Source of the DNA: Alcanivorax sp.
GTDB taxonomy: Bacteria; Pseudomonadota; Gammaproteobacteria; Pseudomonadales; Alcanivoracaceae
Assembly: GCA_022449455.1 (NCBI GenBank)
Contig: JAKUPL010000027.1
Location: forward strand, 1-56,873
Length of the DNA stretch: 56,873 bases
Direction: 5' to 3'
Shown here: piece after piece, positions 1-56,873 of the stretch
How the letters are laid out: every line of letters begins with the position of its first letter
How positions within the stretch are numbered: the stretch's first letter is position 1
Translations under genes and position numbers: made by a program
The notes under the pieces: generated by a model
Told to the model about the DNA's origin: nothing
Databases searched by the model: none
The model's input: the letters and a program-made list of their open reading frames with translations, nothing else

Positions 1-1
1 G

Positions 2-313
2 CTCGGCTGGGTGCCGGCACGATTAACGGCCATCAGCTATGCCCTGTGTGGGCGTTTCGCCGCGGGGCTGCGCTGCTGGCAGCAGCAGGCCAGTGCTTGC
101 GACAGTCCCAACGCGGGTCCGGTGATGGCCGCCGGGGCTGGTGCTCTGGGTGTGATGCTGGGTGGTGGTGCGCCCTATCACGGCGGCTGGAAGGACAAGC
201 CGTGGCTGGGCGAAGGAAGGGCGGCCAGCGCCGACAGCATTGCTGCCGCCACTACTCTGGTGCAACGGGCGTTGTCGTTGTGGCTGGGGGTGTTGCTGGG
301 CGTGAGCCTGTGA
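2..313 (+). CDS. cobD: Adenosylcobinamide-phosphate synthase CobD/CbiB, C-terminal fragment (5' end outside window)
   Basis: Open from the window edge (frame starting at base 2) to the TGA at 311-313, so only about the last 103 residues are present. The reading LGWVPARLTAISYALCG and the later GAPYHGGWKDKPWLGEG match the conserved end of CobD/CbiB, the membrane enzyme that joins adenosylcobyric acid to aminopropanol (phosphate) in late cobalamin synthesis. A hydrophobic C-terminal segment (ALSLWLGVLLGVSL) fits a final membrane helix. It overlaps the GTG start of cobC by 4 nt, as expected for translational coupling, and lies upstream of the riboswitch, so it is not in that transcript. Truncation is due to the window edge, not a mutation. 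Confidence 0.85.
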   Translation, partial: LGWVPARLTAISYALCGRFAAGLRCWQQQASACDSPNAGPVMAAGAGALGVMLGGGAPYHGGWKDKPWLGEGRAASADSIAAATTLVQRALSLWLGVLLGVSL

Positions 314-1320
314 GCGTTTTAGAGCGTGAGCACCATGGCGGGCGTTTGCATGAAGCGGCCCGGCGTTGGGGGATTCCGGTCAGTGACTGGCTGGACCTGT
401 CCACCGGCATCAACCCCCACGGCTACCCGGTGCCGGCGATCCCGGAGCGGGTCTGGCAACGGCTGCCGGAAGACGACGACGGCCTGGCGGAGGTCGCCCG
501 GCACTGGCTGGGCCTGCCCACCGCCGCCGACTGTCTGCCGGTGGCCGGCAGCCAGGCCGCCCTGCAGACCCTGCCACTGCTGCGCCGCCCGGGCCGGGTG
601 GGGGTGCCGGCGCCGGGCTACCAGGAACACGCCGCCGCCTGGCAGCGGGCCGGCCACCGGGTGGTGCCGCTGAGCGCGGACCAGGTGCCCGCCGCCCTGC
701 CGGACCTGGATGCCCTGGTGTGGATCCACCCCAACAACCCCACCGGCGCCGTTCTGAACACGGACACCCTGCTCCGCTGGCACCGGGCCCTGGCGGACCG
801 GAACGGCTGGCTGGTGGTGGACGAAGCCTTTATCGAGGCCAGCCCCGCCCCCTCCCTGGCACCGCGCCTGGGCGCGCCGGGGCTGGTGGTGCTGCGCTCC
901 CTGGGCAAGTTCTTCGGCCTGGCCGGCCTGCGCGCCGGCCTGATGGCGGGCCCAACCGCCCTATGCCGGGCCCTGGACCAACGGCTCGGCCCCTGGGCGC
1001 TCAGTCACCCGGCCCGTTACGTGATGGCCACGGCCCTGGCGGACCACCACTGGCAGGCCGCCACCCGCCAACGGCTGCGCACCGACCGGCAACGGCTGGA
1101 TGCCCTGCTGCGCGCCCACGGCCTGCACCCGCAAGGCGACAGCGACCTGTTCGCCTGGTGCCCCACCGCCGACGCCGCCGGCCTGCATCAATGCCTGGCC
1201 CGCCAGGGCGTGCTCACCCGCCTCTGGCCACGCCCCGACGGCCTGCGCCTGGGGCTGCCCGGCGACGAGACCGGCTGGCGGCGGCTGGATCAGGCGCTGG
1301 CGAGCCGGCCCCCGCGATGA
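310..1320 (+). CDS. cobC: Threonine-phosphate decarboxylase CobC
   Basis: A 336-residue PLP-dependent aminotransferase-fold enzyme that would decarboxylate L-threonine phosphate to the (R)-1-amino-2-propanol phosphate used by CobD. Visible marks are the N-terminal HHGGRLHEAARRWG and DLSTGINPHGYP of the CobC/CobD family, the IHPNNPTGA motif near residue 140, VVDEAF near 170, and SLGKFFGLAGLRAG with the likely PLP lysine at about residue 200. The frame stays open upstream to base 46, but the family begins just before HHGGRLHEAA, so the GTG at 310, overlapping the cobD stop, is the better start. No strong ribosome-binding site is visible, consistent with coupling to cobD. Assignment is secure; the exact start is less so. 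Confidence 0.9.
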   Translation: MSVLEREHHGGRLHEAARRWGIPVSDWLDLSTGINPHGYPVPAIPERVWQRLPEDDDGLAEVARHWLGLPTAADCLPVAGSQAALQTLPLLRRPGRVGVPAPGYQEHAAAWQRAGHRVVPLSADQVPAALPDLDALVWIHPNNPTGAVLNTDTLLRWHRALADRNGWLVVDEAFIEASPAPSLAPRLGAPGLVVLRSLGKFFGLAGLRAGLMAGPTALCRALDQRLGPWALSHPARYVMATALADHHWQAATRQRLRTDRQRLDALLRAHGLHPQGDSDLFAWCPTADAAGLHQCLARQGVLTRLWPRPDGLRLGLPGDETGWRRLDQALASRPPR

Positions 1321-1346
1321 AATCGGCGGCAAACCGCCCGTCGTCG

Positions 1347-1375
1347 TTGATTATTGCCCCTTCACTTGCTAGCTT
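1347..1375 (+). promoter_or_regulatory. Candidate sigma-70 promoter for the B12 operon
   Basis: TTGATT at 1347-1352 is followed after 17 nt by TAGCTT at 1370-1375. Transcription would start near 1382, just before the cobalamin riboswitch. The match to consensus is only moderate; position is the main support. Confidence 0.4.
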
Positions 1376-1385
1376 GCGCGCTCCT

Positions 1386-1568
1386 TACGGTGCCCCGCGA
1401 CGGCGGGGTTAAACGGGAAGTCGGTGACGCGCCCCTGCGCCAGCCCGACGCTGCCCCCGCAACGGTGATTGAGAACAAGGCCATCGGAGTCGCCACTGTG
1501 TACGTCACACGGGAAGGCGATGGCCCCGGGAATCCCTCCCTCTCATCAGCCCGGATACCGGCCGCGAG
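1386..1568 (+). promoter_or_regulatory. Cobalamin (AdoCbl) riboswitch upstream of btuB
   Basis: The stretch carries the conserved blocks of the cobalamin riboswitch in order: a GGGAAGTCGGTG block near 1414-1425, the GCTGCCCCCGCAACGGT core near 1450-1466, the B12-box GCCACTG at about 1492-1498, GGGAAGGCGATGG near 1511, and AGCCCGGATACCGGCC near 1549. It sits about 130 nt before btuB with no T-tract terminator following. The expression platform (1569-1699) is rich in C runs that could pair with the GGGG of the btuB ribosome-binding site near 1686, so control at translation is inferred. It should lower expression of the btuB operon when adenosylcobalamin is abundant. The rest of the 379-nt gap between cobC and btuB holds only the promoter and this leader. 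Confidence 0.93.
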
Positions 1569-1699
1569 GAGACAACCTGGCGTCGCGGAGGGCGACGGCG
1601 GCGTGATCCGGAGCCGCCCGGCCCCGCACTCCCCGCCCGCTCCCCCCGACAATCATTATCACGCCGTGCGGGTGAGCTCGGCGAAGGGGATCGTTTCGC

Positions 1700-3532
1700 A
1701 TGACCTTGCGTTTTTCGACGGCACTGGCCGTCCTGCCTGTTTGTTTTTCCGTTTTAGCCTCGTTGGCCGCCGCCGACGACACCGACTCACTGCAAGTCGC
1801 CGCCCTGGATCCGGTGGTGGTCACGCCCACCCTGACCAGCCGCACCGTGGACGCGTCACTGTCCTCGGTCACCGTGATCGATGAAGAACAACTGCGCCGC
1901 CAGCAGCCGGTTGAGTTCACCGATGTGCTGCGCGGCCAACCCGGCATCGATGTCACCGGCAACGGCAGTTTCGGCAAGTCCACCAGCGTCTTTATTCGCG
2001 GCACCGGCAGCAGCTCCTCGCTATTGCTGCTGAACGGCGTGCGTCTGCGTTCGGCCACCGCCGGCAATCCCTCTTGGCAATTCCTGCCCCCCTCGCTGAT
2101 CAGTCGCGTCGAGGTGGTACGGGGACCGCGCGGCAGTCTGTACGGTGCCGATGCCATGGGCGGCGTGGTTCAGGTATTTACTGATCACACCACCGACGGC
2201 GCCTTCGTGGAAGCCGGCGCGGGCACCTTCAATACCCGTCACCTGGCCGCCGGGGCCTCCGGAGAAAGTGACGGCACCCGCTACACCTTGGGCGTGGACC
2301 GCTTCGACACCGATGGTACGGAGCTGCGCGAGAACAGCGGCGACCGGGGTTACGACAATACTTCCGGGGTCATCAATCTGACCCACCGCTTCGACAATGA
2401 CGCCGAGCTCGGCGTCTTCGCCTTCCGCGCCGAAGGCACCACCGAATTCGAGGGATCGTCCCCCGCACAGGAACGGGCCACCGACTATGCGCTGCAGGCA
2501 GCCAGCGTCCACGGCGGCCTGTGGGTCGGCGACAACTGGCTGAGCAAACTGCAAATCAGCGATGCCCGTGACGAAAGCGAAGGTTACACCGACGGCAACC
2601 GCAGCAACTTCTTCAACACCCGCAGTCGCGCCGCGAGCTGGCAGAATTTTCTACTGCTCGGCGATCACGAGCTGGTGTTCGGCGGCGACTTCCTGCGCGA
2701 CAGCGTGGAGAGCAGCACCCAGTACGACGAGGATGAGCGCGATAACAGTGCCGGCTTCGCTCAGCTGTTGCTGAACTTTGGTGCGTTCGATATCCAGGCC
2801 AGCGGCCGCTATGACGACAACGAAGCCTTTGGTGGCGAAACCACCGGAGGATTGGCGGTGGGCTACAAGGTCACCCCTCATCATCGTGTGCGCGCCAGCT
2901 ACGCCACCGCGTTTCGCGCACCCTCGTTCAATGAGCTTTATTATCCCGGCTTCGGTAACCCGGAACTGGAAGCGGAGAAATCAAAAAGCCTGGAGCTGGG
3001 CGTTCGTGGCCAATGGCAAATCTGGTTCTGGGACCTGGCCTTGTACGAGACCAACGTGGACGATCTGATCGGTACCGCCGACATCGGTCTCGGTCTGGGC
3101 TCGTACAATGTGGACGAGGCACGCATCCGCGGCGCCGAGCTGACCTCTGGTCTGGAATGGAATCAATGGCGCGTGGCCGCAGCCGCGTCCATCGAGGACC
3201 CTCGGGACCGTGATACCGGCAACGTTCTGCAGCGCCGCGCCAAACGCAGCCTGCGCCTGGATGTCGACCGACAACTCGGGGATGTTTCACTGGGCGGCAC
3301 TCTGGTGCTTAAGAGCGACCGCTACAATGACGCCGAGAACGAGGAACCGCTACCCGGTTTTGGTACGCTTGATCTGCGCGCGGACTGGCGTTTCGCACCG
3401 CGCTGGTCGGCACGTCTGGCGGTCAAGAACGTGCTCGACAAGAGTTATGCCACCAGCACCAACTTCGCCGGTTGGGATTATCTGAACGCCGGCCGCTTTA
3501 CCATGCTGAACCTGCGCTACGAACTGCAGTAA
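1700..3532 (+). CDS. btuB: TonB-dependent outer-membrane vitamin B12 receptor BtuB
   Basis: A 610-residue outer-membrane receptor that would import cobalamin using TonB energy. It starts with a signal peptide (about 1-24, ending SLAAA), then a TonB-box-like LDPVVVTP at about 36-43, a plug domain with RRQQPVEFTDVLRGQPGIDV and VEVVRGPRGSLYGADAMGGVV, and a beta-barrel ending NLRYELQ with the aromatic/hydrophobic C-terminus typical of barrel insertion. The length is close to that of E. coli BtuB (about 614). The ribosome-binding site AAGGGG lies about 10 nt before the ATG. The cobalamin riboswitch immediately upstream and btuF-btuC-btuD downstream make B12, rather than another siderophore-like ligand, the substrate. 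Confidence 0.95.
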   Translation: MTLRFSTALAVLPVCFSVLASLAAADDTDSLQVAALDPVVVTPTLTSRTVDASLSSVTVIDEEQLRRQQPVEFTDVLRGQPGIDVTGNGSFGKSTSVFIRGTGSSSSLLLLNGVRLRSATAGNPSWQFLPPSLISRVEVVRGPRGSLYGADAMGGVVQVFTDHTTDGAFVEAGAGTFNTRHLAAGASGESDGTRYTLGVDRFDTDGTELRENSGDRGYDNTSGVINLTHRFDNDAELGVFAFRAEGTTEFEGSSPAQERATDYALQAASVHGGLWVGDNWLSKLQISDARDESEGYTDGNRSNFFNTRSRAASWQNFLLLGDHELVFGGDFLRDSVESSTQYDEDERDNSAGFAQLLLNFGAFDIQASGRYDDNEAFGGETTGGLAVGYKVTPHHRVRASYATAFRAPSFNELYYPGFGNPELEAEKSKSLELGVRGQWQIWFWDLALYETNVDDLIGTADIGLGLGSYNVDEARIRGAELTSGLEWNQWRVAAAASIEDPRDRDTGNVLQRRAKRSLRLDVDRQLGDVSLGGTLVLKSDRYNDAENEEPLPGFGTLDLRADWRFAPRWSARLAVKNVLDKSYATSTNFAGWDYLNAGRFTMLNLRYELQ

Positions 3533-3544
3533 CCGGAGACCACC

Positions 3545-4438
3545 ATGCCTCGCTCGCCGCTGTTCCGCGCTTTGCTTCAAGTTCTTGGCCTGGTATCGCT
3601 GGCGGTCTGGGCGCGGGCGGAGGTATGCGTGGACGACGATGTGGACCGGCGGGTGTGCCTTGAGCAGCCGGCGCGACGCATCGTGGCGCTGTCCCCCGGC
3701 GCCACCGAACTGCTCTACGACGCCGGCGCCGGCGACCGGCTGGTGGGCGCGGTGAGCTTCAGCGACTATCCCTCCGAAGCCAAGGCGCTGCCCCGCGTGG
3801 GCAGCTACAAGCGGCTTGATCTGGAGGCGATTCTGGCCCTCAAGCCGGATCTGGTGGTGGCCTGGGTCAGCGGCAATCCGGCCACCCAGGTGGAGCGGCT
3901 GGAAACGCTGGGGCTCAACGTTTATCGCGGCGAACCGCTGCGCTTCGCCGAGGTGGCCGACACCCTGGAGCGCCTGGCGGTGCTGGCCGGCACGGAACCG
4001 GCCGGCCGCGCCGCCGCCGCGCGGTTTCGCGACGGCATCACCGAGCTGCGCGACCGTTTCGCCGGGGCCGACCCGGTCACGGTCTTCTACGAAGTCTGGG
4101 AGGAGCCGCTGATGACGGTGAACGGCGAGCACCTGATCAGCGAAGCGATCCGCACCTGCGGCGGCGTCAATGTGTTCGCCGACCTGCCCGGTCTGGCGCC
4201 CCGGATCGGCACCGAGGCGGTGATCGCCGCCGACCCGGAGGCGATCGTGGCCGGCGGCATGGGCGAGAACAATCCGGCCTGGCTGACGCCCTGGAAGCGT
4301 TTCCGGGCGCTCACCGCGGTACAACGGGAGAACCTTTTCTTCGTGCCCCCTTCCACCTTGCAGCGCCCCACTCCGCAAATGTTGGAGGGCACCCGCCTGC
4401 TCTGCGACCACCTGGAGCGCGCCCGTGCCCGGCGTTAG
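3545..4438 (+). CDS. btuF: Periplasmic cobalamin-binding protein BtuF
   Basis: A 297-residue periplasmic binding protein for the BtuCD importer. It has a signal peptide (roughly 1-25, cleavage after VWARA) and then the type III solute-binding fold: PARRIVALSPGATELLYDAG, GDRLVGAVSFSDYP, LDLEAILALKPDLVVAWVSG and, in the second lobe, YEVWEEPLMTVNG. A GGAG ribosome-binding site precedes the ATG, 12 nt after btuB. The gene ends inside the start of btuC (14-nt overlap), showing tight operon packing. The B12 role follows from the family and from the neighbours under the riboswitch. Confidence 0.92.
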   Translation: MPRSPLFRALLQVLGLVSLAVWARAEVCVDDDVDRRVCLEQPARRIVALSPGATELLYDAGAGDRLVGAVSFSDYPSEAKALPRVGSYKRLDLEAILALKPDLVVAWVSGNPATQVERLETLGLNVYRGEPLRFAEVADTLERLAVLAGTEPAGRAAAARFRDGITELRDRFAGADPVTVFYEVWEEPLMTVNGEHLISEAIRTCGGVNVFADLPGLAPRIGTEAVIAADPEAIVAGGMGENNPAWLTPWKRFRALTAVQRENLFFVPPSTLQRPTPQMLEGTRLLCDHLERARARR

Positions 4439-5402
4439 TCCGCGCCCACTGGCGCTGGCTCTGCTGGCCCTGGCCGGCGCCCTGGCGGTGGCCTTGTCAC
4501 TGGCGGTGGGCAGCGTACCCATCCATGGCGCGGAGCTATGGGCGGTGTTCACCGGCGGCGGCGATCCGCTGCACCGGGAACTGCTCTTGTCTCTGCGCCT
4601 GCCCCGGGCGCTGGCGGCGTTCGCCACCGGCGGCCTGCTGGGGCTGGCCGGGGCGCTGATGCAGGTGCTGCTGCGCAACCCCCTGGCGGACCCTTACGTG
4701 CTGGGTCTGTCCGGCGGCGCGGCGGTGGGCGCCCTGGGCGCCATGCTGCTGGGGGCCGCCGCCGTCTGGGTGCCCGGCGCCGCCTTTGTCGGTGCCTTGC
4801 TTTCCACCGTGCTGGTGTTCGGCCTGGCCCAGGGCGTGGGCGGCTGGACCCCGACCCGGCTGCTGCTCACCGGGGTGGTGGTGGCCGCCGGCTGGGGCGC
4901 GGTGGTCACCTTCCTGCTTACCCTGAGCCCGGCGGAGCGGCTGCCGGGCATGCTCTACTGGTTGATGGGCGACCTCAGCTATGCCCGCTCGCCGTGGCCG
5001 GCCTGGCTGCTGCTGGTGCCGGCGGCGTTGCTGGTGGTGCCGCTGGGGCGCGGCCTCAATGTGTTGGCCCGGGGGCCGCTGCTGGCGGCGTCTCTTGGTG
5101 TTGCGGTACGCCCCCTGGAAATCACCGTCTATGTGCTGGCCAGCGCGCTCACCGCCATGGCGGTGAGCACCGCCGGCAGCGTCGGCTTCGTGGGCCTGGT
5201 GGTGCCGCATATGCTGCGGCTGGCGCTGGGCAACGACCAGCGCCTGATCCTGCCGGCCAGCGTGCTGGCCGGCGGCGCCCTGCTGACTCTGGCGGACACC
5301 CTGGCGCGCACCCTGCTGGCGCCCCAGCAGTTGCCGGTGGGGGTGATCACCGCCCTGCTCGGCGTGCCCACCTTCCTGCTGTTGCTGTACCGGAGCCGCT
5401 GA
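4425..5402 (+). CDS. btuC: Vitamin B12 ABC transporter permease BtuC
   Basis: A 325-residue FecCD-type inner-membrane permease. Multiple hydrophobic helices are visible. Family marks include LRLPRALAAFATGGLLGLAGALMQVLLRNPLADP (positions about 48-85), VLGLSGGAAVGALG, and near the end GSVGFVGLVVPHMLRL and PQQLPVGVITALLGVPTFLLLL. It begins at a GTG within the end of btuF (14-nt overlap) and its TGA shares one base with the btuD ATG, so the three transporter genes should be co-translated. FecCD permeases also serve siderophores; context fixes the substrate as cobalamin. Confidence 0.92.
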   Translation: MPGVSPRPLALALLALAGALAVALSLAVGSVPIHGAELWAVFTGGGDPLHRELLLSLRLPRALAAFATGGLLGLAGALMQVLLRNPLADPYVLGLSGGAAVGALGAMLLGAAAVWVPGAAFVGALLSTVLVFGLAQGVGGWTPTRLLLTGVVVAAGWGAVVTFLLTLSPAERLPGMLYWLMGDLSYARSPWPAWLLLVPAALLVVPLGRGLNVLARGPLLAASLGVAVRPLEITVYVLASALTAMAVSTAGSVGFVGLVVPHMLRLALGNDQRLILPASVLAGGALLTLADTLARTLLAPQQLPVGVITALLGVPTFLLLLYRSR

Positions 5403-6199
5403 TGACCGTGCTCACCACGCAGGATCTGGTCATCGACATCCCCGGCCGCGCCGACGGCCGCCCCCTGACCCTGCGCGTGGCGCCGGGCCAGCGCTGGGGG
5501 GTGCTGGGCCCCAATGGCGTCGGCAAGACCACCCTGCTGCACACCCTGGCCGGGCTGCGCGCGCCCCGCGCCGGTCGGGTGCTTCTGGACGATACGCCCC
5601 TGGAAGCGCTGAAGCGCAAGCGCGTGGCGCAACGGCTGGCGCTGGTGTTCCAGGATCGCCAGGACGGCTTCCCGGCCACGGTGCTGGAAACCGCTCTGAT
5701 CGGACGCCATCCGTTTCTGGCGCCCTGGCGCCGGGAGGGGGCGGAAGACCTGCTGCTGGCCCGCGAGGCCCTGGCCGCCCTGGCGGTGAGCCACCTGGCC
5801 GACCGTTTGGTGACCACCCTGTCCGGCGGCGAGCGCCAGCGGGTGGCCATCGCCACCGCCCTGGCCCAGACGCCTTCCGTGTGGCTGGCGGACGAGCCCA
5901 CCAACCACCTGGACCTGCACCATCAGGTGGCGGTGATGAAACTGCTGCGCGAGCGCGCCGGGCGCGGCGCCGCGGTGGTAATGGGCCTGCACGACCTGAA
6001 CCTGGCCGCGCGCTGGTGCGACCACCTGCTGCTGCTGTACCCGGACGGCCAGCATTGCTTCGGCCCCGCCGAGGCGATGCTGGAGCCCACCGCCCTGGCG
6101 CGCCTGTACGGCCAACCCCTGACCATGGCCCGGGTGGGTGGCGCGCCGGTGTTCGTGCCCGCCGACCCGGCGCCGGGAGCCTCCGATGACCGACCCTGA
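5402..6199 (+). CDS. btuD: Vitamin B12 ABC transporter ATPase BtuD
   Basis: A 265-residue ABC ATPase that would power BtuC. Walker A GPNGVGKT lies at residues 36-43, a Q-loop around LVFQDRQDG, the signature LSGGERQRVAIA, Walker B SVWLADEPTNHLD, and the switch histidine in MGLHDLNLAARW. The frame is open upstream in an alternative reading of btuC, but the ATG at 5402, overlapping the btuC stop by one base, gives the normal family length. The last 14 nt overlap cobB. Confidence 0.92.
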   Translation: MTVLTTQDLVIDIPGRADGRPLTLRVAPGQRWGVLGPNGVGKTTLLHTLAGLRAPRAGRVLLDDTPLEALKRKRVAQRLALVFQDRQDGFPATVLETALIGRHPFLAPWRREGAEDLLLAREALAALAVSHLADRLVTTLSGGERQRVAIATALAQTPSVWLADEPTNHLDLHHQVAVMKLLRERAGRGAAVVMGLHDLNLAARWCDHLLLLYPDGQHCFGPAEAMLEPTALARLYGQPLTMARVGGAPVFVPADPAPGASDDRP

Positions 6200-7508
6200 T
6201 GTTTTCCGGGGCCGCGTGCCCGCCGCCCTGATCAGCGCGCCGGGCTCCGGCCAGGGCAAGTCGCTGATCACCGCCGCCCTGGCCCGGCTGCACCGCAACG
6301 CCGGGCGCCGGGTACGGGTATTCAAGTTCGGCCCGGACTATCTGGACCCCATGGTGCTGGAGCGCGCCAGCGGCGCGCCGGTGTATCAGCTGCAGCCGTG
6401 GATGACCGGCGAGGCGGAATGCCGCTGGCGGTTGGCGGAAGCGGCCACCCAGGCGGACCTGATCCTGGTGGAAGGGGCCATGGGCCTGTTCGACGGCACC
6501 CCCTCCAGCGCCGACCTGGCGGTGCTGGCGGGCATCCCGGCGATCCCGGTGATCGACGCCTGGGGTATGGCCCAGACATTCGGCGCCGTGGCCCTGGGCC
6601 TGGCCCGCTACCGGGACGATCTGACGGTGCGCGAAGTGATCGCCAACCGGGTGGCCAGCCGGCGCCACGGTGATCTGCTCGCCGAGGGCCTGCCGGCGGA
6701 CCTGACCCTGCTGGGCGCGGTGCCCCGCCATGAGTCCATGACCTTGCCCGAACGCCATCTCGGTCTGGTGCAGGCCGGTGAGCTGGACGATCTGGACCAG
6801 CGCCTCGACCAGGCCGCCGCGGTGCTCGCCGAGGCCGGCCTGGACCGTCTACCGGCCCCGGTGACCTTCAATGCGCCCCGCCCGGCGCCGCCGGAGCGCC
6901 TTCTGAAAGGCAAACGAATCGGCGTGGCGCGGGACGCGGCTTTCGCCTTTCTGTACCCGGCCAACCAGGATCTGCTCCGCGACCTGGGTGCCGAGCTGCG
7001 TTTCTTCTCGCCCTTGGCCGACGCCGCGCCGCCGGACGTGGACGCACTCTGGCTGCCCGGCGGCTACCCCGAACTGCACGGCGCCCCCCTGGCCGCCAAC
7101 GTGGCGATGGGGCAAGCGATCCGCGCCCACCATCGGGCCGGCAAACCGATCCTGGCGGAATGCGGTGGCCTGATGAGTTGCCTGGAAACGGTGATCGACG
7201 GCGACGGCGAACGCCATCGGGGCTTCGGCCTGCTGCCCGGTACGGCACGGCTCACCGGCAAGCTGCAGGGGCTGGGCATGCACGCGCTGCGCCTGGGCGA
7301 GGAAGAACTGCGCGGCCACACCTTCCACCATGCCGCCCTGGACGACGCGCCGCCGGCACGACTGTTCAGCGAAAAGCAAAGCGGCACCGGCGGTGAACCG
7401 GTGTTCGTGGACGGCGGCCTGGTGGCCAGCTTCTTCCACGGCTACTTTCCTTCATCGCCGACGCTGGTGGCCGCGATCTTCGAAGGTCGCTTTCCCCCTT
7501 CCCGGTAA
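6186..7508 (+). CDS. cobB: Cobyrinate a,c-diamide synthase CobB/CbiA
   Basis: A 440-residue ATP-dependent glutamine amidotransferase that amidates the a and c side chains of (hydrogeno)cobyrinic acid. The N-terminal ATP-binding part has SAPGSGQGKSLITAALARL and FKFGPDYLDP. The C-terminal class I-type amidotransferase part has LWLPGGYPELHG, the nucleophile motif LAECGGLM, and late histidines in HTFHHAAL and FFHGYFPSS. The ATG at 6186 is 14 nt inside btuD; the earlier open frame from 6138 would only add shadow sequence. Finding this enzyme inside the uptake operon suggests that imported or internal corrinoids lacking side-chain amides can be finished, which is inference. Confidence 0.92.
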   Translation: MTDPDVFRGRVPAALISAPGSGQGKSLITAALARLHRNAGRRVRVFKFGPDYLDPMVLERASGAPVYQLQPWMTGEAECRWRLAEAATQADLILVEGAMGLFDGTPSSADLAVLAGIPAIPVIDAWGMAQTFGAVALGLARYRDDLTVREVIANRVASRRHGDLLAEGLPADLTLLGAVPRHESMTLPERHLGLVQAGELDDLDQRLDQAAAVLAEAGLDRLPAPVTFNAPRPAPPERLLKGKRIGVARDAAFAFLYPANQDLLRDLGAELRFFSPLADAAPPDVDALWLPGGYPELHGAPLAANVAMGQAIRAHHRAGKPILAECGGLMSCLETVIDGDGERHRGFGLLPGTARLTGKLQGLGMHALRLGEEELRGHTFHHAALDDAPPARLFSEKQSGTGGEPVFVDGGLVASFFHGYFPSSPTLVAAIFEGRFPPSR

Positions 7509-7520
7509 CAGGAGACACGC

Positions 7521-8132
7521 ATGCGCGAAGACGCCAAAACCCCGCAACGCCACGCCGAACGCATGGCGAAAAAACAACGCATCATGCAGGAACGCATCGC
7601 CCGCGCCGACAAGGACCAAGGCGTGCTGCTGGTGCTCACCGGCCCCGGCAAGGGCAAGAGCAGCTCGGGCTTCGGCATGCTGGCCCGGGCCCTGGGCCAT
7701 GGCATGAAGGTGGGCGTGGTGCAGTTCATCAAGGGCGCCTTCAGCACCGGCGAGGAAGCCTTCTTCCGTGACCTGCCCAATGTGGATTACCACGTGATGG
7801 GCGAGGGCTACACCTGGGATACCCAGGACCGGGAGCGGGACGTGGCCGCCGCCGAGGCGGCCTGGGCGGTGGCCCGCCAGATGCTGCGCGACGACCGCTA
7901 CCATCTGGTGTTGCTGGACGAACTGAACATCGCCCTGCGCTACGAGTACCTGGACCGGGACACCGTGCTCGACGACCTGCAAAACCGCCCGCCCCTGCAA
8001 CACGCCGTGGTCACCGGCCGCTACGCGCCGAAAGAGCTGATCGAGCTGGCGGACACGGTCACGGAAATGAAAGTCGTCAAGCATGCGTTCAAGGATCAGG
8101 GCGTGCGCGCGCAGAAAGGCGTGGAATTGTAA
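7521..8132 (+). CDS. cobO: Corrinoid adenosyltransferase CobO/BtuR
   Basis: A 203-residue cytoplasmic enzyme that adds the 5'-deoxyadenosyl group from ATP to Co(I) corrinoids. It shows the family's charged N-terminus, the P-loop GPGKGKSSS near residues 40-48, VQFIKGAF, a LVLLDELNIAL block that acts like Walker B, and TGRYAPKELIELADTVTEM near the C-terminus. Length matches CobO/BtuR/CobA. An AGGAGA ribosome-binding site precedes the ATG 12 nt after cobB. It is the last gene before a 234-nt repeat-rich gap, so cobQ may be less tightly coupled. Confidence 0.94.
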   Translation: MREDAKTPQRHAERMAKKQRIMQERIARADKDQGVLLVLTGPGKGKSSSGFGMLARALGHGMKVGVVQFIKGAFSTGEEAFFRDLPNVDYHVMGEGYTWDTQDRERDVAAAEAAWAVARQMLRDDRYHLVLLDELNIALRYEYLDRDTVLDDLQNRPPLQHAVVTGRYAPKELIELADTVTEMKVVKHAFKDQGVRAQKGVEL

Positions 8133-8136
8133 GAGC

Positions 8137-8308
8137 AGTTGAAAGTTGAAAGTTAAAAGTTGAAACGCGGATCGGGGCGTTGCGGTCGGCACTGCCTTGC
8201 CCGCGCTTAAGGGTCACAGGGATGAACCGCACCGTTTGCACGGCCGTGTGGGCCGCGGGGCAGCCTTTCCGCCACGACCTTTTAACTTTTAACTTGTAAC
8301 TTTCAACT
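8137..8308. repeat. Heptamer-armed inverted repeat element, AGTTRAA family (element A1)
   Basis: The left arm at 8137-8164 is four tandem 7-nt units of the form AGTTGAA or AGTTAAA. The right arm at 8280-8308 is the same unit in reverse complement, also four units, one altered to AGTTACA. The 115-nt interior begins ACGCGG right after the left arm. The element lies between cobO and cobQ on the same strand. It could fold as a long hairpin in RNA from either strand. I do not recognise a named family. Confidence 0.8.
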
Positions 8309-8321
8309 CGCCCCAACCCGC

Positions 8322-8345
8322 TATCGCGGCTCAAGCCGCTCCTAC
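8322..8345. repeat. REP-like palindrome (GCGGCT-CA-AGCCGC-TCCTAC)
   Basis: A perfect 6-bp stem GCGGCT/AGCCGC at 8326-8339, preceded by TATC and followed by TCCTAC. The same core with GA in the loop recurs at 15431-15454. It lies about 20 nt before the cobQ start. It resembles the REP sequences scattered through Pseudomonas-type genomes. Confidence 0.65.
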
Positions 8346-8366
8346 AAAAAACCAGGGCGGCCTGTC

Positions 8367-9818
8367 ATGACGACATTGATGATCCAAGGCACCACCTCCG
8401 ACGCCGGCAAGACGCTGGTGGTGGCGGCGTTGTGCCGGTGGTTGGCGCGGCGCGGGGTGGGAGTGGCGCCGTTCAAGCCACAGAACATGGCACTGAACAG
8501 CGCGGTCAGCGAGGACGGCGGCGAGGTGGGGCGCTCCACCGCGTTGCAGGCGCTGGCGGCGGGGGTGCCGTTGCATTCGGATATGAATCCGGTGCTGCTC
8601 AAACCGCAGACCGACCGGGGCGCCCAGGTGATCCTGCGCGGCCGGGTGCACGGCAATATGGACGCCGTGGACTACCACGCCTTCAAGGCCACCGCCCGGG
8701 AGGCGGTGCGCGACGCCTGGGCGGCGCTGTCGGCCCGTTACCCGGCGGTGATCGCCGAGGGCGCCGGCAGCCCGGCGGAGATCAATCTGCGCGCCAACGA
8801 CATCGCCAATATGGGCTTCGCCGAGCTCGCCGACTGCCCGGTGATTCTGGTCGCCGACATCGATCGGGGCGGCGTGTTCGCGCAGATCGTCGGCACCCTC
8901 GCAGTGCTGCCGCCGGAGGAACAGGCGCGCATTCAGGGCGTCGTGATCAACCGCTTTCGCGGTGACCCGGCGCTGCTGCAAAGCGGCCTGGAGTGGCTGG
9001 AGCAACGCACCGGCAAGCCGGTGCTGGGGGTGCTGCCCTACCTGCACGGCCTGATGCTGGACGCGGAGGACGCGGTGGCCGGCGGCGGCGAACACCACCA
9101 CGGCGCGCTCAAGGTGACGGTGCCGCTGCTGCCGCGCATGAGCAACCACAACGACTTCGACCCCCTGCGCCTGCACCCCGGCGTGGAGCTGCGCTTCGCC
9201 GAAATGAGCCGGCCCTGGCCGGCGGCGGACCTGGTGATCCTGCCCGGCAGCAAGGCCACCCGCGCCGACCTGGCGTTCCTGCGGGAACAGGGCTGGGACC
9301 GGGAGATCGAACGGCACCTGCGCTACGGCGGCAAGGTGCTCGGCATCTGCGGCGGCTTCCAGATGCTGGGCGAACGCATCGAGGACCCGGACGGCCTGGA
9401 AGGCGACCCCGGCGGCGACGCCGGCCTGGGCTGGCTGGCCCTGCGCACCACCCTGGTCCGGGGCAAACAGCTGCGCAACGTGAGCGGCACGCTGCTGCCG
9501 GACGGCGTGCCGATCCACGGCTACGAAATCCACAACGGCGTCAGCGAAGGCCCCGCCCTGGACCGCCCGCTGCTGCGCCTGGACGGCCGCGCCGACGGCG
9601 CCCTCAGCGACGACGACCGCCTTCGCGGCACCTACCTGCACGGCCTGTTCGATGACCCCGGCGCCACCGACGCCCTGCTGCGCTGGGCCGGCCTGACCGA
9701 CGCCTCCGCCGCCGTCGACTATGACGCCCACCGCCAGCACGACCTGAACCGCCTCGCCGACGCCATCGACCAACACCTGGACACCGACGCCCTCCTCGCG
9801 CTTCTGAACCTGGCGTAG
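8367..9818 (+). CDS. cobQ: Adenosylcobyric acid synthase CobQ/CbiP
   Basis: A 483-residue glutamine-dependent amidotransferase that amidates the b, d, e and g side chains of adenosylcobyrinic a,c-diamide. N-terminal ATP-binding features are [33 protein letters not shown] and [10 protein letters not shown]. The C-terminal amidotransferase part has [12 protein letters not shown], the catalytic-cysteine motif [18 protein letters not shown] and YLHGLFDD. Length is typical. It lies 234 nt after cobO, beyond a hairpin element and a REP-like palindrome, so whether it remains under the riboswitch is unclear. Confidence 0.95.
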
Positions 9819-9860
9819 GCTTGCTCCAGCCGGGGCGCGGCTCAATTTCCGATGAACCAT

Positions 9861-9885
9861 AAAAAAAGCGCCCCGCAGGGCGCTT
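9861..9885 (-). terminator. Rho-independent terminator of the phosphoesterase gene
   Basis: Stem AAGCGCCC (9866-9873), loop CGCA, stem GGGCGCTT (9878-9885), with a run of A on the plus strand at 9861-9867 that reads as a U tract on the minus strand. It is therefore placed for the minus-strand gene ending at 9904. The other side has no T run, so it should not terminate cobQ. Confidence 0.85.
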
Positions 9886-9903
9886 GAAGAGGTGACCGGA
9901 GCG

Positions 9904-11763
9904 TTATTGGTTGTACAACCACTCGCCGCGCTCCAACGCCCGGTTATTGATGCGAATCTCGGCGATATCGCCGGCGAACAGATTGCCCGGATTGCCCTGC
10001 CAACTGTTGATGCCGATGTTCCAGGGCTGGCCCGGCTCCACCAGCAAACCCTGCTGCGGATCCACGCCGGTGCGCATGGTCAGGGAACCGTCCACGTACA
10101 TCCGCACCCGCTCGCCATCGTTCACCAAAGCGATGTGGTACCAGTAGTCGTTGCTGACTTCCCAGGACCAGTTGTCCTGGCCCTTGCCGTTCTGCGAGGT
10201 ACTCACCCACTGGAACTCCTTCAGGGACGACACGTTCAACCCCAGGGCCGCGTCGCTGCCGGAGCAGTCCACTTCGTGATACTGGCAGACCTGACTGATG
10301 CCCGGCTCGTGGTTGAGGATGCCGGACCACTGGTTGGCATCACGCATCCAATCGGACGGCAGGCGGACGATGGCTTCGATGGTGTATTGCGGCAGAAAAC
10401 CGGGCTTGCCGGCGGCGCTGTTCTCGAAGGTCAGACCCGGCCCGCCGGTGGTCAGGTAGTAACCGCCGATGTCGTTGTTGCCGTGGAAGGTAGCGGTGCC
10501 GGTGGCGAAGCCAAACGGCGGCTTTTCATCACGAAGCTCGAAGAAATCGGCCAGGTCGCCCTGCGGCTCGTTATAGGCGACCAGCTCAAGCAGGTTGCCG
10601 TTGCCGGAGGCGTCCAGGAACTGCACCGAGCCATCGGCGCGGGTGATGCGATGATCGTCGTCGAGAATCCAGTAGGCCTGGGTGCCCTCGATGTTGCCCG
10701 GGGCGTCCGCCACATTGCCCTGGTTGAGGTCGGCGAAACGCCGCTCGAAGTTCATCGGCACGCTGAATTCCCAACGGGAAAGCTCGTCCTGGGGCTGACG
10801 CTCGGCCTCCGGGATGGTGGCCACCCACGGCGAATAGGAGCGAAAGTCCAGTTGCTGGTCCGCCTCGTTGAAGGTCACCAACTGCATCATGCCGTTGCCG
10901 CCCCAGAAGCCGGACTGATAATCCACCACCACCATCACCACGTCACGGCCGTACTGGTTCTTGCCGATCAGGGTCGCTTCACCGTGGTTGTGGCCACTCA
11001 GGGTCAGGAAGATCTGGTCATTGGTGCGGATCAGGTCTTCCCACAACTGTTGCCCCAGCGGGGTGAACACGGCGGTTTTGCCGTCGGAGCCGATGCCCAG
11101 CAGCTGATGGGTGGTGAGAATGGTGGGGGTGTCCGGGTGCTGGTCGAGCACCTCCTGTACCCAGGCCACGGTTTGCTCCGAGGGCAGCCAGTCCAGGGCC
11201 AGCACCAGGTACTCCCGGTCGCCGGCCTGGAACAGATGGTAGCTGTTGAAGCCGGTGTCGTCGGTGCCCTGGAAGGTGCTGAAGTTGGACGCCTGCAAGG
11301 ACGCCGGGAAATGCTGCAGGAAAGGTTCATTGGCCAGGGTGCGCTGGTCGTCCCACTGGCCGCTGTTCATCACGTCGTGGTTGCCGGCCAGCACGCTGTA
11401 GGGGGTTTCCGGATTGGCTTCCAGAATCTGCATGGCGGCGCGCGCTTCCACCCATTCCTCGGGCACGCCGGGACGGTCGACCACATCGCCCAGATGCACG
11501 GTGAACTTGATGTTCTCGTCCTGATAGTGGTCGGCGATCCATTGCGTTTGAACGGTATAACGCTCCGGGGAATAGCGGGAATATTTCTGGGTATCCGGCA
11601 GCACCGCCAGGGTGAAGGCATTGGCGTCGCCGTTGCCACCGTCCGGCGGCGGCGCGGCGGCGTTGTCGTCGGAATCGCTGTCGCCGCCGCAGGCGGTGAG
11701 AAACAGGCACAACAAAATCATCAGCCAGGTGGCGGGCCACCGGGCCGTGGAAGTAATGGTCAT
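9904..11763 (-). CDS. Lipoprotein metallophosphoesterase with C-terminal LamG/concanavalin-like domain
   Basis: About 619 residues. The N-terminus is a lipoprotein signal ending in the lipobox LTAC, followed by a low-complexity Gly/Ser/Asp/Pro linker. The calcineurin-like phosphoesterase domain follows: VLPDTQKYS, HLGDVVDR, LAGNHDVMN, TTHQLL and SGHNHGEA are the metal-ligand motifs in the expected order. The C-terminal 200 residues (IEAIVRLPSDW, WYHIALVNDGERVRMYVDG, GDIAEIRINNRAL) look like a LamG/concanavalin A-like lectin fold. It would be exported and membrane-anchored, cleaving an unknown phosphoester, possibly after binding a glycan. I chose the ATG at 11763 because GGGAG sits 8 nt before it; an in-frame upstream start at 11787 lacks a comparable site. 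It appears monocistronic, with its own terminator. Confidence 0.85.
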   Translation of the reverse strand: MTITSTARWPATWLMILLCLFLTACGGDSDSDDNAAAPPPDGGNGDANAFTLAVLPDTQKYSRYSPERYTVQTQWIADHYQDENIKFTVHLGDVVDRPGVPEEWVEARAAMQILEANPETPYSVLAGNHDVMNSGQWDDQRTLANEPFLQHFPASLQASNFSTFQGTDDTGFNSYHLFQAGDREYLVLALDWLPSEQTVAWVQEVLDQHPDTPTILTTHQLLGIGSDGKTAVFTPLGQQLWEDLIRTNDQIFLTLSGHNHGEATLIGKNQYGRDVVMVVVDYQSGFWGGNGMMQLVTFNEADQQLDFRSYSPWVATIPEAERQPQDELSRWEFSVPMNFERRFADLNQGNVADAPGNIEGTQAYWILDDDHRITRADGSVQFLDASGNGNLLELVAYNEPQGDLADFFELRDEKPPFGFATGTATFHGNNDIGGYYLTTGGPGLTFENSAAGKPGFLPQYTIEAIVRLPSDWMRDANQWSGILNHEPGISQVCQYHEVDCSGSDAALGLNVSSLKEFQWVSTSQNGKGQDNWSWEVSNDYWYHIALVNDGERVRMYVDGSLTMRTGVDPQQGLLVEPGQPWNIGINSWQGNPGNLFAGDIAEIRINNRALERGEWLYNQ

Positions 11764-11772
11764 GGTCGATCT

Positions 11773-11817
11773 CCCGAGTAAGGACACTAAACGCGAGCGT
11801 CAGGGTGCCGACTCGGG
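11773..11817 (-). promoter_or_regulatory. Leader hairpin that may cover the phosphoesterase ribosome-binding site
   Basis: CCCGAGT at 11773-11779 and ACTCGGG at 11811-11817 are perfect 7-bp complements around a 31-nt loop. On the minus strand the 3' arm runs into GGGAG, the likely ribosome-binding site of the gene starting at 11763, so folding would hide it. Function is inference. Confidence 0.4.
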
Positions 11818-11913
11818 ATGAAAGCGGGATGGCAGGCAAATGGCAGAAAAACGAAGGCGAATGGAAACGTGATCTCCGACACGGCGGGCCGTGATCAACG
11901 CCCCGGCGCCATG

Positions 11914-11938
11914 AAAAAGGGCCGGTATCACCGGCCCT
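11914..11938 (-). terminator. Rho-independent terminator of the HD-domain gene
   Basis: Stem AGGGCCGG (11918-11925), loop TATCA, stem CCGGCCCT (11931-11938), with AAAAA at 11914-11918 giving a U tract on the minus strand. It lies just downstream of the gene ending at 11965. Confidence 0.8.
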
Positions 11939-11964
11939 CGGGGAAACGCCCATCACCGTTGGGA

Positions 11965-12573
11965 TCAGGCGGTTTTGCGCTCCGGCTGCGGGTCCAGGCT
12001 CTTCTTGTAGAGCGAGCGCTTGGGCTTGGCCATTACGCGGCGCAGCATCGGCTCGAAGAACGACAGCGGCAGGGTTTCCTGTTCCGGGTCGAAGGCGGCG
12101 GCGTCGTACTTGGCGCAGAATTCCTCGGTGCGATCAAAACAGGGATGGTCGCGGAACTGCTCGCGCAGGTCACGATCCAGGCCCAGATGGTCGAAGAAGT
12201 AGTAGCCCTGGAAGATGGCGTGGTGCTTCACCATCCAGTGGTTTTCCTCGCTGACGAAGGGCTCCAGCAGGCTGGCGGCCACGTCCGCGTGGTTGTACGG
12301 GCCCAGGGTGTCGCCGATGTCGTGCAGCAGGGCGCACACCACGTATTCCTCGTCGCGGCCGTCGCGGTGGGCCAGGGTGGCGGTTTGCAGGCAATGGGTG
12401 AGGCGATCCACCGGGAAGCCGCCGCAATCGCCTTCCAGCAGTCGCAGGTGATCGATGACGCGGTCGGGCAGTTCGCGGGCGAAGCCGCCGAACGCCTGGG
12501 AAATGATCTGCCAGTCCTCGGCGGTGCCTTCTTCCATGTGTTTGAACTGGGCGCGGGGTTCGTGCTCGTGCAT
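11965..12573 (-). CDS. HD-domain protein, PhnZ/MIOX-like
   Basis: 202 residues with a single HD domain. The visible potential metal ligands are H60 (RLTHCLQTA), H84-D85 (ALLHDIGD), H95 (NHADVAA), H117/H118 (KHHAIFQGYYFF) and D147. This spacing resembles the small HD proteins related to PhnZ and myo-inositol oxygenase, which hold a diiron centre and oxidise a C-H bond, rather than nucleotide-cleaving HD phosphohydrolases. No phosphonate or inositol gene is nearby, so the substrate is unknown. AGGAGAG precedes the ATG. It is transcribed divergently from a Crp/Fnr-family regulator that may control it through the palindrome at 12676-12691. Confidence 0.75.
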   Translation of the reverse strand: MHEHEPRAQFKHMEEGTAEDWQIISQAFGGFARELPDRVIDHLRLLEGDCGGFPVDRLTHCLQTATLAHRDGRDEEYVVCALLHDIGDTLGPYNHADVAASLLEPFVSEENHWMVKHHAIFQGYYFFDHLGLDRDLREQFRDHPCFDRTEEFCAKYDAAAFDPEQETLPLSFFEPMLRRVMAKPKRSLYKKSLDPQPERKTA

Positions 12574-12675
12574 GATGCTCTCCTGGCTTGAGGGTCGCTT
12601 CCCGGTGTGGAAAGCCGGCCTCTGGCTCTTTTATTCTGCTATACCGGCAGTCTAGAACCGGCCGGCCCGCCAGAC

Positions 12676-12691
12676 TGTCAACGGTTTGACA
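12676..12691. promoter_or_regulatory. Crp/Fnr-type operator candidate TGTCAA-N4-TTGACA
   Basis: A perfect palindrome with 6-bp arms and a 4-nt spacer in the divergent region between the HD gene (start 12573) and the Crp/Fnr gene (start 12708). The arm-spacer-arm layout matches Fnr/Dnr-type sites. It ends 16 nt before the regulator start, where binding would block its own expression, and 103 nt from the HD gene start. Confidence 0.6.
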
Positions 12692-12707
12692 CTTATCGGG
12701 GCACGCC

Positions 12708-13457
12708 GTGTCTGAAAACATGTCCGAAGACCACCCTTCCGACCCCAGGTCGGCGCACAACCTGGAGGTTCTGCGCGGTTGCTCGCTGCTCTCCGGACTG
12801 CCGGACGAGGCCCTGCGCGAGGCCGCCGCCGTGGCGCGGGCACGCCCGTTCCACGCCAATGAGGTGCTGTACGCCCGGGGCGAGGTGCAGTCGGCGCTGT
12901 CGGTGGTGGGCGCCGGCAGCGTGCGCATCAGCTCCACCAGCAGCGACGGGCGGGAAATCATGCTGACCCTGTTCGAGCCCGGCGCCTGGTTCGGCGACAC
13001 CGTGTTCTCGCCGGGCATGCCGCGGGTGTTCGGCGCCACCGCCCACAGCGACGGCGAGCTGGTGGAGGTGCCCGGCCAGGCCTACCGGGACCTGCTGGCC
13101 CGCTACCCGCAGGCCTACCCGCGCACCCTGGACATGCTCAGCCGGCGCCTGTGGTCGGCGATTTCCATTATCGAGGACAATGGTCTGCGCGACATGCCCG
13201 GCCGGGTGGGCCGGCGTCTGTTGTTTCTGGCGCAGATGCACGAGCACGACGGCGGGGCGGACGAGGCGAACGGCCCGGTGACCTTCAAACTGACCCGCGA
13301 GCACATCGCCAACATGATGGGCATGACCCGCCAGGGCGTGCACGGCGTGCTCAAGACCCTGGAGGGGGAAGGGCTGATCGCCTTCAGCTACGGGCGGGTG
13401 ACGGTGCCGGACCGGGAGGCGCTGCGCCGCTATCTGGAAGAACGACCACAGAAATAG
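12708..13457 (+). CDS. Crp/Fnr-family transcriptional regulator
   Basis: 249 residues. An N-terminal cyclic-nucleotide-binding-type sensor domain (about 25-130: GCSLLSGLPDEALREAA, ARGEVQSALSVVGAGSVRIS, LFEPGAWFGDTVF) is followed by a long dimerisation helix and a winged helix-turn-helix (about 190-240: KLTREHIANMMGMTRQGVHG). The cysteine cluster of Fnr is absent, so oxygen sensing by an Fe-S centre is unlikely; the ligand is unknown. The start is a GTG at 12708 with an in-frame ATG 12 nt later as an alternative. It is divergent from the HD-domain gene, which makes that gene its most likely first target. Confidence 0.88.
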   Translation: MSENMSEDHPSDPRSAHNLEVLRGCSLLSGLPDEALREAAAVARARPFHANEVLYARGEVQSALSVVGAGSVRISSTSSDGREIMLTLFEPGAWFGDTVFSPGMPRVFGATAHSDGELVEVPGQAYRDLLARYPQAYPRTLDMLSRRLWSAISIIEDNGLRDMPGRVGRRLLFLAQMHEHDGGADEANGPVTFKLTREHIANMMGMTRQGVHGVLKTLEGEGLIAFSYGRVTVPDREALRRYLEERPQK

Positions 13458-13464
13458 TACGTAT

Positions 13465-13508
13465 GTGCCAGTATTCTGCCCCAGAGGAATTAATGGCACT
13501 TTGATATT
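13465..13508 (+). terminator. Possible terminator after the Crp/Fnr gene
   Basis: GTGCCA (13465-13470) pairs with TGGCAC (13494-13499), with inner ATTC/GAAT and CTG/CAG pairs, followed by a T-rich TTTGATATT. The stem has bulges, so this is a weak call. Confidence 0.35.
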
Positions 13509-13534
13509 AGTTTGTGACACACTTAAAGGCGTTC

Positions 13535-13549
13535 ACCTGACCATCAGGT
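13535..13549. promoter_or_regulatory. Inverted repeat ACCTGA-N3-TCAGGT in an AT-rich leader
   Basis: Perfect 6-bp arms in the only clearly AT-rich stretch of this part of the window, 46 nt before the small membrane-protein gene. It looks like an operator for an unidentified regulator; the site is seen, the role is inferred. Confidence 0.4.
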
Positions 13550-13594
13550 AACACTTGGTAATCTTATGTTTCGCAACGATACCGAGTGTCTTCC

Positions 13595-13864
13595 ATGACC
13601 GATCTGCCGTTCTCCTTCGCCCAACTGGCGCTGCCGACCCTGCCGGACCTCTCCGAGTTGCTGGTGGTGCCGCTGGTGCTGTTCGGGGTAGTGGCGCTGC
13701 TGCTGTGGAGCGGACGGATCCGGCAGAAGGTGCTGGTCAACGTGCTGGCACTGGGCGTGATGCTGCCGCTGGTGCAGCTGTGCATGGTGACGCTGGGGGT
13801 GCAGTGGCTGGGGCGGGAGCTGCAGCCGACGCTGCTGGGGATGCTCCCGCCCTGGATCGGCTAG
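13595..13864 (+). CDS. Small membrane protein of unknown function
   Basis: 89 residues with two clear hydrophobic segments (ELLVVPLVLFGVVALLLW and KVLVNVLALGVMLPLVQL) separated by a short basic loop SGRIRQK, then a Pro/Leu-rich tail ending PPWIG. I do not recognise the family. No strong ribosome-binding site precedes the ATG at 13595; an in-frame GTG lies 9 nt upstream. It stands alone: the Crp/Fnr gene ends 137 nt upstream and cysQ converges 3 nt downstream. The upstream region is unusually AT-rich and has a palindrome, which supports a regulated promoter and so a real gene. Confidence 0.6.
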   Translation: MTDLPFSFAQLALPTLPDLSELLVVPLVLFGVVALLLWSGRIRQKVLVNVLALGVMLPLVQLCMVTLGVQWLGRELQPTLLGMLPPWIG

Positions 13865-13867
13865 GCG

Positions 13868-14698
13868 CTATTCCGCCACGGCGGATTGGATGAAGCGCCA
13901 GTCGTCCACCGGCTGGCCGAGCACCAGGAAGTGCGGATTGAGAATGTCTTCCTTGTTGTAGACCAGCGGCTCGAAGTCGGTGTTGACCACATGGCCGCCG
14001 GCGGCGTTGACCACGGCGTGGGCGGCGGCGGTGTCCCACTCGCTGGTGGGGGCCAGGCGCGGATACAGGTCGGCCTTGCCCTCGGCCACCAGGCACAGCT
14101 TCAGCGACGAGCCCATGGAGGTCTTGTCGACGCTGCCCAGCCGTTGCGCGATCAGCGCTTCCAGCACGTCCATGCGCGGGCTGCCGCCGTGGCTGCGGCT
14201 GGCCACCAGAATCACCGGGGCGTGCCGTTCCCGGCAGTGGATGCTCACCCGCTCGCCGTTTTCCTGCTTGAAGGCACCCAGGCCTTCGCCGCCCAGATAG
14301 ACCACGCCGGTGACCGGCACATGGACCACGCCCAACACCGGGCGCCCCTGCTCCACCAGCGCGATGTTGACGGTGAACTCGCCATTACGCTTGATGAATT
14401 CCTTGGTGCCGTCCAGCGGATCCACCAGCCAGAAGCGCTGCCAGTCCTTGCGGTCGGCGAAGTCGATGCCGCCGGATTCCTCGGAGAACACCGGGATGTC
14501 CGGGGTCAGATCGGCCAGGCCGGCGACGATCAGCTCATGGGCGGCGCGGTCGGCGGCGGTGATCGGGCTGTCGTCGTCCTTGCGGTCCACGTTCACGTCG
14601 CCGCGATGGTAAATCTCGAGAATGGCGTCGGCGGCGTCGGCGGCGATGCGGGCCACCGGCTCCAGCAGGGCGTGCAGATCGGTCATGGGGGCTTCCAT
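13868..14698 (-). CDS. cysQ: 3'(2'),5'-bisphosphate nucleotidase CysQ
   Basis: 276 residues of the inositol-monophosphatase-like superfamily. CysQ removes the 3' phosphate from PAP/PAPS-type nucleotides made during sulfate assimilation. Motifs in order are DSPITAADRAAHELI, VFSEESGGIDF, the metal-binding WLVDPLDGTKEF, NGEFTVNIALV and, near the end, TSEWDTAAAHAVVNAAGG. An in-frame ATG at 14686, preceded by GGAAG, is an equally likely start. nudE lies 24 nt upstream on the same strand, a pairing also known in Pseudomonas. Confidence 0.93.
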   Translation of the reverse strand: MEAPMTDLHALLEPVARIAADAADAILEIYHRGDVNVDRKDDDSPITAADRAAHELIVAGLADLTPDIPVFSEESGGIDFADRKDWQRFWLVDPLDGTKEFIKRNGEFTVNIALVEQGRPVLGVVHVPVTGVVYLGGEGLGAFKQENGERVSIHCRERHAPVILVASRSHGGSPRMDVLEALIAQRLGSVDKTSMGSSLKLCLVAEGKADLYPRLAPTSEWDTAAAHAVVNAAGGHVVNTDFEPLVYNKEDILNPHFLVLGQPVDDWRFIQSAVAE

Positions 14699-14722
14699 CA
14701 GAAAGGGTTCATCAGCGGTTGT

Positions 14723-15271
14723 TCATCGATTGTCGAGCAGGCGCTGGGTCATCAGCAGGGCGGCGATCACGCGCGCCTCGGTGAGGTCGTCCCGCTCCAG
14801 CAGGCGGTCCAGATCGGACAGTTTCCAGGGGATCACTTCCAGGGGCTCGGGCTCGTCGCCGGGCAGCCGCTCCTCGTACAGGTCCTCGGCCAGGATCACC
14901 CGGATATGGTGGCCCATATAGCCCGGCGACAGGGTCATGCGCTTGAGCAGCGTCAGCTTGCCGGCGCCGTAGCCGGCCTCTTCCTTGAGTTCCCGGTTGG
15001 CGGCCTCGCGCCAGTCCTCACCGTGCTCCACGGCGCCCTTGGGCAGGGTCAGCTGGTAGTCCTCGACGCCGGCGCCGTATTCGCGGATCAGCACCACCGT
15101 GTCCCGGTCCAGCATCGGCACGCACATGACGCCGGCGATCGGCGGCGTGCGCAGGCGCTCGTAGGTGCGCTCCACGCCGTTGCTGAAGCGCAGGTGCATC
15201 TCCTCGATGCCGAACAGCCGGCTTTTGGCGATCAGCCGAGTGTCGATGATTTCCGGTTTGCGGTCGTCCAT
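14723..15271 (-). CDS. nudE: ADP compounds hydrolase NudE (Nudix)
   Basis: 182 residues. The Nudix box is complete: GAVEHGEDWREAANRELKEE followed by AG, with the REXXEE metal-binding core. Flanking sequence (SRLFGIEEMHLRFSNGVER and MTLSPGYMGHHIRVILAEDL) matches the NudE group, which cleaves ADP-ribose, NADH and Ap3A-type compounds. The ATG at 15271 has AGGAG seven nt upstream and is preferred over an upstream TTG. It sits upstream of cysQ in a probable two-gene operon. Confidence 0.92.
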   Translation of the reverse strand: MDDRKPEIIDTRLIAKSRLFGIEEMHLRFSNGVERTYERLRTPPIAGVMCVPMLDRDTVVLIREYGAGVEDYQLTLPKGAVEHGEDWREAANRELKEEAGYGAGKLTLLKRMTLSPGYMGHHIRVILAEDLYEERLPGDEPEPLEVIPWKLSDLDRLLERDDLTEARVIAALLMTQRLLDNR

Positions 15272-15368
15272 GGGCGCTCCTGGCAATGGAGCCCAAGCCT
15301 AACCGCATCCCGGAAAGAACCCAAGCCGCCCGCCCTCAAAACGCCCGGGAGGCGGGCCTTGGCGCTGC

Positions 15369-15454
15369 AGGAGCGACTGGGCGGCATTCCGCTTCAGTCG
15401 CGATCACCGTGCGTGCGAACCCGACCTCCGGATCGCGGCTGAAGCCGCTCCTAC
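15369..15454. repeat. Pair of REP-like palindromes in inverted arrangement (BIME-like)
   Basis: The first unit has GCGACTG (15373-15379) and CAGTCGC (15395-15401) around GGCGGCATTCCGCTT. The second has GCGGCT-GA-AGCCGC (15435-15448) with flanking GATC and TCCTAC. The first is preceded by GGAG and the second ends in CTCC, so the pair is roughly inverted. The second unit covers the stop codon of the monooxygenase gene. Related units occur at 8322-8345 and 50671-50705. Confidence 0.7.
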
Positions 15455-16974
15455 GGCGTGGAGGTGGACTTGGCGGTGGCGGGTTGCCTCGCTGTCTCCC
15501 AGTGGTACTTGCCGGCGTCCACCTGGCGGGTCTTGAGCCAGTAGCGCCAGGTGGAGTACGGCCAGATCGCCACGTTCTTGCCGTCCGCTTGCTGGTACCA
15601 GCTGCTGCAGCCGCCCTGCTGCCAGACGGTGCCGGCCACGTCGCGCTGCAGCTTCTCGTTGAACACGTCCATCTCCGAACGCTTCACGTCCAGGCAGTCC
15701 ATGCCACGGGCGTCCACCTGCTGGATGGCATCAACGATGTAGCGGGCCTGACACTCGATCATGAAGACGATGGAGTTGTGCCCCAGGCCGGTGTTCGGAC
15801 CGACCATCTGGAACAGGTTCGGGTAGCCGGCCACGGTGACGCCCAGGTAAGCCTCGGAGGCGTCCTTCCAATCCTCCTGGAGGGTGCGGCCGCCGCGCCC
15901 GACGATGGGGAAGCCCTGCATGTAGATGCGCGGATCGACCACGAAGCCGGTGCCCAGCACCAGGCAGTCCATGTCCCGCTCGCGGCCGTCGCTGAACACG
16001 ATGCTGTGCTCGCGCACTTCCTTCACCCCTTCGGTGACCAGTTCCACGTTGTCGCGGTTGAAGGTGGGGTAGTAGCGGTTGGAAATCATGATGCGCTTGC
16101 AGCCCAGGGTGTAGCTGGGGGTGAGCCGGCGGGCGGTGTCCTTGTCCTTGACCTGGAAGCGGATGAATTGCTTGACCGCCTTCTCCAGCAGCGAGGCCAG
16201 GCGCGGGTGGAAGATCGGCAGCACCCGGGACTCGTTGCTCCAGTAGAGCCGCGCCCGGTGCAGCTTGCGCAGCGCCGGAAAACGGCGGAACAGGGTCTTG
16301 CTGAGCGCGCTGTAACGGCGCTCGTCGCGGGGAATGATCCAGCCCGGGGTGCGCTGCACCACGGTAAGCCGCTCCACCTCCGGGGCGATTTGCGGCACGT
16401 ACTGAATGGCGCTGGCGCCGGTGCCCACGGACACCACCTTCTTGCCGGTCAGGTCGTAGTCGTGGTCCCACTGGGAGGAGTGGAACACCTTGCCCTGGAA
16501 CCGCTCCAGGCCCGGGAATTTCGGAATCTGGGGCACGTGCAGCGGGCCGCTGGCCAGCACCCAGTGCTGGCACTCCACCTGGTCGCCGTCGTCCAGGTCC
16601 AGGGTCCAGCGAGCGCGAGCCTCGTCAAAGCGGGCGCCGGTGACCCGGGCGTGGAAGCGGGTGCGGGCGTGGATATCGTGCTTGCGGGCGGTGGCCAGGA
16701 TGTACTCCTGGATCTCCCGCCAGCCGCTGTAGCGGGCGGACCAGTCCGGGTTGCCCTCGAAGGAAAAGGAATACATGTGCGACTGCACGTCGCAGGCGCA
16801 GCCCGGGTAGGTGTTTTCCCGCCAGGTGCCGCCCAGTTCGCCGGCCTTCTCCAGCACCACGAAGTCCTCGATGCCGGCCTCGCGCAGCTTGATGGCCATG
16901 CACAGGCCGCCGAAACCGCCGCCGACGATGGCGATCTTCACGGCCCGGCTCCGCGGGTTCACTCGACTGTTCAT
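15451..16974 (-). CDS. Flavin-containing Baeyer-Villiger-type monooxygenase
   Basis: 507 residues. An N-terminal FAD Rossmann motif (IAIVGGGFGGLCMAIKL), the LGGTWRENTYPGCACD block, the Baeyer-Villiger fingerprint FQGKVFHSSQWDHD, a second NADPH-type Rossmann motif (VSVGTGASAIQYVPQIA), and GPNTGLGHNSIVFMIE. It would insert oxygen next to a ketone or hydroxylate a related substrate using NADPH and FAD. Similar enzymes in hydrocarbon-degrading bacteria act on cyclic or long-chain ketones; the substrate here cannot be read from sequence. A GGGAG ribosome-binding site precedes the ATG. It is divergent from an AraC regulator 107 nt away, its likely activator. The stop codon is inside a REP-like repeat. 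Confidence 0.88.
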   Translation of the reverse strand: MNSRVNPRSRAVKIAIVGGGFGGLCMAIKLREAGIEDFVVLEKAGELGGTWRENTYPGCACDVQSHMYSFSFEGNPDWSARYSGWREIQEYILATARKHDIHARTRFHARVTGARFDEARARWTLDLDDGDQVECQHWVLASGPLHVPQIPKFPGLERFQGKVFHSSQWDHDYDLTGKKVVSVGTGASAIQYVPQIAPEVERLTVVQRTPGWIIPRDERRYSALSKTLFRRFPALRKLHRARLYWSNESRVLPIFHPRLASLLEKAVKQFIRFQVKDKDTARRLTPSYTLGCKRIMISNRYYPTFNRDNVELVTEGVKEVREHSIVFSDGRERDMDCLVLGTGFVVDPRIYMQGFPIVGRGGRTLQEDWKDASEAYLGVTVAGYPNLFQMVGPNTGLGHNSIVFMIECQARYIVDAIQQVDARGMDCLDVKRSEMDVFNEKLQRDVAGTVWQQGGCSSWYQQADGKNVAIWPYSTWRYWLKTRQVDAGKYHWETARQPATAKSTSTP

Positions 16975-17081
16975 ATTGTTCTCCCTTTGGCGACGCCTTT
17001 TCGATGGGCCTACCCTAACCGGGTCGGGGCGGGAAGAAAGCTGCTAAGCTGACCCGAAAATTGATCTTTCCGGCCAAAGCC

Positions 17082-18098
17082 ATGTCGCAACGCTCGATCC
17101 TCGCCCTGATGTACACCGTGGACCTGCTCCGCCAGCGCGGGGTGGATTGCGATGCGGTGCTGGCCCGCCACGGCCTGGACCCGGCGCGGCTGGACCCCAA
17201 CGGCGAGATCGAGCGCGACCGGGAGCTGGCGGTGCTGACCGCCCTGCTGCCCCTGGCCGGGGACCCGGCGTTCGGCTTCGAGATGGGCCAGCGCTTCGGA
17301 CTGGCCGGCTACGGCCCGCTGACCATGCTGCTGATGACCAGCCGCTCCGCCTTCGAGGGGTTTCAGTTGGGCGTGCGCTACCAGGCGCTGACCTATCTGT
17401 ACGGCGAATTGTCGCTGGTGCCCGGCGAGCAGGACACGGCGCTGATTCTCATGCCCATCGCCCTGCCGCCGGCGGTGCGGCGCATTCTGATCGACCGGGA
17501 CATGACCGGCACCTTCCGGCTGGTCAACGACCTGCAGACCCAGCTGGGGCTGGACCTGGCGCCCCGGGAGGTGTGGCTGCCCTATCCGCGCCCCCGGGAA
17601 ACCGGCTTTTACGAGGCGTACTTTCGCTGTCCGGTGAAGTTCGACCGGCCCTGGGCCCAGGCCAGCATCCGCAACCGTGATCTGGCCACGCCGCTGCCGT
17701 TCCATAACCAGGCGGCCCAGGACCTGTACCGCTCCCAGTGCGACGCCCTGCTGGCCCGCCGAACCGGCGCGGCGGAGGGCCTGGCGGAGCGGGTGGCCGC
17801 CTATCTGGATCTGTTTCTGGGGGATTTCCCGGACGCCGCCCGCGCCGCCGCCACCTTCGACCTGCCGGAGCGCAGCTTCCGCCGCCGTCTCGGCGCGGAA
17901 GGCCGCAGCTACCAGAGCCTTCTCGATCAGGTGCGCCTGCGCAAGGCCCGCGCTCTGCTGGCGGATTCGTCGTTGAGCATGGAGCGGATCGCCGACCGGC
18001 TCGGCTACAGCGAGCCGGCGGCCTTTATCCGCGCGTTCCGGCGCTGGACCGGGCTGACCCCGGCGAAGTACAAGAAGACGATTCAGGATACAGGATGA
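17082..18098 (+). CDS. AraC-family transcriptional regulator (OruR/ArgR-like N-terminal domain)
   Basis: 338 residues. The N-terminal 200 residues (LRQRGVDCDAVLARHGLD, FGLAGYGPLTMLLMTS, FRLVNDLQTQLGLDL) resemble the ligand-binding half of AraC regulators of the OruR type. The C-terminal DNA-binding domain has two helix-turn-helix units, SMERIADRLGYSEPAAFIRAF and GLTPAKYKKT. The ATG at 17082 is preferred over an upstream TTG at 17061. The final residues IQDTG and the stop codon are encoded by the first units of a heptamer repeat element, so the element has replaced the native end. It probably regulates the divergent monooxygenase. Confidence 0.85.
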   Translation: MSQRSILALMYTVDLLRQRGVDCDAVLARHGLDPARLDPNGEIERDRELAVLTALLPLAGDPAFGFEMGQRFGLAGYGPLTMLLMTSRSAFEGFQLGVRYQALTYLYGELSLVPGEQDTALILMPIALPPAVRRILIDRDMTGTFRLVNDLQTQLGLDLAPREVWLPYPRPRETGFYEAYFRCPVKFDRPWAQASIRNRDLATPLPFHNQAAQDLYRSQCDALLARRTGAAEGLAERVAAYLDLFLGDFPDAARAAATFDLPERSFRRRLGAEGRSYQSLLDQVRLRKARALLADSSLSMERIADRLGYSEPAAFIRAFRRWTGLTPAKYKKTIQDTG

Positions 18099-18149
18099 AG
18101 GATACAGGAGCGGGCATCCCTGTATCCTTCATCCTGTATCCTGCATCGG
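18079..18149. repeat. Heptamer-armed hairpin element, ATNCAGG family (element B1)
   Basis: The left arm at 18081-18108 is four 7-nt units (ATTCAGG, ATACAGG, ATGAAGG, ATACAGG). The right arm at 18119-18146 is their reverse complement with one mismatch in 28. The loop is only 10 nt and begins A-GCGGG. The outer ends read CGAT and ATCGG. Even the odd unit ATGAAGG is mirrored in the right arm. It lies between the convergent araC-type gene and hldE and encodes the end of the former. Confidence 0.85.
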
Positions 18150-18169
18150 CCGCGCAGCGGCCTTTTATT
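18148..18169 (+). terminator. Rho-independent terminator after the AraC-family gene
   Basis: GGCCGC (18148-18153), loop GCA, GCGGCC (18157-18162), then TTTTATT. It directly abuts the heptamer hairpin, and the T tract overlaps the stop codon of hldE on the other strand. Confidence 0.75.
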
Positions 18170-19595
18170 CTTCCCCGCGAATGCGCTGCACGATGTGGGT
18201 GGTGGAAATGTTCTCGGCGAAGTCGAGCACTTCCACCCGGCCACCATAGGCCTGCACGATGGGCGCGCCCACCACCTGGTCCACGGTGTAGTCGCCGCCT
18301 TTCACCAGCACGTCCGGCTTGATCTTCTCCAGCAGCGGCTCCGGCGTGTCGGTATCGAACGCCACCACGTAGTCCACCGCCTCCAGGGCCGCCAGCACCG
18401 CCATGCGCCGCTCCAGCGGGTTGATCGGCCGGCCCGGCCCTTTCAGCCGCTTCACCGATTCGTCGCTGTTGACCGCCAGCACCAGCCGGTCGCCCAGGCG
18501 GCGGGCGGAATCCAGGTAGCCCACGTGGCCGGCGTGGATGATGTCGAAGCAGCCGTTGGTGAACACGATGGTCTCGCCCTGGGCGCGGGCGTCCTCGATG
18601 GCCAGCAGCAGCTGTTCCTCGGTCATCGCGCCGCGACCCGGGCCGCCGGTCTGGTGCACCGCCCGGCGCAGTTCCGGGGCGCTGACCACGGCGGTGCCCA
18701 GCTTGCCGACCACGATGCCGGCGGCGATGTTGGCCAGCGCCACGGCGTCCTCCAGGGACGCGCCGGCGGCCAGCGCCACCGCCAGGGTGGAAATCACCGT
18801 GTCGCCGGCGCCGGTGACGTCGAACACCTCACGGGCATGGGTGGGCAGGTGGCGTTCCGGCTGGCCAGCGCGCAGCAGGGTCATGCCGCGCTCGCTGCGG
18901 GTCACCAGCAACGCCTCCAGGTCCAGCTCCGCCATCAGCGTCTGGCCTTTCTCCGCCAGGGTCTTCTCATCGGGCACCGGGCCCACCACCGCCTCGAACT
19001 CGGACAGATTGGGGGTCAGCAGGGTGGCGCCCCGGTAGCGCTCGAAGTCGCTGCCCTTGGGGTCCACCAGCACCGGCACGCCGGCCTCCCGGGCCAGCCG
19101 GATCAGCCCCGGGCAGTCACGCAAAGCACCCTTGGCGTAATCGGACAGCACCAGGGCGCCGCAGCCGCCCAGCCGGGCGCGTACCTTGTCGGCGAACGGC
19201 GCCGGGTCCTGGTCCTGGAACGACTCCTCGAAGTCCAGCCGCAGCAGCTGCTGCTGGCGGCTCACCACCCGCAGCTTGGTGATGGTGGGCAGGCCGGCCA
19301 CTTTCTGGAAATCGCAGGTCACGTCGGCGGCGCCCAGCCGCTCCTCGAGAATGCCCGCCGCCTCGTCCTCGCCGGTGACCCCCACCAGCTCGGCGCGGGC
19401 GCCCAGGGCGGCCATGTTCAGGGCCACGTTGGCGGCGCCGCCGGGGCGGTCCTCCAGATCGGTGACGCGCACCACCGGCACCGGCGCTTCCGGGGAAATG
19501 CGACCAGTGGGGCCGTGCCAGTAGCGGTCGAGCATGACGTCGCCCGCCACCAGCACCCGGGCCTGGCCGAACGGGGGAATCTCCAGGTTGGGCAT
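18165..19595 (-). CDS. hldE: Bifunctional heptose kinase/adenylyltransferase HldE (RfaE)
   Basis: 476 residues, the usual length. The N-terminal ribokinase-like half phosphorylates heptose-7-phosphate at C1 ([31 protein letters not shown], and [18 protein letters not shown] as the ATP/base motif). The C-terminal nucleotidyltransferase half (about 340 onward) has [19 protein letters not shown] and transfers AMP to make ADP-heptose for the LPS inner core. The frame is open 74 codons upstream, but the ATG at 19595 starts exactly at the family N-terminus and has GGAG before it. It faces the acyltransferase/ligase genes divergently and fits the LPS cluster. Confidence 0.95.
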
Positions 19596-19737
19596 TGCCC
19601 TACTCCATCTAGTGTGCTGACAGCCGCGAAGTGTAGCATAGCGGTGGATGCCGGCAGCCGGGCTGAGTACACTTTGCCGCTCGCCGGGGCGGCCACGCCC
19701 GCCGGACTGGCACCCATAGGCAACGGGACGGAACTCT

Positions 19738-20907
19738 ATGACGGCATTGCGCCACAACGCGCAACAGGGCAGATGGTTGAGACTGTGGCTGACGGTCTCC
19801 TTCGCGGTGATGTTCACCGGCCCGTTCCTGTTTCATTCGCGGGTGGCGCTGCTGAACGTGGTGGACGTGCTGTTCTTCGTGCCCTCGCTGACCCTGCTGA
19901 CCCGCGCCCTGGTGAGCGGCGACCGCCAGTTGCTGCTGGATATCTGGCTGGTACCGCTGTACGCCTTCCTGGGCTGGACCCTGCTGACCATGGGCTGGGC
20001 CGAGGACGTGAACAGCTCGCGCACGGTGCGCGCGGTGGTGCAGATCGTGATTCTGGTGGGCATGCTGCGCTGGCTGCATCTTTATTACCGCCACACCCTG
20101 AAGCTGGCGCTGGCCAACGGCGCCATGACCGCCATGGTGGTGCTGGCGGTGATCATGGTCAGCTATTACACCATCCAGCCCCTGGACAGCCCCCTGTTCA
20201 GCCAGCCCGCCAGCCTGATCTTCAACCTGCCCCAACCGGGCCCGCTGATCGGCACCATGGCCCTGGTGGCGCCCACCTTCATTCTCTTGGCCCAGGCCCT
20301 GGAAGAAGGCTTCACGCCCAAGGGTGCCCGTCGTGGCGCCGGCGCCCTGGTGGGCTTCACCTTTCTGGTGGCGGTGCAGTTGCACACCGGCCTGATGCTG
20401 CTGGTGATGGCGCTGGCCTGGGTGCTGCTGCGCCATGGACAACGGCTGCTGGCCGCCCTGGCCGGGGCGGTGGCCCTGTACATGGCGCTGGACTTCGAGG
20501 TACTGCGTCAGGCCCAGCTGTATTTCAGCCACCCGCTGTTCGGCAACGGCTTCAGCCAGGAGAGCGGCGATTCCCTGCTGGAGGGCATCCCCGACGGCCT
20601 GCGGGTGCTGCCGCACCCCAATAACGTGCTGCTGGCGGTGGTGCACAGCACCGGCCTGATCGGCCTGCTGCTGTTTCTGGCCGCCTGGGCGGTGCCCGCC
20701 TGGAACCTGCCGGACAACGACCAGAAGCACCGCGAAGGCGCGGTGTTCCTGGTCAGCGTGCTGCCCGGCCTGCTCACCATGCTCAGCGCCGGTGCCTACA
20801 CGCTGGTGCCCTTCCACCCCAGCTGGATGTGTCTGTGGCTGCCGCTGGCCCTGATGCTGGCCAGCCTGAGCACCCGCGAAAGCCGGCCCGCGCTCAAGCA
20901 GGGCTAG
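19738..20907 (+). CDS. WaaL/Wzy_C-like membrane protein lacking ligase motifs (paralog 1)
   Basis: 389 residues with about ten hydrophobic segments. It is clearly related to the protein at 21853-23088: both have S-x-A-x-MF-x-G, then F-x-SR, L-x-N-x-x-D and FF-x-P near the N-terminus. In the second, the O-antigen-ligase signatures are NQRRST and HDHPHN. At the aligned places this protein has QLHTGL and LPHPNN (292-296), so the usual arginine and the histidine before the asparagine are missing. It may be a non-catalytic partner or a transferase with different chemistry. It starts 142 nt from the divergent hldE and is 7 nt from the acyltransferase gene. Confidence 0.7.
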
Positions 20908-20914
20908 GAACAGC

Positions 20915-21832
20915 ATGGGTAAGCGCCGCAACCGCCCCACCGACCCCAGGGACCCGCGCCTGTGGCCCACCCGGCTCGGGCTGGCGCTGTTCTGGCTGAT
21001 CGGCCAGTTACCCTGGGATGGTCTGCTGGCCGCCGGGCGCGGCATCGGGCGGCTGGCCTGGTACCTGGCGCCGGGCCGGCGACGGGTCACCCTGATCAAT
21101 CTGAAACTGTGCTTCCCGGAGCTGTCCGAGGCCGAGCGGGAAACGCTGGCGCGGCGGGTGCTGATGAGCACCGGCGAGGCGATCCTGGAAATGGCCGGCG
21201 CCTTTCATAACCGCCGCATCGACCTGGGCCGGCGCCTGACCGTGTCCGGCCTGGAGCATCTGGAAGCGGCCCGCGAGCGCGGCCAGGGCGTGTTGCTGCT
21301 GGGCATGCATTTCAATTCCATCGACGTGGGCAGCCGCCTGCTGGGTAAATTCTTCCGCTTCAGCGTGGTCTACCGGCCCAACGACAATCCGCTGCTGGAC
21401 AAGCTGATCAGTGAAGGCCGGGGCACCTGGGTCAACCACTCCGTGGACCGCAACGACCTGCGCCAGACCGTGCGCCTGCTGCGCCGGGGCGAGGTGGTGT
21501 GGTACGCGCCGGACCAGGACTACGGCACCCGGCACGCGGTGTTCGTGCCCTTCTTCGGGGTGCCGGCGGCCACCATCACCGCCACCAGCCGGATCGCCAG
21601 GATGGGCAAGGCGGCGGTGATTCCCTGTGCCCACTACCGGCTGCCCGGCGGCCGCTATGAAATCGAATTCGGCGCGCCGCTGGAGGATTTCCCCGGCGAC
21701 GACGAGCAGGCGGACACCGCGCGCATCAACCGCACGGTGGAACACTATGTACGCAAGCACCCGGAGCAGTACCTGTGGGTGCACAAACGCTTCAAACACC
21801 AGCCCCCGGGCCAGCCCAACCCTTACCGCTAA
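20915..21832 (+). CDS. Lipid A late acyltransferase, LpxL/HtrB family
   Basis: 305 residues. An N-terminal hydrophobic anchor is followed by the HX4D catalytic motif (H132-FNSI-D137), then FSVVYRPNDNPLLDKLI, WYAPDQDYG, VFVPFFGVPAATIT and a closing PEQYLWVHKRFK. These are the conserved blocks of the enzymes that add the secondary acyl chain to Kdo-lipid A at the inner membrane. Which chain (LpxL or LpxM type) cannot be decided. It is tightly packed between the two WaaL-like genes, which suggests co-expression. Confidence 0.92.
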   Translation: MGKRRNRPTDPRDPRLWPTRLGLALFWLIGQLPWDGLLAAGRGIGRLAWYLAPGRRRVTLINLKLCFPELSEAERETLARRVLMSTGEAILEMAGAFHNRRIDLGRRLTVSGLEHLEAARERGQGVLLLGMHFNSIDVGSRLLGKFFRFSVVYRPNDNPLLDKLISEGRGTWVNHSVDRNDLRQTVRLLRRGEVVWYAPDQDYGTRHAVFVPFFGVPAATITATSRIARMGKAAVIPCAHYRLPGGRYEIEFGAPLEDFPGDDEQADTARINRTVEHYVRKHPEQYLWVHKRFKHQPPGQPNPYR

Positions 21833-21852
21833 GACCCTCTGGAGCCGCCAGG

Positions 21853-23088
21853 ATGCAAAGCCCCGCCACGCCCGCCGCCACGCCGCGCCGCGAACGCCTG
21901 CTCACCGCCTGGCTCGGCCTGTCCATGGCGCTGATGTTCTGCGGGCTGCTGGTGTTTCCCTCGCGCACCAGCCTGATGAATGCCCTGGACGCGGTGTTCT
22001 TCCTGCCGGCGCTGATCGTGGTGCTGGTGGCCGCCCGCCATCGACCGCTGGAACTGGTGACCCGCTGGCCGCTGCTGTGGATTTTTCTGCTGTACGCCAC
22101 CCTCTCCACCTACTATTCGCCCAGCCCCAATCCCAGCCGCTTCCTGCGCGCCATGATCGAGCTGTTCGTGCTGTTCAGCGCCTTCGAACTGTTCGTGCGG
22201 CGCTGGCCGGGGGCGTTCTGGCGGGCCGTGCTGATCGGCATCGCCGCCGCCGCGGTGGCCGCGGCGGTGGACTTCTACGCCTATTACTTCATCGTCGGGC
22301 GGCCCTTCGACAATCAGCTGTATGGCGTGTTCGAGCGCTTCGAGATCACCCCCTGGCTGGTGCTCGACACCAACCAGCTGTACGCCAGCATGTACTGCAT
22401 CACCCTTCCGTTCTTTGCCTTTTTCGCCTCCCGCCAGTTGCCGCCGGCTCGCTGGGTCAGGGTGCTGCCGTGGCTGACCACCCTTACCCTGCTGGTGTAC
22501 CTGGCGGCCAACCAGCGCCGCTCCACCCTGGTGGCGCTGGCGGTGGGCTGCCTGGCGCTGCCGGTACTGACCGGCACCCGACGGCTGCTGGTACCGCTGG
22601 CGGTGCTGGCGCTGGTGCTGGGGGCGATCGTCGCCGTGGACCCGGCCATCATCACCGAACGGGGCGCCAGCGAGCGGCCGGCACTGTGGTCGGCGAGCTG
22701 GGAACACATCAAGGAGGCGCCGGTGTTCGGCCACGGCATGGCCAACCGCAGCGTCGATCTGCACATCCTCAATGCCCAGGGCGAGCCGGTGGTGCACGAC
22801 CACCCGCACAACTATTACCTGTCGTTGTTGTATTTCATCGGCTTCGCCGGGCTGCTGCTGTGGACGCTGCTGTGGCTGCCGGAAGGGCTGCGAGCGCTGC
22901 GCTACCACCGCCGCCACACGGTATTGTTGCTGGCCGCCCTGGCCACCGGCTTTTCCGCGGTGCTGTTCGACGGCATTCACCCCTACACGCCGTTCATGTA
23001 CAACTGGCCCAGTGTGTGGATTCCCATGGCCCTGCTGGTGGCCGTGGTGCGTCAGTTGCCCGCCGACTCCGCCGGAGACCCGCGATGA
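21853..23088 (+). CDS. O-antigen ligase-like protein WaaL (paralog 2)
   Basis: 411 residues with many membrane helices and the Wzy_C/O-antigen-ligase signatures intact: NQRRSTLVAL around 220-229 (cytoplasmic-side arginine region) and VHDHPHNYYL in the large periplasmic loop (H315-N320). It would join polymer or outer sugars to the lipid A-core in the periplasm. The ATG at 21853 has GGAG upstream; the longer open frame from 21775 overlaps the acyltransferase. The stop overlaps the next gene as ATGA. Confidence 0.82.
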   Translation: MQSPATPAATPRRERLLTAWLGLSMALMFCGLLVFPSRTSLMNALDAVFFLPALIVVLVAARHRPLELVTRWPLLWIFLLYATLSTYYSPSPNPSRFLRAMIELFVLFSAFELFVRRWPGAFWRAVLIGIAAAAVAAAVDFYAYYFIVGRPFDNQLYGVFERFEITPWLVLDTNQLYASMYCITLPFFAFFASRQLPPARWVRVLPWLTTLTLLVYLAANQRRSTLVALAVGCLALPVLTGTRRLLVPLAVLALVLGAIVAVDPAIITERGASERPALWSASWEHIKEAPVFGHGMANRSVDLHILNAQGEPVVHDHPHNYYLSLLYFIGFAGLLLWTLLWLPEGLRALRYHRRHTVLLLAALATGFSAVLFDGIHPYTPFMYNWPSVWIPMALLVAVVRQLPADSAGDPR

Positions 23089-24182
23089 AAGTGGTTCAGA
23101 TCTGCAAGTACCGCAATACCAACGTGGAAGGGGTGGACCTGTTCGAGGAAGTATTGCGGGCGGCCGGGGATCATCAGCGCGGCTTCTATATTCTCAACGG
23201 CGACGACGGCGACCTGCGCGAACGGCTGGGCTGCGAGACCCGCACCTTCCATCTGAGCAAGTCGGACATCAAACGCATCCGCCCGTCGGCGGTGTTGAAG
23301 GTGCTGCGCGCGCTGCGCGCCGACCGCCCGGACGTGATCGTTACCCACCGCATCAAGCCCGCCGTGTTCGCCGCCTGGGCGGCACTGTTTCTGCCCGGCA
23401 TCCGCAAGATCGCGGTGATTCACAACATGTCCGAGTTCAAGAAGCCGCGCCGGCTGTGGTTCGCCCGCTGGCTGATGCGCGACTGGATCTTCGTGGGTTG
23501 TTCCGAGGCGGTACGCGACGACATGCTGGCGCGGGGCTTCCCCGCGGACCGCACCGTGGCCATTCCCAACTCGGTGGACCAACGCATCGTGCGCGACCAT
23601 CTGATGCCCCGCCAGGCGGCGCGGGAGGATCTGGGCGTGCCGGTGGACGCCCGCCGGGTGATCGGCACGGTGGGGCGCGCGCGGCCGGTGAAAGGCCACC
23701 ACTTCTTCATCGACGCGATGAAGGAAATGACCGACCCGCCCTACGTGGTGGTGATCGGCGACGGCGAGACCCTGGAGCCGCTGCGCCAGGCCGCCGCCGA
23801 GGCGGGGCTGTCGGACCGGCTGATTTTCGCCGGCGGCCGCCGCAACGCCTACCGCTATCTGTCGGCCTTCGACGCCCTGATCATGCCGTCCCTGCGCGAG
23901 GGACTGCCGATCGCCATGCTGGAAGCCATCGCCGCCGGCGTGCCGGTGTTCGGCACGCCGGTGGGCGGCGTGCCCGAGATTCTGAGGGACCCGGCCTGGC
24001 TGTTTCCCAAGGAGGATGTGCCGGCCCTGCGCGACAAACTGGCCTGGCTCGGTGACGCCGATCAGAGCGAACTGGACGCGGTGCGCGATGCCCAGTACCG
24101 GGTGTTCGAGCAGGACTTCAGCATCGCACGCTACCACGCCCGCTTCCTGGCACTGATGGAAGGCCGATCGCTGCCGGCCTGA
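23085..24182 (+). CDS. Family 4 glycosyltransferase (LPS core)
   Basis: 365 residues, GT-B fold. The N-terminal acceptor half has VTHRIKPAVFAAW and VIHNMSEFKKPRR. The donor half has GTVGRARPVKGHHFFIDA, VVIGDGETLEPLR, LSAFDALIMPSLREGLPIAM and GVPVFGTPVGGVPE, the E-x7-E region typical of GT4. It probably adds a core sugar; donor and acceptor are unknown. It overlaps the ligase gene by 4 nt, and its TGA abuts the TCA (reverse stop) of the convergent kinase gene with no spacer. Confidence 0.85.
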   Translation: MKVVQICKYRNTNVEGVDLFEEVLRAAGDHQRGFYILNGDDGDLRERLGCETRTFHLSKSDIKRIRPSAVLKVLRALRADRPDVIVTHRIKPAVFAAWAALFLPGIRKIAVIHNMSEFKKPRRLWFARWLMRDWIFVGCSEAVRDDMLARGFPADRTVAIPNSVDQRIVRDHLMPRQAAREDLGVPVDARRVIGTVGRARPVKGHHFFIDAMKEMTDPPYVVVIGDGETLEPLRQAAAEAGLSDRLIFAGGRRNAYRYLSAFDALIMPSLREGLPIAMLEAIAAGVPVFGTPVGGVPEILRDPAWLFPKEDVPALRDKLAWLGDADQSELDAVRDAQYRVFEQDFSIARYHARFLALMEGRSLPA

Positions 24183-25529
24183 TCATTCCGGCGCGCGGAA
24201 CTGTTCCCAATTGCGCTGAAAGCGGGCCTGGTCGCGGGCCGCCTGGTGCCGCCGGCGGGCCGGCAGGGCGCTGAAGCCGGCGCCGTCCAGATCGATGAAC
24301 ACCGGCCGGTCGTCGGCGTCCACCAGAATGTTCTGCGCCTTGGCGTCGCCGTGCCAGAAGCCGGTGTCGCCGAGCCGCGCCAGCCAGCGTTCCACCGCCG
24401 GCGCCACCCGCCGGGCCCGCTCCCGGTCGTTTTCCATCAGCGTACTCAACGCCGCGCCGTCCACCCGGGGAAAGGCGATCACCGCGCCGCCGTCCGGCCG
24501 CCGCCGCAGCATCACCGGCCGGGGCGTGGGCACGCCCAGCAACGCCCAGGTCCAGCCCATCACCCAGGAAATGTCCGCGCGGGTGCGGAACAACCGCGCC
24601 CGCAGCCGTGCCTTGGCACCGCCCTCCCGATAATGCTTGATCACCCACAGGTCGTCGCCGTACACGCTGACGCGGCGGCCTTGCTTGATCAGCGGCAACA
24701 CCGTCGGATCACGCAGCGCCTCGGCAAGCGCCTCCCTCTGAGCGCCGGGCAGCGCGCGCCGGTACAGCCATTGCTCGCCGTGCTCCGCCCAGACGCCGAT
24801 GGCGGAGGATTCCCGGCGCCATTTCTTCATGGCGCTGCGCAGCCGCCGATTGCTGCGCCGCCGGATCATGGCGGCCAGCCCCCGGTCGCGCAGACCTTCG
24901 CGGCGCAGGCGCTCGACCACCTTGTCGACCAGGGCGTCACGCAGATCCAGGGGCATCTGCGCGCAGAACAGGGCCAGGTTGTCGAGAATCGCCGGCTCGT
25001 GGCGCAGGCCGCCGGGCAGCGGCGCCATTTCCCCGGCGTCGATGACCAGAAAGCGTTCACCGTCGAACAGAAAATTATCCAGGTGCAGATCAAGCTGGCG
25101 CAGGTCCGCGTGGTAGAGACTGAACAGGCTGTCCAGCAGGTCCTCGCCGAGGGCCAGGCCACGCTCGCCACGCAGCGCCGCCTGTCCGGACTGGCCGGCC
25201 ACCCAGTCGGTGATCAGGATGGCGCCGTGGGCGTCCTCGCTCTCATGGCGCAGGGCGGGCACCGCCAGGCCGGCGGCGATCAGTTCCCGGTGACGGGCCA
25301 CTTCGCGGCGCGCCTCGTCCTGATGGCCGGCGAAGAACAGCTTGGCGAACACGGTGTCACCGCGCCAGCGGGCACGCACCGCCAGCCGGCGGCCGGGCAG
25401 ATGGCGCAGCAGCACCTCGGCGCTGAGCGGATCGCCGTCCACTTCCACGGTGAACGGTCCGGCCCGGCTCCAGTCGCGGCCGGCCAGCTCCCGCCAATCG
25501 TCATAGTCTTGCGTGATATCGGTGCTCAA
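24183..25529 (-). CDS. Tandem two-domain LPS-kinase-like protein
   Basis: 448 residues holding two kinase-like modules. Module 1 has FAKLFF (K63), YHADLRQLD, LHLDNFLF (H149, D151, N152) and VIDAGE (D164). Module 2, in the C-terminal third, has WVIKHY, FWHGDAKAQNIL (H393-D395, K397, N400) and FIDLDGAG (D413). Both catalytic-loop and metal-binding motifs look usable. Pseudomonas aeruginosa has a similarly sized kinase-like protein in its waa cluster (PA5006, from memory). It probably phosphorylates core sugars. The start is a TTG overlapping the stop of the upstream gene as TTGA; no ATG is available before the conserved region. Confidence 0.72.
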   Translation of the reverse strand: MSTDITQDYDDWRELAGRDWSRAGPFTVEVDGDPLSAEVLLRHLPGRRLAVRARWRGDTVFAKLFFAGHQDEARREVARHRELIAAGLAVPALRHESEDAHGAILITDWVAGQSGQAALRGERGLALGEDLLDSLFSLYHADLRQLDLHLDNFLFDGERFLVIDAGEMAPLPGGLRHEPAILDNLALFCAQMPLDLRDALVDKVVERLRREGLRDRGLAAMIRRRSNRRLRSAMKKWRRESSAIGVWAEHGEQWLYRRALPGAQREALAEALRDPTVLPLIKQGRRVSVYGDDLWVIKHYREGGAKARLRARLFRTRADISWVMGWTWALLGVPTPRPVMLRRRPDGGAVIAFPRVDGAALSTLMENDRERARRVAPAVERWLARLGDTGFWHGDAKAQNILVDADDRPVFIDLDGAGFSALPARRRHQAARDQARFQRNWEQFRAPE

Positions 25530-26443
25530 GCCCCACCCCGTTTGCCCGGCATCAGGCTGGCAACATAGCGGCGCAGATAACGGGGGTGCAATGCCTGTCG
25601 CCAATCCGCGCCCAGGGCGATACGGAAAAACCGCCGCACCAGATCCGGCCGGCCGTGGCGGTCGGCCAGCTTGAGCAGGGAGATGGCGCGCCGCGCCCGG
25701 TAACGGCGGCGCTCGCCCTGGGCCCAGTCCGGCAGGCCGTTGTCGTCGAAGATCAGCGCTTCCAGATCCATGCCCACCGCCAGGGCGGCGTCCAGATCGT
25801 GACGCATGCTGTCCGTGTGCTTGTGGATCACCGCCACCGGCGCCGCGCTCACCGCCGCCGGATAACGGGCCAGGGCATGGGCGAACACCGGCAGATCCTC
25901 GGTGTGGCGCAGGGCCGGATCGTAGGCGGTGTGGGCGAACAGGTCGCGGTGCATGGCGCAGGCACCATTGGAAATAGTCAGCCTCTTGTCCAGATAGGCG
26001 CGGAAATTCACGCGCGGATCGTCACTGACCGGGGCCGGGGCGATGCGGTCCCGGCGGGCGCCGTCGTCCGCTTCATGGCCGCCGATGATCAGCCGCGCCC
26101 GGGGGTGCGCCTCGATGGTCTCCGCCAGCCGCGCCAGGGCACCGGGGCAGAGTTCGTCGTCGGCGTCCAGAAACAGCAGCCAGTCGTGACGCGCCTCGCG
26201 CAGCCCGCGATTGCGCACCGCCGCCAGACCGGCGTTGTCCTGGTGCACCACCCGGAACGGCTCCGCCCGCCGCGCGGCCAGGTCCGCCAGCACCGCTTCG
26301 GTGTCGTCGGTGGAGCCGTCGTTGATCACCACCACCTCGAACGGCGCATAGTCCTGGCGCAGCGCGGACACCAACGCCCGCTCGATGACCCGGGCGTAGT
26401 TGTAGGCCGGAATGACGATGGAAAAGCCGGGGCGCTCGCTCAT
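25526..26443 (-). CDS. Family 2 glycosyltransferase (LPS core)
   Basis: 305 residues, GT-A fold. SIVIPAYNYARVIERALVSAL at the N-terminus, VVINDGSTDDTEAVL, and LLFLDADDELCPGAL with the DXD-type metal site mark family GT2. A basic C-terminal tail (LHPRYLRRYVASLMPGKR) fits membrane association. It overlaps waaP by 4 nt upstream and the tandem kinase by 4 nt downstream. The specific sugar cannot be told. The longer open frame to 26866 is an alternate-frame shadow of waaP. Confidence 0.85.
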   Translation of the reverse strand: MSERPGFSIVIPAYNYARVIERALVSALRQDYAPFEVVVINDGSTDDTEAVLADLAARRAEPFRVVHQDNAGLAAVRNRGLREARHDWLLFLDADDELCPGALARLAETIEAHPRARLIIGGHEADDGARRDRIAPAPVSDDPRVNFRAYLDKRLTISNGACAMHRDLFAHTAYDPALRHTEDLPVFAHALARYPAAVSAAPVAVIHKHTDSMRHDLDAALAVGMDLEALIFDDNGLPDWAQGERRRYRARRAISLLKLADRHGRPDLVRRFFRIALGADWRQALHPRYLRRYVASLMPGKRGGA

Positions 26444-27285
26444 ATGTCCTTGCCTGGGTGTTCGCTGAAACGCAGTGGAAAGCTCGGCGTCTTTTCGAAA
26501 TAGCGCTGGTAGATGCCCTCCGCCTCGCGGCGGGCGGCGTCCAGCAACCGCGCCTTGTCGGCCAGCGCCTCGCGCAGCGGCATATCGGTGTAGGCGCGCA
26601 CGAAGCGCAGCAGATCCCGGTGGGTAAGATCCAGGCGCGCGGTGGAGAAGTACAGGCCGCCGATGTCCTTGGTGCGCCAGCGGCGCGGCACCCGGGTGCG
26701 CACCTGGGAGCGGTGCAGGTCGATCAGATGCAGCGGCGCGGTGGCGTCGTGGCGGTCCACCGCGGAGCGGGCGATCAGAAAGTGCCCCAGGTAGAAATCC
26801 CGGTGATTGACGCCGGCGTCGTGCATCGCCTTGGCGATTTCCCCGACCCGGCGGATCAGCGCCCATTTGAACGGCGCCGGGCCCGGGTGCAGCCGCCAGT
26901 GCTCGCCCAGTTCTTCCAGACTGACGGTGTGCATCAGTTCGTCGGTGACCAGAAACGAGCGGCGGCGGGCCGGGTTGGCGCCCTGCTCGCCGTAGCCGGC
27001 GATGCTCAGGGTGTCGATGCCGGCGGCCTGCACGGCGTGGATGGCGCGCACCTCCGACAGAGCGCCGAGCACCGGCAGCTTGCCCTGGGTGAGGTTCTTG
27101 ATGATTTCCTTCCAGCCCACCCCACCGTGGTACTTGAGAAAGTAATGCCGGCCATCGGCGATGAACCGCAGCGTGCGCCGCCCTTCCCGGGCACGGAACA
27201 CATCACCGTCCTGGCGGGCGGCCTGTTCCAGGGGATCCAGCCCCTGCCAGGCGCGGGCCAGATCGTCGCGCAGGTAAAGCGTCAT
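26440..27285 (-). CDS. waaP: LPS core heptose(I) kinase WaaP (RfaP)
   Basis: 281 residues. Eukaryotic-like kinase features are intact: the ATP lysine region YFLKYHGGVGWKEIIKNL (K51), the catalytic loop VNHRDFYLGHFL (H161-R-D163) and the metal-binding LIDLHRSQVR (D189). WaaP adds phosphate to heptose I of the inner core, important for outer-membrane stability. It is embedded in overlapping waaG-waaP-GT2 genes (ATGA junctions on both sides), the same order as in Pseudomonas. Confidence 0.95.
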   Translation of the reverse strand: MTLYLRDDLARAWQGLDPLEQAARQDGDVFRAREGRRTLRFIADGRHYFLKYHGGVGWKEIIKNLTQGKLPVLGALSEVRAIHAVQAAGIDTLSIAGYGEQGANPARRRSFLVTDELMHTVSLEELGEHWRLHPGPAPFKWALIRRVGEIAKAMHDAGVNHRDFYLGHFLIARSAVDRHDATAPLHLIDLHRSQVRTRVPRRWRTKDIGGLYFSTARLDLTHRDLLRFVRAYTDMPLREALADKARLLDAARREAEGIYQRYFEKTPSFPLRFSEHPGKDI

Positions 27286-28391
27286 GCGGATTCCTCGGCG
27301 GTGGCCGCGCCGTGGGGGCGGGCTTCGATGGCGTCCACCGCGTGGTCCACCAGGCTGTAGATGTCGGCGCCGGCGGCGAACTCCCGGCCGCGCTCACGCC
27401 ACCGATCCCGGGGCTGAAGCAGCAACTCCGACGCGGCGGCGGTGAGCGCCGCCGGGGTGGGATCGTCCAGCACCGCGCCCATGTCCGCGTCACGGATGTA
27501 GCCGGCGTAACCGCAGGCGGAGGTGGTCAGCACCGGCAAACCGGCAATGGCCGCTTCCAGCAGCACCGTGCCGGTGTTCTCCGCGTAGGCGGGATGCAGC
27601 AGCAGGTCCGCGGACCATAGCCAATCAGGCACGTTGTCCTGGCCGCCCATGAAGCGCACACGGCTGGCCACGCCAAGCCGCTCCGCCAGCCGCTGGTAGG
27701 GGCCGGCGTCGTCGTCGCCGACCACGAACAGGCGTACGTCGTCGCCCAGGCCGGCCAGCGCGCGGATAGCCCGATCCAGGCCCTTGGTGCGGAACCCGGA
27801 GCCCACGAACAACAGCAAGGGCGTGGTTTCCGCCACCCCCAGCTCGGTGCGCAGCCGCGCCCGACGCAGGGAGAAATCCTCCGGCAGCAGGCGGTCCCGG
27901 CGAATGCCCGGCGGCAGGTCCACGAAACGCCGGTCCGGGGTACCGTAATGACGCTGGTAGAGGGCGCGCTGACGGGGCGAAATCGACAACACGCCGGTGT
28001 TCAGCTCAGCCTTGAAAACCGCCGCCTCCATGGCCAGCTTGCTGCGGTAGCGCGGCAGCCAGCGTTTGGGGCCATGGTAACGGTCGGCCAGACAGCCATC
28101 GGCGGCGTAGTACCAGTCCAGACCGGGCATCTTGTTGAAACCCACCACCCGGTCGAAGCCTCCCAGGCGCGCGCGCACCGCGGTGGCGAAGGCGGCGTCG
28201 CGGGCATGGTTGCTGGCGCCGCCCACCGGCACCGTTTCCAGGAGCGGGCCTTCCGGCGCCGGGCCGTGCCAGGCACGGGTGAACACCGTCACCGAGTGGC
28301 CGCGCGCCACCGCCACCTGGGCGATGGCCAGCATGTCGCGCTGCAGGCCGCCGTAGGGAAAGTACTCGAACAGCAGGAACGCCAGCTTCAT
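27282..28391 (-). CDS. waaG: LPS core glucosyltransferase WaaG (RfaG)
   Basis: 369 residues, GT4 family. FEYFPYGGLQRDMLAIA at the N-terminus, VGFNKMPGLDWYYAADGC in the acceptor half, LLFVGSGFRTKGLDRAI and PAYAENTGTVLLEAAIAGLP in the donor half match WaaG, which transfers the first outer-core hexose to heptose II. The ATG at 28391 overlaps the waaC stop by 4 nt; the open frame beyond it is a shadow. Known WaaG proteins are peripheral on the inner leaflet of the membrane. Confidence 0.94.
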   Translation of the reverse strand: MKLAFLLFEYFPYGGLQRDMLAIAQVAVARGHSVTVFTRAWHGPAPEGPLLETVPVGGASNHARDAAFATAVRARLGGFDRVVGFNKMPGLDWYYAADGCLADRYHGPKRWLPRYRSKLAMEAAVFKAELNTGVLSISPRQRALYQRHYGTPDRRFVDLPPGIRRDRLLPEDFSLRRARLRTELGVAETTPLLLFVGSGFRTKGLDRAIRALAGLGDDVRLFVVGDDDAGPYQRLAERLGVASRVRFMGGQDNVPDWLWSADLLLHPAYAENTGTVLLEAAIAGLPVLTTSACGYAGYIRDADMGAVLDDPTPAALTAAASELLLQPRDRWRERGREFAAGADIYSLVDHAVDAIEARPHGAATAEESA

Positions 28392-29419
28392 GGACCCGCC
28401 ACCTCGATCAGGCTCTGCCACACCCGATGCGGCTTGAGACTGCTGAAACAGGGCGGCTCCACGCCGCGCCCCAGGCTGCCCCGGTAGGTGCAGCTTTCCT
28501 GCACGCAGGGCGCGCAGGGAAACTCCGCCGCCAGACTGCGCGCGCGCGGTCCGCGCACGCCGGTAAGGCGCGGGTCGGTGGGTCCGTACAGGGCGATGCC
28601 GGGCAGGCCGGCGGCGGCGGCCAGATGCGCCAGACCGGTGTCCACCGCCAGGAAACCGTCCCAGTGCAGCAGCTTGTCGGTGAGTTCGGCCAGCGACAGG
28701 CGGGGCAGCACCCGCACCGCGTCCAGGCCACGGCACAGCCGTTCGGCGCGGGCTTTCTCCACCTCATTGCCCCACGGCAGCCAGACCCGGTGGCCGGCGG
28801 CGTCGGCGCGCTCCGCCAGGTCCCGCCAGTAGGGTTCCGGGTAATGCTTGGTGGGCCAGGTGGTGCCGTGGCAGAACACCAGCTCGGCGCCGGGCTCGCC
28901 GAGCCCCCGTGGCACGTGCTCGCGCACCAGACCGTAGTCCGGCTCGTCGTCCGGCGGCGCGTAGCCCAGGGCGGCGGCGAACAACTGCCGCACCCGGGTG
29001 ATGGCGTGCTGGCCCCGGGGCACCGCCAGCGGGTGGTCGAGCACCCGGGCGGACAGCCGCTCGCGGGCGGAAGCCCGATCCAGCCCGAACTTGGGGCCCT
29101 CGGCGAGACGGGTGATAAAGGCGCTTTTGATCAGCCCCTGGGCGTCGATCACCGCGTCGTAGCGGCGCGCCCGCAGGGCCGCCTTGAAGGTACCCCACTC
29201 GCCGCTGCGGCGGGCCCGCAGGGGATGGCGGCGCCACTCGCGCAGCTTGCAGGGCAGCACCTGCTCCACCGCCGGGTGGCGGCCGGCCAGATCGGCGAAC
29301 GGCGCTTCCACCACCCAGTCCACCCGCAGCCCAGGCAAGGCGGCGGCGGCGTCGGTGAGCGCCGGCAAGGTGTGAATGACGTCGCCCATGGACGACGTCT
29401 TGATCAGAAGAACATGCAT
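28388..29419 (-). CDS. waaC: LPS heptosyltransferase I WaaC (RfaC)
   Basis: 343 residues, GT9 family. VLLIKTSSMGDVIHTLPALTDA at the N-terminus, YDAVIDAQGLIKSAFI, CHGTTWPTKHYP and FLAVDTGLAHLAAAAGLP identify the enzyme that adds the first heptose to Kdo. The C-terminal CAPCVQESC cysteine cluster is seen in many heptosyltransferases. It lies 7 nt downstream of the LPS-kinase-like gene and overlaps waaG. Confidence 0.93.
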   Translation of the reverse strand: MHVLLIKTSSMGDVIHTLPALTDAAAALPGLRVDWVVEAPFADLAGRHPAVEQVLPCKLREWRRHPLRARRSGEWGTFKAALRARRYDAVIDAQGLIKSAFITRLAEGPKFGLDRASARERLSARVLDHPLAVPRGQHAITRVRQLFAAALGYAPPDDEPDYGLVREHVPRGLGEPGAELVFCHGTTWPTKHYPEPYWRDLAERADAAGHRVWLPWGNEVEKARAERLCRGLDAVRVLPRLSLAELTDKLLHWDGFLAVDTGLAHLAAAAGLPGIALYGPTDPRLTGVRGPRARSLAAEFPCAPCVQESCTYRGSLGRGVEPPCFSSLKPHRVWQSLIEVAGP

Positions 29420-29426
29420 GCTGTGT

Positions 29427-30197
29427 CTACGATTGCCGCTCTTTCGGGGCCAGTTGCCGGAGCAGCCTGCGGTCGGCGGCGCTCAGCCGGGACCGGCCCA
29501 GATAACGCTGCAGAAAACGCAGGCGATCGTGCAGCCCGACGCCCTGGGTGCGGCGCGACAGACTCTCCATATCGCGCAGCCGATGGGCGGCGCCGGCCGG
29601 ATGGCGCGCCTTTTCCAGATCGATGAAGCGTACATCAAAGCGCCCCAGGGCGGGCCGCCAGGCGACAAAAATATGTTTCGGGTAGAGCGTGCGGTGGGCC
29701 ACGCCGCGGCTGTGCATATAGCGCAGGGCATCGGCCACGTCCTGCACCAGCCGCCAGCGCTGTACCGGCGACAACGCCAGGCGATTGAGCCGGTCGAGAC
29801 TTTCGAAACCGTCCAGGCCCAGGCTCACCAGCACCGTGTAGCGGTGGCCGTCGGCGCCGGTACGGCTGTCGAAGAACACCGGCCGGGCCACCGGAATGCC
29901 CCGTTTCAGGCAGTCCACCAGGGCGCGGAACTCCTTCACCAGGGTGGGTTCCCCGCGCAGCGGGTGGCGCAGGCTGGGACGCAGCTGATCGCGCTGGCGC
30001 TTGATGTAGAGACTGTGCAGCCGCCCCTCGCCGTCGGCCAGCCGCACCCGATAGACGCTCAGCTCACCGCCGTAGCGATAGTTGGGCTCGTCCACCCGCT
30101 CGGCGTCCGGCAGCTTCCACCAGGCGTCCAGGTCGTTCAGCCCCAGCGTCAGAAAAACGGCCCGCCAGTCGCTGGCGAGAAAAGATCGCGATCCCAT
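29427..30197 (-). CDS. InaA-family LPS kinase-like protein with altered catalytic loop
   Basis: 256 residues between waaF and waaC. The kinase scaffold is visible: SLYIKRQRDQLRP with K66, GIPVARPVFF, ALRYMHSRGVAHRTLYPKHIFV and the metal-binding FIDLEKAR (D193). At the catalytic loop the usual HRD reads HRT (168-170). From memory, InaA-like proteins often vary here, so it may use another residue or act as a partner rather than an active kinase. ATG at 30197 is 2 nt after the waaF stop; the open frame to 30596 is a shadow. Confidence 0.8.
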   Translation of the reverse strand: MGSRSFLASDWRAVFLTLGLNDLDAWWKLPDAERVDEPNYRYGGELSVYRVRLADGEGRLHSLYIKRQRDQLRPSLRHPLRGEPTLVKEFRALVDCLKRGIPVARPVFFDSRTGADGHRYTVLVSLGLDGFESLDRLNRLALSPVQRWRLVQDVADALRYMHSRGVAHRTLYPKHIFVAWRPALGRFDVRFIDLEKARHPAGAAHRLRDMESLSRRTQGVGLHDRLRFLQRYLGRSRLSAADRRLLRQLAPKERQS

Positions 30198-30199
30198 GG

Positions 30200-31246
30200 T
30201 CAGTTCCCTCCGACGCTCAGCCCCCGCAGAGCGGTGACCACCCGCGCCGGCTCCAGCAGACGCATGCAGTTGTGATGCTCCAGCGGGCACTCCCGCTGAA
30301 AACAAGGGCTGCAGTCCAGCCCCAGGCGTTCGACGGCCACCCGCTGCCCCAGCGGCGGCGTGAAACCCGGCGAGGTGGACCCGTACACCGCCACCAGCGG
30401 CCGGTTCAGGGCGGCGGCGATGTGCATCAACCCGGAATCGTTGCTGACCACCGCGTCGGTGGCCGACAACAGGTCCACCGCCTGCTCCAGACTGGTGGCG
30501 CCGGCCAGCACCCGCACCCGGTCCCGCCCGGCCGCCGGCAGAGCGGCGACGATGGCGTCCGCCACCGGACGATCCTTGGCGGAGCCGAACAGCCACACCC
30601 GGCCGCCCTGCTCGATCCAGTCGGCGGCCACGGCGGCGTAATGCTGTTCCGGCCAGCGCTTGGAGGGGCCGAATTCGGCGCCGGGGCAGAGCCCCAGCAC
30701 CGGCCGGTCCGCCGCCAGCTCGTGCTGTTCGCGGGCGGCGGCCACCGACGCCGGGTCCACCTCCAGATGGGGCGGGCGGATCTCCTCCAGAACCGGCACC
30801 GGCGCGTCCGCCGGTCGCGCCAGCGCCACGAAACGCTGCACCATCAGCGGGTAGCGTTCCTTGTCCAGCCGGCGCACGTCATTAAGCAGGCCGTAACGCA
30901 TCTCGCCGCGCCAGCCGGTGCGGCGGGGCACGCCGGCCCAGAACGGCAGCAACGCGGATTTCAGGGAGTTGGGCAACACATAGGCGTGGTCGTAGCGGCC
31001 GCGCAGGGCGCGCCCCTCGGCGCGCCGCTGGCGCAGTTTCAGCTCGCCATGGCCGAACGGCAGATCCAGGGCCTGACGCACTTCCGGCATGCGCGACAGC
31101 AGCGGCCGGCACCAGGCCGGCGCCAGCACATCGATGTGGCAGGGCTGTCGCGCCTGGAGGTCGGCGAACAGGGTCTGCGCCATCACCATGTCGCCGACCC
31201 AGGACGGGCCGACGACCAGGATGCGGGGACGCGCCGGGTCCGTCAC
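30200..31246 (-). CDS. waaF: LPS heptosyltransferase II WaaF (RfaF)
   Basis: 348 residues with the GTG start chosen, GT9 family. ILVVGPSWVGDMVMAQTLF, HAYVLPNSLKSALLPFWAGVP, LGLCPGAEFGPSKRWP, and SNDSGLMHIAAALNRP with a C-terminal CSPCFQRECPLEHHNCM cluster identify the transferase that adds heptose II. An ATG at 31285 would add 13 residues and overlap ilvE by 19 nt; the GTG at 31246 places the start close to the known N-terminus. Neither has a strong ribosome-binding site. It leads the overlapping waa run downstream of ilvE. Confidence 0.92.
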   Translation of the reverse strand: MTDPARPRILVVGPSWVGDMVMAQTLFADLQARQPCHIDVLAPAWCRPLLSRMPEVRQALDLPFGHGELKLRQRRAEGRALRGRYDHAYVLPNSLKSALLPFWAGVPRRTGWRGEMRYGLLNDVRRLDKERYPLMVQRFVALARPADAPVPVLEEIRPPHLEVDPASVAAAREQHELAADRPVLGLCPGAEFGPSKRWPEQHYAAVAADWIEQGGRVWLFGSAKDRPVADAIVAALPAAGRDRVRVLAGATSLEQAVDLLSATDAVVSNDSGLMHIAAALNRPLVAVYGSTSPGFTPPLGQRVAVERLGLDCSPCFQRECPLEHHNCMRLLEPARVVTALRGLSVGGN

Positions 31247-31266
31247 TGGTTCAGGCCCGTAGCCGG

Positions 31267-32187
31267 TTACGGATAGGTCAGCCATTCCCGGTGCTCGTCG
31301 GACTTGCCGCGCACCAGATCGAAATAGACCGACTGCAGTTCCTCGGTGATGGGACCGCGCTTGCCTTCGCCGATGATGCGGCCGTCCAGCTCACGGATCG
31401 GCGTGACCTCGGCGGCGGTGCCGGTGAAGAAGGCTTCGTCGGCGATGTAGAACTCATCGCGGGTGAGGCGCTTCTCTCGCACCTTGTAGCCCCGTTCCTC
31501 GGCCAGCTGGATGATGGTCTTGCGGGTGATGCCATCCAGGCAGGAGGTCAGTTCCGGCGTATAGAGCATGCCGTCGCGGATCAGGAACACGTTCTCGCCG
31601 GAACCTTCCGCCACGTAGCCTTCGTTATCCAGCAGCAGCGCTTCGTCGGCGCCGCCGGACAGGGCTTCGTTGAGCGCCAGCATGGAGTTCATGTAGCTGC
31701 CGGAAGACTTGGCTTTGCACATGGTGATGTTGACGTGGTGGCGGGTGTAGCTGGAGGTGCGCACCTTGATGCCCAGTTCCAGCGCTTCCGGCGACATGTA
31801 CGACGGCCATTCCCAGGCGGCCACCGCCACGTGCACGTTGAGGCCGTTGGCGCGCAGACCCATGCCTTCGCTGCCGTAGAACACCAGCGGGCGCAGATAG
31901 GCGTGGGGCAGCTTGTTTTCACGGACCACGGTGGTGTGCGCGTCGTTGATCTGCTGCTTGCTGAAGGGCACCTTCATGGACAGGATCTTGGCGCTGTTGA
32001 ACAGGCGATCGGTGTGTTCCTTGAGACGGAAGATCGCCGGGCCGCGACCGGTTTCGTAGGCGCGCACGCCCTCGAACACGCCCATGCCGTAATGCAGCGT
32101 ATGGGTGAGCACGTGGATCTTGGCGTCGCGCCAGGGAATCAGCTCACCATCCAACCAGATAACACCGTCTCTATCAGCCATGGACAT
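31267..32187 (-). CDS. ilvE: Branched-chain amino-acid aminotransferase IlvE
   Basis: 306 residues, class IV PLP aminotransferase. THTLHYGMGVFEGVRAY, YLRPLVFYGSEGMGL, CKAKSSGSYMNSMLA with the PLP lysine, AEGSGENVFL and FFTGTAAEVTPI are diagnostic. It performs the last step of Val/Leu/Ile synthesis. AGGAG precedes the first ATG; a second ATG lies two codons on. It is followed 20 nt later by waaF, so amino-acid and LPS genes may share transcripts, as they do in Pseudomonas. Confidence 0.96.
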   Translation of the reverse strand: MSMADRDGVIWLDGELIPWRDAKIHVLTHTLHYGMGVFEGVRAYETGRGPAIFRLKEHTDRLFNSAKILSMKVPFSKQQINDAHTTVVRENKLPHAYLRPLVFYGSEGMGLRANGLNVHVAVAAWEWPSYMSPEALELGIKVRTSSYTRHHVNITMCKAKSSGSYMNSMLALNEALSGGADEALLLDNEGYVAEGSGENVFLIRDGMLYTPELTSCLDGITRKTIIQLAEERGYKVREKRLTRDEFYIADEAFFTGTAAEVTPIRELDGRIIGEGKRGPITEELQSVYFDLVRGKSDEHREWLTYP

Positions 32188-32255
32188 GGCGGTTCGTCTC
32201 CTAAATCAAAATGGCCTCGGCCCCGCGGCCTCGACCGAACGTCGTCATCCCGTCG

Positions 32256-35120
32256 TCAGGCGTCCGCGAACCATTGGTCCCAGATCGCTCGCACGCCTTC
32301 GCGCAGATCGCGGAATTCCGTGTCGTCGACGATGGACTTTTCTTTGCGCAGTGAAGCGCGATGAGCCGCGGACCGGTAGGCCAGGTAGGCTTCCCGCAGC
32401 AGGCCGGCATCCTGGGCCGGCATCAATTCCAGAGCGGCGAGGGTTTCGAGTAGCCGCACGTTGTCGGTGAAACGGGTCAGTTCACCGTGGGAGGAGGCCC
32501 ATCTAAGTACGCCATATTGCACCATAAATTCGATATCGACGATACCTCCGGGATCCTGCTTGAGGTGAAAACGGTCGGGCTGGCGGGCGGCCAGGTGGTC
32601 GACCATCTTCTCGCGCATGGCCAGCACGTCCCGGCGCAGGGCGTCGCGCTCCCGGGGGCGGCACAGCACCTCGTGACGGATGCCGTCGAAGCGCTCCCGG
32701 GCGCGGCTGCAGCCGGCCACCACCCGGGCGCGCACCAGGGCCTGGTGTTCCCAGGTCCAGGCGTCGTTGAGCTGGTACTTGCGGAACGCATCCATGGACG
32801 ACACCAGCAGCCCGGCGCTGCCACTGGGTCGTAGCCGGGTGTCCACCTCGTAGAGCTGGCCGCTCATGGTGCGGGTGGAGAGGATGTGCACGATGCGCTG
32901 GCCCAGACGGGCGTAGAACTGTTCGTTGGACACCGGCCGATCGCCGTCGGTGCTGCCGCCGGAGGCGGCGTCGTGCAGGAACACCAGGTCCAGGTCGGAG
33001 TTGTGGCCCAGCTCGATGCCGCCCAGCTTGCCGTAACCCACCACCACGAAGTCCGGGTTGCAGGGCTGGCCGTCGCCGCGCCCGGGCCGGCCGTGGCGCT
33101 CCACCAGCGGTTCCCAAGCCAGCATCACCACCTGCTTGAGGATGGCCTCCGCCAGCCACGTCAGGTAGTCGCTGACCTTCATCAGCGGCAGCACTTCGGT
33201 GACCTCGGAGGCGGCCACGCGCAGCAGGTGGGCCTGCTTGAAATTACGCAGCACCTCCATCTGCTGTTCCAGATCGTCCTCGGCCACCCGCAGCAATTGC
33301 TGGCGCAGTTCGTCGTCGAGCTCGTCGCGGCCCGGCGGCGAATACAGGGTGCTCACGTCCAGCAGCTCGTCGAGCAACACCGGATGGCGGGCCAGCCGCT
33401 CGGCGATCCAGGGGCTGGCGCCGGACAGCTTGACCAGTTGGGTCAGGGCGCCCGGGTTTTCCACCAGCAGGGCGATGTAGGCGCTGCGCCGCACCACCGC
33501 CTCCACGAAGGCCACCAGCCGCTCGGCGGTGACCCGGCCGTGGCCCTGATAGCCCAGCGCCTCCAGCAGCAGCGGCATGAGCCGGTCGAGCCGCTCGCGG
33601 CCGATGCGCTGCATGTTCATCACCGCGCGGGCGGAGCGCAGCCCCTCCAGGGCCGCCAGCACCTCTTCCGCCTCCTGCACGCCGACGCTTTCCAGGCGCG
33701 CCACCGCGTCGTCGTGGTCGAGCTGGCCGAGCCACAGGTCCAGCAGCTCCTGGTCGCCCTCGGACACCTGAGCCTCTTCCTGGGGATCGGCGATCACCTG
33801 GCTGAAGTGGTAGCGCACCTGTTCGCGGTGACGGCGCAGCGCGCGCTCGAAGGCGGCCCGGGCGGAGAAATCCATGGCGAAGGTGAGCCGCTGCCAGCCC
33901 AGCTCGTCGTCCGGCAGGCGCTGGGTCTGGCGGTCCGCCACCGCCTGCAGCCGGTGCTCCACGTCACGCAGGAACACGTAGGCCTCGCGCAGTTCCTCCA
34001 CCACGTCCTCGGGCAGCATGCCCTCGTCCGCCAGACGCGGCAGCATCTTGATCAGATTGGGCTCGCGCAGCGCCGGCAACTGACCGCCGCGAATCAGCTG
34101 GAACGCCTGGACGATGAACTCCACCTCGCGGATGCCGCCGGCGCCCAGCTTGACGTCCGCCTGCATGCCCTTGCGGTTCACCTCGCGCTCGATCAGGGCC
34201 TTCATTTCGCGCAGGGATTCGAAAGCGCCGTAGTCGATATAACGACGGTAGACGAACGGGTTGAGGCGTTCGATCAGGCGCGCGCCGGCCTGCAGATCAC
34301 CGGCCACCGGGCGCATCTTGATCAGCGCGTAGCGCTCCCATTCGCGGCCCTGGTTCTCGTAGTAGTGCTCCATGGCGTCGAAGCCGATGGCCAGGGCGCC
34401 GCTTTTGCCCCAGGGGCGCAGGCGCATGTCCACCCGGAACACGAAGCCGTCGGCGGTGTTCTGATCCAGCGCCTTGATCAGCTGCTGGCCCAGGCGCAGG
34501 AAGAACTGGTGGTGGGACAGGGCACGCCGTTCGCCGGGGATCTCGCCTTCGTGCTCGTAGGCGAAGATCAGGTCGATGTCCGACGACAGGTTCAGTTCCC
34601 GGGCGCCCAGCTTGCCCATGGCCAGGACCACCAGCTTCACCGGTTCGCCGTCCTCGTCGCGGGGCACGCCACCGCGCTCGCAGGCCCACTGGTAAAGCCG
34701 CTCCAGGGCGGTGCTGATGAGGGTATCGGCCAGCAGCGACAGGTCCGCCACGGTGGCGTGGTAGTCCGCCAGCCCGGTCAGGTCACGCCAGATCAGGCGC
34801 ACCATATGGCGGTGGCGCAGACGGCGCAGGGCCGCCTTGAGGGCGTCCTCGTCCTGGCAGGTCATCACCGCCTCGCGGACCTGCTCGGCCAGGGCGCCGC
34901 CGTCGAGCCGGTGACGCAGGGGGCTGGCGGCCAGCCACTCGCCCAGTTCAGGGTCACGGATAAACTGTTCCGCCACATAGTCGGAACCCGCCCATACCCG
35001 GGGCAGATCGCTGAGCAGCGTGTCGGGAAGCGTGTGGCCCACCTCCTGGAACCGCTGCCAGTGCCGGGTCACCAGCACGGAGAGTTCGTCGGGCAGGCTC
35101 GAATAGTCGGGTTCTGTCAT
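32256..35120 (-). CDS. glnE: Glutamine synthetase adenylyltransferase/deadenylase GlnE
   Basis: 954 residues, full length. Two nucleotidyltransferase domains, each with the G-x-SD-x-DL signature, are visible: LGARELNLSSDIDLIFAYEHEG in the N-terminal (deadenylylase) half and LGGIELGHNSDLDLVFLHD in the C-terminal (adenylylase) half. Each is followed by helical GlnD-UR_UTase-type regions. It adjusts glutamine synthetase activity to nitrogen status, in concert with PII proteins. No nitrogen-regulated promoter is evident. Upstream lies element B2; ilvE starts 68 nt downstream. Confidence 0.97.
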   Translation of the reverse strand: MTEPDYSSLPDELSVLVTRHWQRFQEVGHTLPDTLLSDLPRVWAGSDYVAEQFIRDPELGEWLAASPLRHRLDGGALAEQVREAVMTCQDEDALKAALRRLRHRHMVRLIWRDLTGLADYHATVADLSLLADTLISTALERLYQWACERGGVPRDEDGEPVKLVVLAMGKLGARELNLSSDIDLIFAYEHEGEIPGERRALSHHQFFLRLGQQLIKALDQNTADGFVFRVDMRLRPWGKSGALAIGFDAMEHYYENQGREWERYALIKMRPVAGDLQAGARLIERLNPFVYRRYIDYGAFESLREMKALIEREVNRKGMQADVKLGAGGIREVEFIVQAFQLIRGGQLPALREPNLIKMLPRLADEGMLPEDVVEELREAYVFLRDVEHRLQAVADRQTQRLPDDELGWQRLTFAMDFSARAAFERALRRHREQVRYHFSQVIADPQEEAQVSEGDQELLDLWLGQLDHDDAVARLESVGVQEAEEVLAALEGLRSARAVMNMQRIGRERLDRLMPLLLEALGYQGHGRVTAERLVAFVEAVVRRSAYIALLVENPGALTQLVKLSGASPWIAERLARHPVLLDELLDVSTLYSPPGRDELDDELRQQLLRVAEDDLEQQMEVLRNFKQAHLLRVAASEVTEVLPLMKVSDYLTWLAEAILKQVVMLAWEPLVERHGRPGRGDGQPCNPDFVVVGYGKLGGIELGHNSDLDLVFLHDAASGGSTDGDRPVSNEQFYARLGQRIVHILSTRTMSGQLYEVDTRLRPSGSAGLLVSSMDAFRKYQLNDAWTWEHQALVRARVVAGCSRARERFDGIRHEVLCRPRERDALRRDVLAMREKMVDHLAARQPDRFHLKQDPGGIVDIEFMVQYGVLRWASSHGELTRFTDNVRLLETLAALELMPAQDAGLLREAYLAYRSAAHRASLRKEKSIVDDTEFRDLREGVRAIWDQWFADA

Positions 35121-35171
35121 GGGCGGCTATTGTCCACGGCCTTGAGGGGAAAGGGCAATGGGAAGATAAAT

Positions 35172-35288
35172 CCGATACAGGATGCAGGATTCAGGATACA
35201 GGCGCGGGTGGACGCGACACGAGAGCGGAGGCCCAGCCCGCGCCCGAACGCCAGGGCCTTTTACCCTGCATCCTGAATCCTGTATCGG
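35172..35288. repeat. Heptamer-armed inverted repeat element, ATNCAGG family (element B2)
   Basis: The left arm at 35175-35202 is four units (ATACAGG, ATGCAGG, ATTCAGG, ATACAGG). The right arm at 35265-35285 is three units in reverse complement. Outer ends are CCGAT and ATCGG. The interior of about 62 nt starts C-GCGGG directly after the left arm. The outermost unit pairs perfectly; inner units pair with single mismatches at the variable third position. It sits between the GspE-like gene and glnE. Confidence 0.82.
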
Positions 35289-35302
35289 ACGGCCAACGGT
35301 CG

Positions 35303-37096
35303 TCACAGTAGTACATCCTGGGACGGGGTGACCCGCATCACTTCCTCGATGGTGGTGAGCCCCTGGGCGACCTTGCGGGCCCCGCTGATGCGCAGCGGCT
35401 TCATGCCGTTCTTGACCGCCAGCCGGGTCAGGGATTCCAGGTCGGCGCCGCGTCCCACCTGGCCCTTGAGAGCACCGTTGAACGGCAAGGTCTCGTAGAC
35501 CCCCATGCGGCCCAGGTAGCCGGTACCCCGGCACTCCAGACAGCCCACCGGCTGGCACACGGTGTCGGGCATGGCCATCTTGAAGGGGCGTACCAGCTCC
35601 TTCCAGGCCTCCGGGTCCGGGGCGGTTTCCACCTTGCAGTGGGGGCAGAGGGTGCGCACCAGGCGCTGGGCCATCACCCCGATCACGGTGGCGGACAGCA
35701 GATAGGGCGGCACGCCCAGGTCCACCAGCCGGGTGATCGACGAGGGCGCGTCGTTGGTGTGCAGGGTGGACAACACCAGGTGTCCGGTGAGCGCCGCCTG
35801 GATCGCCATGTCGGCGGTGGCCAGATCGCGGATCTCGCCGATCATGATGATGTCCGGGTCCTGGCGCAGCATGGCCTTGACGCCCTGGGCGAAGTCCACG
35901 TCGATGTTGGCCTGTACCTGCATCTGGTTGAAGCTGGGTTCCACCATCTCGATGGGGTCCTCGACGGTGCAGACGTTGACCTCGCTGGTGGCCAGTTGCT
36001 TGAGGGTGGAATACAGGGTGGTGGTCTTGCCGGAGCCGGTGGGGCCGGTGACGAACACGATGCCGTGGGTGTGGGCGGTCATCGCCCGCCAGTGCTCATG
36101 GTCCTCGCGGCTGAAGCCGAGCTGGGCGAAGCTGCGCACCAGCACGTCCGGGTCGAAGATGCGCATCACCATCTTCTCGCCGAAGGCGGTGGGCAGGGTG
36201 GAGATGCGCAGCTCCACCTCGTCGCCGTCCGGGGATTTGGTCTTGAGCCGGCCGTCCTGGGGCTTGCGCTTCTCCGCCACGTTAAGCCGGGACAGGATTT
36301 TCAGGCGACTGGTCACCGCCGCCATGATCGCCGCCGGCAGCTCGTAGACGTCGTGCAGCACGCCATCGATGCGAAAGCGCATCCGGCCCTGCTCCCGGCG
36401 TGGCTCCAGGTGAATGTCGCTGGCCCGCTGGGAGAAGGCGTACTGCAGGATCCAGTCGACGATATTGACGATGTGCTGGTCGTCCGCGTCATGATGGCCC
36501 TTGCCCACCTCCAGCAGTTGCTCGAAGTTGGTGATGCCGGACAGTTCCTGGCCGCCGGCCCGGGCGGCGCCGGCGATGGAGCGGCTCAGGTTGTAGAACT
36601 CGATGCGGTAACGGCGCAGCTGCTCCGGATTGGCGAACACCGTTTCCAGTTCGCGCTCGCCGAGCACCTGGCGCAGGTGTTCGCGCCAGTCCAGCCGGAA
36701 CGGCTGGTCGCAGGCCACCACCACCCGGTCCCGGCGGCTCTCCACCGCCACCAGGCCGTGGCGCTCGGCGAAGGCATAACTCATCACCCGGGTGACGCCG
36801 TCCACGTCCACCTTGAGCGGGTCGATGTGATACAGCGGCAGGCCGCTCTTCTCCGCCAGCCATCCAGACAGAAAGTCCACGTCCAGAACCCGCTGGCCGT
36901 GGCTCTGGTCCACCAGCCGGTACTTGGCCACCACCTCCAGCGGATGCCAGTTCAGTTCCTTGTTTTCCCGCGGCGTGGTGGAAATGACGTTGAAGTCCTC
37001 GCGGCTGACGCGCTGCTCCTCGAGCAGCTCACGCATCACCCAGCGAACGTCCACTTCCTGGCCCTGGCGGTGCGCGGGCACGGCGGTGACGGGCAC
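35303..37096 (-). CDS. GspE/PilB-family secretion or pilus ATPase (orphan)
   Basis: 597 residues. An N-terminal MshEN-like region (about 50-160) precedes the hexameric ATPase core: Walker A GPTGSGKT at 351-358, the Asp box TVEDPIEM, Walker B DPDIIMIGEIRDLATADMAI, and the His box GHLVLSTLHTNDA. A CPHC...CLECRGTGYLGR zinc site follows. Such ATPases drive type IV pilus or type II secretion assembly, but no pseudopilin, secretin or platform gene is nearby, so its machine is elsewhere or unknown. The start is a GTG with GGGGGAG upstream. It ends 15 nt from repeat element B2. Confidence 0.88.
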   Translation of the reverse strand: MPVTAVPAHRQGQEVDVRWVMRELLEEQRVSREDFNVISTTPRENKELNWHPLEVVAKYRLVDQSHGQRVLDVDFLSGWLAEKSGLPLYHIDPLKVDVDGVTRVMSYAFAERHGLVAVESRRDRVVVACDQPFRLDWREHLRQVLGERELETVFANPEQLRRYRIEFYNLSRSIAGAARAGGQELSGITNFEQLLEVGKGHHDADDQHIVNIVDWILQYAFSQRASDIHLEPRREQGRMRFRIDGVLHDVYELPAAIMAAVTSRLKILSRLNVAEKRKPQDGRLKTKSPDGDEVELRISTLPTAFGEKMVMRIFDPDVLVRSFAQLGFSREDHEHWRAMTAHTHGIVFVTGPTGSGKTTTLYSTLKQLATSEVNVCTVEDPIEMVEPSFNQMQVQANIDVDFAQGVKAMLRQDPDIIMIGEIRDLATADMAIQAALTGHLVLSTLHTNDAPSSITRLVDLGVPPYLLSATVIGVMAQRLVRTLCPHCKVETAPDPEAWKELVRPFKMAMPDTVCQPVGCLECRGTGYLGRMGVYETLPFNGALKGQVGRGADLESLTRLAVKNGMKPLRISGARKVAQGLTTIEEVMRVTPSQDVLL

Positions 37097-37209
37097 GGCT
37101 CTCCCCCTTTTTCCCGTTTTCGGCCACTGTAGTCCGCGCCGGGGCTTGCCGCCATCCCCGAATCGCCGGAACCTGAACCGGTGCCGGTCGCGGTGGCGGC
37201 CAGGCGCCG

Positions 37210-37238
37210 TGGACGGGTCGCGGCATCCCCTCTATACT
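37210..37238 (+). promoter_or_regulatory. Candidate promoter for the DUF47-pit operon
   Basis: TATACT at 37233-37238 is a good -10 box; TGGACG lies 17 nt upstream as a weak -35. It is 41 nt before the ATG at 37280, in the divergent gap between the GspE-like gene and the DUF47 gene. Confidence 0.45.
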
Positions 37239-37279
37239 CGCGCCCCAAATTATGACCTTTCCGTTACAGGGTGACCCCC

Positions 37280-37960
37280 ATGTCCTTCGGAAGCTCGATC
37301 GCCGGCCTGTTTGGCCGCTCCCCGATCAAACCCCTGCAGCAGCACTACGACACGGTGCACGAATGCGCGGTGGGCCTGGGTGACTTCTTCGCCGCGGTGA
37401 GCAGCGGCAACTGGGATCAGGCCAAGGCCGCCCGCCAGCGCATCGCCGACCTGGAAAACCAGGCCGACGGCATGAAGAAGGAATTCCGCCTCAATCTCCC
37501 CAAGAGCCTGTTTCTGCCGGTGCCCCGCTCGGACCTGCTGGAACTGGTCAGCGTGCAGGACAAGGTGGCCAACAAGGCCAAGGACATCGCCGGCCTGATG
37601 CTGGGCCGGCAGATGACCATCCCTCCGGCCCTGGCCGGCGTGATGGGCGACTACCTGCAGGGCGCCATCGACACCTCGGCCCAGGCCCAGAAAGCCATCA
37701 ATGAGCTGGACGAGCTGGTGGAAACCGGCTTCAGCGGCCGCGAAATCCGCCTGGTGGAAGATCTGATCGAGGAGTTGGACCGCCTGGAGCGGGCCAACGA
37801 CGACCAGCAGATCGTGATTCGCGCCCAGCTGTTCAAGCTGGAAAGCGAGCTGCCGCCGGTGGACGTGATCTTCCTCTACAAAATCATCGACTGGATCGGC
37901 GACCTGGCCGACCGTGCCCAGAAGGTGGGCGGCCGCCTGCAGCTGCTGCTGGCCCGTTAA
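37280..37960 (+). CDS. DUF47/PhoU-like phosphate-transport regulator
   Basis: 226 residues, almost entirely helical, with the DUF47 (TIGR00153) features FGRSPIKPLQQHYDTVHECA near the N-terminus, VSVQDKVANKAKDIAGLMLGR in the middle and FLYKIIDWIGDLADRAQKVG at the end. Proteins of this type accompany PiT transporters and are thought to tune them, as PhoU does for Pst. The ATG at 37280 is favoured over a GTG three codons upstream. The pit gene starts 37 nt downstream. Confidence 0.88.
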   Translation: MSFGSSIAGLFGRSPIKPLQQHYDTVHECAVGLGDFFAAVSSGNWDQAKAARQRIADLENQADGMKKEFRLNLPKSLFLPVPRSDLLELVSVQDKVANKAKDIAGLMLGRQMTIPPALAGVMGDYLQGAIDTSAQAQKAINELDELVETGFSGREIRLVEDLIEELDRLERANDDQQIVIRAQLFKLESELPPVDVIFLYKIIDWIGDLADRAQKVGGRLQLLLAR

Positions 37961-37997
37961 CCCACTTTAAATCGCCACTCAGACCAGGGGTTTCTCA

Positions 37998-39266
37998 ATG
38001 GAGTGGATGCTTGAACACAGCATGCTGATGCTGCTTATCGCCGGCGCGTTCGGCTTCCTGATGGCCTGGGGCGTGGGCGCCAACGACGTGGCCAACGCCA
38101 TGGGCACCTCGGTGGGCGCCGGCGCCCTGACCGTCAAGCAGGCGGTGCTGATCGCCATCATCTTCGAGTTCGCCGGGGCCTACCTGGCCGGCGGCGAGGT
38201 CACCGCCACGGTGCGCAAGGGCATCGTCGACGCCGGCGTTTTCAACGAGACCCCCCACTACCTGGTCTACGGCATGATGGCCGCCCTGCTGGCCGCCGGC
38301 ATCTGGCTGGTGGTGGCGTCCTGGGCCGGCTGGCCGGTGTCCACCACCCACTCCATCGTCGGCGCCATCGTCGGCTTCGCCGCCGTCGGCGTCGGCGTGG
38401 ACGCGGTGCACTGGAACGAAGTGGGCTCCATCGTCGCCAGTTGGGTGACCTCGCCACTGCTGGCCGGCTTTATTTCGTTCTTTCTGATCAAGAGCGTGCA
38501 GCGGCTGGTGCTCAACCAGGACGACCCGTTCCAGAGCGCCAAGCGGGTGGTGCCGTTCTACATGTTCCTGGTCGGCTACGTGATGACCGCGGTGACCCTC
38601 ACCAAGGGCCTCAAGCACATCGGCCTGGACGTCAGCTTCGCCGCCAGCCTGGGCTGGTCGCTGCTGGGCGGCCTGGCGGTGGCCGCCGTCGGTGCCCTGT
38701 TCCTGCGCCGCATCAAACAGGACCCGGAGGCGGACCGGCAGTTCCGGTTCAGCTCCGTGGAGCGCATCTTCGCGGTGCTGATGATCTTCACCGCCTGCGC
38801 CATGGCCTTCGCCCACGGCTCCAACGACGTGGCCAACGCGGTGGGCCCGCTGGCCGCCATCAACAGCGTGATCGTCAACCAGGGCGTGATCGGCGAGGAA
38901 GCGGCCATGCCCAGCTGGATTCTGCTGGTGGGCGCCATGGGCATCGTGTTTGGCCTGGCGATCCTGGGTGCCCGGGTGATGGCCACCGTGGGCACCAAAA
39001 TCACCGCCCTGACCCCCAGCCGGGGCTTCGCCGCCGAGCTGGGCGCCGCCACCACCGTGGTGCTGGCTTCCGGCACCGGCCTGCCGATTTCCACCACCCA
39101 TACCCTGGTGGGCGCGGTGCTCGGCGTGGGCATGGCGCGCGGCATCGGCTCGCTGAACCTGCGCGTGATCGGCACCATCTTTACCTCCTGGGTGGTAACG
39201 CTGCCGGCGGGCGCGCTGCTGTCGATTCTGTTCTTCTACTTCTTCAAGGGGCTGTTCGGGGCCTAA
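37998..39266 (+). CDS. pit: PiT-family inorganic phosphate transporter
   Basis: 422 residues, about ten membrane helices in two inverted halves. Each half has the PiT signature: WGVGANDVANAMGTSVGAG (about 17-35) and MAFAHGSNDVANAVGPLAA in the second half; both halves also have an (I/V)STTH motif. It imports phosphate with protons or cations at low affinity. AGGGG precedes the ATG. It is co-directional with the DUF47 gene, as in Pseudomonas. Downstream is repeat element B3. Confidence 0.93.
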   Translation: MEWMLEHSMLMLLIAGAFGFLMAWGVGANDVANAMGTSVGAGALTVKQAVLIAIIFEFAGAYLAGGEVTATVRKGIVDAGVFNETPHYLVYGMMAALLAAGIWLVVASWAGWPVSTTHSIVGAIVGFAAVGVGVDAVHWNEVGSIVASWVTSPLLAGFISFFLIKSVQRLVLNQDDPFQSAKRVVPFYMFLVGYVMTAVTLTKGLKHIGLDVSFAASLGWSLLGGLAVAAVGALFLRRIKQDPEADRQFRFSSVERIFAVLMIFTACAMAFAHGSNDVANAVGPLAAINSVIVNQGVIGEEAAMPSWILLVGAMGIVFGLAILGARVMATVGTKITALTPSRGFAAELGAATTVVLASGTGLPISTTHTLVGAVLGVGMARGIGSLNLRVIGTIFTSWVVTLPAGALLSILFFYFFKGLFGA

Positions 39267-39279
39267 GGCGGCTACGCCG

Positions 39280-39437
39280 CCGATGCAGGGTTCAGGATGC
39301 AGGATACAGCGCGGGACAGTTTGTCGTAGCGGCCAGGCCGTACCCACGCTCAAGCCCGTGCGCGAGCACGGCGAGCAAATCCCCCTCTGCCTGATCCGCG
39401 CTGCATCCTGAATCCTGTATCCTGAACCCTGCATCCG
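39280..39437. repeat. Heptamer-armed inverted repeat element, ATNCAGG family (element B3)
   Basis: Left arm units at 39283-39310 are ATGCAGG, GTTCAGG, ATGCAGG, ATACAGC. The right arm at 39400-39434 has five reverse-complement units. The two outermost pairs match exactly, including the variant GTTCAGG opposite CCTGAAC, a paired change supporting the arms as partners. The interior of about 89 nt begins GCGGG. Outer ends are CCGAT and ATCCG. It lies between pit and argA. Confidence 0.82.
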
Positions 39438-39464
39438 ATCTGGTCCGCACCACCCGGCGGTGGC

Positions 39465-39470
39465 TATACT
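39465..39470 (+). promoter_or_regulatory. TATACT -10 box very close to the argA start
   Basis: TATACT lies only 6 nt before the ATG at 39477. If used, transcription would start at about that ATG, favouring either a leaderless message or the in-frame GTG at 39501 as the true argA start. No good -35 is visible. Confidence 0.35.
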
Positions 39471-39476
39471 CCCCCG

Positions 39477-40814
39477 ATGTCTTCCAGCCCCGAGAGCCCC
39501 GTGTCCGACACTGACGACCAGGTCGCCTGGTTCCGCAATTCGTCGCCCTACATCAACGCCCATCGCGGTCGCACCTTCGTGGTGATGATCAGCGGTGAGG
39601 TGCTGGATACCCCGCGCCTGCCGGCGCTGATCCATGACCTGGCCATGCTCAACGCCCTGGGCGTACGGCTGGTGCTGGTGCACGGCGCGCGGCCGCAGAT
39701 CAGCCGCCGGGTGCAGGCCGCCGGCCTGGAAAGCCGCTTCGAGAATCACACCCGCATCACCGACGCCGCCGCGCTGGAGGAAGTAACCGCCGCGGTGGGC
39801 GCCCTGCGCCTGAAGCTGGAAGGGCTGTTTTCCATGGGGCTGGCCAACTCGCCCATGTACAACGCCACCATCCAGCTGATCAGCGGCAACTTCGTGATCG
39901 CCAAGCCGGTGGGCGTGCGTAACGGCTTTGACTACCAGCACACCGGCGAGGTGCGGCGCATCCAGGTGGAGGCCATCCGCCGCCAGGTGGACAGCGGCAA
40001 CGTGGTGCTGCTCTCGCCCCTGGGCGCCTCGCCCACCGGCGAGCTGTTCAACCTGAACGCCGAGGAAGTGGCTTCCAGCGCCGCCATCGCGCTGGCCGCC
40101 GACAAGCTGATCGTGCTCGGCGACGGCCTGCGCGTGGACGACGACGAAGGCCGCCTGCTGCGTGAGTTGACGCCCCAGGAAGCGGGCCGTCTGCTGATCC
40201 AGGAACGGTTCAGTACCGACCCGGTGGACCGCCAACTCACCGCCGCCTGCCACGCGGCCAGCAACGGCGTGGCCCGGGCCCATCTGCTGGACACTTGCGA
40301 GGACGGCGCCCTGGTGCGCGAGCTGTTCACCCGCGACGGCTGCGGCACCATGGTCACCCGGGAGAGCTACGAGACCCTGCGCGGCGCCCGCATCGACGAC
40401 GTGGGCGGCATCCTGGAACTGCTCGCTCCCCTGGAAGAGGACGGCACCCTGGTGCGCCGCTCCCGGGAGCTGCTGGAAAACGAGATCCACCGCTTCGCCC
40501 TGATCGAGCGCGACGGCATGGTGATCGGCTGCGCCGCCCTCTACCCGTTCCCGGACGACCGCATCGGCGAACTGGCCTGCGTGGCGGTGCACCCCCACTA
40601 CCGCAACAGCGAACGGGGCCTGCAACTGCTGCGCTACCTGGAACGGCGCGCCCGCGAGCAGAGCCTGCAAAAGCTGTTCGTGCTCACCACCCGCACCGCC
40701 CACTGGTTCCGCGAGCAGGGCTTCGAGCCCGCCGGCGTGGAAGCACTGCCGGCCCAACGCCAGGCGCTCTATAACTGGCAGCGCAATTCCAAGGTGTTCG
40801 TGAAAAGCCTGTAG
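39477..40814 (+). CDS. argA: N-acetylglutamate synthase ArgA
   Basis: 445 residues. An N-terminal amino-acid-kinase-like domain (NSSPYINAHRGRTFVVMISGE, VRLVLVHGARPQISRRV, AAIALAADKLIVLGDG) binds the feedback inhibitor arginine in this family. The C-terminal GNAT domain (about 300-445) has RIGELACVAVHPHYRNSERG, the acetyl-CoA loop. It makes N-acetylglutamate, the first arginine intermediate. The GTG at 39501 would give an N-terminus closer to Pseudomonas ArgA and suits the -10 box at 39465. It converges on vapC 11 nt away. Confidence 0.94.
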   Translation: MSSSPESPVSDTDDQVAWFRNSSPYINAHRGRTFVVMISGEVLDTPRLPALIHDLAMLNALGVRLVLVHGARPQISRRVQAAGLESRFENHTRITDAAALEEVTAAVGALRLKLEGLFSMGLANSPMYNATIQLISGNFVIAKPVGVRNGFDYQHTGEVRRIQVEAIRRQVDSGNVVLLSPLGASPTGELFNLNAEEVASSAAIALAADKLIVLGDGLRVDDDEGRLLRELTPQEAGRLLIQERFSTDPVDRQLTAACHAASNGVARAHLLDTCEDGALVRELFTRDGCGTMVTRESYETLRGARIDDVGGILELLAPLEEDGTLVRRSRELLENEIHRFALIERDGMVIGCAALYPFPDDRIGELACVAVHPHYRNSERGLQLLRYLERRAREQSLQKLFVLTTRTAHWFREQGFEPAGVEALPAQRQALYNWQRNSKVFVKSL

Positions 40815-40825
40815 TCGGCCGGGCG

Positions 40826-41224
40826 CTACACCCAGTCTTCCACGCGCAGGCCGGGCACCCGGTCGAACTCCCGGGTGTTGTGGGTCACCAGCACCAGCGC
40901 CCGGCTGCGCGCGTGGCCGGCGATCATCTGGTCCCAGGGGCCGATGGGCGTGCCCGCCCCGGCCAGCTCCGCGCGCACTTCCCCCGTGTGCGCGGCGGCC
41001 TCGGCCCCGTACTCCAGCACCTCCAGGCGGGCGGCGAAGCCTTCCACCACCTCCAGATTGTCCCGGCGCCGGGCGGACCGCTCGGCGCCATGGATCAGTT
41101 CCATCAGCGTCACGCTGCTGATGCACAGCGCACCCTGCCGCTCCCGAAAAGCCGCCCGCACCGCCGCCGGCCGGTTCTTGATGGTGTAGATGCAGATATT
41201 GGTATCCAGCATGTACTTCAGCAT
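40826..41224 (-). CDS. vapC: VapC-family PIN-domain toxin ribonuclease
   Basis: 132 residues. The PIN active-site set is present: D7 (MLDTNI), E42 (LMELIHG), D98 (GPWDQMIAGHA) and the N116-D121 region (THNTREFDRV). VapC toxins cleave RNA, often initiator tRNA or rRNA, when freed from VapB. The start shares one base with the vapB stop (TGATG), the usual coupling for such pairs. Confidence 0.9.
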   Translation of the reverse strand: MLKYMLDTNICIYTIKNRPAAVRAAFRERQGALCISSVTLMELIHGAERSARRRDNLEVVEGFAARLEVLEYGAEAAAHTGEVRAELAGAGTPIGPWDQMIAGHARSRALVLVTHNTREFDRVPGLRVEDWV

Positions 41225-41454
41225 CAGAACCCCTCGCGCTCCTGCCCGTCGGGCTGTTCGCGGTCGCTCATGAAATCCGCGCTCACGGCGGGGCCGTCGA
41301 ACCAGCTGTCCCAGGCCTCGCCGGCCGGCACGATGATGCGCGCGCGGCCCACGGCGATGATGTCCACCTGACGCACATCGTCGGGAAAAGCGACCGCCTT
41401 GGGCAGACGCACCGCCTGGGTACGATTGCTTTTGAACACAGTGGTTTTTTCCAT
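41224..41454 (-). CDS. vapB: VapB-family antitoxin (AbrB/SpoVT-like)
   Basis: 76 residues. The N-terminal [18 protein letters not shown] is the swapped-hairpin AbrB-like DNA-binding domain of VapB. The acidic, aromatic tail ([15 protein letters not shown]) is the part expected to plug the VapC active site. GAGGTG precedes the ATG. It is first in a two-gene operon with vapC and probably binds the palindrome at 41506-41528 to repress it. Confidence 0.9.
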
Positions 41455-41505
41455 GGCGGGCACCTCCGGCATCAAGGATGACGCCCGCAGTGTTGCCTTT
41501 GGATC

Positions 41506-41528
41506 TGTATATGTCAATGGGATATACA
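41506..41528. promoter_or_regulatory. vapBC operator candidate TGTATAT-N9-ATATACA
   Basis: Perfect 7-bp arms in a locally AT-rich patch, 52-74 nt upstream of the vapB ATG. Position and AT-rich dyad are typical for an autoregulatory VapB-VapC site. It also lies in the region upstream of ilvD on the other strand. Confidence 0.65.
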
Positions 41529-41698
41529 CGCTTTCGCTCCTTCCGCCAAACCCATGCTTCAGACTAAGACGCGGCACCGGGCCGGTCTGTAGGAAATCCC
41601 GGTCTCTTCCCGTAAGCCATCGGACACGCCGCATTCCCCCTTCCGCCCCGGCCTGCGCTACACTATCCGGCCCTGAACACCCGGCAGCCGAGGATTCC

Positions 41699-43546
41699 AT
41701 GCCCCAGTACCGCTCCCGCACCACCACCCATGGCCGCAACATGGCCGGCGCCCGCGCCCTGTGGCGCGCCACCGGCATGAAGGACGACGATTTCGGCAAA
41801 CCGATCATCGCCATCGCCAACTCCTTCACCCAGTTCGTGCCGGGCCACGTGCATCTGAAGGACATGGGCCAGCTGGTGGCCGGCGAGGTGGAACGGGCGG
41901 GCGGCATCGCCAAGGAATTCAACACCATCGCGGTGGACGACGGCATCGCCATGGGCCACGACGGCATGCTCTATTCGCTGCCCAGCCGCGACATCATCGC
42001 CGACTCCGTGGAGTACATGGTCAACGCCCACTGCGCCGACGCGCTGGTGTGCATCTCCAACTGCGACAAGATCACTCCGGGAATGCTGATGGCCGCCATG
42101 CGCCTGAACATTCCGGTGATCTTCGTCTCCGGCGGCCCCATGGAAGCGGGCAAGACCAAACTGGGCGAGCAGAAACTGGACCTGGTGGACGCCATGGTGA
42201 TGGCCGCCGACGACAAGGTGGACGACGCCACCGTGGCCGAGGTGGAACGCTCCGCCTGCCCCACCTGCGGCTCCTGCTCCGGCATGTTCACCGCCAACTC
42301 CATGAACTGCCTGACCGAGGCCCTTGGTCTGTCGCTGCCGGGCAACGGCTCCCTGCTGGCCACCCACGCCGACCGCCGCGAGCTGTTCCTGGAAGCCGGC
42401 CGCCGCATCGTCGACCTGGCGCGGCTCTATTACGAACAGGACATGGAGAACGTGCTGCCGCGCAACATCGCCTCCTTCAAGGCGTTCGAGAACGCCATGA
42501 GCCTGGACATCGCCATGGGCGGCTCCACCAACACCGTGCTGCATTTGCTGGCGGCGGCCCAGGAAGGCGCCGTGGACTTCACCATGGCCGACATCGACCG
42601 GCTCAGCCGCAAGGTGCCGTGCCTGTCCAAGGTGGCGCCGGCCACCCAGAAGTACCATATGGAAGACGTGCACCGGGCCGGCGGCGTGATGGGCATTCTC
42701 GGCGAGCTGGACCGCGCCGGGCTGCTGCACAACGACATCCCCATGGTGCATTCGGCCACGGTGGCGGAAGCCCTGGAACACTACGACGTGGTGCGCACCA
42801 CCGACGAAGGCGTGAAAAAGATGTTCACCGCCGGCCCGGCGGGCATCCCCACCCAGACCGCCTTCAGCCAGGACACCCGCTGGGACAGCCTGGACACGGA
42901 CCGCGCCGAAGGCTGCATCCGTGACTATGAGCACGCCTACAGCAAGGACGGCGGCCTCGCCGTGCTGTACGGCAACATCGCCGAGCGCGGCTGCATCGTG
43001 AAGACCGCCGGCGTGGACGATTCGATCCTCAAATTCACCGGCCGCGCCCGGGTGTTCGAGTCCCAGGATTCCGCGGTACGCGCCATCCTCGGCGACCAGA
43101 TCGTGGCCGGCGACGTGGTGGTGATCCGCTACGAGGGTCCGAAGGGCGGCCCGGGCATGCAGGAAATGCTCTACCCCACCAGCTACCTGAAATCCAAGGG
43201 CCTGGGCAAACAGTGCGCGCTGCTCACCGACGGCCGCTTCTCCGGCGGCACCTCCGGCCTGTCGATCGGCCACGCCTCGCCGGAGGCGGCGGAAGGCGGC
43301 GCCATCGCCCTGGTGGAGGAAGGCGACACCATCGAGATCAATATCCCCGAGCGCACCATCCAGCTGGCGGTCAGCGACGAGGACATCGCCCACCGCCGCG
43401 AGCGCATGGAGAAGCGCGGCAAGCTGGCCTGGAAGCCCAAGGAAATCCGCCAGCGCAACGTGTCCACGGCACTGCGCGCCTACGCCGCCCTGACCACCAG
43501 CGCCGACCGCGGCGCGGTGCGCGACCTCAGCCAGATCGGCGAATAA
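41699..43546 (+). CDS. ilvD: Dihydroxy-acid dehydratase IlvD
   Basis: 615 residues, full length. [21 protein letters not shown] at the N-terminus, the Fe-S cysteine regions [12 protein letters not shown] and [28 protein letters not shown], and [21 protein letters not shown] near the end are diagnostic. It dehydrates dihydroxy acids to 2-keto acids for Val/Ile/Leu synthesis. GAGGA precedes the ATG at 41699; the frame upstream is open but antisense to vapB. Confidence 0.96.
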
Positions 43547-43563
43547 CCGCGGAGGGCCCACGG

Positions 43564-44871
43564 ATGAGCCTGCAACGCCGTTTGATGCCCTACCTGGCCC
43601 GGCTGCTCACCAGCCCGGGCCGGGAGCGCTGGCGCCGCCGCCTGCTGGAAACCCGGCGGCGGCTGCGCCGGCGGCCCCATGAGGCGACCTTCTACTTTCG
43701 CATCGACGATCCCTATTCCCTGCTGATGGCCCAGGCGTTGCCGGCCTTCGGCGAGCACTTCGGGCTGCGCATCACGCCCCGGGTGCTGCTCTATCTGGAC
43801 GGCAACCTCTACCCGGACCCGGACCGGCTGCGTGCCCTGGCGCCCCGGGACGCGGCGGCGCTGGCCAACCTGCACGGCCTGACGTTTCCCGACCACGCCA
43901 CGCCGCCGGATCCGGAGCTGAGCCTGGCGGCCACCCGCTGCCTGCTCAAACACGAAGGCGACGAGCGTTTCTGGAGCCTGGCCCATGCTCTGGGGCAGGC
44001 ACTCTGGAACGGCGACCAGGAACGCCTGACCACGCTGGCCCGCGATCACGGCCAGCAGCCGGAGGACCAGGCCCGGCTGGCCCTGGAGGCACGCCGCGAC
44101 CAGTTTCTCGGCGACGGCCACTACCTGACCGGCACCCTGCATTACCAGGGCGAATGGTACTGGAGCCTGGAGCGCCTCGATCACCTGGCCCGGCGGCTGG
44201 AAGCGCTGGGCCTGGGCGGCGGCCCCTGGCCGCTGGACTACGGCGCCGCCAAGCGGGCCCGCCTGGACCGGCCACGGCCGCCGGAGGGCACCCGCCTGGC
44301 GTTCTACTTCTCGTTCCGCAGCCCCTATTCCTACCTGGCCCTGGAACGGGCCTTCGCCCTGGCCGATCACTACGGCGTCACCCTGGAGGTGCGCCCGGTG
44401 CTGCCCATGGTGATGCGCGGGCTCACCGTACCCCGCGCCAAACGGCTCTATATCGTCACCGACGCGGCCCGCGAAGCGCGCCTGCACGACGTGCCCTTCG
44501 GCGCCATCTGCGACCCGGTGGGGGTAGGCGTGGAACGCTGCATGGCACTGTGGCCATTCGCGGAAAAAGAGGGCCGCCTGCGCGAGTGGCTGCTCAGCGC
44601 CGCCCGTGGCATCTGGAGCCAGGGCGTGGACGTGGCCGGCGACGCCGGTCTGTCGAAGCTGGCCCGGGACGCCGGCCTGGACTGGAACCGGGCGCGCCGC
44701 TGGCTCGGCGACGACCAGTGGCGCGAGCGCGCCGAGGCCAACCGCCAGGCCATGCTCGACGCCGGCAGCTGGGGCGTGCCCACCTTCCAGACCGGCGACG
44801 CCCTGATCTGGGGCCAGGACCGCCTGGCCCTGGTGGAGCAGGCCCTGACGCCCCCGTTAAGCTCCGGTTAA
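43564..44871 (+). CDS. Tandem DsbA-fold (kappa-GST/HCCA-isomerase-like) protein
   Basis: 435 residues containing two thioredoxin-fold/DSBA-like domains in one chain. The first (about 40-225) opens with ATFYFRIDDPYSLLMAQALP; the second (about 245-430) with LAFYFSFRSPYSYLALERAF and ends GSWGVPTFQTGDALIWGQDRL. The SPYSYLA motif and absence of any CXXC point to the 2-hydroxychromene-2-carboxylate isomerase/kappa glutathione transferase group, not disulfide oxidoreductases. The first copy is diverged (RIDDPYS). Function is probably glutathione-linked but unknown. The ATG at 43564 lies 17 nt after ilvD. Confidence 0.75.
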   Translation: MSLQRRLMPYLARLLTSPGRERWRRRLLETRRRLRRRPHEATFYFRIDDPYSLLMAQALPAFGEHFGLRITPRVLLYLDGNLYPDPDRLRALAPRDAAALANLHGLTFPDHATPPDPELSLAATRCLLKHEGDERFWSLAHALGQALWNGDQERLTTLARDHGQQPEDQARLALEARRDQFLGDGHYLTGTLHYQGEWYWSLERLDHLARRLEALGLGGGPWPLDYGAAKRARLDRPRPPEGTRLAFYFSFRSPYSYLALERAFALADHYGVTLEVRPVLPMVMRGLTVPRAKRLYIVTDAAREARLHDVPFGAICDPVGVGVERCMALWPFAEKEGRLREWLLSAARGIWSQGVDVAGDAGLSKLARDAGLDWNRARRWLGDDQWRERAEANRQAMLDAGSWGVPTFQTGDALIWGQDRLALVEQALTPPLSSG

Positions 44872-44994
44872 GGCGGCCTGCGCACACTGTTCCTGAACGG
44901 CCGGGGCGACCTTCGGCGTTACCGAACGGTCATTGATCACACCTTCGATTGCCAGCATGGTAACGGGCCTCTTTCATCATAAAAGGACCCTGCC

Positions 44995-45381
44995 ATGACC
45001 CTGGCTTTCTGGTGCGTTCTGATCGCCATTCTGTTGCCCTACGCCTTCACCGGCTTCGCCAAGTTTCAGGGCGGATTCGGTTTACGGGAAAACCACAACC
45101 CGCGGGACTTCCTCAATACGCTTGAAGGGTCCCGCAAGCGCGCCCACTGGGCCCAGCAGAACAGCTTCGAGGTGACCCCACCGTTCGCGGCCGCGGTGAT
45201 CATCGCGCAGCTGGCGCAGACCGCGCCGCAGAACACCATCGACGGCATCGCCGTGGCGTTCGTGCTGAGCCGGGTGCTGTACGGCGTCTGCTACATCGCC
45301 GACTGGGCCAGCGCGCGCTCACTGGTGTGGTTTTTTGGCATGGGCTGCATCATCGCCCTCTTCGTGGGGACAGCAGGTTAA
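44995..45381 (+). CDS. MAPEG-family membrane protein
   Basis: 128 residues, four predicted membrane segments. ENHNPRDFLNTLEGSRKRA followed by HWAQQNSFEVTPPFAAAVIIA matches the MAPEG signature (R-x-x-NA-x-x-N-x-x-E-x-x-P-x-F type), the family of membrane glutathione transferases and eicosanoid enzymes; bacterial members are mostly uncharacterised. AAAGGA precedes the ATG. The next gene starts 3 nt after its stop. Confidence 0.82.
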   Translation: MTLAFWCVLIAILLPYAFTGFAKFQGGFGLRENHNPRDFLNTLEGSRKRAHWAQQNSFEVTPPFAAAVIIAQLAQTAPQNTIDGIAVAFVLSRVLYGVCYIADWASARSLVWFFGMGCIIALFVGTAG

Positions 45382-45384
45382 TGA

Positions 45385-46092
45385 ATGTCAGCGACCGACT
45401 CGACCAACACCTTTCTGAACAAGGCCTGGAGCGACAACGGGCCGAAACTGATCAGCGGCTTTTCGCGGCCGGTCTATCATAATCTGATGGGCCTGCTGCG
45501 CGGGCGCCGCTACGACAAGCGCGCCTACGGCGGCATGATCCGGCACACCGAGGCGGCCATGCTTACCCACTGGGCCGCCCGGGTGCCGCAAGGCGGGGTG
45601 GTGGTGGAGATCGGTTGCTACGGCGGCCTGTCCACCAGCTATCTGTTGCGCGGCCTCAGGAAACGGCAAGGCCGCCTTTATTCCATCGACCCGTTCAACT
45701 CCGACCTGGACAGGCAGGCCCGGCTCACCGACCATCTGGTGCCCCTGGACAACAAGCCCACCCGGGCACTGGTGTCGGAACGGCTGCGACGCAACGGCTT
45801 CGACGGCCTGTTCGAGTTGATCGAGGGCTACTCCCAGGACGCCGCCGCTAACTGGGACCCATCGGTGAAGATCGACTTTCTCTGGATCGACGGTAACCAT
45901 GAACAAGCCTGGCGTGACTTCAAGGACTTCCAGCCCCATCTCAATCCCGGCGCGCGGGTGGCGGTGCACGATGCCCACCCGCGCTATGGCTATGCCTCCG
46001 TGGTGGAAGACGTGAAGCGGATTTTCGCCGAGGGGGCCTGGGCCGACCTGGAACACGTGAAAAGCATCATCTCCGGCCGCAAGGTGGGCTGA
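45385..46092 (+). CDS. Class I SAM-dependent methyltransferase
   Basis: 235 residues. Motif I is VVVEIGCYGGLSTSYLLRGL, followed by RLYSIDPFNSD (motif II acidic position) and IDFLWIDGNHEQAWRDF with ARVAVHDAHPRYGYASV, as in Methyltransf_24-type enzymes. The substrate is unknown. It sits 3 nt after the MAPEG gene and 7 nt before a ferredoxin reductase, so the three are probably translated from one message. Confidence 0.8.
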   Translation: MSATDSTNTFLNKAWSDNGPKLISGFSRPVYHNLMGLLRGRRYDKRAYGGMIRHTEAAMLTHWAARVPQGGVVVEIGCYGGLSTSYLLRGLRKRQGRLYSIDPFNSDLDRQARLTDHLVPLDNKPTRALVSERLRRNGFDGLFELIEGYSQDAAANWDPSVKIDFLWIDGNHEQAWRDFKDFQPHLNPGARVAVHDAHPRYGYASVVEDVKRIFAEGAWADLEHVKSIISGRKVG

Positions 46093-46099
46093 CCCGGCC

Positions 46100-47128
46100 G
46101 TGGCCCATCGCATCCGCATCAATGATCGGCACGACTTGATTTGCCCGTCCGGGGTCCCCATCCTGACCGCCGGCCGGGAGGCAGGGTTCGGTTTTCCCCA
46201 TGCCTGCCGCAACGGCGTCTGTGAACGTTGCCAGGGCCGCCTGATCGCCGGCGCCGTGCGCCAGCGGCGCGGCGCCTCCCAGGACCGGCTCATCCACGCC
46301 GGCGATGCCCGGGCCGACCGGGTGCTATACTGCGTGGCCATCCCGATCAGCGATTGCGAGATCGAAGTGCCAGAGATTACCGCGCCGGGCGAACTGCCCG
46401 TGCACCGACTGCAGTGCCAGATCCTTCGGCGAGAGCCGCTCAATCATGATGTGACCCGCGTAGTGCTGCGTCTGCCCGCCGGCCGGACGGTGCGCTGGTT
46501 CGCGGGGCAGTACCTGATTCTCGAACTGGAACACGGCGGCTACCCGTTCTCTATCGCCAACGCCCCGGGCGGTAGCGCCAACGCCCCCGGCGGCCGCGAA
46601 CTGGAACTGCACGTACGCCACGGCAATGACAACAGCGCCGCCCACGCCATCATGGCGGACCTGGACGAACAGGCCACGGTGGCGGTGACCCTGCCGGAGG
46701 GGCGGCGCTTTATCGACCGGGCCCCGGAACGCCCGCTGTGGTTTATCTGCGGGTCCACCGGCTTCGCGCCGGTGAAGGCCATGATCGAACGGCTGATCCA
46801 GCTCGATTATCCGTTGCCGGTGCGTCTGTTCTGGGGCGCGCGCACCGAGCGCGACCTGTACCTGCCCGACCTGCCGGCGCGGTGGGGCGAGCAGCTGCGC
46901 GATTTTCACGCGGTCACCGCCCTGTCCGACATCAGCAAGCCCGGCCACGCCCGCGGGCTGGTGCACGAGGCCGCCCTGGAAGCCCTGGCCGAGCCCCGCG
47001 AGCCGCTGTTCTATCTGGGCGGTTCACCGGCCATGGCCTGGGCGGTGTTCGATGCCCTGGTGGAGGAAGGCGTGCCGGCGGAAAACATTCACTCCGACGT
47101 GTTCGACTACGCACCCCGGGAAGGCTGA
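46100..47128 (+). CDS. 2Fe-2S ferredoxin/NAD(P)H-flavin reductase fusion
   Basis: 342 residues. A plant-type [2Fe-2S] domain with C36, C41, C44 and C78 (ACRNGVCERCQG and LYCVA) is fused to a flavin-binding domain (YPFSIANAP) and an NAD(P)H-binding domain (WFICGSTGFAPVKAMIERL, PLFYLGGSPAMA). This is the arrangement of electron-transfer reductases of oxygenases and of AscD-like dehydrase reductases. It would pass electrons from NAD(P)H to a partner, but no oxygenase is adjacent. The start is a GTG, 7 nt after the methyltransferase gene. Confidence 0.85.
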   Translation: MAHRIRINDRHDLICPSGVPILTAGREAGFGFPHACRNGVCERCQGRLIAGAVRQRRGASQDRLIHAGDARADRVLYCVAIPISDCEIEVPEITAPGELPVHRLQCQILRREPLNHDVTRVVLRLPAGRTVRWFAGQYLILELEHGGYPFSIANAPGGSANAPGGRELELHVRHGNDNSAAHAIMADLDEQATVAVTLPEGRRFIDRAPERPLWFICGSTGFAPVKAMIERLIQLDYPLPVRLFWGARTERDLYLPDLPARWGEQLRDFHAVTALSDISKPGHARGLVHEAALEALAEPREPLFYLGGSPAMAWAVFDALVEEGVPAENIHSDVFDYAPREG

Positions 47129-47194
47129 TCCCTCCGTCTGGCTTCCGGCTCCGCCGACCGGCACAATGAGGCATCGTTTGCCGCCGGTCGCCAC

Positions 47195-48520
47195 ATGGAA
47201 GACAACCGCCCCCAGGACGACGCCGCCACGCTGCTGCCCTGCCCGCAGTGCGACCTGGTGCTGTCGGTGTCCGACCCGGACCCCGGCGAATGGGTGCGCT
47301 GCCCCCGATGCGGCCACCCGCTGGCGCGTCACACCGTGCACGACCAGACCAGCCCGGCGTTGGCGGTGACCGCCCTGATCCTGCTGGCCCTGTCCCTGAG
47401 CTTTCCCTACATCCGCTTCGAGAAAAACGGCGTCGGCGAACAGATGGGGTTGCTGGACGCGGCCACCGAACTGGCCGCCTTTCATCATCCGGCCCTGGCG
47501 GTGGTGGTGTTCGCCACCATCGTGGTGATGCCGGCCTGCTTCCTGGTGGCCTTGCTGTGGGTCCATGCCAGCCTGCGCCGCACCCGGGAGCGGGACGCCT
47601 CCCCTCTGCCCGGCACCGCCACCCTGGTGCGCGCGCTGCCGCGCTGGCAGCCGTGGATGATGGCGGACGTGTTCGCCATCGCCGCCCTGGTCAGCCTGAT
47701 CAAGATCGCCGGCATGGCGGAAGTGGTGCTCAAGCCCGGCTTCTGGGCCTTCACCGGCTTCGCCCTGGCGCTGCTGATCACCGTGCAGCGGTTGCATCCG
47801 CTGGCGCTGTGGGCAAGACTGGCCGGACCGCCGCTGGCCCCGCCCGGGGCCCGCGCCGGGCGCACCGCCCTGGCCCAGGGCCTGGTGGGCTGCGAGCAAT
47901 GCGGCCAGCTGCAACCGCTGACCGGACCGCGCCGCTGCCAGCGCTGCGGCGCCCGCCTGCACCGGCGTGAGCCCGCCAGCCTGCAGCGCACCTGGGCGCT
48001 GCTGGTGGCCGCCACCCTGTGCTGTTTCCCCGCCCATCTGTACCCGATCATGGTCACCACCAGCCTGGGCCACACCCAGCCGGCCACCATCATTTCCGGG
48101 GTACTGCAATTTATTCAGCACGGTGACTGGCCGATCGCCCTGATCATCTTTACCGCCAGTGTTCTGGTACCCTTCGGCAAGATCATGGCGCTTGCCTGGC
48201 TGTGCCTGGCGGCGCGCCGCGACCGGGCGCTGGACATGGCGGCGCAGATGCGGCTCTACCGGATCACCGAATGGGTCGGCCGCTGGTCGATGATCGATGT
48301 GTTCGTGGTGGCCATCGTGGTCGCCCTGGTGCGGCTCGGCAATCTGCTGTCGATCGCCCCGGGCCCCGGCGGGGTCGCCTTCGCGGCGGTGGTGGTGCTG
48401 ACCATGCTGGCCGCCTTCAGTTTTGATCCACGCCTGATCTGGGACCGGCAGAACGCCGACCCGGGCCCGGCCACGCAACGGGACGACGATGACCTCGACA
48501 CCCTCCCGCGCCATTCATGA
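47195..48520 (+). CDS. pqiA: Paraquat-inducible membrane protein PqiA
   Basis: 441 residues. Two PqiA units, each a zinc-ribbon pair plus membrane helices: CPQC...CPRC near residues 16-40 and CEQC...CQRC near 230-250. Membrane segments include LAVTALILLALSLSFPYI and TWALLVAATLCCFPAHLYPIM. PqiA is the inner-membrane partner of the PqiB MCE tunnel, which moves lipids between membranes. It overlaps pqiB by 32 nt. In enterobacteria pqi genes respond to SoxRS; no such site was recognised here. Confidence 0.93.
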   Translation: MEDNRPQDDAATLLPCPQCDLVLSVSDPDPGEWVRCPRCGHPLARHTVHDQTSPALAVTALILLALSLSFPYIRFEKNGVGEQMGLLDAATELAAFHHPALAVVVFATIVVMPACFLVALLWVHASLRRTRERDASPLPGTATLVRALPRWQPWMMADVFAIAALVSLIKIAGMAEVVLKPGFWAFTGFALALLITVQRLHPLALWARLAGPPLAPPGARAGRTALAQGLVGCEQCGQLQPLTGPRRCQRCGARLHRREPASLQRTWALLVAATLCCFPAHLYPIMVTTSLGHTQPATIISGVLQFIQHGDWPIALIIFTASVLVPFGKIMALAWLCLAARRDRALDMAAQMRLYRITEWVGRWSMIDVFVVAIVVALVRLGNLLSIAPGPGGVAFAAVVVLTMLAAFSFDPRLIWDRQNADPGPATQRDDDDLDTLPRHS

Positions 48521-50129
48521 GCGCCTGCCCCGCCTGTCGCCGGTGTGGCTGATTCCGCTGGCGGCGTTGCTGATCGGCCTGTGGCTGGTGTTCGATCATC
48601 TGTCCGGCCAGGGGCCGATGATCACCCTCAAGCTGGAAAACGCCGAGGGCATCGAAGCCAACAAGACGCCGATCAAAACCCGCAGCGTGCAGGTCGGCAC
48701 GGTGGAAACCGTGACCCTGTCCGAGGACCTGCGCCATACCATCGTCACCGCGCGCATGCAGGGCGGCGCCGACCGCATGCTCAACAAGGACACCCGCTTC
48801 TGGGTGGTCAAGCCGCGCATCGGCCGGGAGGGCATCAGCGGCCTGGGCACGGTGCTGTCCGGCGCCTACATCGAGCTGCTGCCCGGCGACAGCGACAAGA
48901 AGGCGCGGGAATTCGTGGTTGAAGAGCAGCCGCCGGTCACCGAGGCCGGCGCCCGCGGCCTGTACCTGACCCTGCACAGCGAACCGGGCAACAGCGTCAC
49001 CACCGGCGACCCGGTGACCTTCCGCAACCTGACCGTGGGCCGGGTGGTGGACACCGACTTCATCGCCGACGACCGCAGCATCGAGCACCGCATCTTCATC
49101 GAGCGGCCCTACGACGTGCTGGTCACCGACACCACCCGGTTCTGGAGCGTTTCCGGGGTCGGTTTTCAGCTCGACTCCCAGGGCTTCCGGGTCAACCTGC
49201 AATCCCTGGAAACCCTGCTCGGCGGCGGCATCGCCTTCGGCGTGCCCGACGACACCATGCCCGCCGGCAAGGCGGCCAAGGAAGGCGACGAATACACCCT
49301 GTACGCGGACCAGGAAGCGGCCCGCCGGGGCCTGTTCGATCAGTACCTGGAGTACGCCCTGCTGGTGGAGGACACGGTGCGCGGGCTCAGCCGGGGCGCG
49401 CCGGTGGAATACCGGGGCGTGCGCGTGGGCACCGTGGAGCAGGTGCCCTGGAAGTTCACCGGCGAGCAGCCGGATTCCCTGAACCGTTTTTCGATTCCGG
49501 TACTGATCCGCATCGAGCCGCAACGCATCACCCAGGGCAGCGAGGTGCTGCTGGACGACTGGCACGACCGGCTGGAGCACATGTTCGACAACGGCCTGCG
49601 CGCCACCCTGAAATCCGGCAACCTGCTCACCGGCGCCCTGTTCGTGGACCTGAATTTCCGCCAGGACGTGGCCGACTACGAGCCCACCCGCTTCGAGGGC
49701 GTGGCGGTGTTCCCGACCACCGCCAACGGCCTGGCGCAGATCGAGAACCAGGTGGCCGGCCTGCTGGAAACGCTCAACAATCTGCCCCTGCGGAAGATCG
49801 CCGAGGGGCTGGACCGGAATCTGGCCGCCTCGCAGAAGACCCTGGAGCAGGTCACCGCCACCGCCGACCGCCTGGAAGCCCTGCTGGGCGACCCGCAAAC
49901 CGCCCAGTTGCCCACCCGGCTGAACGACACCCTGCGTTCCCTGGAAGGGGCCCTGGACAGCCTGGCCGGCGCCGACGGCCGGCAACTCTCCGCCACCCTG
50001 GAACGGCTGGAGCGGGTACTGCGCGACGCCGAACCGCTGCTGCGTACCCTGCGCGAAAAGCCCAACGCCCTGATCTTCTCCCGCGAACCGCCGGAGGATC
50101 CCCTGCCGAGAGCCCACGATGAAAACTAA
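48489..50129 (+). CDS. pqiB: MCE-domain lipid-transport protein PqiB
   Basis: 546 residues. One N-terminal membrane helix (VWLIPLAALLIGLWLVFDHL) and then three MCE/MlaD repeats beginning near residues 42 (ITLKLENAEGIEANKTPIK), 158 (GLYLTLHSEPGNSVTTGDPV) and 285 (LLVEDTVRGLSRGAPVEYRG). A long C-terminal coiled-coil-like stretch (about 410-530) would form the needle of the periplasmic tunnel. It overlaps pqiA by 32 nt and pqiC by 11 nt. Confidence 0.94.
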   Translation: MTSTPSRAIHERLPRLSPVWLIPLAALLIGLWLVFDHLSGQGPMITLKLENAEGIEANKTPIKTRSVQVGTVETVTLSEDLRHTIVTARMQGGADRMLNKDTRFWVVKPRIGREGISGLGTVLSGAYIELLPGDSDKKAREFVVEEQPPVTEAGARGLYLTLHSEPGNSVTTGDPVTFRNLTVGRVVDTDFIADDRSIEHRIFIERPYDVLVTDTTRFWSVSGVGFQLDSQGFRVNLQSLETLLGGGIAFGVPDDTMPAGKAAKEGDEYTLYADQEAARRGLFDQYLEYALLVEDTVRGLSRGAPVEYRGVRVGTVEQVPWKFTGEQPDSLNRFSIPVLIRIEPQRITQGSEVLLDDWHDRLEHMFDNGLRATLKSGNLLTGALFVDLNFRQDVADYEPTRFEGVAVFPTTANGLAQIENQVAGLLETLNNLPLRKIAEGLDRNLAASQKTLEQVTATADRLEALLGDPQTAQLPTRLNDTLRSLEGALDSLAGADGRQLSATLERLERVLRDAEPLLRTLREKPNALIFSREPPEDPLPRAHDEN

Positions 50130-50670
50130 AGGTCCCGCCCTCGCCCTGCCTCTTCTGGGCCTGCTGCTGGCCCTGGCCGGCTGCGCCGGCACGCCGGCCA
50201 CCGGCGAGCGCCAGTACTTGCTGCCCGCCGCCAGCCAGCCGGCGACGGGCGCCACCCTGATGGTGCGGGTGCATGTGGCCGGCTACCTGGATCAGGGTGG
50301 CCTGGTGCTGGAAACCGGCGCCACCACCCTGAGCACCGCCCGCGCCCACCGTTGGGCGGAGCCGCTGGGCGATCAGTTGGAGCGGGCCCTGGTCCAGGCC
50401 TTGCCGGCACCGGCCAGCGGCACCCTGACGGTGCGGGTAACGCGCTTCCAGGGCACCGCCGACGGCGATGCCCGGGTCAGTGGCGACTGGCGGTTTTATG
50501 GCAGTAACAGAGAGAGCGGGGAAAGCCGGGGCGATGACGGGCGCCGGATCGAGGGTGTGTTCGACGTACGCCGCCCGCTGCAGCGGGACGGCTATGAGGA
50601 GCTGGTGCTGCGGTTGAATGACGCCTGGACGGCGGTGGCGGCGGAGATCGGCGCGCGGCTCGCGCGGTAA
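50119..50670 (+). CDS. pqiC: Lipoprotein PqiC (YmbA-like)
   Basis: 183 residues with a lipoprotein signal ending LAGC (cysteine about residue 22). The rest matches ABC-type transport auxiliary lipoproteins: QYLLPA, VAGYLDQGGLVLETG and HRWAEPLGDQLERALVQAL. It is the outer-membrane piece expected to dock the PqiB tunnel. The gene starts inside pqiB and is followed by a REP-like repeat, then the convergent hemY. Confidence 0.9.
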   Translation: MKTKGPALALPLLGLLLALAGCAGTPATGERQYLLPAASQPATGATLMVRVHVAGYLDQGGLVLETGATTLSTARAHRWAEPLGDQLERALVQALPAPASGTLTVRVTRFQGTADGDARVSGDWRFYGSNRESGESRGDDGRRIEGVFDVRRPLQRDGYEELVLRLNDAWTAVAAEIGARLAR

Positions 50671-50705
50671 GCAGCGGCCGGGCGGCGTTCCGCTCCAGCC
50701 GCGCT
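50671..50705. repeat. REP-like palindrome
   Basis: GCGGC (50674-50678) and GCCGC (50698-50702) flank GGGCGGCGTTCCGCTCC, the same layout as the unit at 15373-15401. It occupies most of the gap between convergent pqiC and hemY. Confidence 0.6.
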
Positions 50706-50719
50706 CAGGCACGCCTTAA

Positions 50720-51961
50720 TCAAACACTGGAACGCACCGCGTTGTCGGGCATCGGCAGCGCCGGCAAAGCGCCCCCCAGCTCCGCCACCCGCCGCTCCAG
50801 CACGGCGGCGGCCTTGGTGCGATCGCCCAGCGCCAGATACAGCCGCGACAGTTCCGCCAGGGCGGTGGCGCTCTGGCTGGAATTGGCGGCGGCTTCGAAG
50901 AAGTTCTGGGCCTTGCCCCACAGCCGCGCCTTCAGCGCCACGCGCCCGGCGGTGATCAGCACCGCGGCGTTGCCCGGGCGCTCCAGCAGCCATTTTTCCA
51001 GTACCTGCAGCAGTTCGTCCGGGGACAAATCGTCGATGGCTTCCAGCACCGGCGGCAACCGGTCGTCCCAGTCCCGCTGCAGTTGCTCGCGCACCAGCTG
51101 CAGGGCACGGCGGCCGTCGCCCAGCTGCGCCAGGAAGCCGGCGTAGCGGGCCACCATGGCCGGATCCTGGCGCAACGCGGTGGGCACCTTCTTCCACAGC
51201 TCGCGCAGTTCCCGGGCGCGGCTTTCCGCGTCATTGAATCCGGGCTTCTGGCCCAGGTGCTGCAGGCGCGCCAGCCAGGCGCGCCGTTCGCGCCGGGCCG
51301 CCGCCTGCTCGCCCAGGGCGCGGCGCAGGCGCGGCATCAGGGCGCACAGCGCCTCCCAATCCCGCTCGCGCTCCAGCACGTCGGCGTACAGCGCCTGCAC
51401 CCGCTGGTTGCCCGGCGCCCGCTCGGCCAGCTCCCGCAGTTCCCGACGGGCGCGGTCCGGCCGGCCCTCGTCCAGCGAAAAGCGCGCCCGCATCAGGCCC
51501 GCCACCGCGTCGCCGCGACGGCACTCGGCGGCGGCCTGCAGGTAACGCTCCAGCGCCTCGGCGTCGCCACGCTGGCGGGCGCACTCGGCGGCCAGCAGCC
51601 AGGCCACCAGCGGCCAGTCACCGTCGCGTCCGGCGGACACCAGCAACCGCTCGGCTTTATCCAGCTCGCCGTCCATCAGCAGGATGAACCCGCTTTTCAA
51701 ACGCCGGCGGGCCACCTTGAGCCGAAACCGGCGGGTGGCGCGCACCGGCTCGGCGGCGTTCCACAGCAGATTCAGAAACAGGGTCAACAGCACCAGGGCC
51801 ACGGCGGCCAGGATCGCGGCCAGCACCGCGAACCCCAGGGTGCTTTCCAGGCGCCATTGGTCGCGGATCACCAGCACATAGCCGGAGTCCGCGGCCATCC
51901 AGCGCCCCAGCAGGGTGGCGGCCACCAGGACCGCCACGATCAGCAGCAGCGCTTTCTTCAT
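50720..51961 (-). CDS. hemY: HemY-family protein (TPR, haem-operon partner)
   Basis: 413 residues. Two N-terminal membrane helices (about 5-25 and 43-68) are followed by TPR-like helical pairs rich in Leu/Arg/Ala, such as GNQRVQALYADVLERERDW and ATALAELSRLYLALGDRTKAAAVL. This is the proteobacterial HemY of the hemCDXY cluster, not the Gram-positive protoporphyrinogen oxidase of the same name; its exact role is unsettled. ATG overlaps the hemX stop by 4 nt. Confidence 0.9.
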   Translation of the reverse strand: MKKALLLIVAVLVAATLLGRWMAADSGYVLVIRDQWRLESTLGFAVLAAILAAVALVLLTLFLNLLWNAAEPVRATRRFRLKVARRRLKSGFILLMDGELDKAERLLVSAGRDGDWPLVAWLLAAECARQRGDAEALERYLQAAAECRRGDAVAGLMRARFSLDEGRPDRARRELRELAERAPGNQRVQALYADVLERERDWEALCALMPRLRRALGEQAAARRERRAWLARLQHLGQKPGFNDAESRARELRELWKKVPTALRQDPAMVARYAGFLAQLGDGRRALQLVREQLQRDWDDRLPPVLEAIDDLSPDELLQVLEKWLLERPGNAAVLITAGRVALKARLWGKAQNFFEAAANSSQSATALAELSRLYLALGDRTKAAAVLERRVAELGGALPALPMPDNAVRSSV

Positions 51962-52941
51962 TGGCCGCCCTCCCCGCCGTCACGCTTGAGCACGTCGCGC
52001 TTGAACTGGCGGAGGGCGTCCAGGCCGGCGCCGATTTCCGGCAGCGCCTGATTCACCTGCTGGCTGCCCAGCTCTTCCAGGGCGGCGCGCATTTGTTTAA
52101 CCCGGCCCTGGTCGTCACGGAACCACTGGTCCAGGGTGGTGTTGGCGCTGTCCAGGGCCTGCTGATAGGCCTTGGCGCGGCCCTGCATCAGCGCCAACCG
52201 GGCCTGTTGCAGGCTGGCGTCCAGGGTCAGCCGCACGGTGGCGGCCTGGGTTTCGGTGAGCGGCACCGGCACTTCGCCGTCGTGGCGGCTCACCGTCACC
52301 GGCATCTGATCCAGCAGCCGCGACCACCAGCTGCCCTGGTCCGCGGCCGGCGCCTGGCGGGGCGGCGCTTGCCGTTCCGGCAGCGCCAGTTCGGGGACCA
52401 GCGACTGCAGCGCGCCGAGCCGCAGCACCATGGCCTGAATGTCCACCTGCAGGGCGCCGTTGAGGGTTTCCATGTCGTTGGCCAGGGCCTGGCGCGCCGG
52501 CAGCGCGGCCGGGTCGTCGAGCCGCGCCAGGGTGTCGTCGGCGGCCTTCAGCAGGCGCCGGGCGGCGGCGGCGTCGCCGGTCAGCATCAGCCGCTGCCCG
52601 GCCAGGCTGGCCAGCGCCTCCGCTTCGTTGATCAGCCACAGGGTCTGGCCGCCCTGGCGTACGTCGGCCAGCGCTTCCCGATCCCGGGCCATGCGCGCTT
52701 CCAGCCGCTGTTGCTGCTGGCGAAGCTGGTCCTCGGCCTGGCGCCATTCCCGGTCGCGGCGATCCAGCTCACCGCGCAGCGTTTCCACCTGCTGGCCGAG
52801 CCCCTGGCGGTCCTTTTCCAGCACCTGCCACTGTTGCCAGCCCCACCAGCCGGCGGCCCCCAGCACGGCCAGAATGACGATCAGAACAAGCAGCGGCCAC
52901 AGGCTCAGGCCCTGCTGTCGATGGACGGCGCGGTGCGTCAT
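51958..52941 (-). CDS. hemX: HemX-family membrane protein
   Basis: 327 residues. A short basic N-terminus, one membrane helix (LWPLLVLIVILAVLGAAGWWGW), then a long coiled-coil-like region (VLEKDRQGLGQQVETLRGEL onward) and a helical C-terminal domain. In other bacteria it is encoded with hemD and sometimes called a putative uroporphyrinogen methyltransferase, but no methyltransferase motif is visible here. ATG at 52941 with GGGAG upstream is preferred over an open extension of 15 codons. Confidence 0.88.
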   Translation of the reverse strand: MTHRAVHRQQGLSLWPLLVLIVILAVLGAAGWWGWQQWQVLEKDRQGLGQQVETLRGELDRRDREWRQAEDQLRQQQQRLEARMARDREALADVRQGGQTLWLINEAEALASLAGQRLMLTGDAAAARRLLKAADDTLARLDDPAALPARQALANDMETLNGALQVDIQAMVLRLGALQSLVPELALPERQAPPRQAPAADQGSWWSRLLDQMPVTVSRHDGEVPVPLTETQAATVRLTLDASLQQARLALMQGRAKAYQQALDSANTTLDQWFRDDQGRVKQMRAALEELGSQQVNQALPEIGAGLDALRQFKRDVLKRDGGEGGQ

Positions 52942-53044
52942 GGAGTCTCCCTTTTTTGTAGGCCGAACGGCGCGAAGCGTGTACAAGATGCGTTCCCTCT
53001 GTGAATGGCCTCAAGATAATGACAGCCGCCCGGTGAGTCCAATA

Positions 53045-53743
53045 TCAAGGCGCCAGCGCCGCCAGCATATCGGCATCGTGGGCGCTGCCGGCGACGCGCA
53101 AGGGCCCGCCATGGTCGGCGGCCACCGCCGCCGCCACCCGCTCGCCGGCGGCGATCACGGTGGCACCGGCGGGCACCCGGTCGGCCAGCGCCCGCCAGCC
53201 TTCCACGCTGGTGATCATCACCGTATCGGCGCCCGTCGGCCAGTGCCGGTCCGGGTCCGGCAAGCGCCGGTAAAAGGGCATCACGTCCACGGTGGCACCG
53301 CGCTCGCGCAGGCGCGCGGCCAGCCAGTCCCGGCCGCCGTCGCCGCGGCAAATCAGAATCCGTTTGTCGGCCACCTCGGTCAGGCAGGGCAGCGCCAGCA
53401 CCGCCTCGGAATTGAATCCCCGGCTGGGGTACTCCGGAGTCAGCCCGGCGGCGCGGATCACCGCCGCCGTGGATTCCCCCACCGCCAGCCAGTGCAGCCC
53501 CACCGGCCACTGCGGCCACAGATCGGCGATCCGCTCCAGGGCCTGGTGGGCGGCGTTGGCGCTGACGAAGAACACCGCGTGATACAGGTCCAGGTCCATC
53601 AGCCGGCGGCGATCGGCGTCACCCAGGGGCAGCGGCTCGATGCGCAGGGCCGGCACGCACAGCGCCTCATGGCCGGCCTGGCGCAGACTCGCCGCCAGGG
53701 CGTCGCCCTGGCCCGCCGGCCGGGTGATCACCACGCGGCTCAT
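53045..53743 (-). CDS. hemD: Uroporphyrinogen-III synthase HemD
   Basis: 232 residues. [21 protein letters not shown] at the N-terminus, [57 protein letters not shown] and a late [12 protein letters not shown] are the weakly conserved HemD blocks. It closes hydroxymethylbilane into uroporphyrinogen III, feeding haem and, ultimately, the B12 pathway. The ATG overlaps the hemC stop by 4 nt. The open frame to 54064 is a shadow of hemC. Confidence 0.93.
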
Positions 53744-54675
53744 TGGCGGTCGTAGAGTTCCCGGAGGATGCGGTCGGCGCCCTGGGCCAGCAATGACTCG
53801 GCGATGCCCACGCCCAGCTCGTGGGCCTGGTCCCGGGGGGCCCGGTCCTCGGCGGTGAGCACGGTGCGGCCGTCCTCGCTGGCCACCAGGCCGCGCAGCC
53901 ACAGTCGACCGTCGTCCTCGAGCAGGGCGAAACCGGCGATGGGCACCTGGCAGCCGCCTTCGAGACGCCGGTTCATGGCGCGCTCGGCGGTGACCCGGTC
54001 CCAGGTCAGCGGGTCGTTGAGCGGCGCCAGCAGTTCCCGGGTGCGGTCGGCGTCGGCGCGGCACTCGATGCCCACCGCGCCCTGGCCCACGGCGGGCAGG
54101 GACTCTTCCGGCGGCATCTCGTAGCGGATGCGGTCGTGCATCTCCAAGCGCTTGAGGCCGGCGGCGGCCAGAATGATGGCGTCGAACTCGCCGGCGTCCA
54201 GCTTGCCCAGCCGGGTCTGCACATTGCCGCGCAGGCTGGCCACTTTCAGGTCCGGCCGGTTGGCCAGCACCTGGGCCTGGCGGCGCAGACTGGAGGTACC
54301 CAGGCGGGCGCCTTCCGGCAGGCTCATCAGGGCGTCGTGGTGGTTGGAGACGAAGGCGTCGCGGGGGTCCTCGCGCTCACAGATCACCGGCAGGGCCATG
54401 CCCTCGGGCAGTTCCATGGGCACGTCCTTCATGGAGTGCACGGCGATGTCGGCGCGGCCGTCCATCATCGCTTCTTCCAGCTCCTTCACGAACAGGCCCT
54501 TGCCGCCGATCTTGGCCAGCGGCGTGTCGAGGATCTTGTCGCCCTGGGTCTTGATCCGCACCAGTTCCACCCGCAGCCCCGGGTGCAGCGCCTCCAGGCG
54601 CGTCTGGACGTACTCCGCCTGCCACACGGCAAGCGGGCTGGAACGGGTGGCGATGCGCAGAATCTCGGCGGACAT
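53740..54675 (-). CDS. hemC: Porphobilinogen deaminase HemC
   Basis: 311 residues. [37 protein letters not shown] followed by [34 protein letters not shown] and [12 protein letters not shown], the last carrying the cysteine that holds the dipyrromethane cofactor, make this secure. It polymerises four porphobilinogens into hydroxymethylbilane. It is followed by hemD (overlap) and preceded 57 nt upstream by algR, the order found in Pseudomonas. Confidence 0.96.
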
Positions 54676-54732
54676 GAAAACTCCCGGAGGAAAATGGAGA
54701 CCCGGGATTGTACCCGTTACACGGGTGGCCGT

Positions 54733-55491
54733 TTACCCTTTTCCGGTGAGGGCGCGGCGCAGGCCGGCCATGTGCCGGCGGCTCACCGGCAGCGCCCGGC
54801 GCACCCCGCGCAGGTGCACCTCGAAATGCCCCTGGGCGCTGTTTTCCATGCTCTCGATAAAATGCAGCGACACCAGGGTGCTGCGGTGAATGCGCACGAA
54901 CAGATCGCCGAACTCCTGCTCCAGGCTCTTCAGCGGCTCGTCGATCAGCACATAGCCGCCGTCAAAATGCACCGCCACGTATTTCTGATCCGCCTGGAAG
55001 TAGCGCACCTCCTCCACCGGCACCAGTTCCAGGCCGCGATGGGTGCGGGCGCTGAGATGGCGGCGGCGGCCGTTGCGATTGACCGCCAGCTTGTGGCTCA
55101 TCTCGGCGATCTGCACCCGATTGAGCGAACGGGTGCGATTGAGGGCCCGGCGCAGGTCGTCGCCGTTGACCGGCTTGAGCAGGTAATCCACCGCGTGCAC
55201 GCGGAACGCCTGCAAGGCGTGCTCCTCGTAGGCGGTGCAGAAGATCACCGCCGGCGGGTGATCCATCTTCTGCAAATGCGCGGCGGCTTCCAGGCCGTCC
55301 ATGTCCGGCATGCGGATGTCCATCAGCACCACGTCCGGTCGCGTGCGCCCGGCGAACTCCACCGCCTCGCGGCCGCTGGCGGCCTCCGCGGTGACCTCCA
55401 TATGGGCGCTTTCCACCAGACGCCGCAGCCGCAGACGCGCCAGAGCTTCGTCATCGCACACCAGCACCTTGGTCTTGGCCACGTCGTTCAT
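54733..55491 (-). CDS. algR: LytTR-type response regulator AlgR
   Basis: 252 residues. Receiver domain with D13/D14, phosphoacceptor D58 (VVLMDIRMPDMDG), the T/S site in FCTAYEEHALQAF and K107 (YLLKPVN). The C-terminal LytTR DNA-binding domain runs from about 145 (RGLELVPVEEVRYFQADQKY) to 245 (FVRIHRSTLVSL, LPVSRRHMAGLR). In Pseudomonas AlgR controls alginate and type IV pili; targets here are unknown. GGGGGAA precedes the ATG. algZ is 21 nt upstream. Confidence 0.92.
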   Translation of the reverse strand: MNDVAKTKVLVCDDEALARLRLRRLVESAHMEVTAEAASGREAVEFAGRTRPDVVLMDIRMPDMDGLEAAAHLQKMDHPPAVIFCTAYEEHALQAFRVHAVDYLLKPVNGDDLRRALNRTRSLNRVQIAEMSHKLAVNRNGRRRHLSARTHRGLELVPVEEVRYFQADQKYVAVHFDGGYVLIDEPLKSLEQEFGDLFVRIHRSTLVSLHFIESMENSAQGHFEVHLRGVRRALPVSRRHMAGLRRALTGKG

Positions 55492-55512
55492 CGTCGTTCC
55501 CCCTCAAGCCCG

Positions 55513-56541
55513 CTAACCCTCCACCGGATAGCTGATGCGGACCTCGTAATGTTGTTCTGATTCCCGGGCTTCCACCTGCACCGCCGGGCCGTGCAGCACC
55601 TCCAGGCGATGGCGGATATTGTCCAGCGCCATGCGGTTGCCCTGATGGTCGCCGGCACGCTGGGGCTTGGGGTTGTGCACGCGCAGCACCACCCGCCCCT
55701 GTTCCACGGACGCCCCCAGGGTCACCACGCCGCCCTCCGCCCGCGGCTGGATGCCGTGATAGATGGCATTCTCCACCAGCGGCTGCAAGGTCAAAAGAGG
55801 CAAGCGTACCGTTTCGGGATCCAGTTCCACCCGCCAGTCCACCCGCAGCCGCTCGCCCAGACGCAGCCGTTCGATGCGCACATAGCGCTCGCACAGGGCC
55901 AGTTCCTCGGCCAGGGACACGCGCTCGCCGGATTCCTTGAGGCTGGCGCGGAACAACCGCGACAGATCCTCCACCGCCTGCTCGGCGGCGTCCGCGTCGA
56001 CCCGCACCAGGGTGGCGATGATGTTCATGGAGTTGAACAGAAAATGGGGACGGATACGCGACTGCAGCGCCTGGATGCGGGCGCGCAGCTCGGCCCGGTC
56101 CTTCTGGTGCAACTGCTCCTGCACGTAGAAGTAGCGCATCATCAGGCCGCTGATAATGGCCGCGATCAGCACGTTGGCGAGAATGTCCCAGTGCCACAGG
56201 GGCTCGGCGACGGCGCCGGCGGCCCAGGCCAGCAGCCCACGGGCCGCCAGGCTGAACAGCAGCGTGTCCAGCACCACCAGGCCCACCACCGCCAGCGCCG
56301 CGCGGGCCGCCGGCAACCCGTTGAGGCGGTCGCGCAACCGGCACACCAGCGCCGCCGACGTCAGCCCCACCCACTGCACGAACAGCGACGTCAGCCCCAG
56401 CCGCTCCAGACTGAACGGCTCGAAATACCCCGCCACCAGAGTGATGACGATGGCCATCAGTTCGATCACCACCACCACCACCAGCACCGCGCGGGTGGTG
56501 CAGAGGTCGGGGAGGAAGACGTTGGATTGAGGTTCGGTCAT
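55513..56541 (-). CDS. algZ: LytS-type sensor histidine kinase AlgZ/FimS
   Basis: 342 residues. Several N-terminal membrane helices (about 17-140) are followed by the His_kinase domain with RIRPHFLFNSMNIIATLV (phospho-accepting H166), LSRLFRASLKESGERVSLAEEL and the N-box LTLQPLVENAIYHGI. A weaker GNRMALDNIRHRL serves as the G region. It should phosphorylate AlgR. AAGAAGAA precedes the ATG. Its promoter region contains the half repeat A2 and the IS end. Confidence 0.92.
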   Translation of the reverse strand: MTEPQSNVFLPDLCTTRAVLVVVVVIELMAIVITLVAGYFEPFSLERLGLTSLFVQWVGLTSAALVCRLRDRLNGLPAARAALAVVGLVVLDTLLFSLAARGLLAWAAGAVAEPLWHWDILANVLIAAIISGLMMRYFYVQEQLHQKDRAELRARIQALQSRIRPHFLFNSMNIIATLVRVDADAAEQAVEDLSRLFRASLKESGERVSLAEELALCERYVRIERLRLGERLRVDWRVELDPETVRLPLLTLQPLVENAIYHGIQPRAEGGVVTLGASVEQGRVVLRVHNPKPQRAGDHQGNRMALDNIRHRLEVLHGPAVQVEARESEQHYEVRISYPVEG

Positions 56542-56584
56542 GGGTTCTTCTTGTGTTTAGGAGCCAGGTCTCGGCCTTGATGGC

Positions 56585-56619
56585 AGTTGAAAGTTAAAAG
56601 TTAAAAGTTAAAAGTTGAA
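56585..56619. repeat. Left arm of an AGTTRAA heptamer element (element A2), interrupted
   Basis: Five tandem 7-nt units (AGTTGAA, three AGTTAAA, AGTTGAA), followed by ACGC as in element A1 (ACGCGG). At that point an IS3-type end begins, so the interior and right arm are missing from the window. Confidence 0.75.
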
Positions 56620-56623
56620 ACGC

Positions 56624-56873
56624 TGGACTGGCCCCAAAAAAGTAGACACCTTCATTGACGAGGAAGGTGTATGCAATATCGGAGCAAGCGTCGTTTCAGT
56701 AACGCGTTCAAACGCGAGGCCGTCGAGGCCTCGCTCTCCAGCCCGCAGACACAGGCACAGATCGCTGCCAAACTAGGGGTTCATCCTACCTTACTGAGCC
56801 GCTGGCGGCAGGAGTGGATTGTGGGTAAGTCATCCGCCAAGAAGCCGGTCCGAAATGCCGGCCCGACCAAGAG
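56624..56873 (+). mobile_element. IS3-family insertion sequence, left end (runs off the window)
   Basis: The terminal repeat begins TGGACTGGCCCCAAAAAAGT and fits the TG...CCCC-A-run-GT-GACA pattern of IS3-family ends. An orfA transposase starts 47 nt inside. Only the first 250 nt are present, so the right end and target duplication cannot be seen. Confidence 0.78.
56671..56873 (+). CDS. IS3-family transposase OrfA, N-terminal part
   Basis: 67 complete codons to the window edge. The protein begins MQYRSKRRFSNAFKREAVEA and continues with AQIAAKLGVHPTLLSRWRQE, the helix-turn-helix of IS3-type OrfA that binds the IS ends. GAGGAAGG lies just before the ATG. OrfB and the frameshift site expected between them lie beyond the window. 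Confidence 0.85.
   Translation, partial: MQYRSKRRFSNAFKREAVEASLSSPQTQAQIAAKLGVHPTLLSRWRQEWIVGKSSAKKPVRNAGPTK

Follow-up and report, generated by a model that had tools for sequence, protein, structure and literature searches.

We have identified in the genome of an Alcanivorax sp. a dispersed family of palindromes whose arms are tandem arrays of a GATNMAG heptamer. The hairpin at positions 18079-18148 of the window (the whole 56,873-nt stretch that was analysed, contig JAKUPL010000027.1 of assembly GCA_022449455.1) is probably one copy of this non-autonomous, REP-like element of the Alcanivorax/Alloalcanivorax group, which would be kept at mRNA 3' ends. The family is dispersed, has a fixed anatomy, is placed behind genes and turns over with replacement by other palindromes, and its short-loop copies descend from one common element. 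Heptamer repeats have been recorded in several bacterial lineages, with their origin and function unsettled. Among sister species of this genus, whose flanks are closely alike, a given gene junction can have nothing, a REP or any of several heptamer hairpins, so that both a role at mRNA 3' ends and a process imposing the 7-bp period can be tested within one genus.

A sequence-only reading of the window had described a near-perfect hairpin of heptamers with a GC terminator directly against it, and both features are real (Table 1). The stem has 30 bp with one mismatch, and each arm consists of four GATNMAG heptamers. Folding of 18079-18168 as RNA gave -61.4 kcal/mol, compared with -25.3 kcal/mol (sd 2.95) for 200 dinucleotide shuffles, none of which folded as well (z -12.2; 0/200). 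The hairpin fills a convergent gene gap between an araC-like gene (17061-18098, + strand) and hldE (18165-19595, - strand), the nearest named relatives of the latter being from Alcanivorax and Alloalcanivorax. The TGA stop codon of the araC-like gene (18096-18098) sits within the irregular unit, GATGAAG, which is indeed common to both arms in this copy. Within the family, the 27/28 arm match is unremarkable, being reached by 2 of 47 own pairs and 62 of 2162 cross pairs. The window copy is an odd family member and not the rule: both arms are of one type, and its loop is shorter than the loop of about 20 nt, with GGCACGGTGCC, of most short-loop copies. It may be a derivative whose loop was shortened and whose arms are both of the same type, which would account for its unusually perfect look.

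Table 1. Positions of heptamer elements and associated features (window coordinates unless a locus is named)
Feature	Position	Strand	Details
Left arm of the hairpin	18079-18108	+	C + GATTCAG GATACAG GATGAAG GATACAG + G
Loop of the hairpin	18109-18118	+	10 nt
Right arm of the hairpin	18119-18148	-	Inverted heptamers, one mismatch against the left arm
Terminator-like GC hairpin, then TTTT (18163-18166)	18148-18162	+	Adjoins the right arm
Second GATNMAG element	35173-35287		64-nt loop (unit scan); tandem-gene gap
Third GATNMAG element	39281-39437		91-nt loop; immediately follows a gene; missing in G002 and G011
AGTTRAA-class hairpin	8137-8308		Arms 8137-8165 and 8279-8308; follows a gene whose end is at 8132
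Single AGTTRAA arm	56585-56620	+	IS3-like insertion-sequence end about 10 nt on
IS3-like copy beside a heptamer arm, window	56585-56650		
IS3-like copy, L304	3250-4488		
IS3-like copy, L305	1961-3199		
IS3-like copy, L080	near 4126		

The genome from which the window was taken (4.22 Mb, 70 contigs) was scanned for three tandem units with at most two mismatches. This gave 205 matches (102 and 103 on the two strands), and the reversed control pattern gave none in the same scan. A covariance model built from 15 copies found at least 65 matches over both strands, or at least 33 sites, a lower bound since 150 of 1355 candidates were scored. The model matched 9 of 13 genus genomes, own genome included, with no match in G005-G008. 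Copies elsewhere, paired arms and common boundaries are the opposite of what had been named as grounds for abandoning a discrete element, so discreteness and dispersal were borne out. Wide spread of the unit was rejected, as three exact tandem CAGGATN units occurred only in the own genome among the 229 that made up a class sample. Plasmid or phage carriage was also rejected, one 78-nt copy having no match at E 0.01.

A unit scan of 35 own-genome regions plus the window located 50 array sites, 48 of which have two inverted arms and thus carry terminal inverted repeats, as MITEs do. Four units are present in 79 of 96 arms, and both arms have four at 34 of the 48 paired sites. Loops fall into groups of 11-27 nt (24 sites), 40-73 nt (8) and 91-116 nt (16). 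Many short loops have a GGCACGGTGCC-like core in common, nested GC palindromes around CGCGGGCACGGCC occupy many of the longer ones, and a TGCGTATTAGCA-like core occurs in three longer loops. Contig C12 duplicates the copy at C4:81606 and was dropped from the analyses of arm identity, ends and unit order; two unpaired sites were excluded from the pair tests. Over 94 ends, the copies have the boundaries CGAT...ATCG in common, with 1.16 bits of information at the first base beyond the last heptamer and at most 0.47 bits at the next 15 bases outside. One locus (L184, near 57822 of contig C19) has the left arm of a GATNMAG element but no right arm, and a GTAGGAGCG-type REP palindrome occupies the place of the missing remainder.

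The sequence-only reading had taken the matched irregular units to mean that the arms were copied or maintained together, which predicts that each arm matches its own partner best. This was not borne out for the family: over 47 copies, arm identity was 0.816 with own partners and 0.818 with shuffled ones (z -0.19). In the 23 short-loop copies, own-arm identity was below chance (0.812 vs 0.842, z -2.34), and the usual short-loop copy is asymmetric; in the 24 mid- and long-loop copies it was slightly above (0.820 vs 0.804, z 1.33; reached by 539 of 5000 shuffles). Unit order gave a different signal. Short-loop copies contained 84 pairs with identical arm haplotypes against 23.2 expected (0/2000 shuffles), and because this order is common to unlinked copies, they spread by copying from a common ancestor. 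Mid- and long-loop copies had no common unit order (12 pairs vs 10.2 expected, reached by 603 of 2000 shuffles).

These results bear on an origin in place, by which slippage would build a 7-bp array, template switching would invert it and the hairpin would be selected at gene ends, with no mobility. It would fit the slippage-prone nature of tandem heptamers, the presence of different heptamer classes at one junction in sister species and the missing unit order of mid- and long-loop copies. Unlinked short-loop copies nevertheless have both unit order and loop motif in common, most arms have four units and not a spread, and own arms match each other no better than strangers, so we regard this origin as unlikely. 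Under the favored reading of a dispersed REP-like palindrome, two inverted arms, usually of four 7-bp units (~30 bp), would enclose a variable core, and the short-loop copies would have spread via duplication of an asymmetric master, as the unit order common to them suggests. An enzyme would supply the mobility. Of the earlier description as a mobile element, copy spread and presence/absence among relatives make mobility likely; no mobiliser and no target-site duplication were found.

The family is extragenic as well as dispersed and lies mostly at gene 3' ends, as REPs do: 53 of 63 stop-side element ends lie 2-30 nt behind a stop codon. The 48 paired sites comprise 19 convergent, 25 tandem and 4 divergent gaps; in these regions, the gene pairs separated by 40 nt or more number 28 convergent, 105 tandem and 40 divergent, a background that includes the element-bearing gaps and rests on genes called by a simple codon model. 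Among the 94 element feet, a GC mini-hairpin occurs at 49, of which 10 also have a T-run; a direct T-run occurs at 18, and 27 have neither. A T-run, direct or behind a mini-hairpin, is thus present at 28 ends and absent from 66. Such T-runs were not commoner at sense exits (18/62) than at antisense exits (10/32), and a sense-strand terminator bias was therefore rejected over the 94 ends.

Plain bidirectional terminators, repetitive by chance, would explain the placement behind genes, the GC hairpin with TTTT beside the window copy and the 28 ends with T-runs. Terminators do not, however, have heptamer arms or loops that reach 116 nt, a relative compared at the finding site (G002, 94% identical over the query) has the terminator of 18148-18166 without the long hairpin, and relatives lack elements at the same gene ends; this explanation is very improbable. 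As a REP-like palindrome, the element would persist mostly just behind stop codons, its foot often bearing a GC mini-hairpin or T-run, and would be transcribed as a 3'-end hairpin that could terminate transcription coming from either side or stand in the way of 3' exonucleases.

Comparison of sites with and without the element, which had been proposed as a check, revealed both states among relatives. At the finding site, G002 has CGATGCAGGACGAAGAAT alone, probably an element remnant, before the terminator common to both genomes. At the same site, G003 carries a GTAGGAGCGG-type REP palindrome, G004 and G009 nested REP-like palindromes, G010 another palindrome, G005 and G008 an AGTTGAC-type heptamer hairpin and G007 a heptamer-like hairpin; no heptamer hairpin was seen in the stretches shown for G001, G011 and G012. 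Two further blocks were compared in seven relatives. At window 39281, the own genome has 193 nt where G002 has 3 nt between near-identical flanks, and G011 is also without the element; an ACACGCA-class element occurs in G012, CAAGCTN in G004, GACGCYR in G001, and REP-like palindromes in G003 and G010. At C4:91346, 103 nt in the own genome face 1 nt in G002, again with near-identical flanks; the site is empty in G010 and G011 as well, and it holds CAAGCTN-type hairpins in G003 and G004 and AAGTTNA in G001. One of six compared sites (C4:87577) is common to the own genome and G002. Four divergent spacers held no heptamer element except in G010 at one of them. The two cleanest empty sites displayed no target duplication, and the additional DNA extends beyond the element at either end.

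REP-associated RAYT genes were considered as mobilisers. There were 48 RAYT matches, in all 13 genus genomes, and no GATNMAG array was present in any of the 30 loci inspected, each with 1.5 kb of flank on either side. Outside those 30, the match G004:C77:39396 is separated by about 1.6 kb from a hit of the model (G004:C77:41249), and a RAYT role is conceivable. The GATNMAG ends, CGAT...ATCG, have no GTAG-type tag at the palindrome foot, and GTAG-type REPs are present in the genus as separate elements. Genes between far-apart arms were rejected as an autonomous element, both cases viewed being an IS3-like insertion in the loop. This IS3-like element (ends GGCCCCA...AAGTAGACACC) lay in or beside a heptamer-hairpin loop in 4 of 4 distinct copies, those of the window and L080 being visible on one side. 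IS1397 inserts into REP loops, and the IS3-like loop insertions resemble that.

The 7-bp period was surveyed in 40 stretches of 20 kb (800 kb) from 11 genus genomes that had not been selected for arrays. Period 7 accounted for 22 intergenic tandem arrays and every other period between 5 and 15 for 0-2; within genes, period 6 was the most frequent (10 arrays). All 22 came from 30 stretches of ten relatives, and the ten own-genome stretches (200 kb) held no period-7 array and nothing in a six-class unit scan. With the threshold slightly lowered, 24 arrays were obtained, of which 10 had a complementary partner no more than 260 nt away. When spacers were counted more strictly, 13 had period 7, two had period 9 and one had period 10. 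The period-7 spacers comprised 5 of 45 convergent, 7 of 250 tandem and 1 of 85 divergent spacers, the divergent one being an IS artefact (convergent vs divergent, P 0.019; tandem vs divergent, P 0.68). Long inverted repeats were present in 70 of 427 distinct spacers of 60-400 nt, and were heptamer-armed in 26, REPs in 23 and other in 21, with median arms of 25, 24 and 18 nt.

Arrays with three or more units were counted by class in genus loci, and in all six classes four units were more frequent than any other number: GATNCAG (90/109 arrays), AAGTTNA (37/53), CAAGCTN (11/28), AGTTGAC (11/19), GACGCYR (4/11) and CTGAACA (3/5). Inverted partners were found for 104/109, 45/53, 22/28, 8/19, 6/11 and 4/5, respectively, those of CTGAACA being counted in the outward sense because its unit is written from the other strand. 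Scrambled units gave a mean of 0 to 10.8 arrays in 200 loci. The array numbers are selected, as many loci were fetched for holding arrays, and the unit numbers above three are unselected.

Samples from beyond the genus gave no clear enrichment of period 7, with one array (inside an ORF) in 269 kb, one in 338 kb, none in 40 kb of G152 and two (at one locus) in 471 kb. In G152, a genome of the same class, reversed control units (TAGGACN) matched 13 times, which hints at an unrelated heptamer family; two 20-kb stretches held no TAGGACN-type array. Another class genome has a 104-nt intergenic array of AACYCGC-like heptamers (L379, 6493-6596). In Stutzerimonas stutzeri, two long perfect heptamer arrays (L108, 3981-4051 and 4205-4242) lie just downstream of hldE, the gene end that the window hairpin also occupies. 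Viral contigs held CAGGATN arrays in 18 stretches, compared with 6 for the reversed and 14 for the scrambled form, and CAAGCTN in 85 compared with 26 reversed. A special role for GATNMAG there was rejected, as heptamer arrays of many sequences occur in viral contigs. One viral contig (L391, near 1886) has a four-unit CAGGATN array with an inverted partner about 130 nt away.

In titles and abstracts on Alcanivorax, stem-loops and heptamer repeats, with subscription journals mostly uncovered, the GATNMAG family was not found described. The nearest published case, in the available text of PMC4692102, is the GGGAATC repeats of Xanthomonas, which have mostly four units, form 70 and 75 inverted pairs in two genomes, lie between genes at a mean of 28 nt behind the upstream ORF, are rarer between divergent than convergent ORFs and are not at the same genes across species. 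The preference for four units (79/96 arms), inverted pairing (48/50 sites) and placement behind genes (53/63 stop-side ends) are alike in GATNMAG. Unlike the repeats in that text, the GATNMAG unit has no G-quadruplex GGG tract, adjoining units giving GG at most, and several unrelated classes coexist in one genus and swap at orthologous junctions.

REPs and REPINs, as covered by the available part of PMC3733652, are likewise dispersed non-coding palindromes, mostly in convergent or tandem gaps, downstream of coding regions, and within the Alcanivorax-group genus arm lengths are similar. GATNMAG differs from those described there in having tandem heptamer arms, no GTAG tag and no flanking of the 30 inspected RAYT loci. 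The large stem-loops in the part of PMC1590033 consulted generally favor 3' ends of genes. The TAACTGA repeats of Beggiatoaceae, Cyanobacteria and Bacteroidetes resemble GATNMAG as intergenic tandem heptamers at high copy, but in the accessible sections of PMC4679880 they are direct repeats apart from one inverted case, and most lie a short way upstream of a start codon. In Geobacter metallireducens, the portion of PMC2700814 that was available lists 49 elements of four tandem heptamers (GGACCGG consensus) and five tandem MTYCTGA heptamers, drawn as looping pairs, at 15 of 16 class-3 sites. Unlike GATNMAG, these have other units, some lie inside genes, and the authors read them as regulator sites.

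Arrays of binding sites, with one DNA- or RNA-binding protein per heptamer and two arrays paired to form a loop, would agree with that Geobacter reading (PMC2700814, part), with the report of one CspB per heptamer in part of PMC4679880 and with four as the commonest unit number. Regulator sites would be expected between divergent genes, where the element is rare (4/48), and neighboring species have no element or other units at the same place; we consider such arrays a most doubtful explanation. It is conceivable, and we propose it only tentatively, that palindromes whose arms have four heptamers form a class of intergenic element general to bacteria, in which unrelated units are cast in one mould; period and arm length would be set by one process, for example a transposase or polymerase that moves in 7-nt steps. 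A 7-bp period, four units per arm, an inverted pair just behind the stop codon and the swapping of classes at junctions between sister species would all follow, and the separately reported heptamer elements of Xanthomonas and Geobacter would be explained as well.

A cobalamin riboswitch is present at window 1371-1580 (Rfam RF00174, 100 bits); it was the sole Rfam match in the window, and a known RNA family was thereby rejected for the hairpin.
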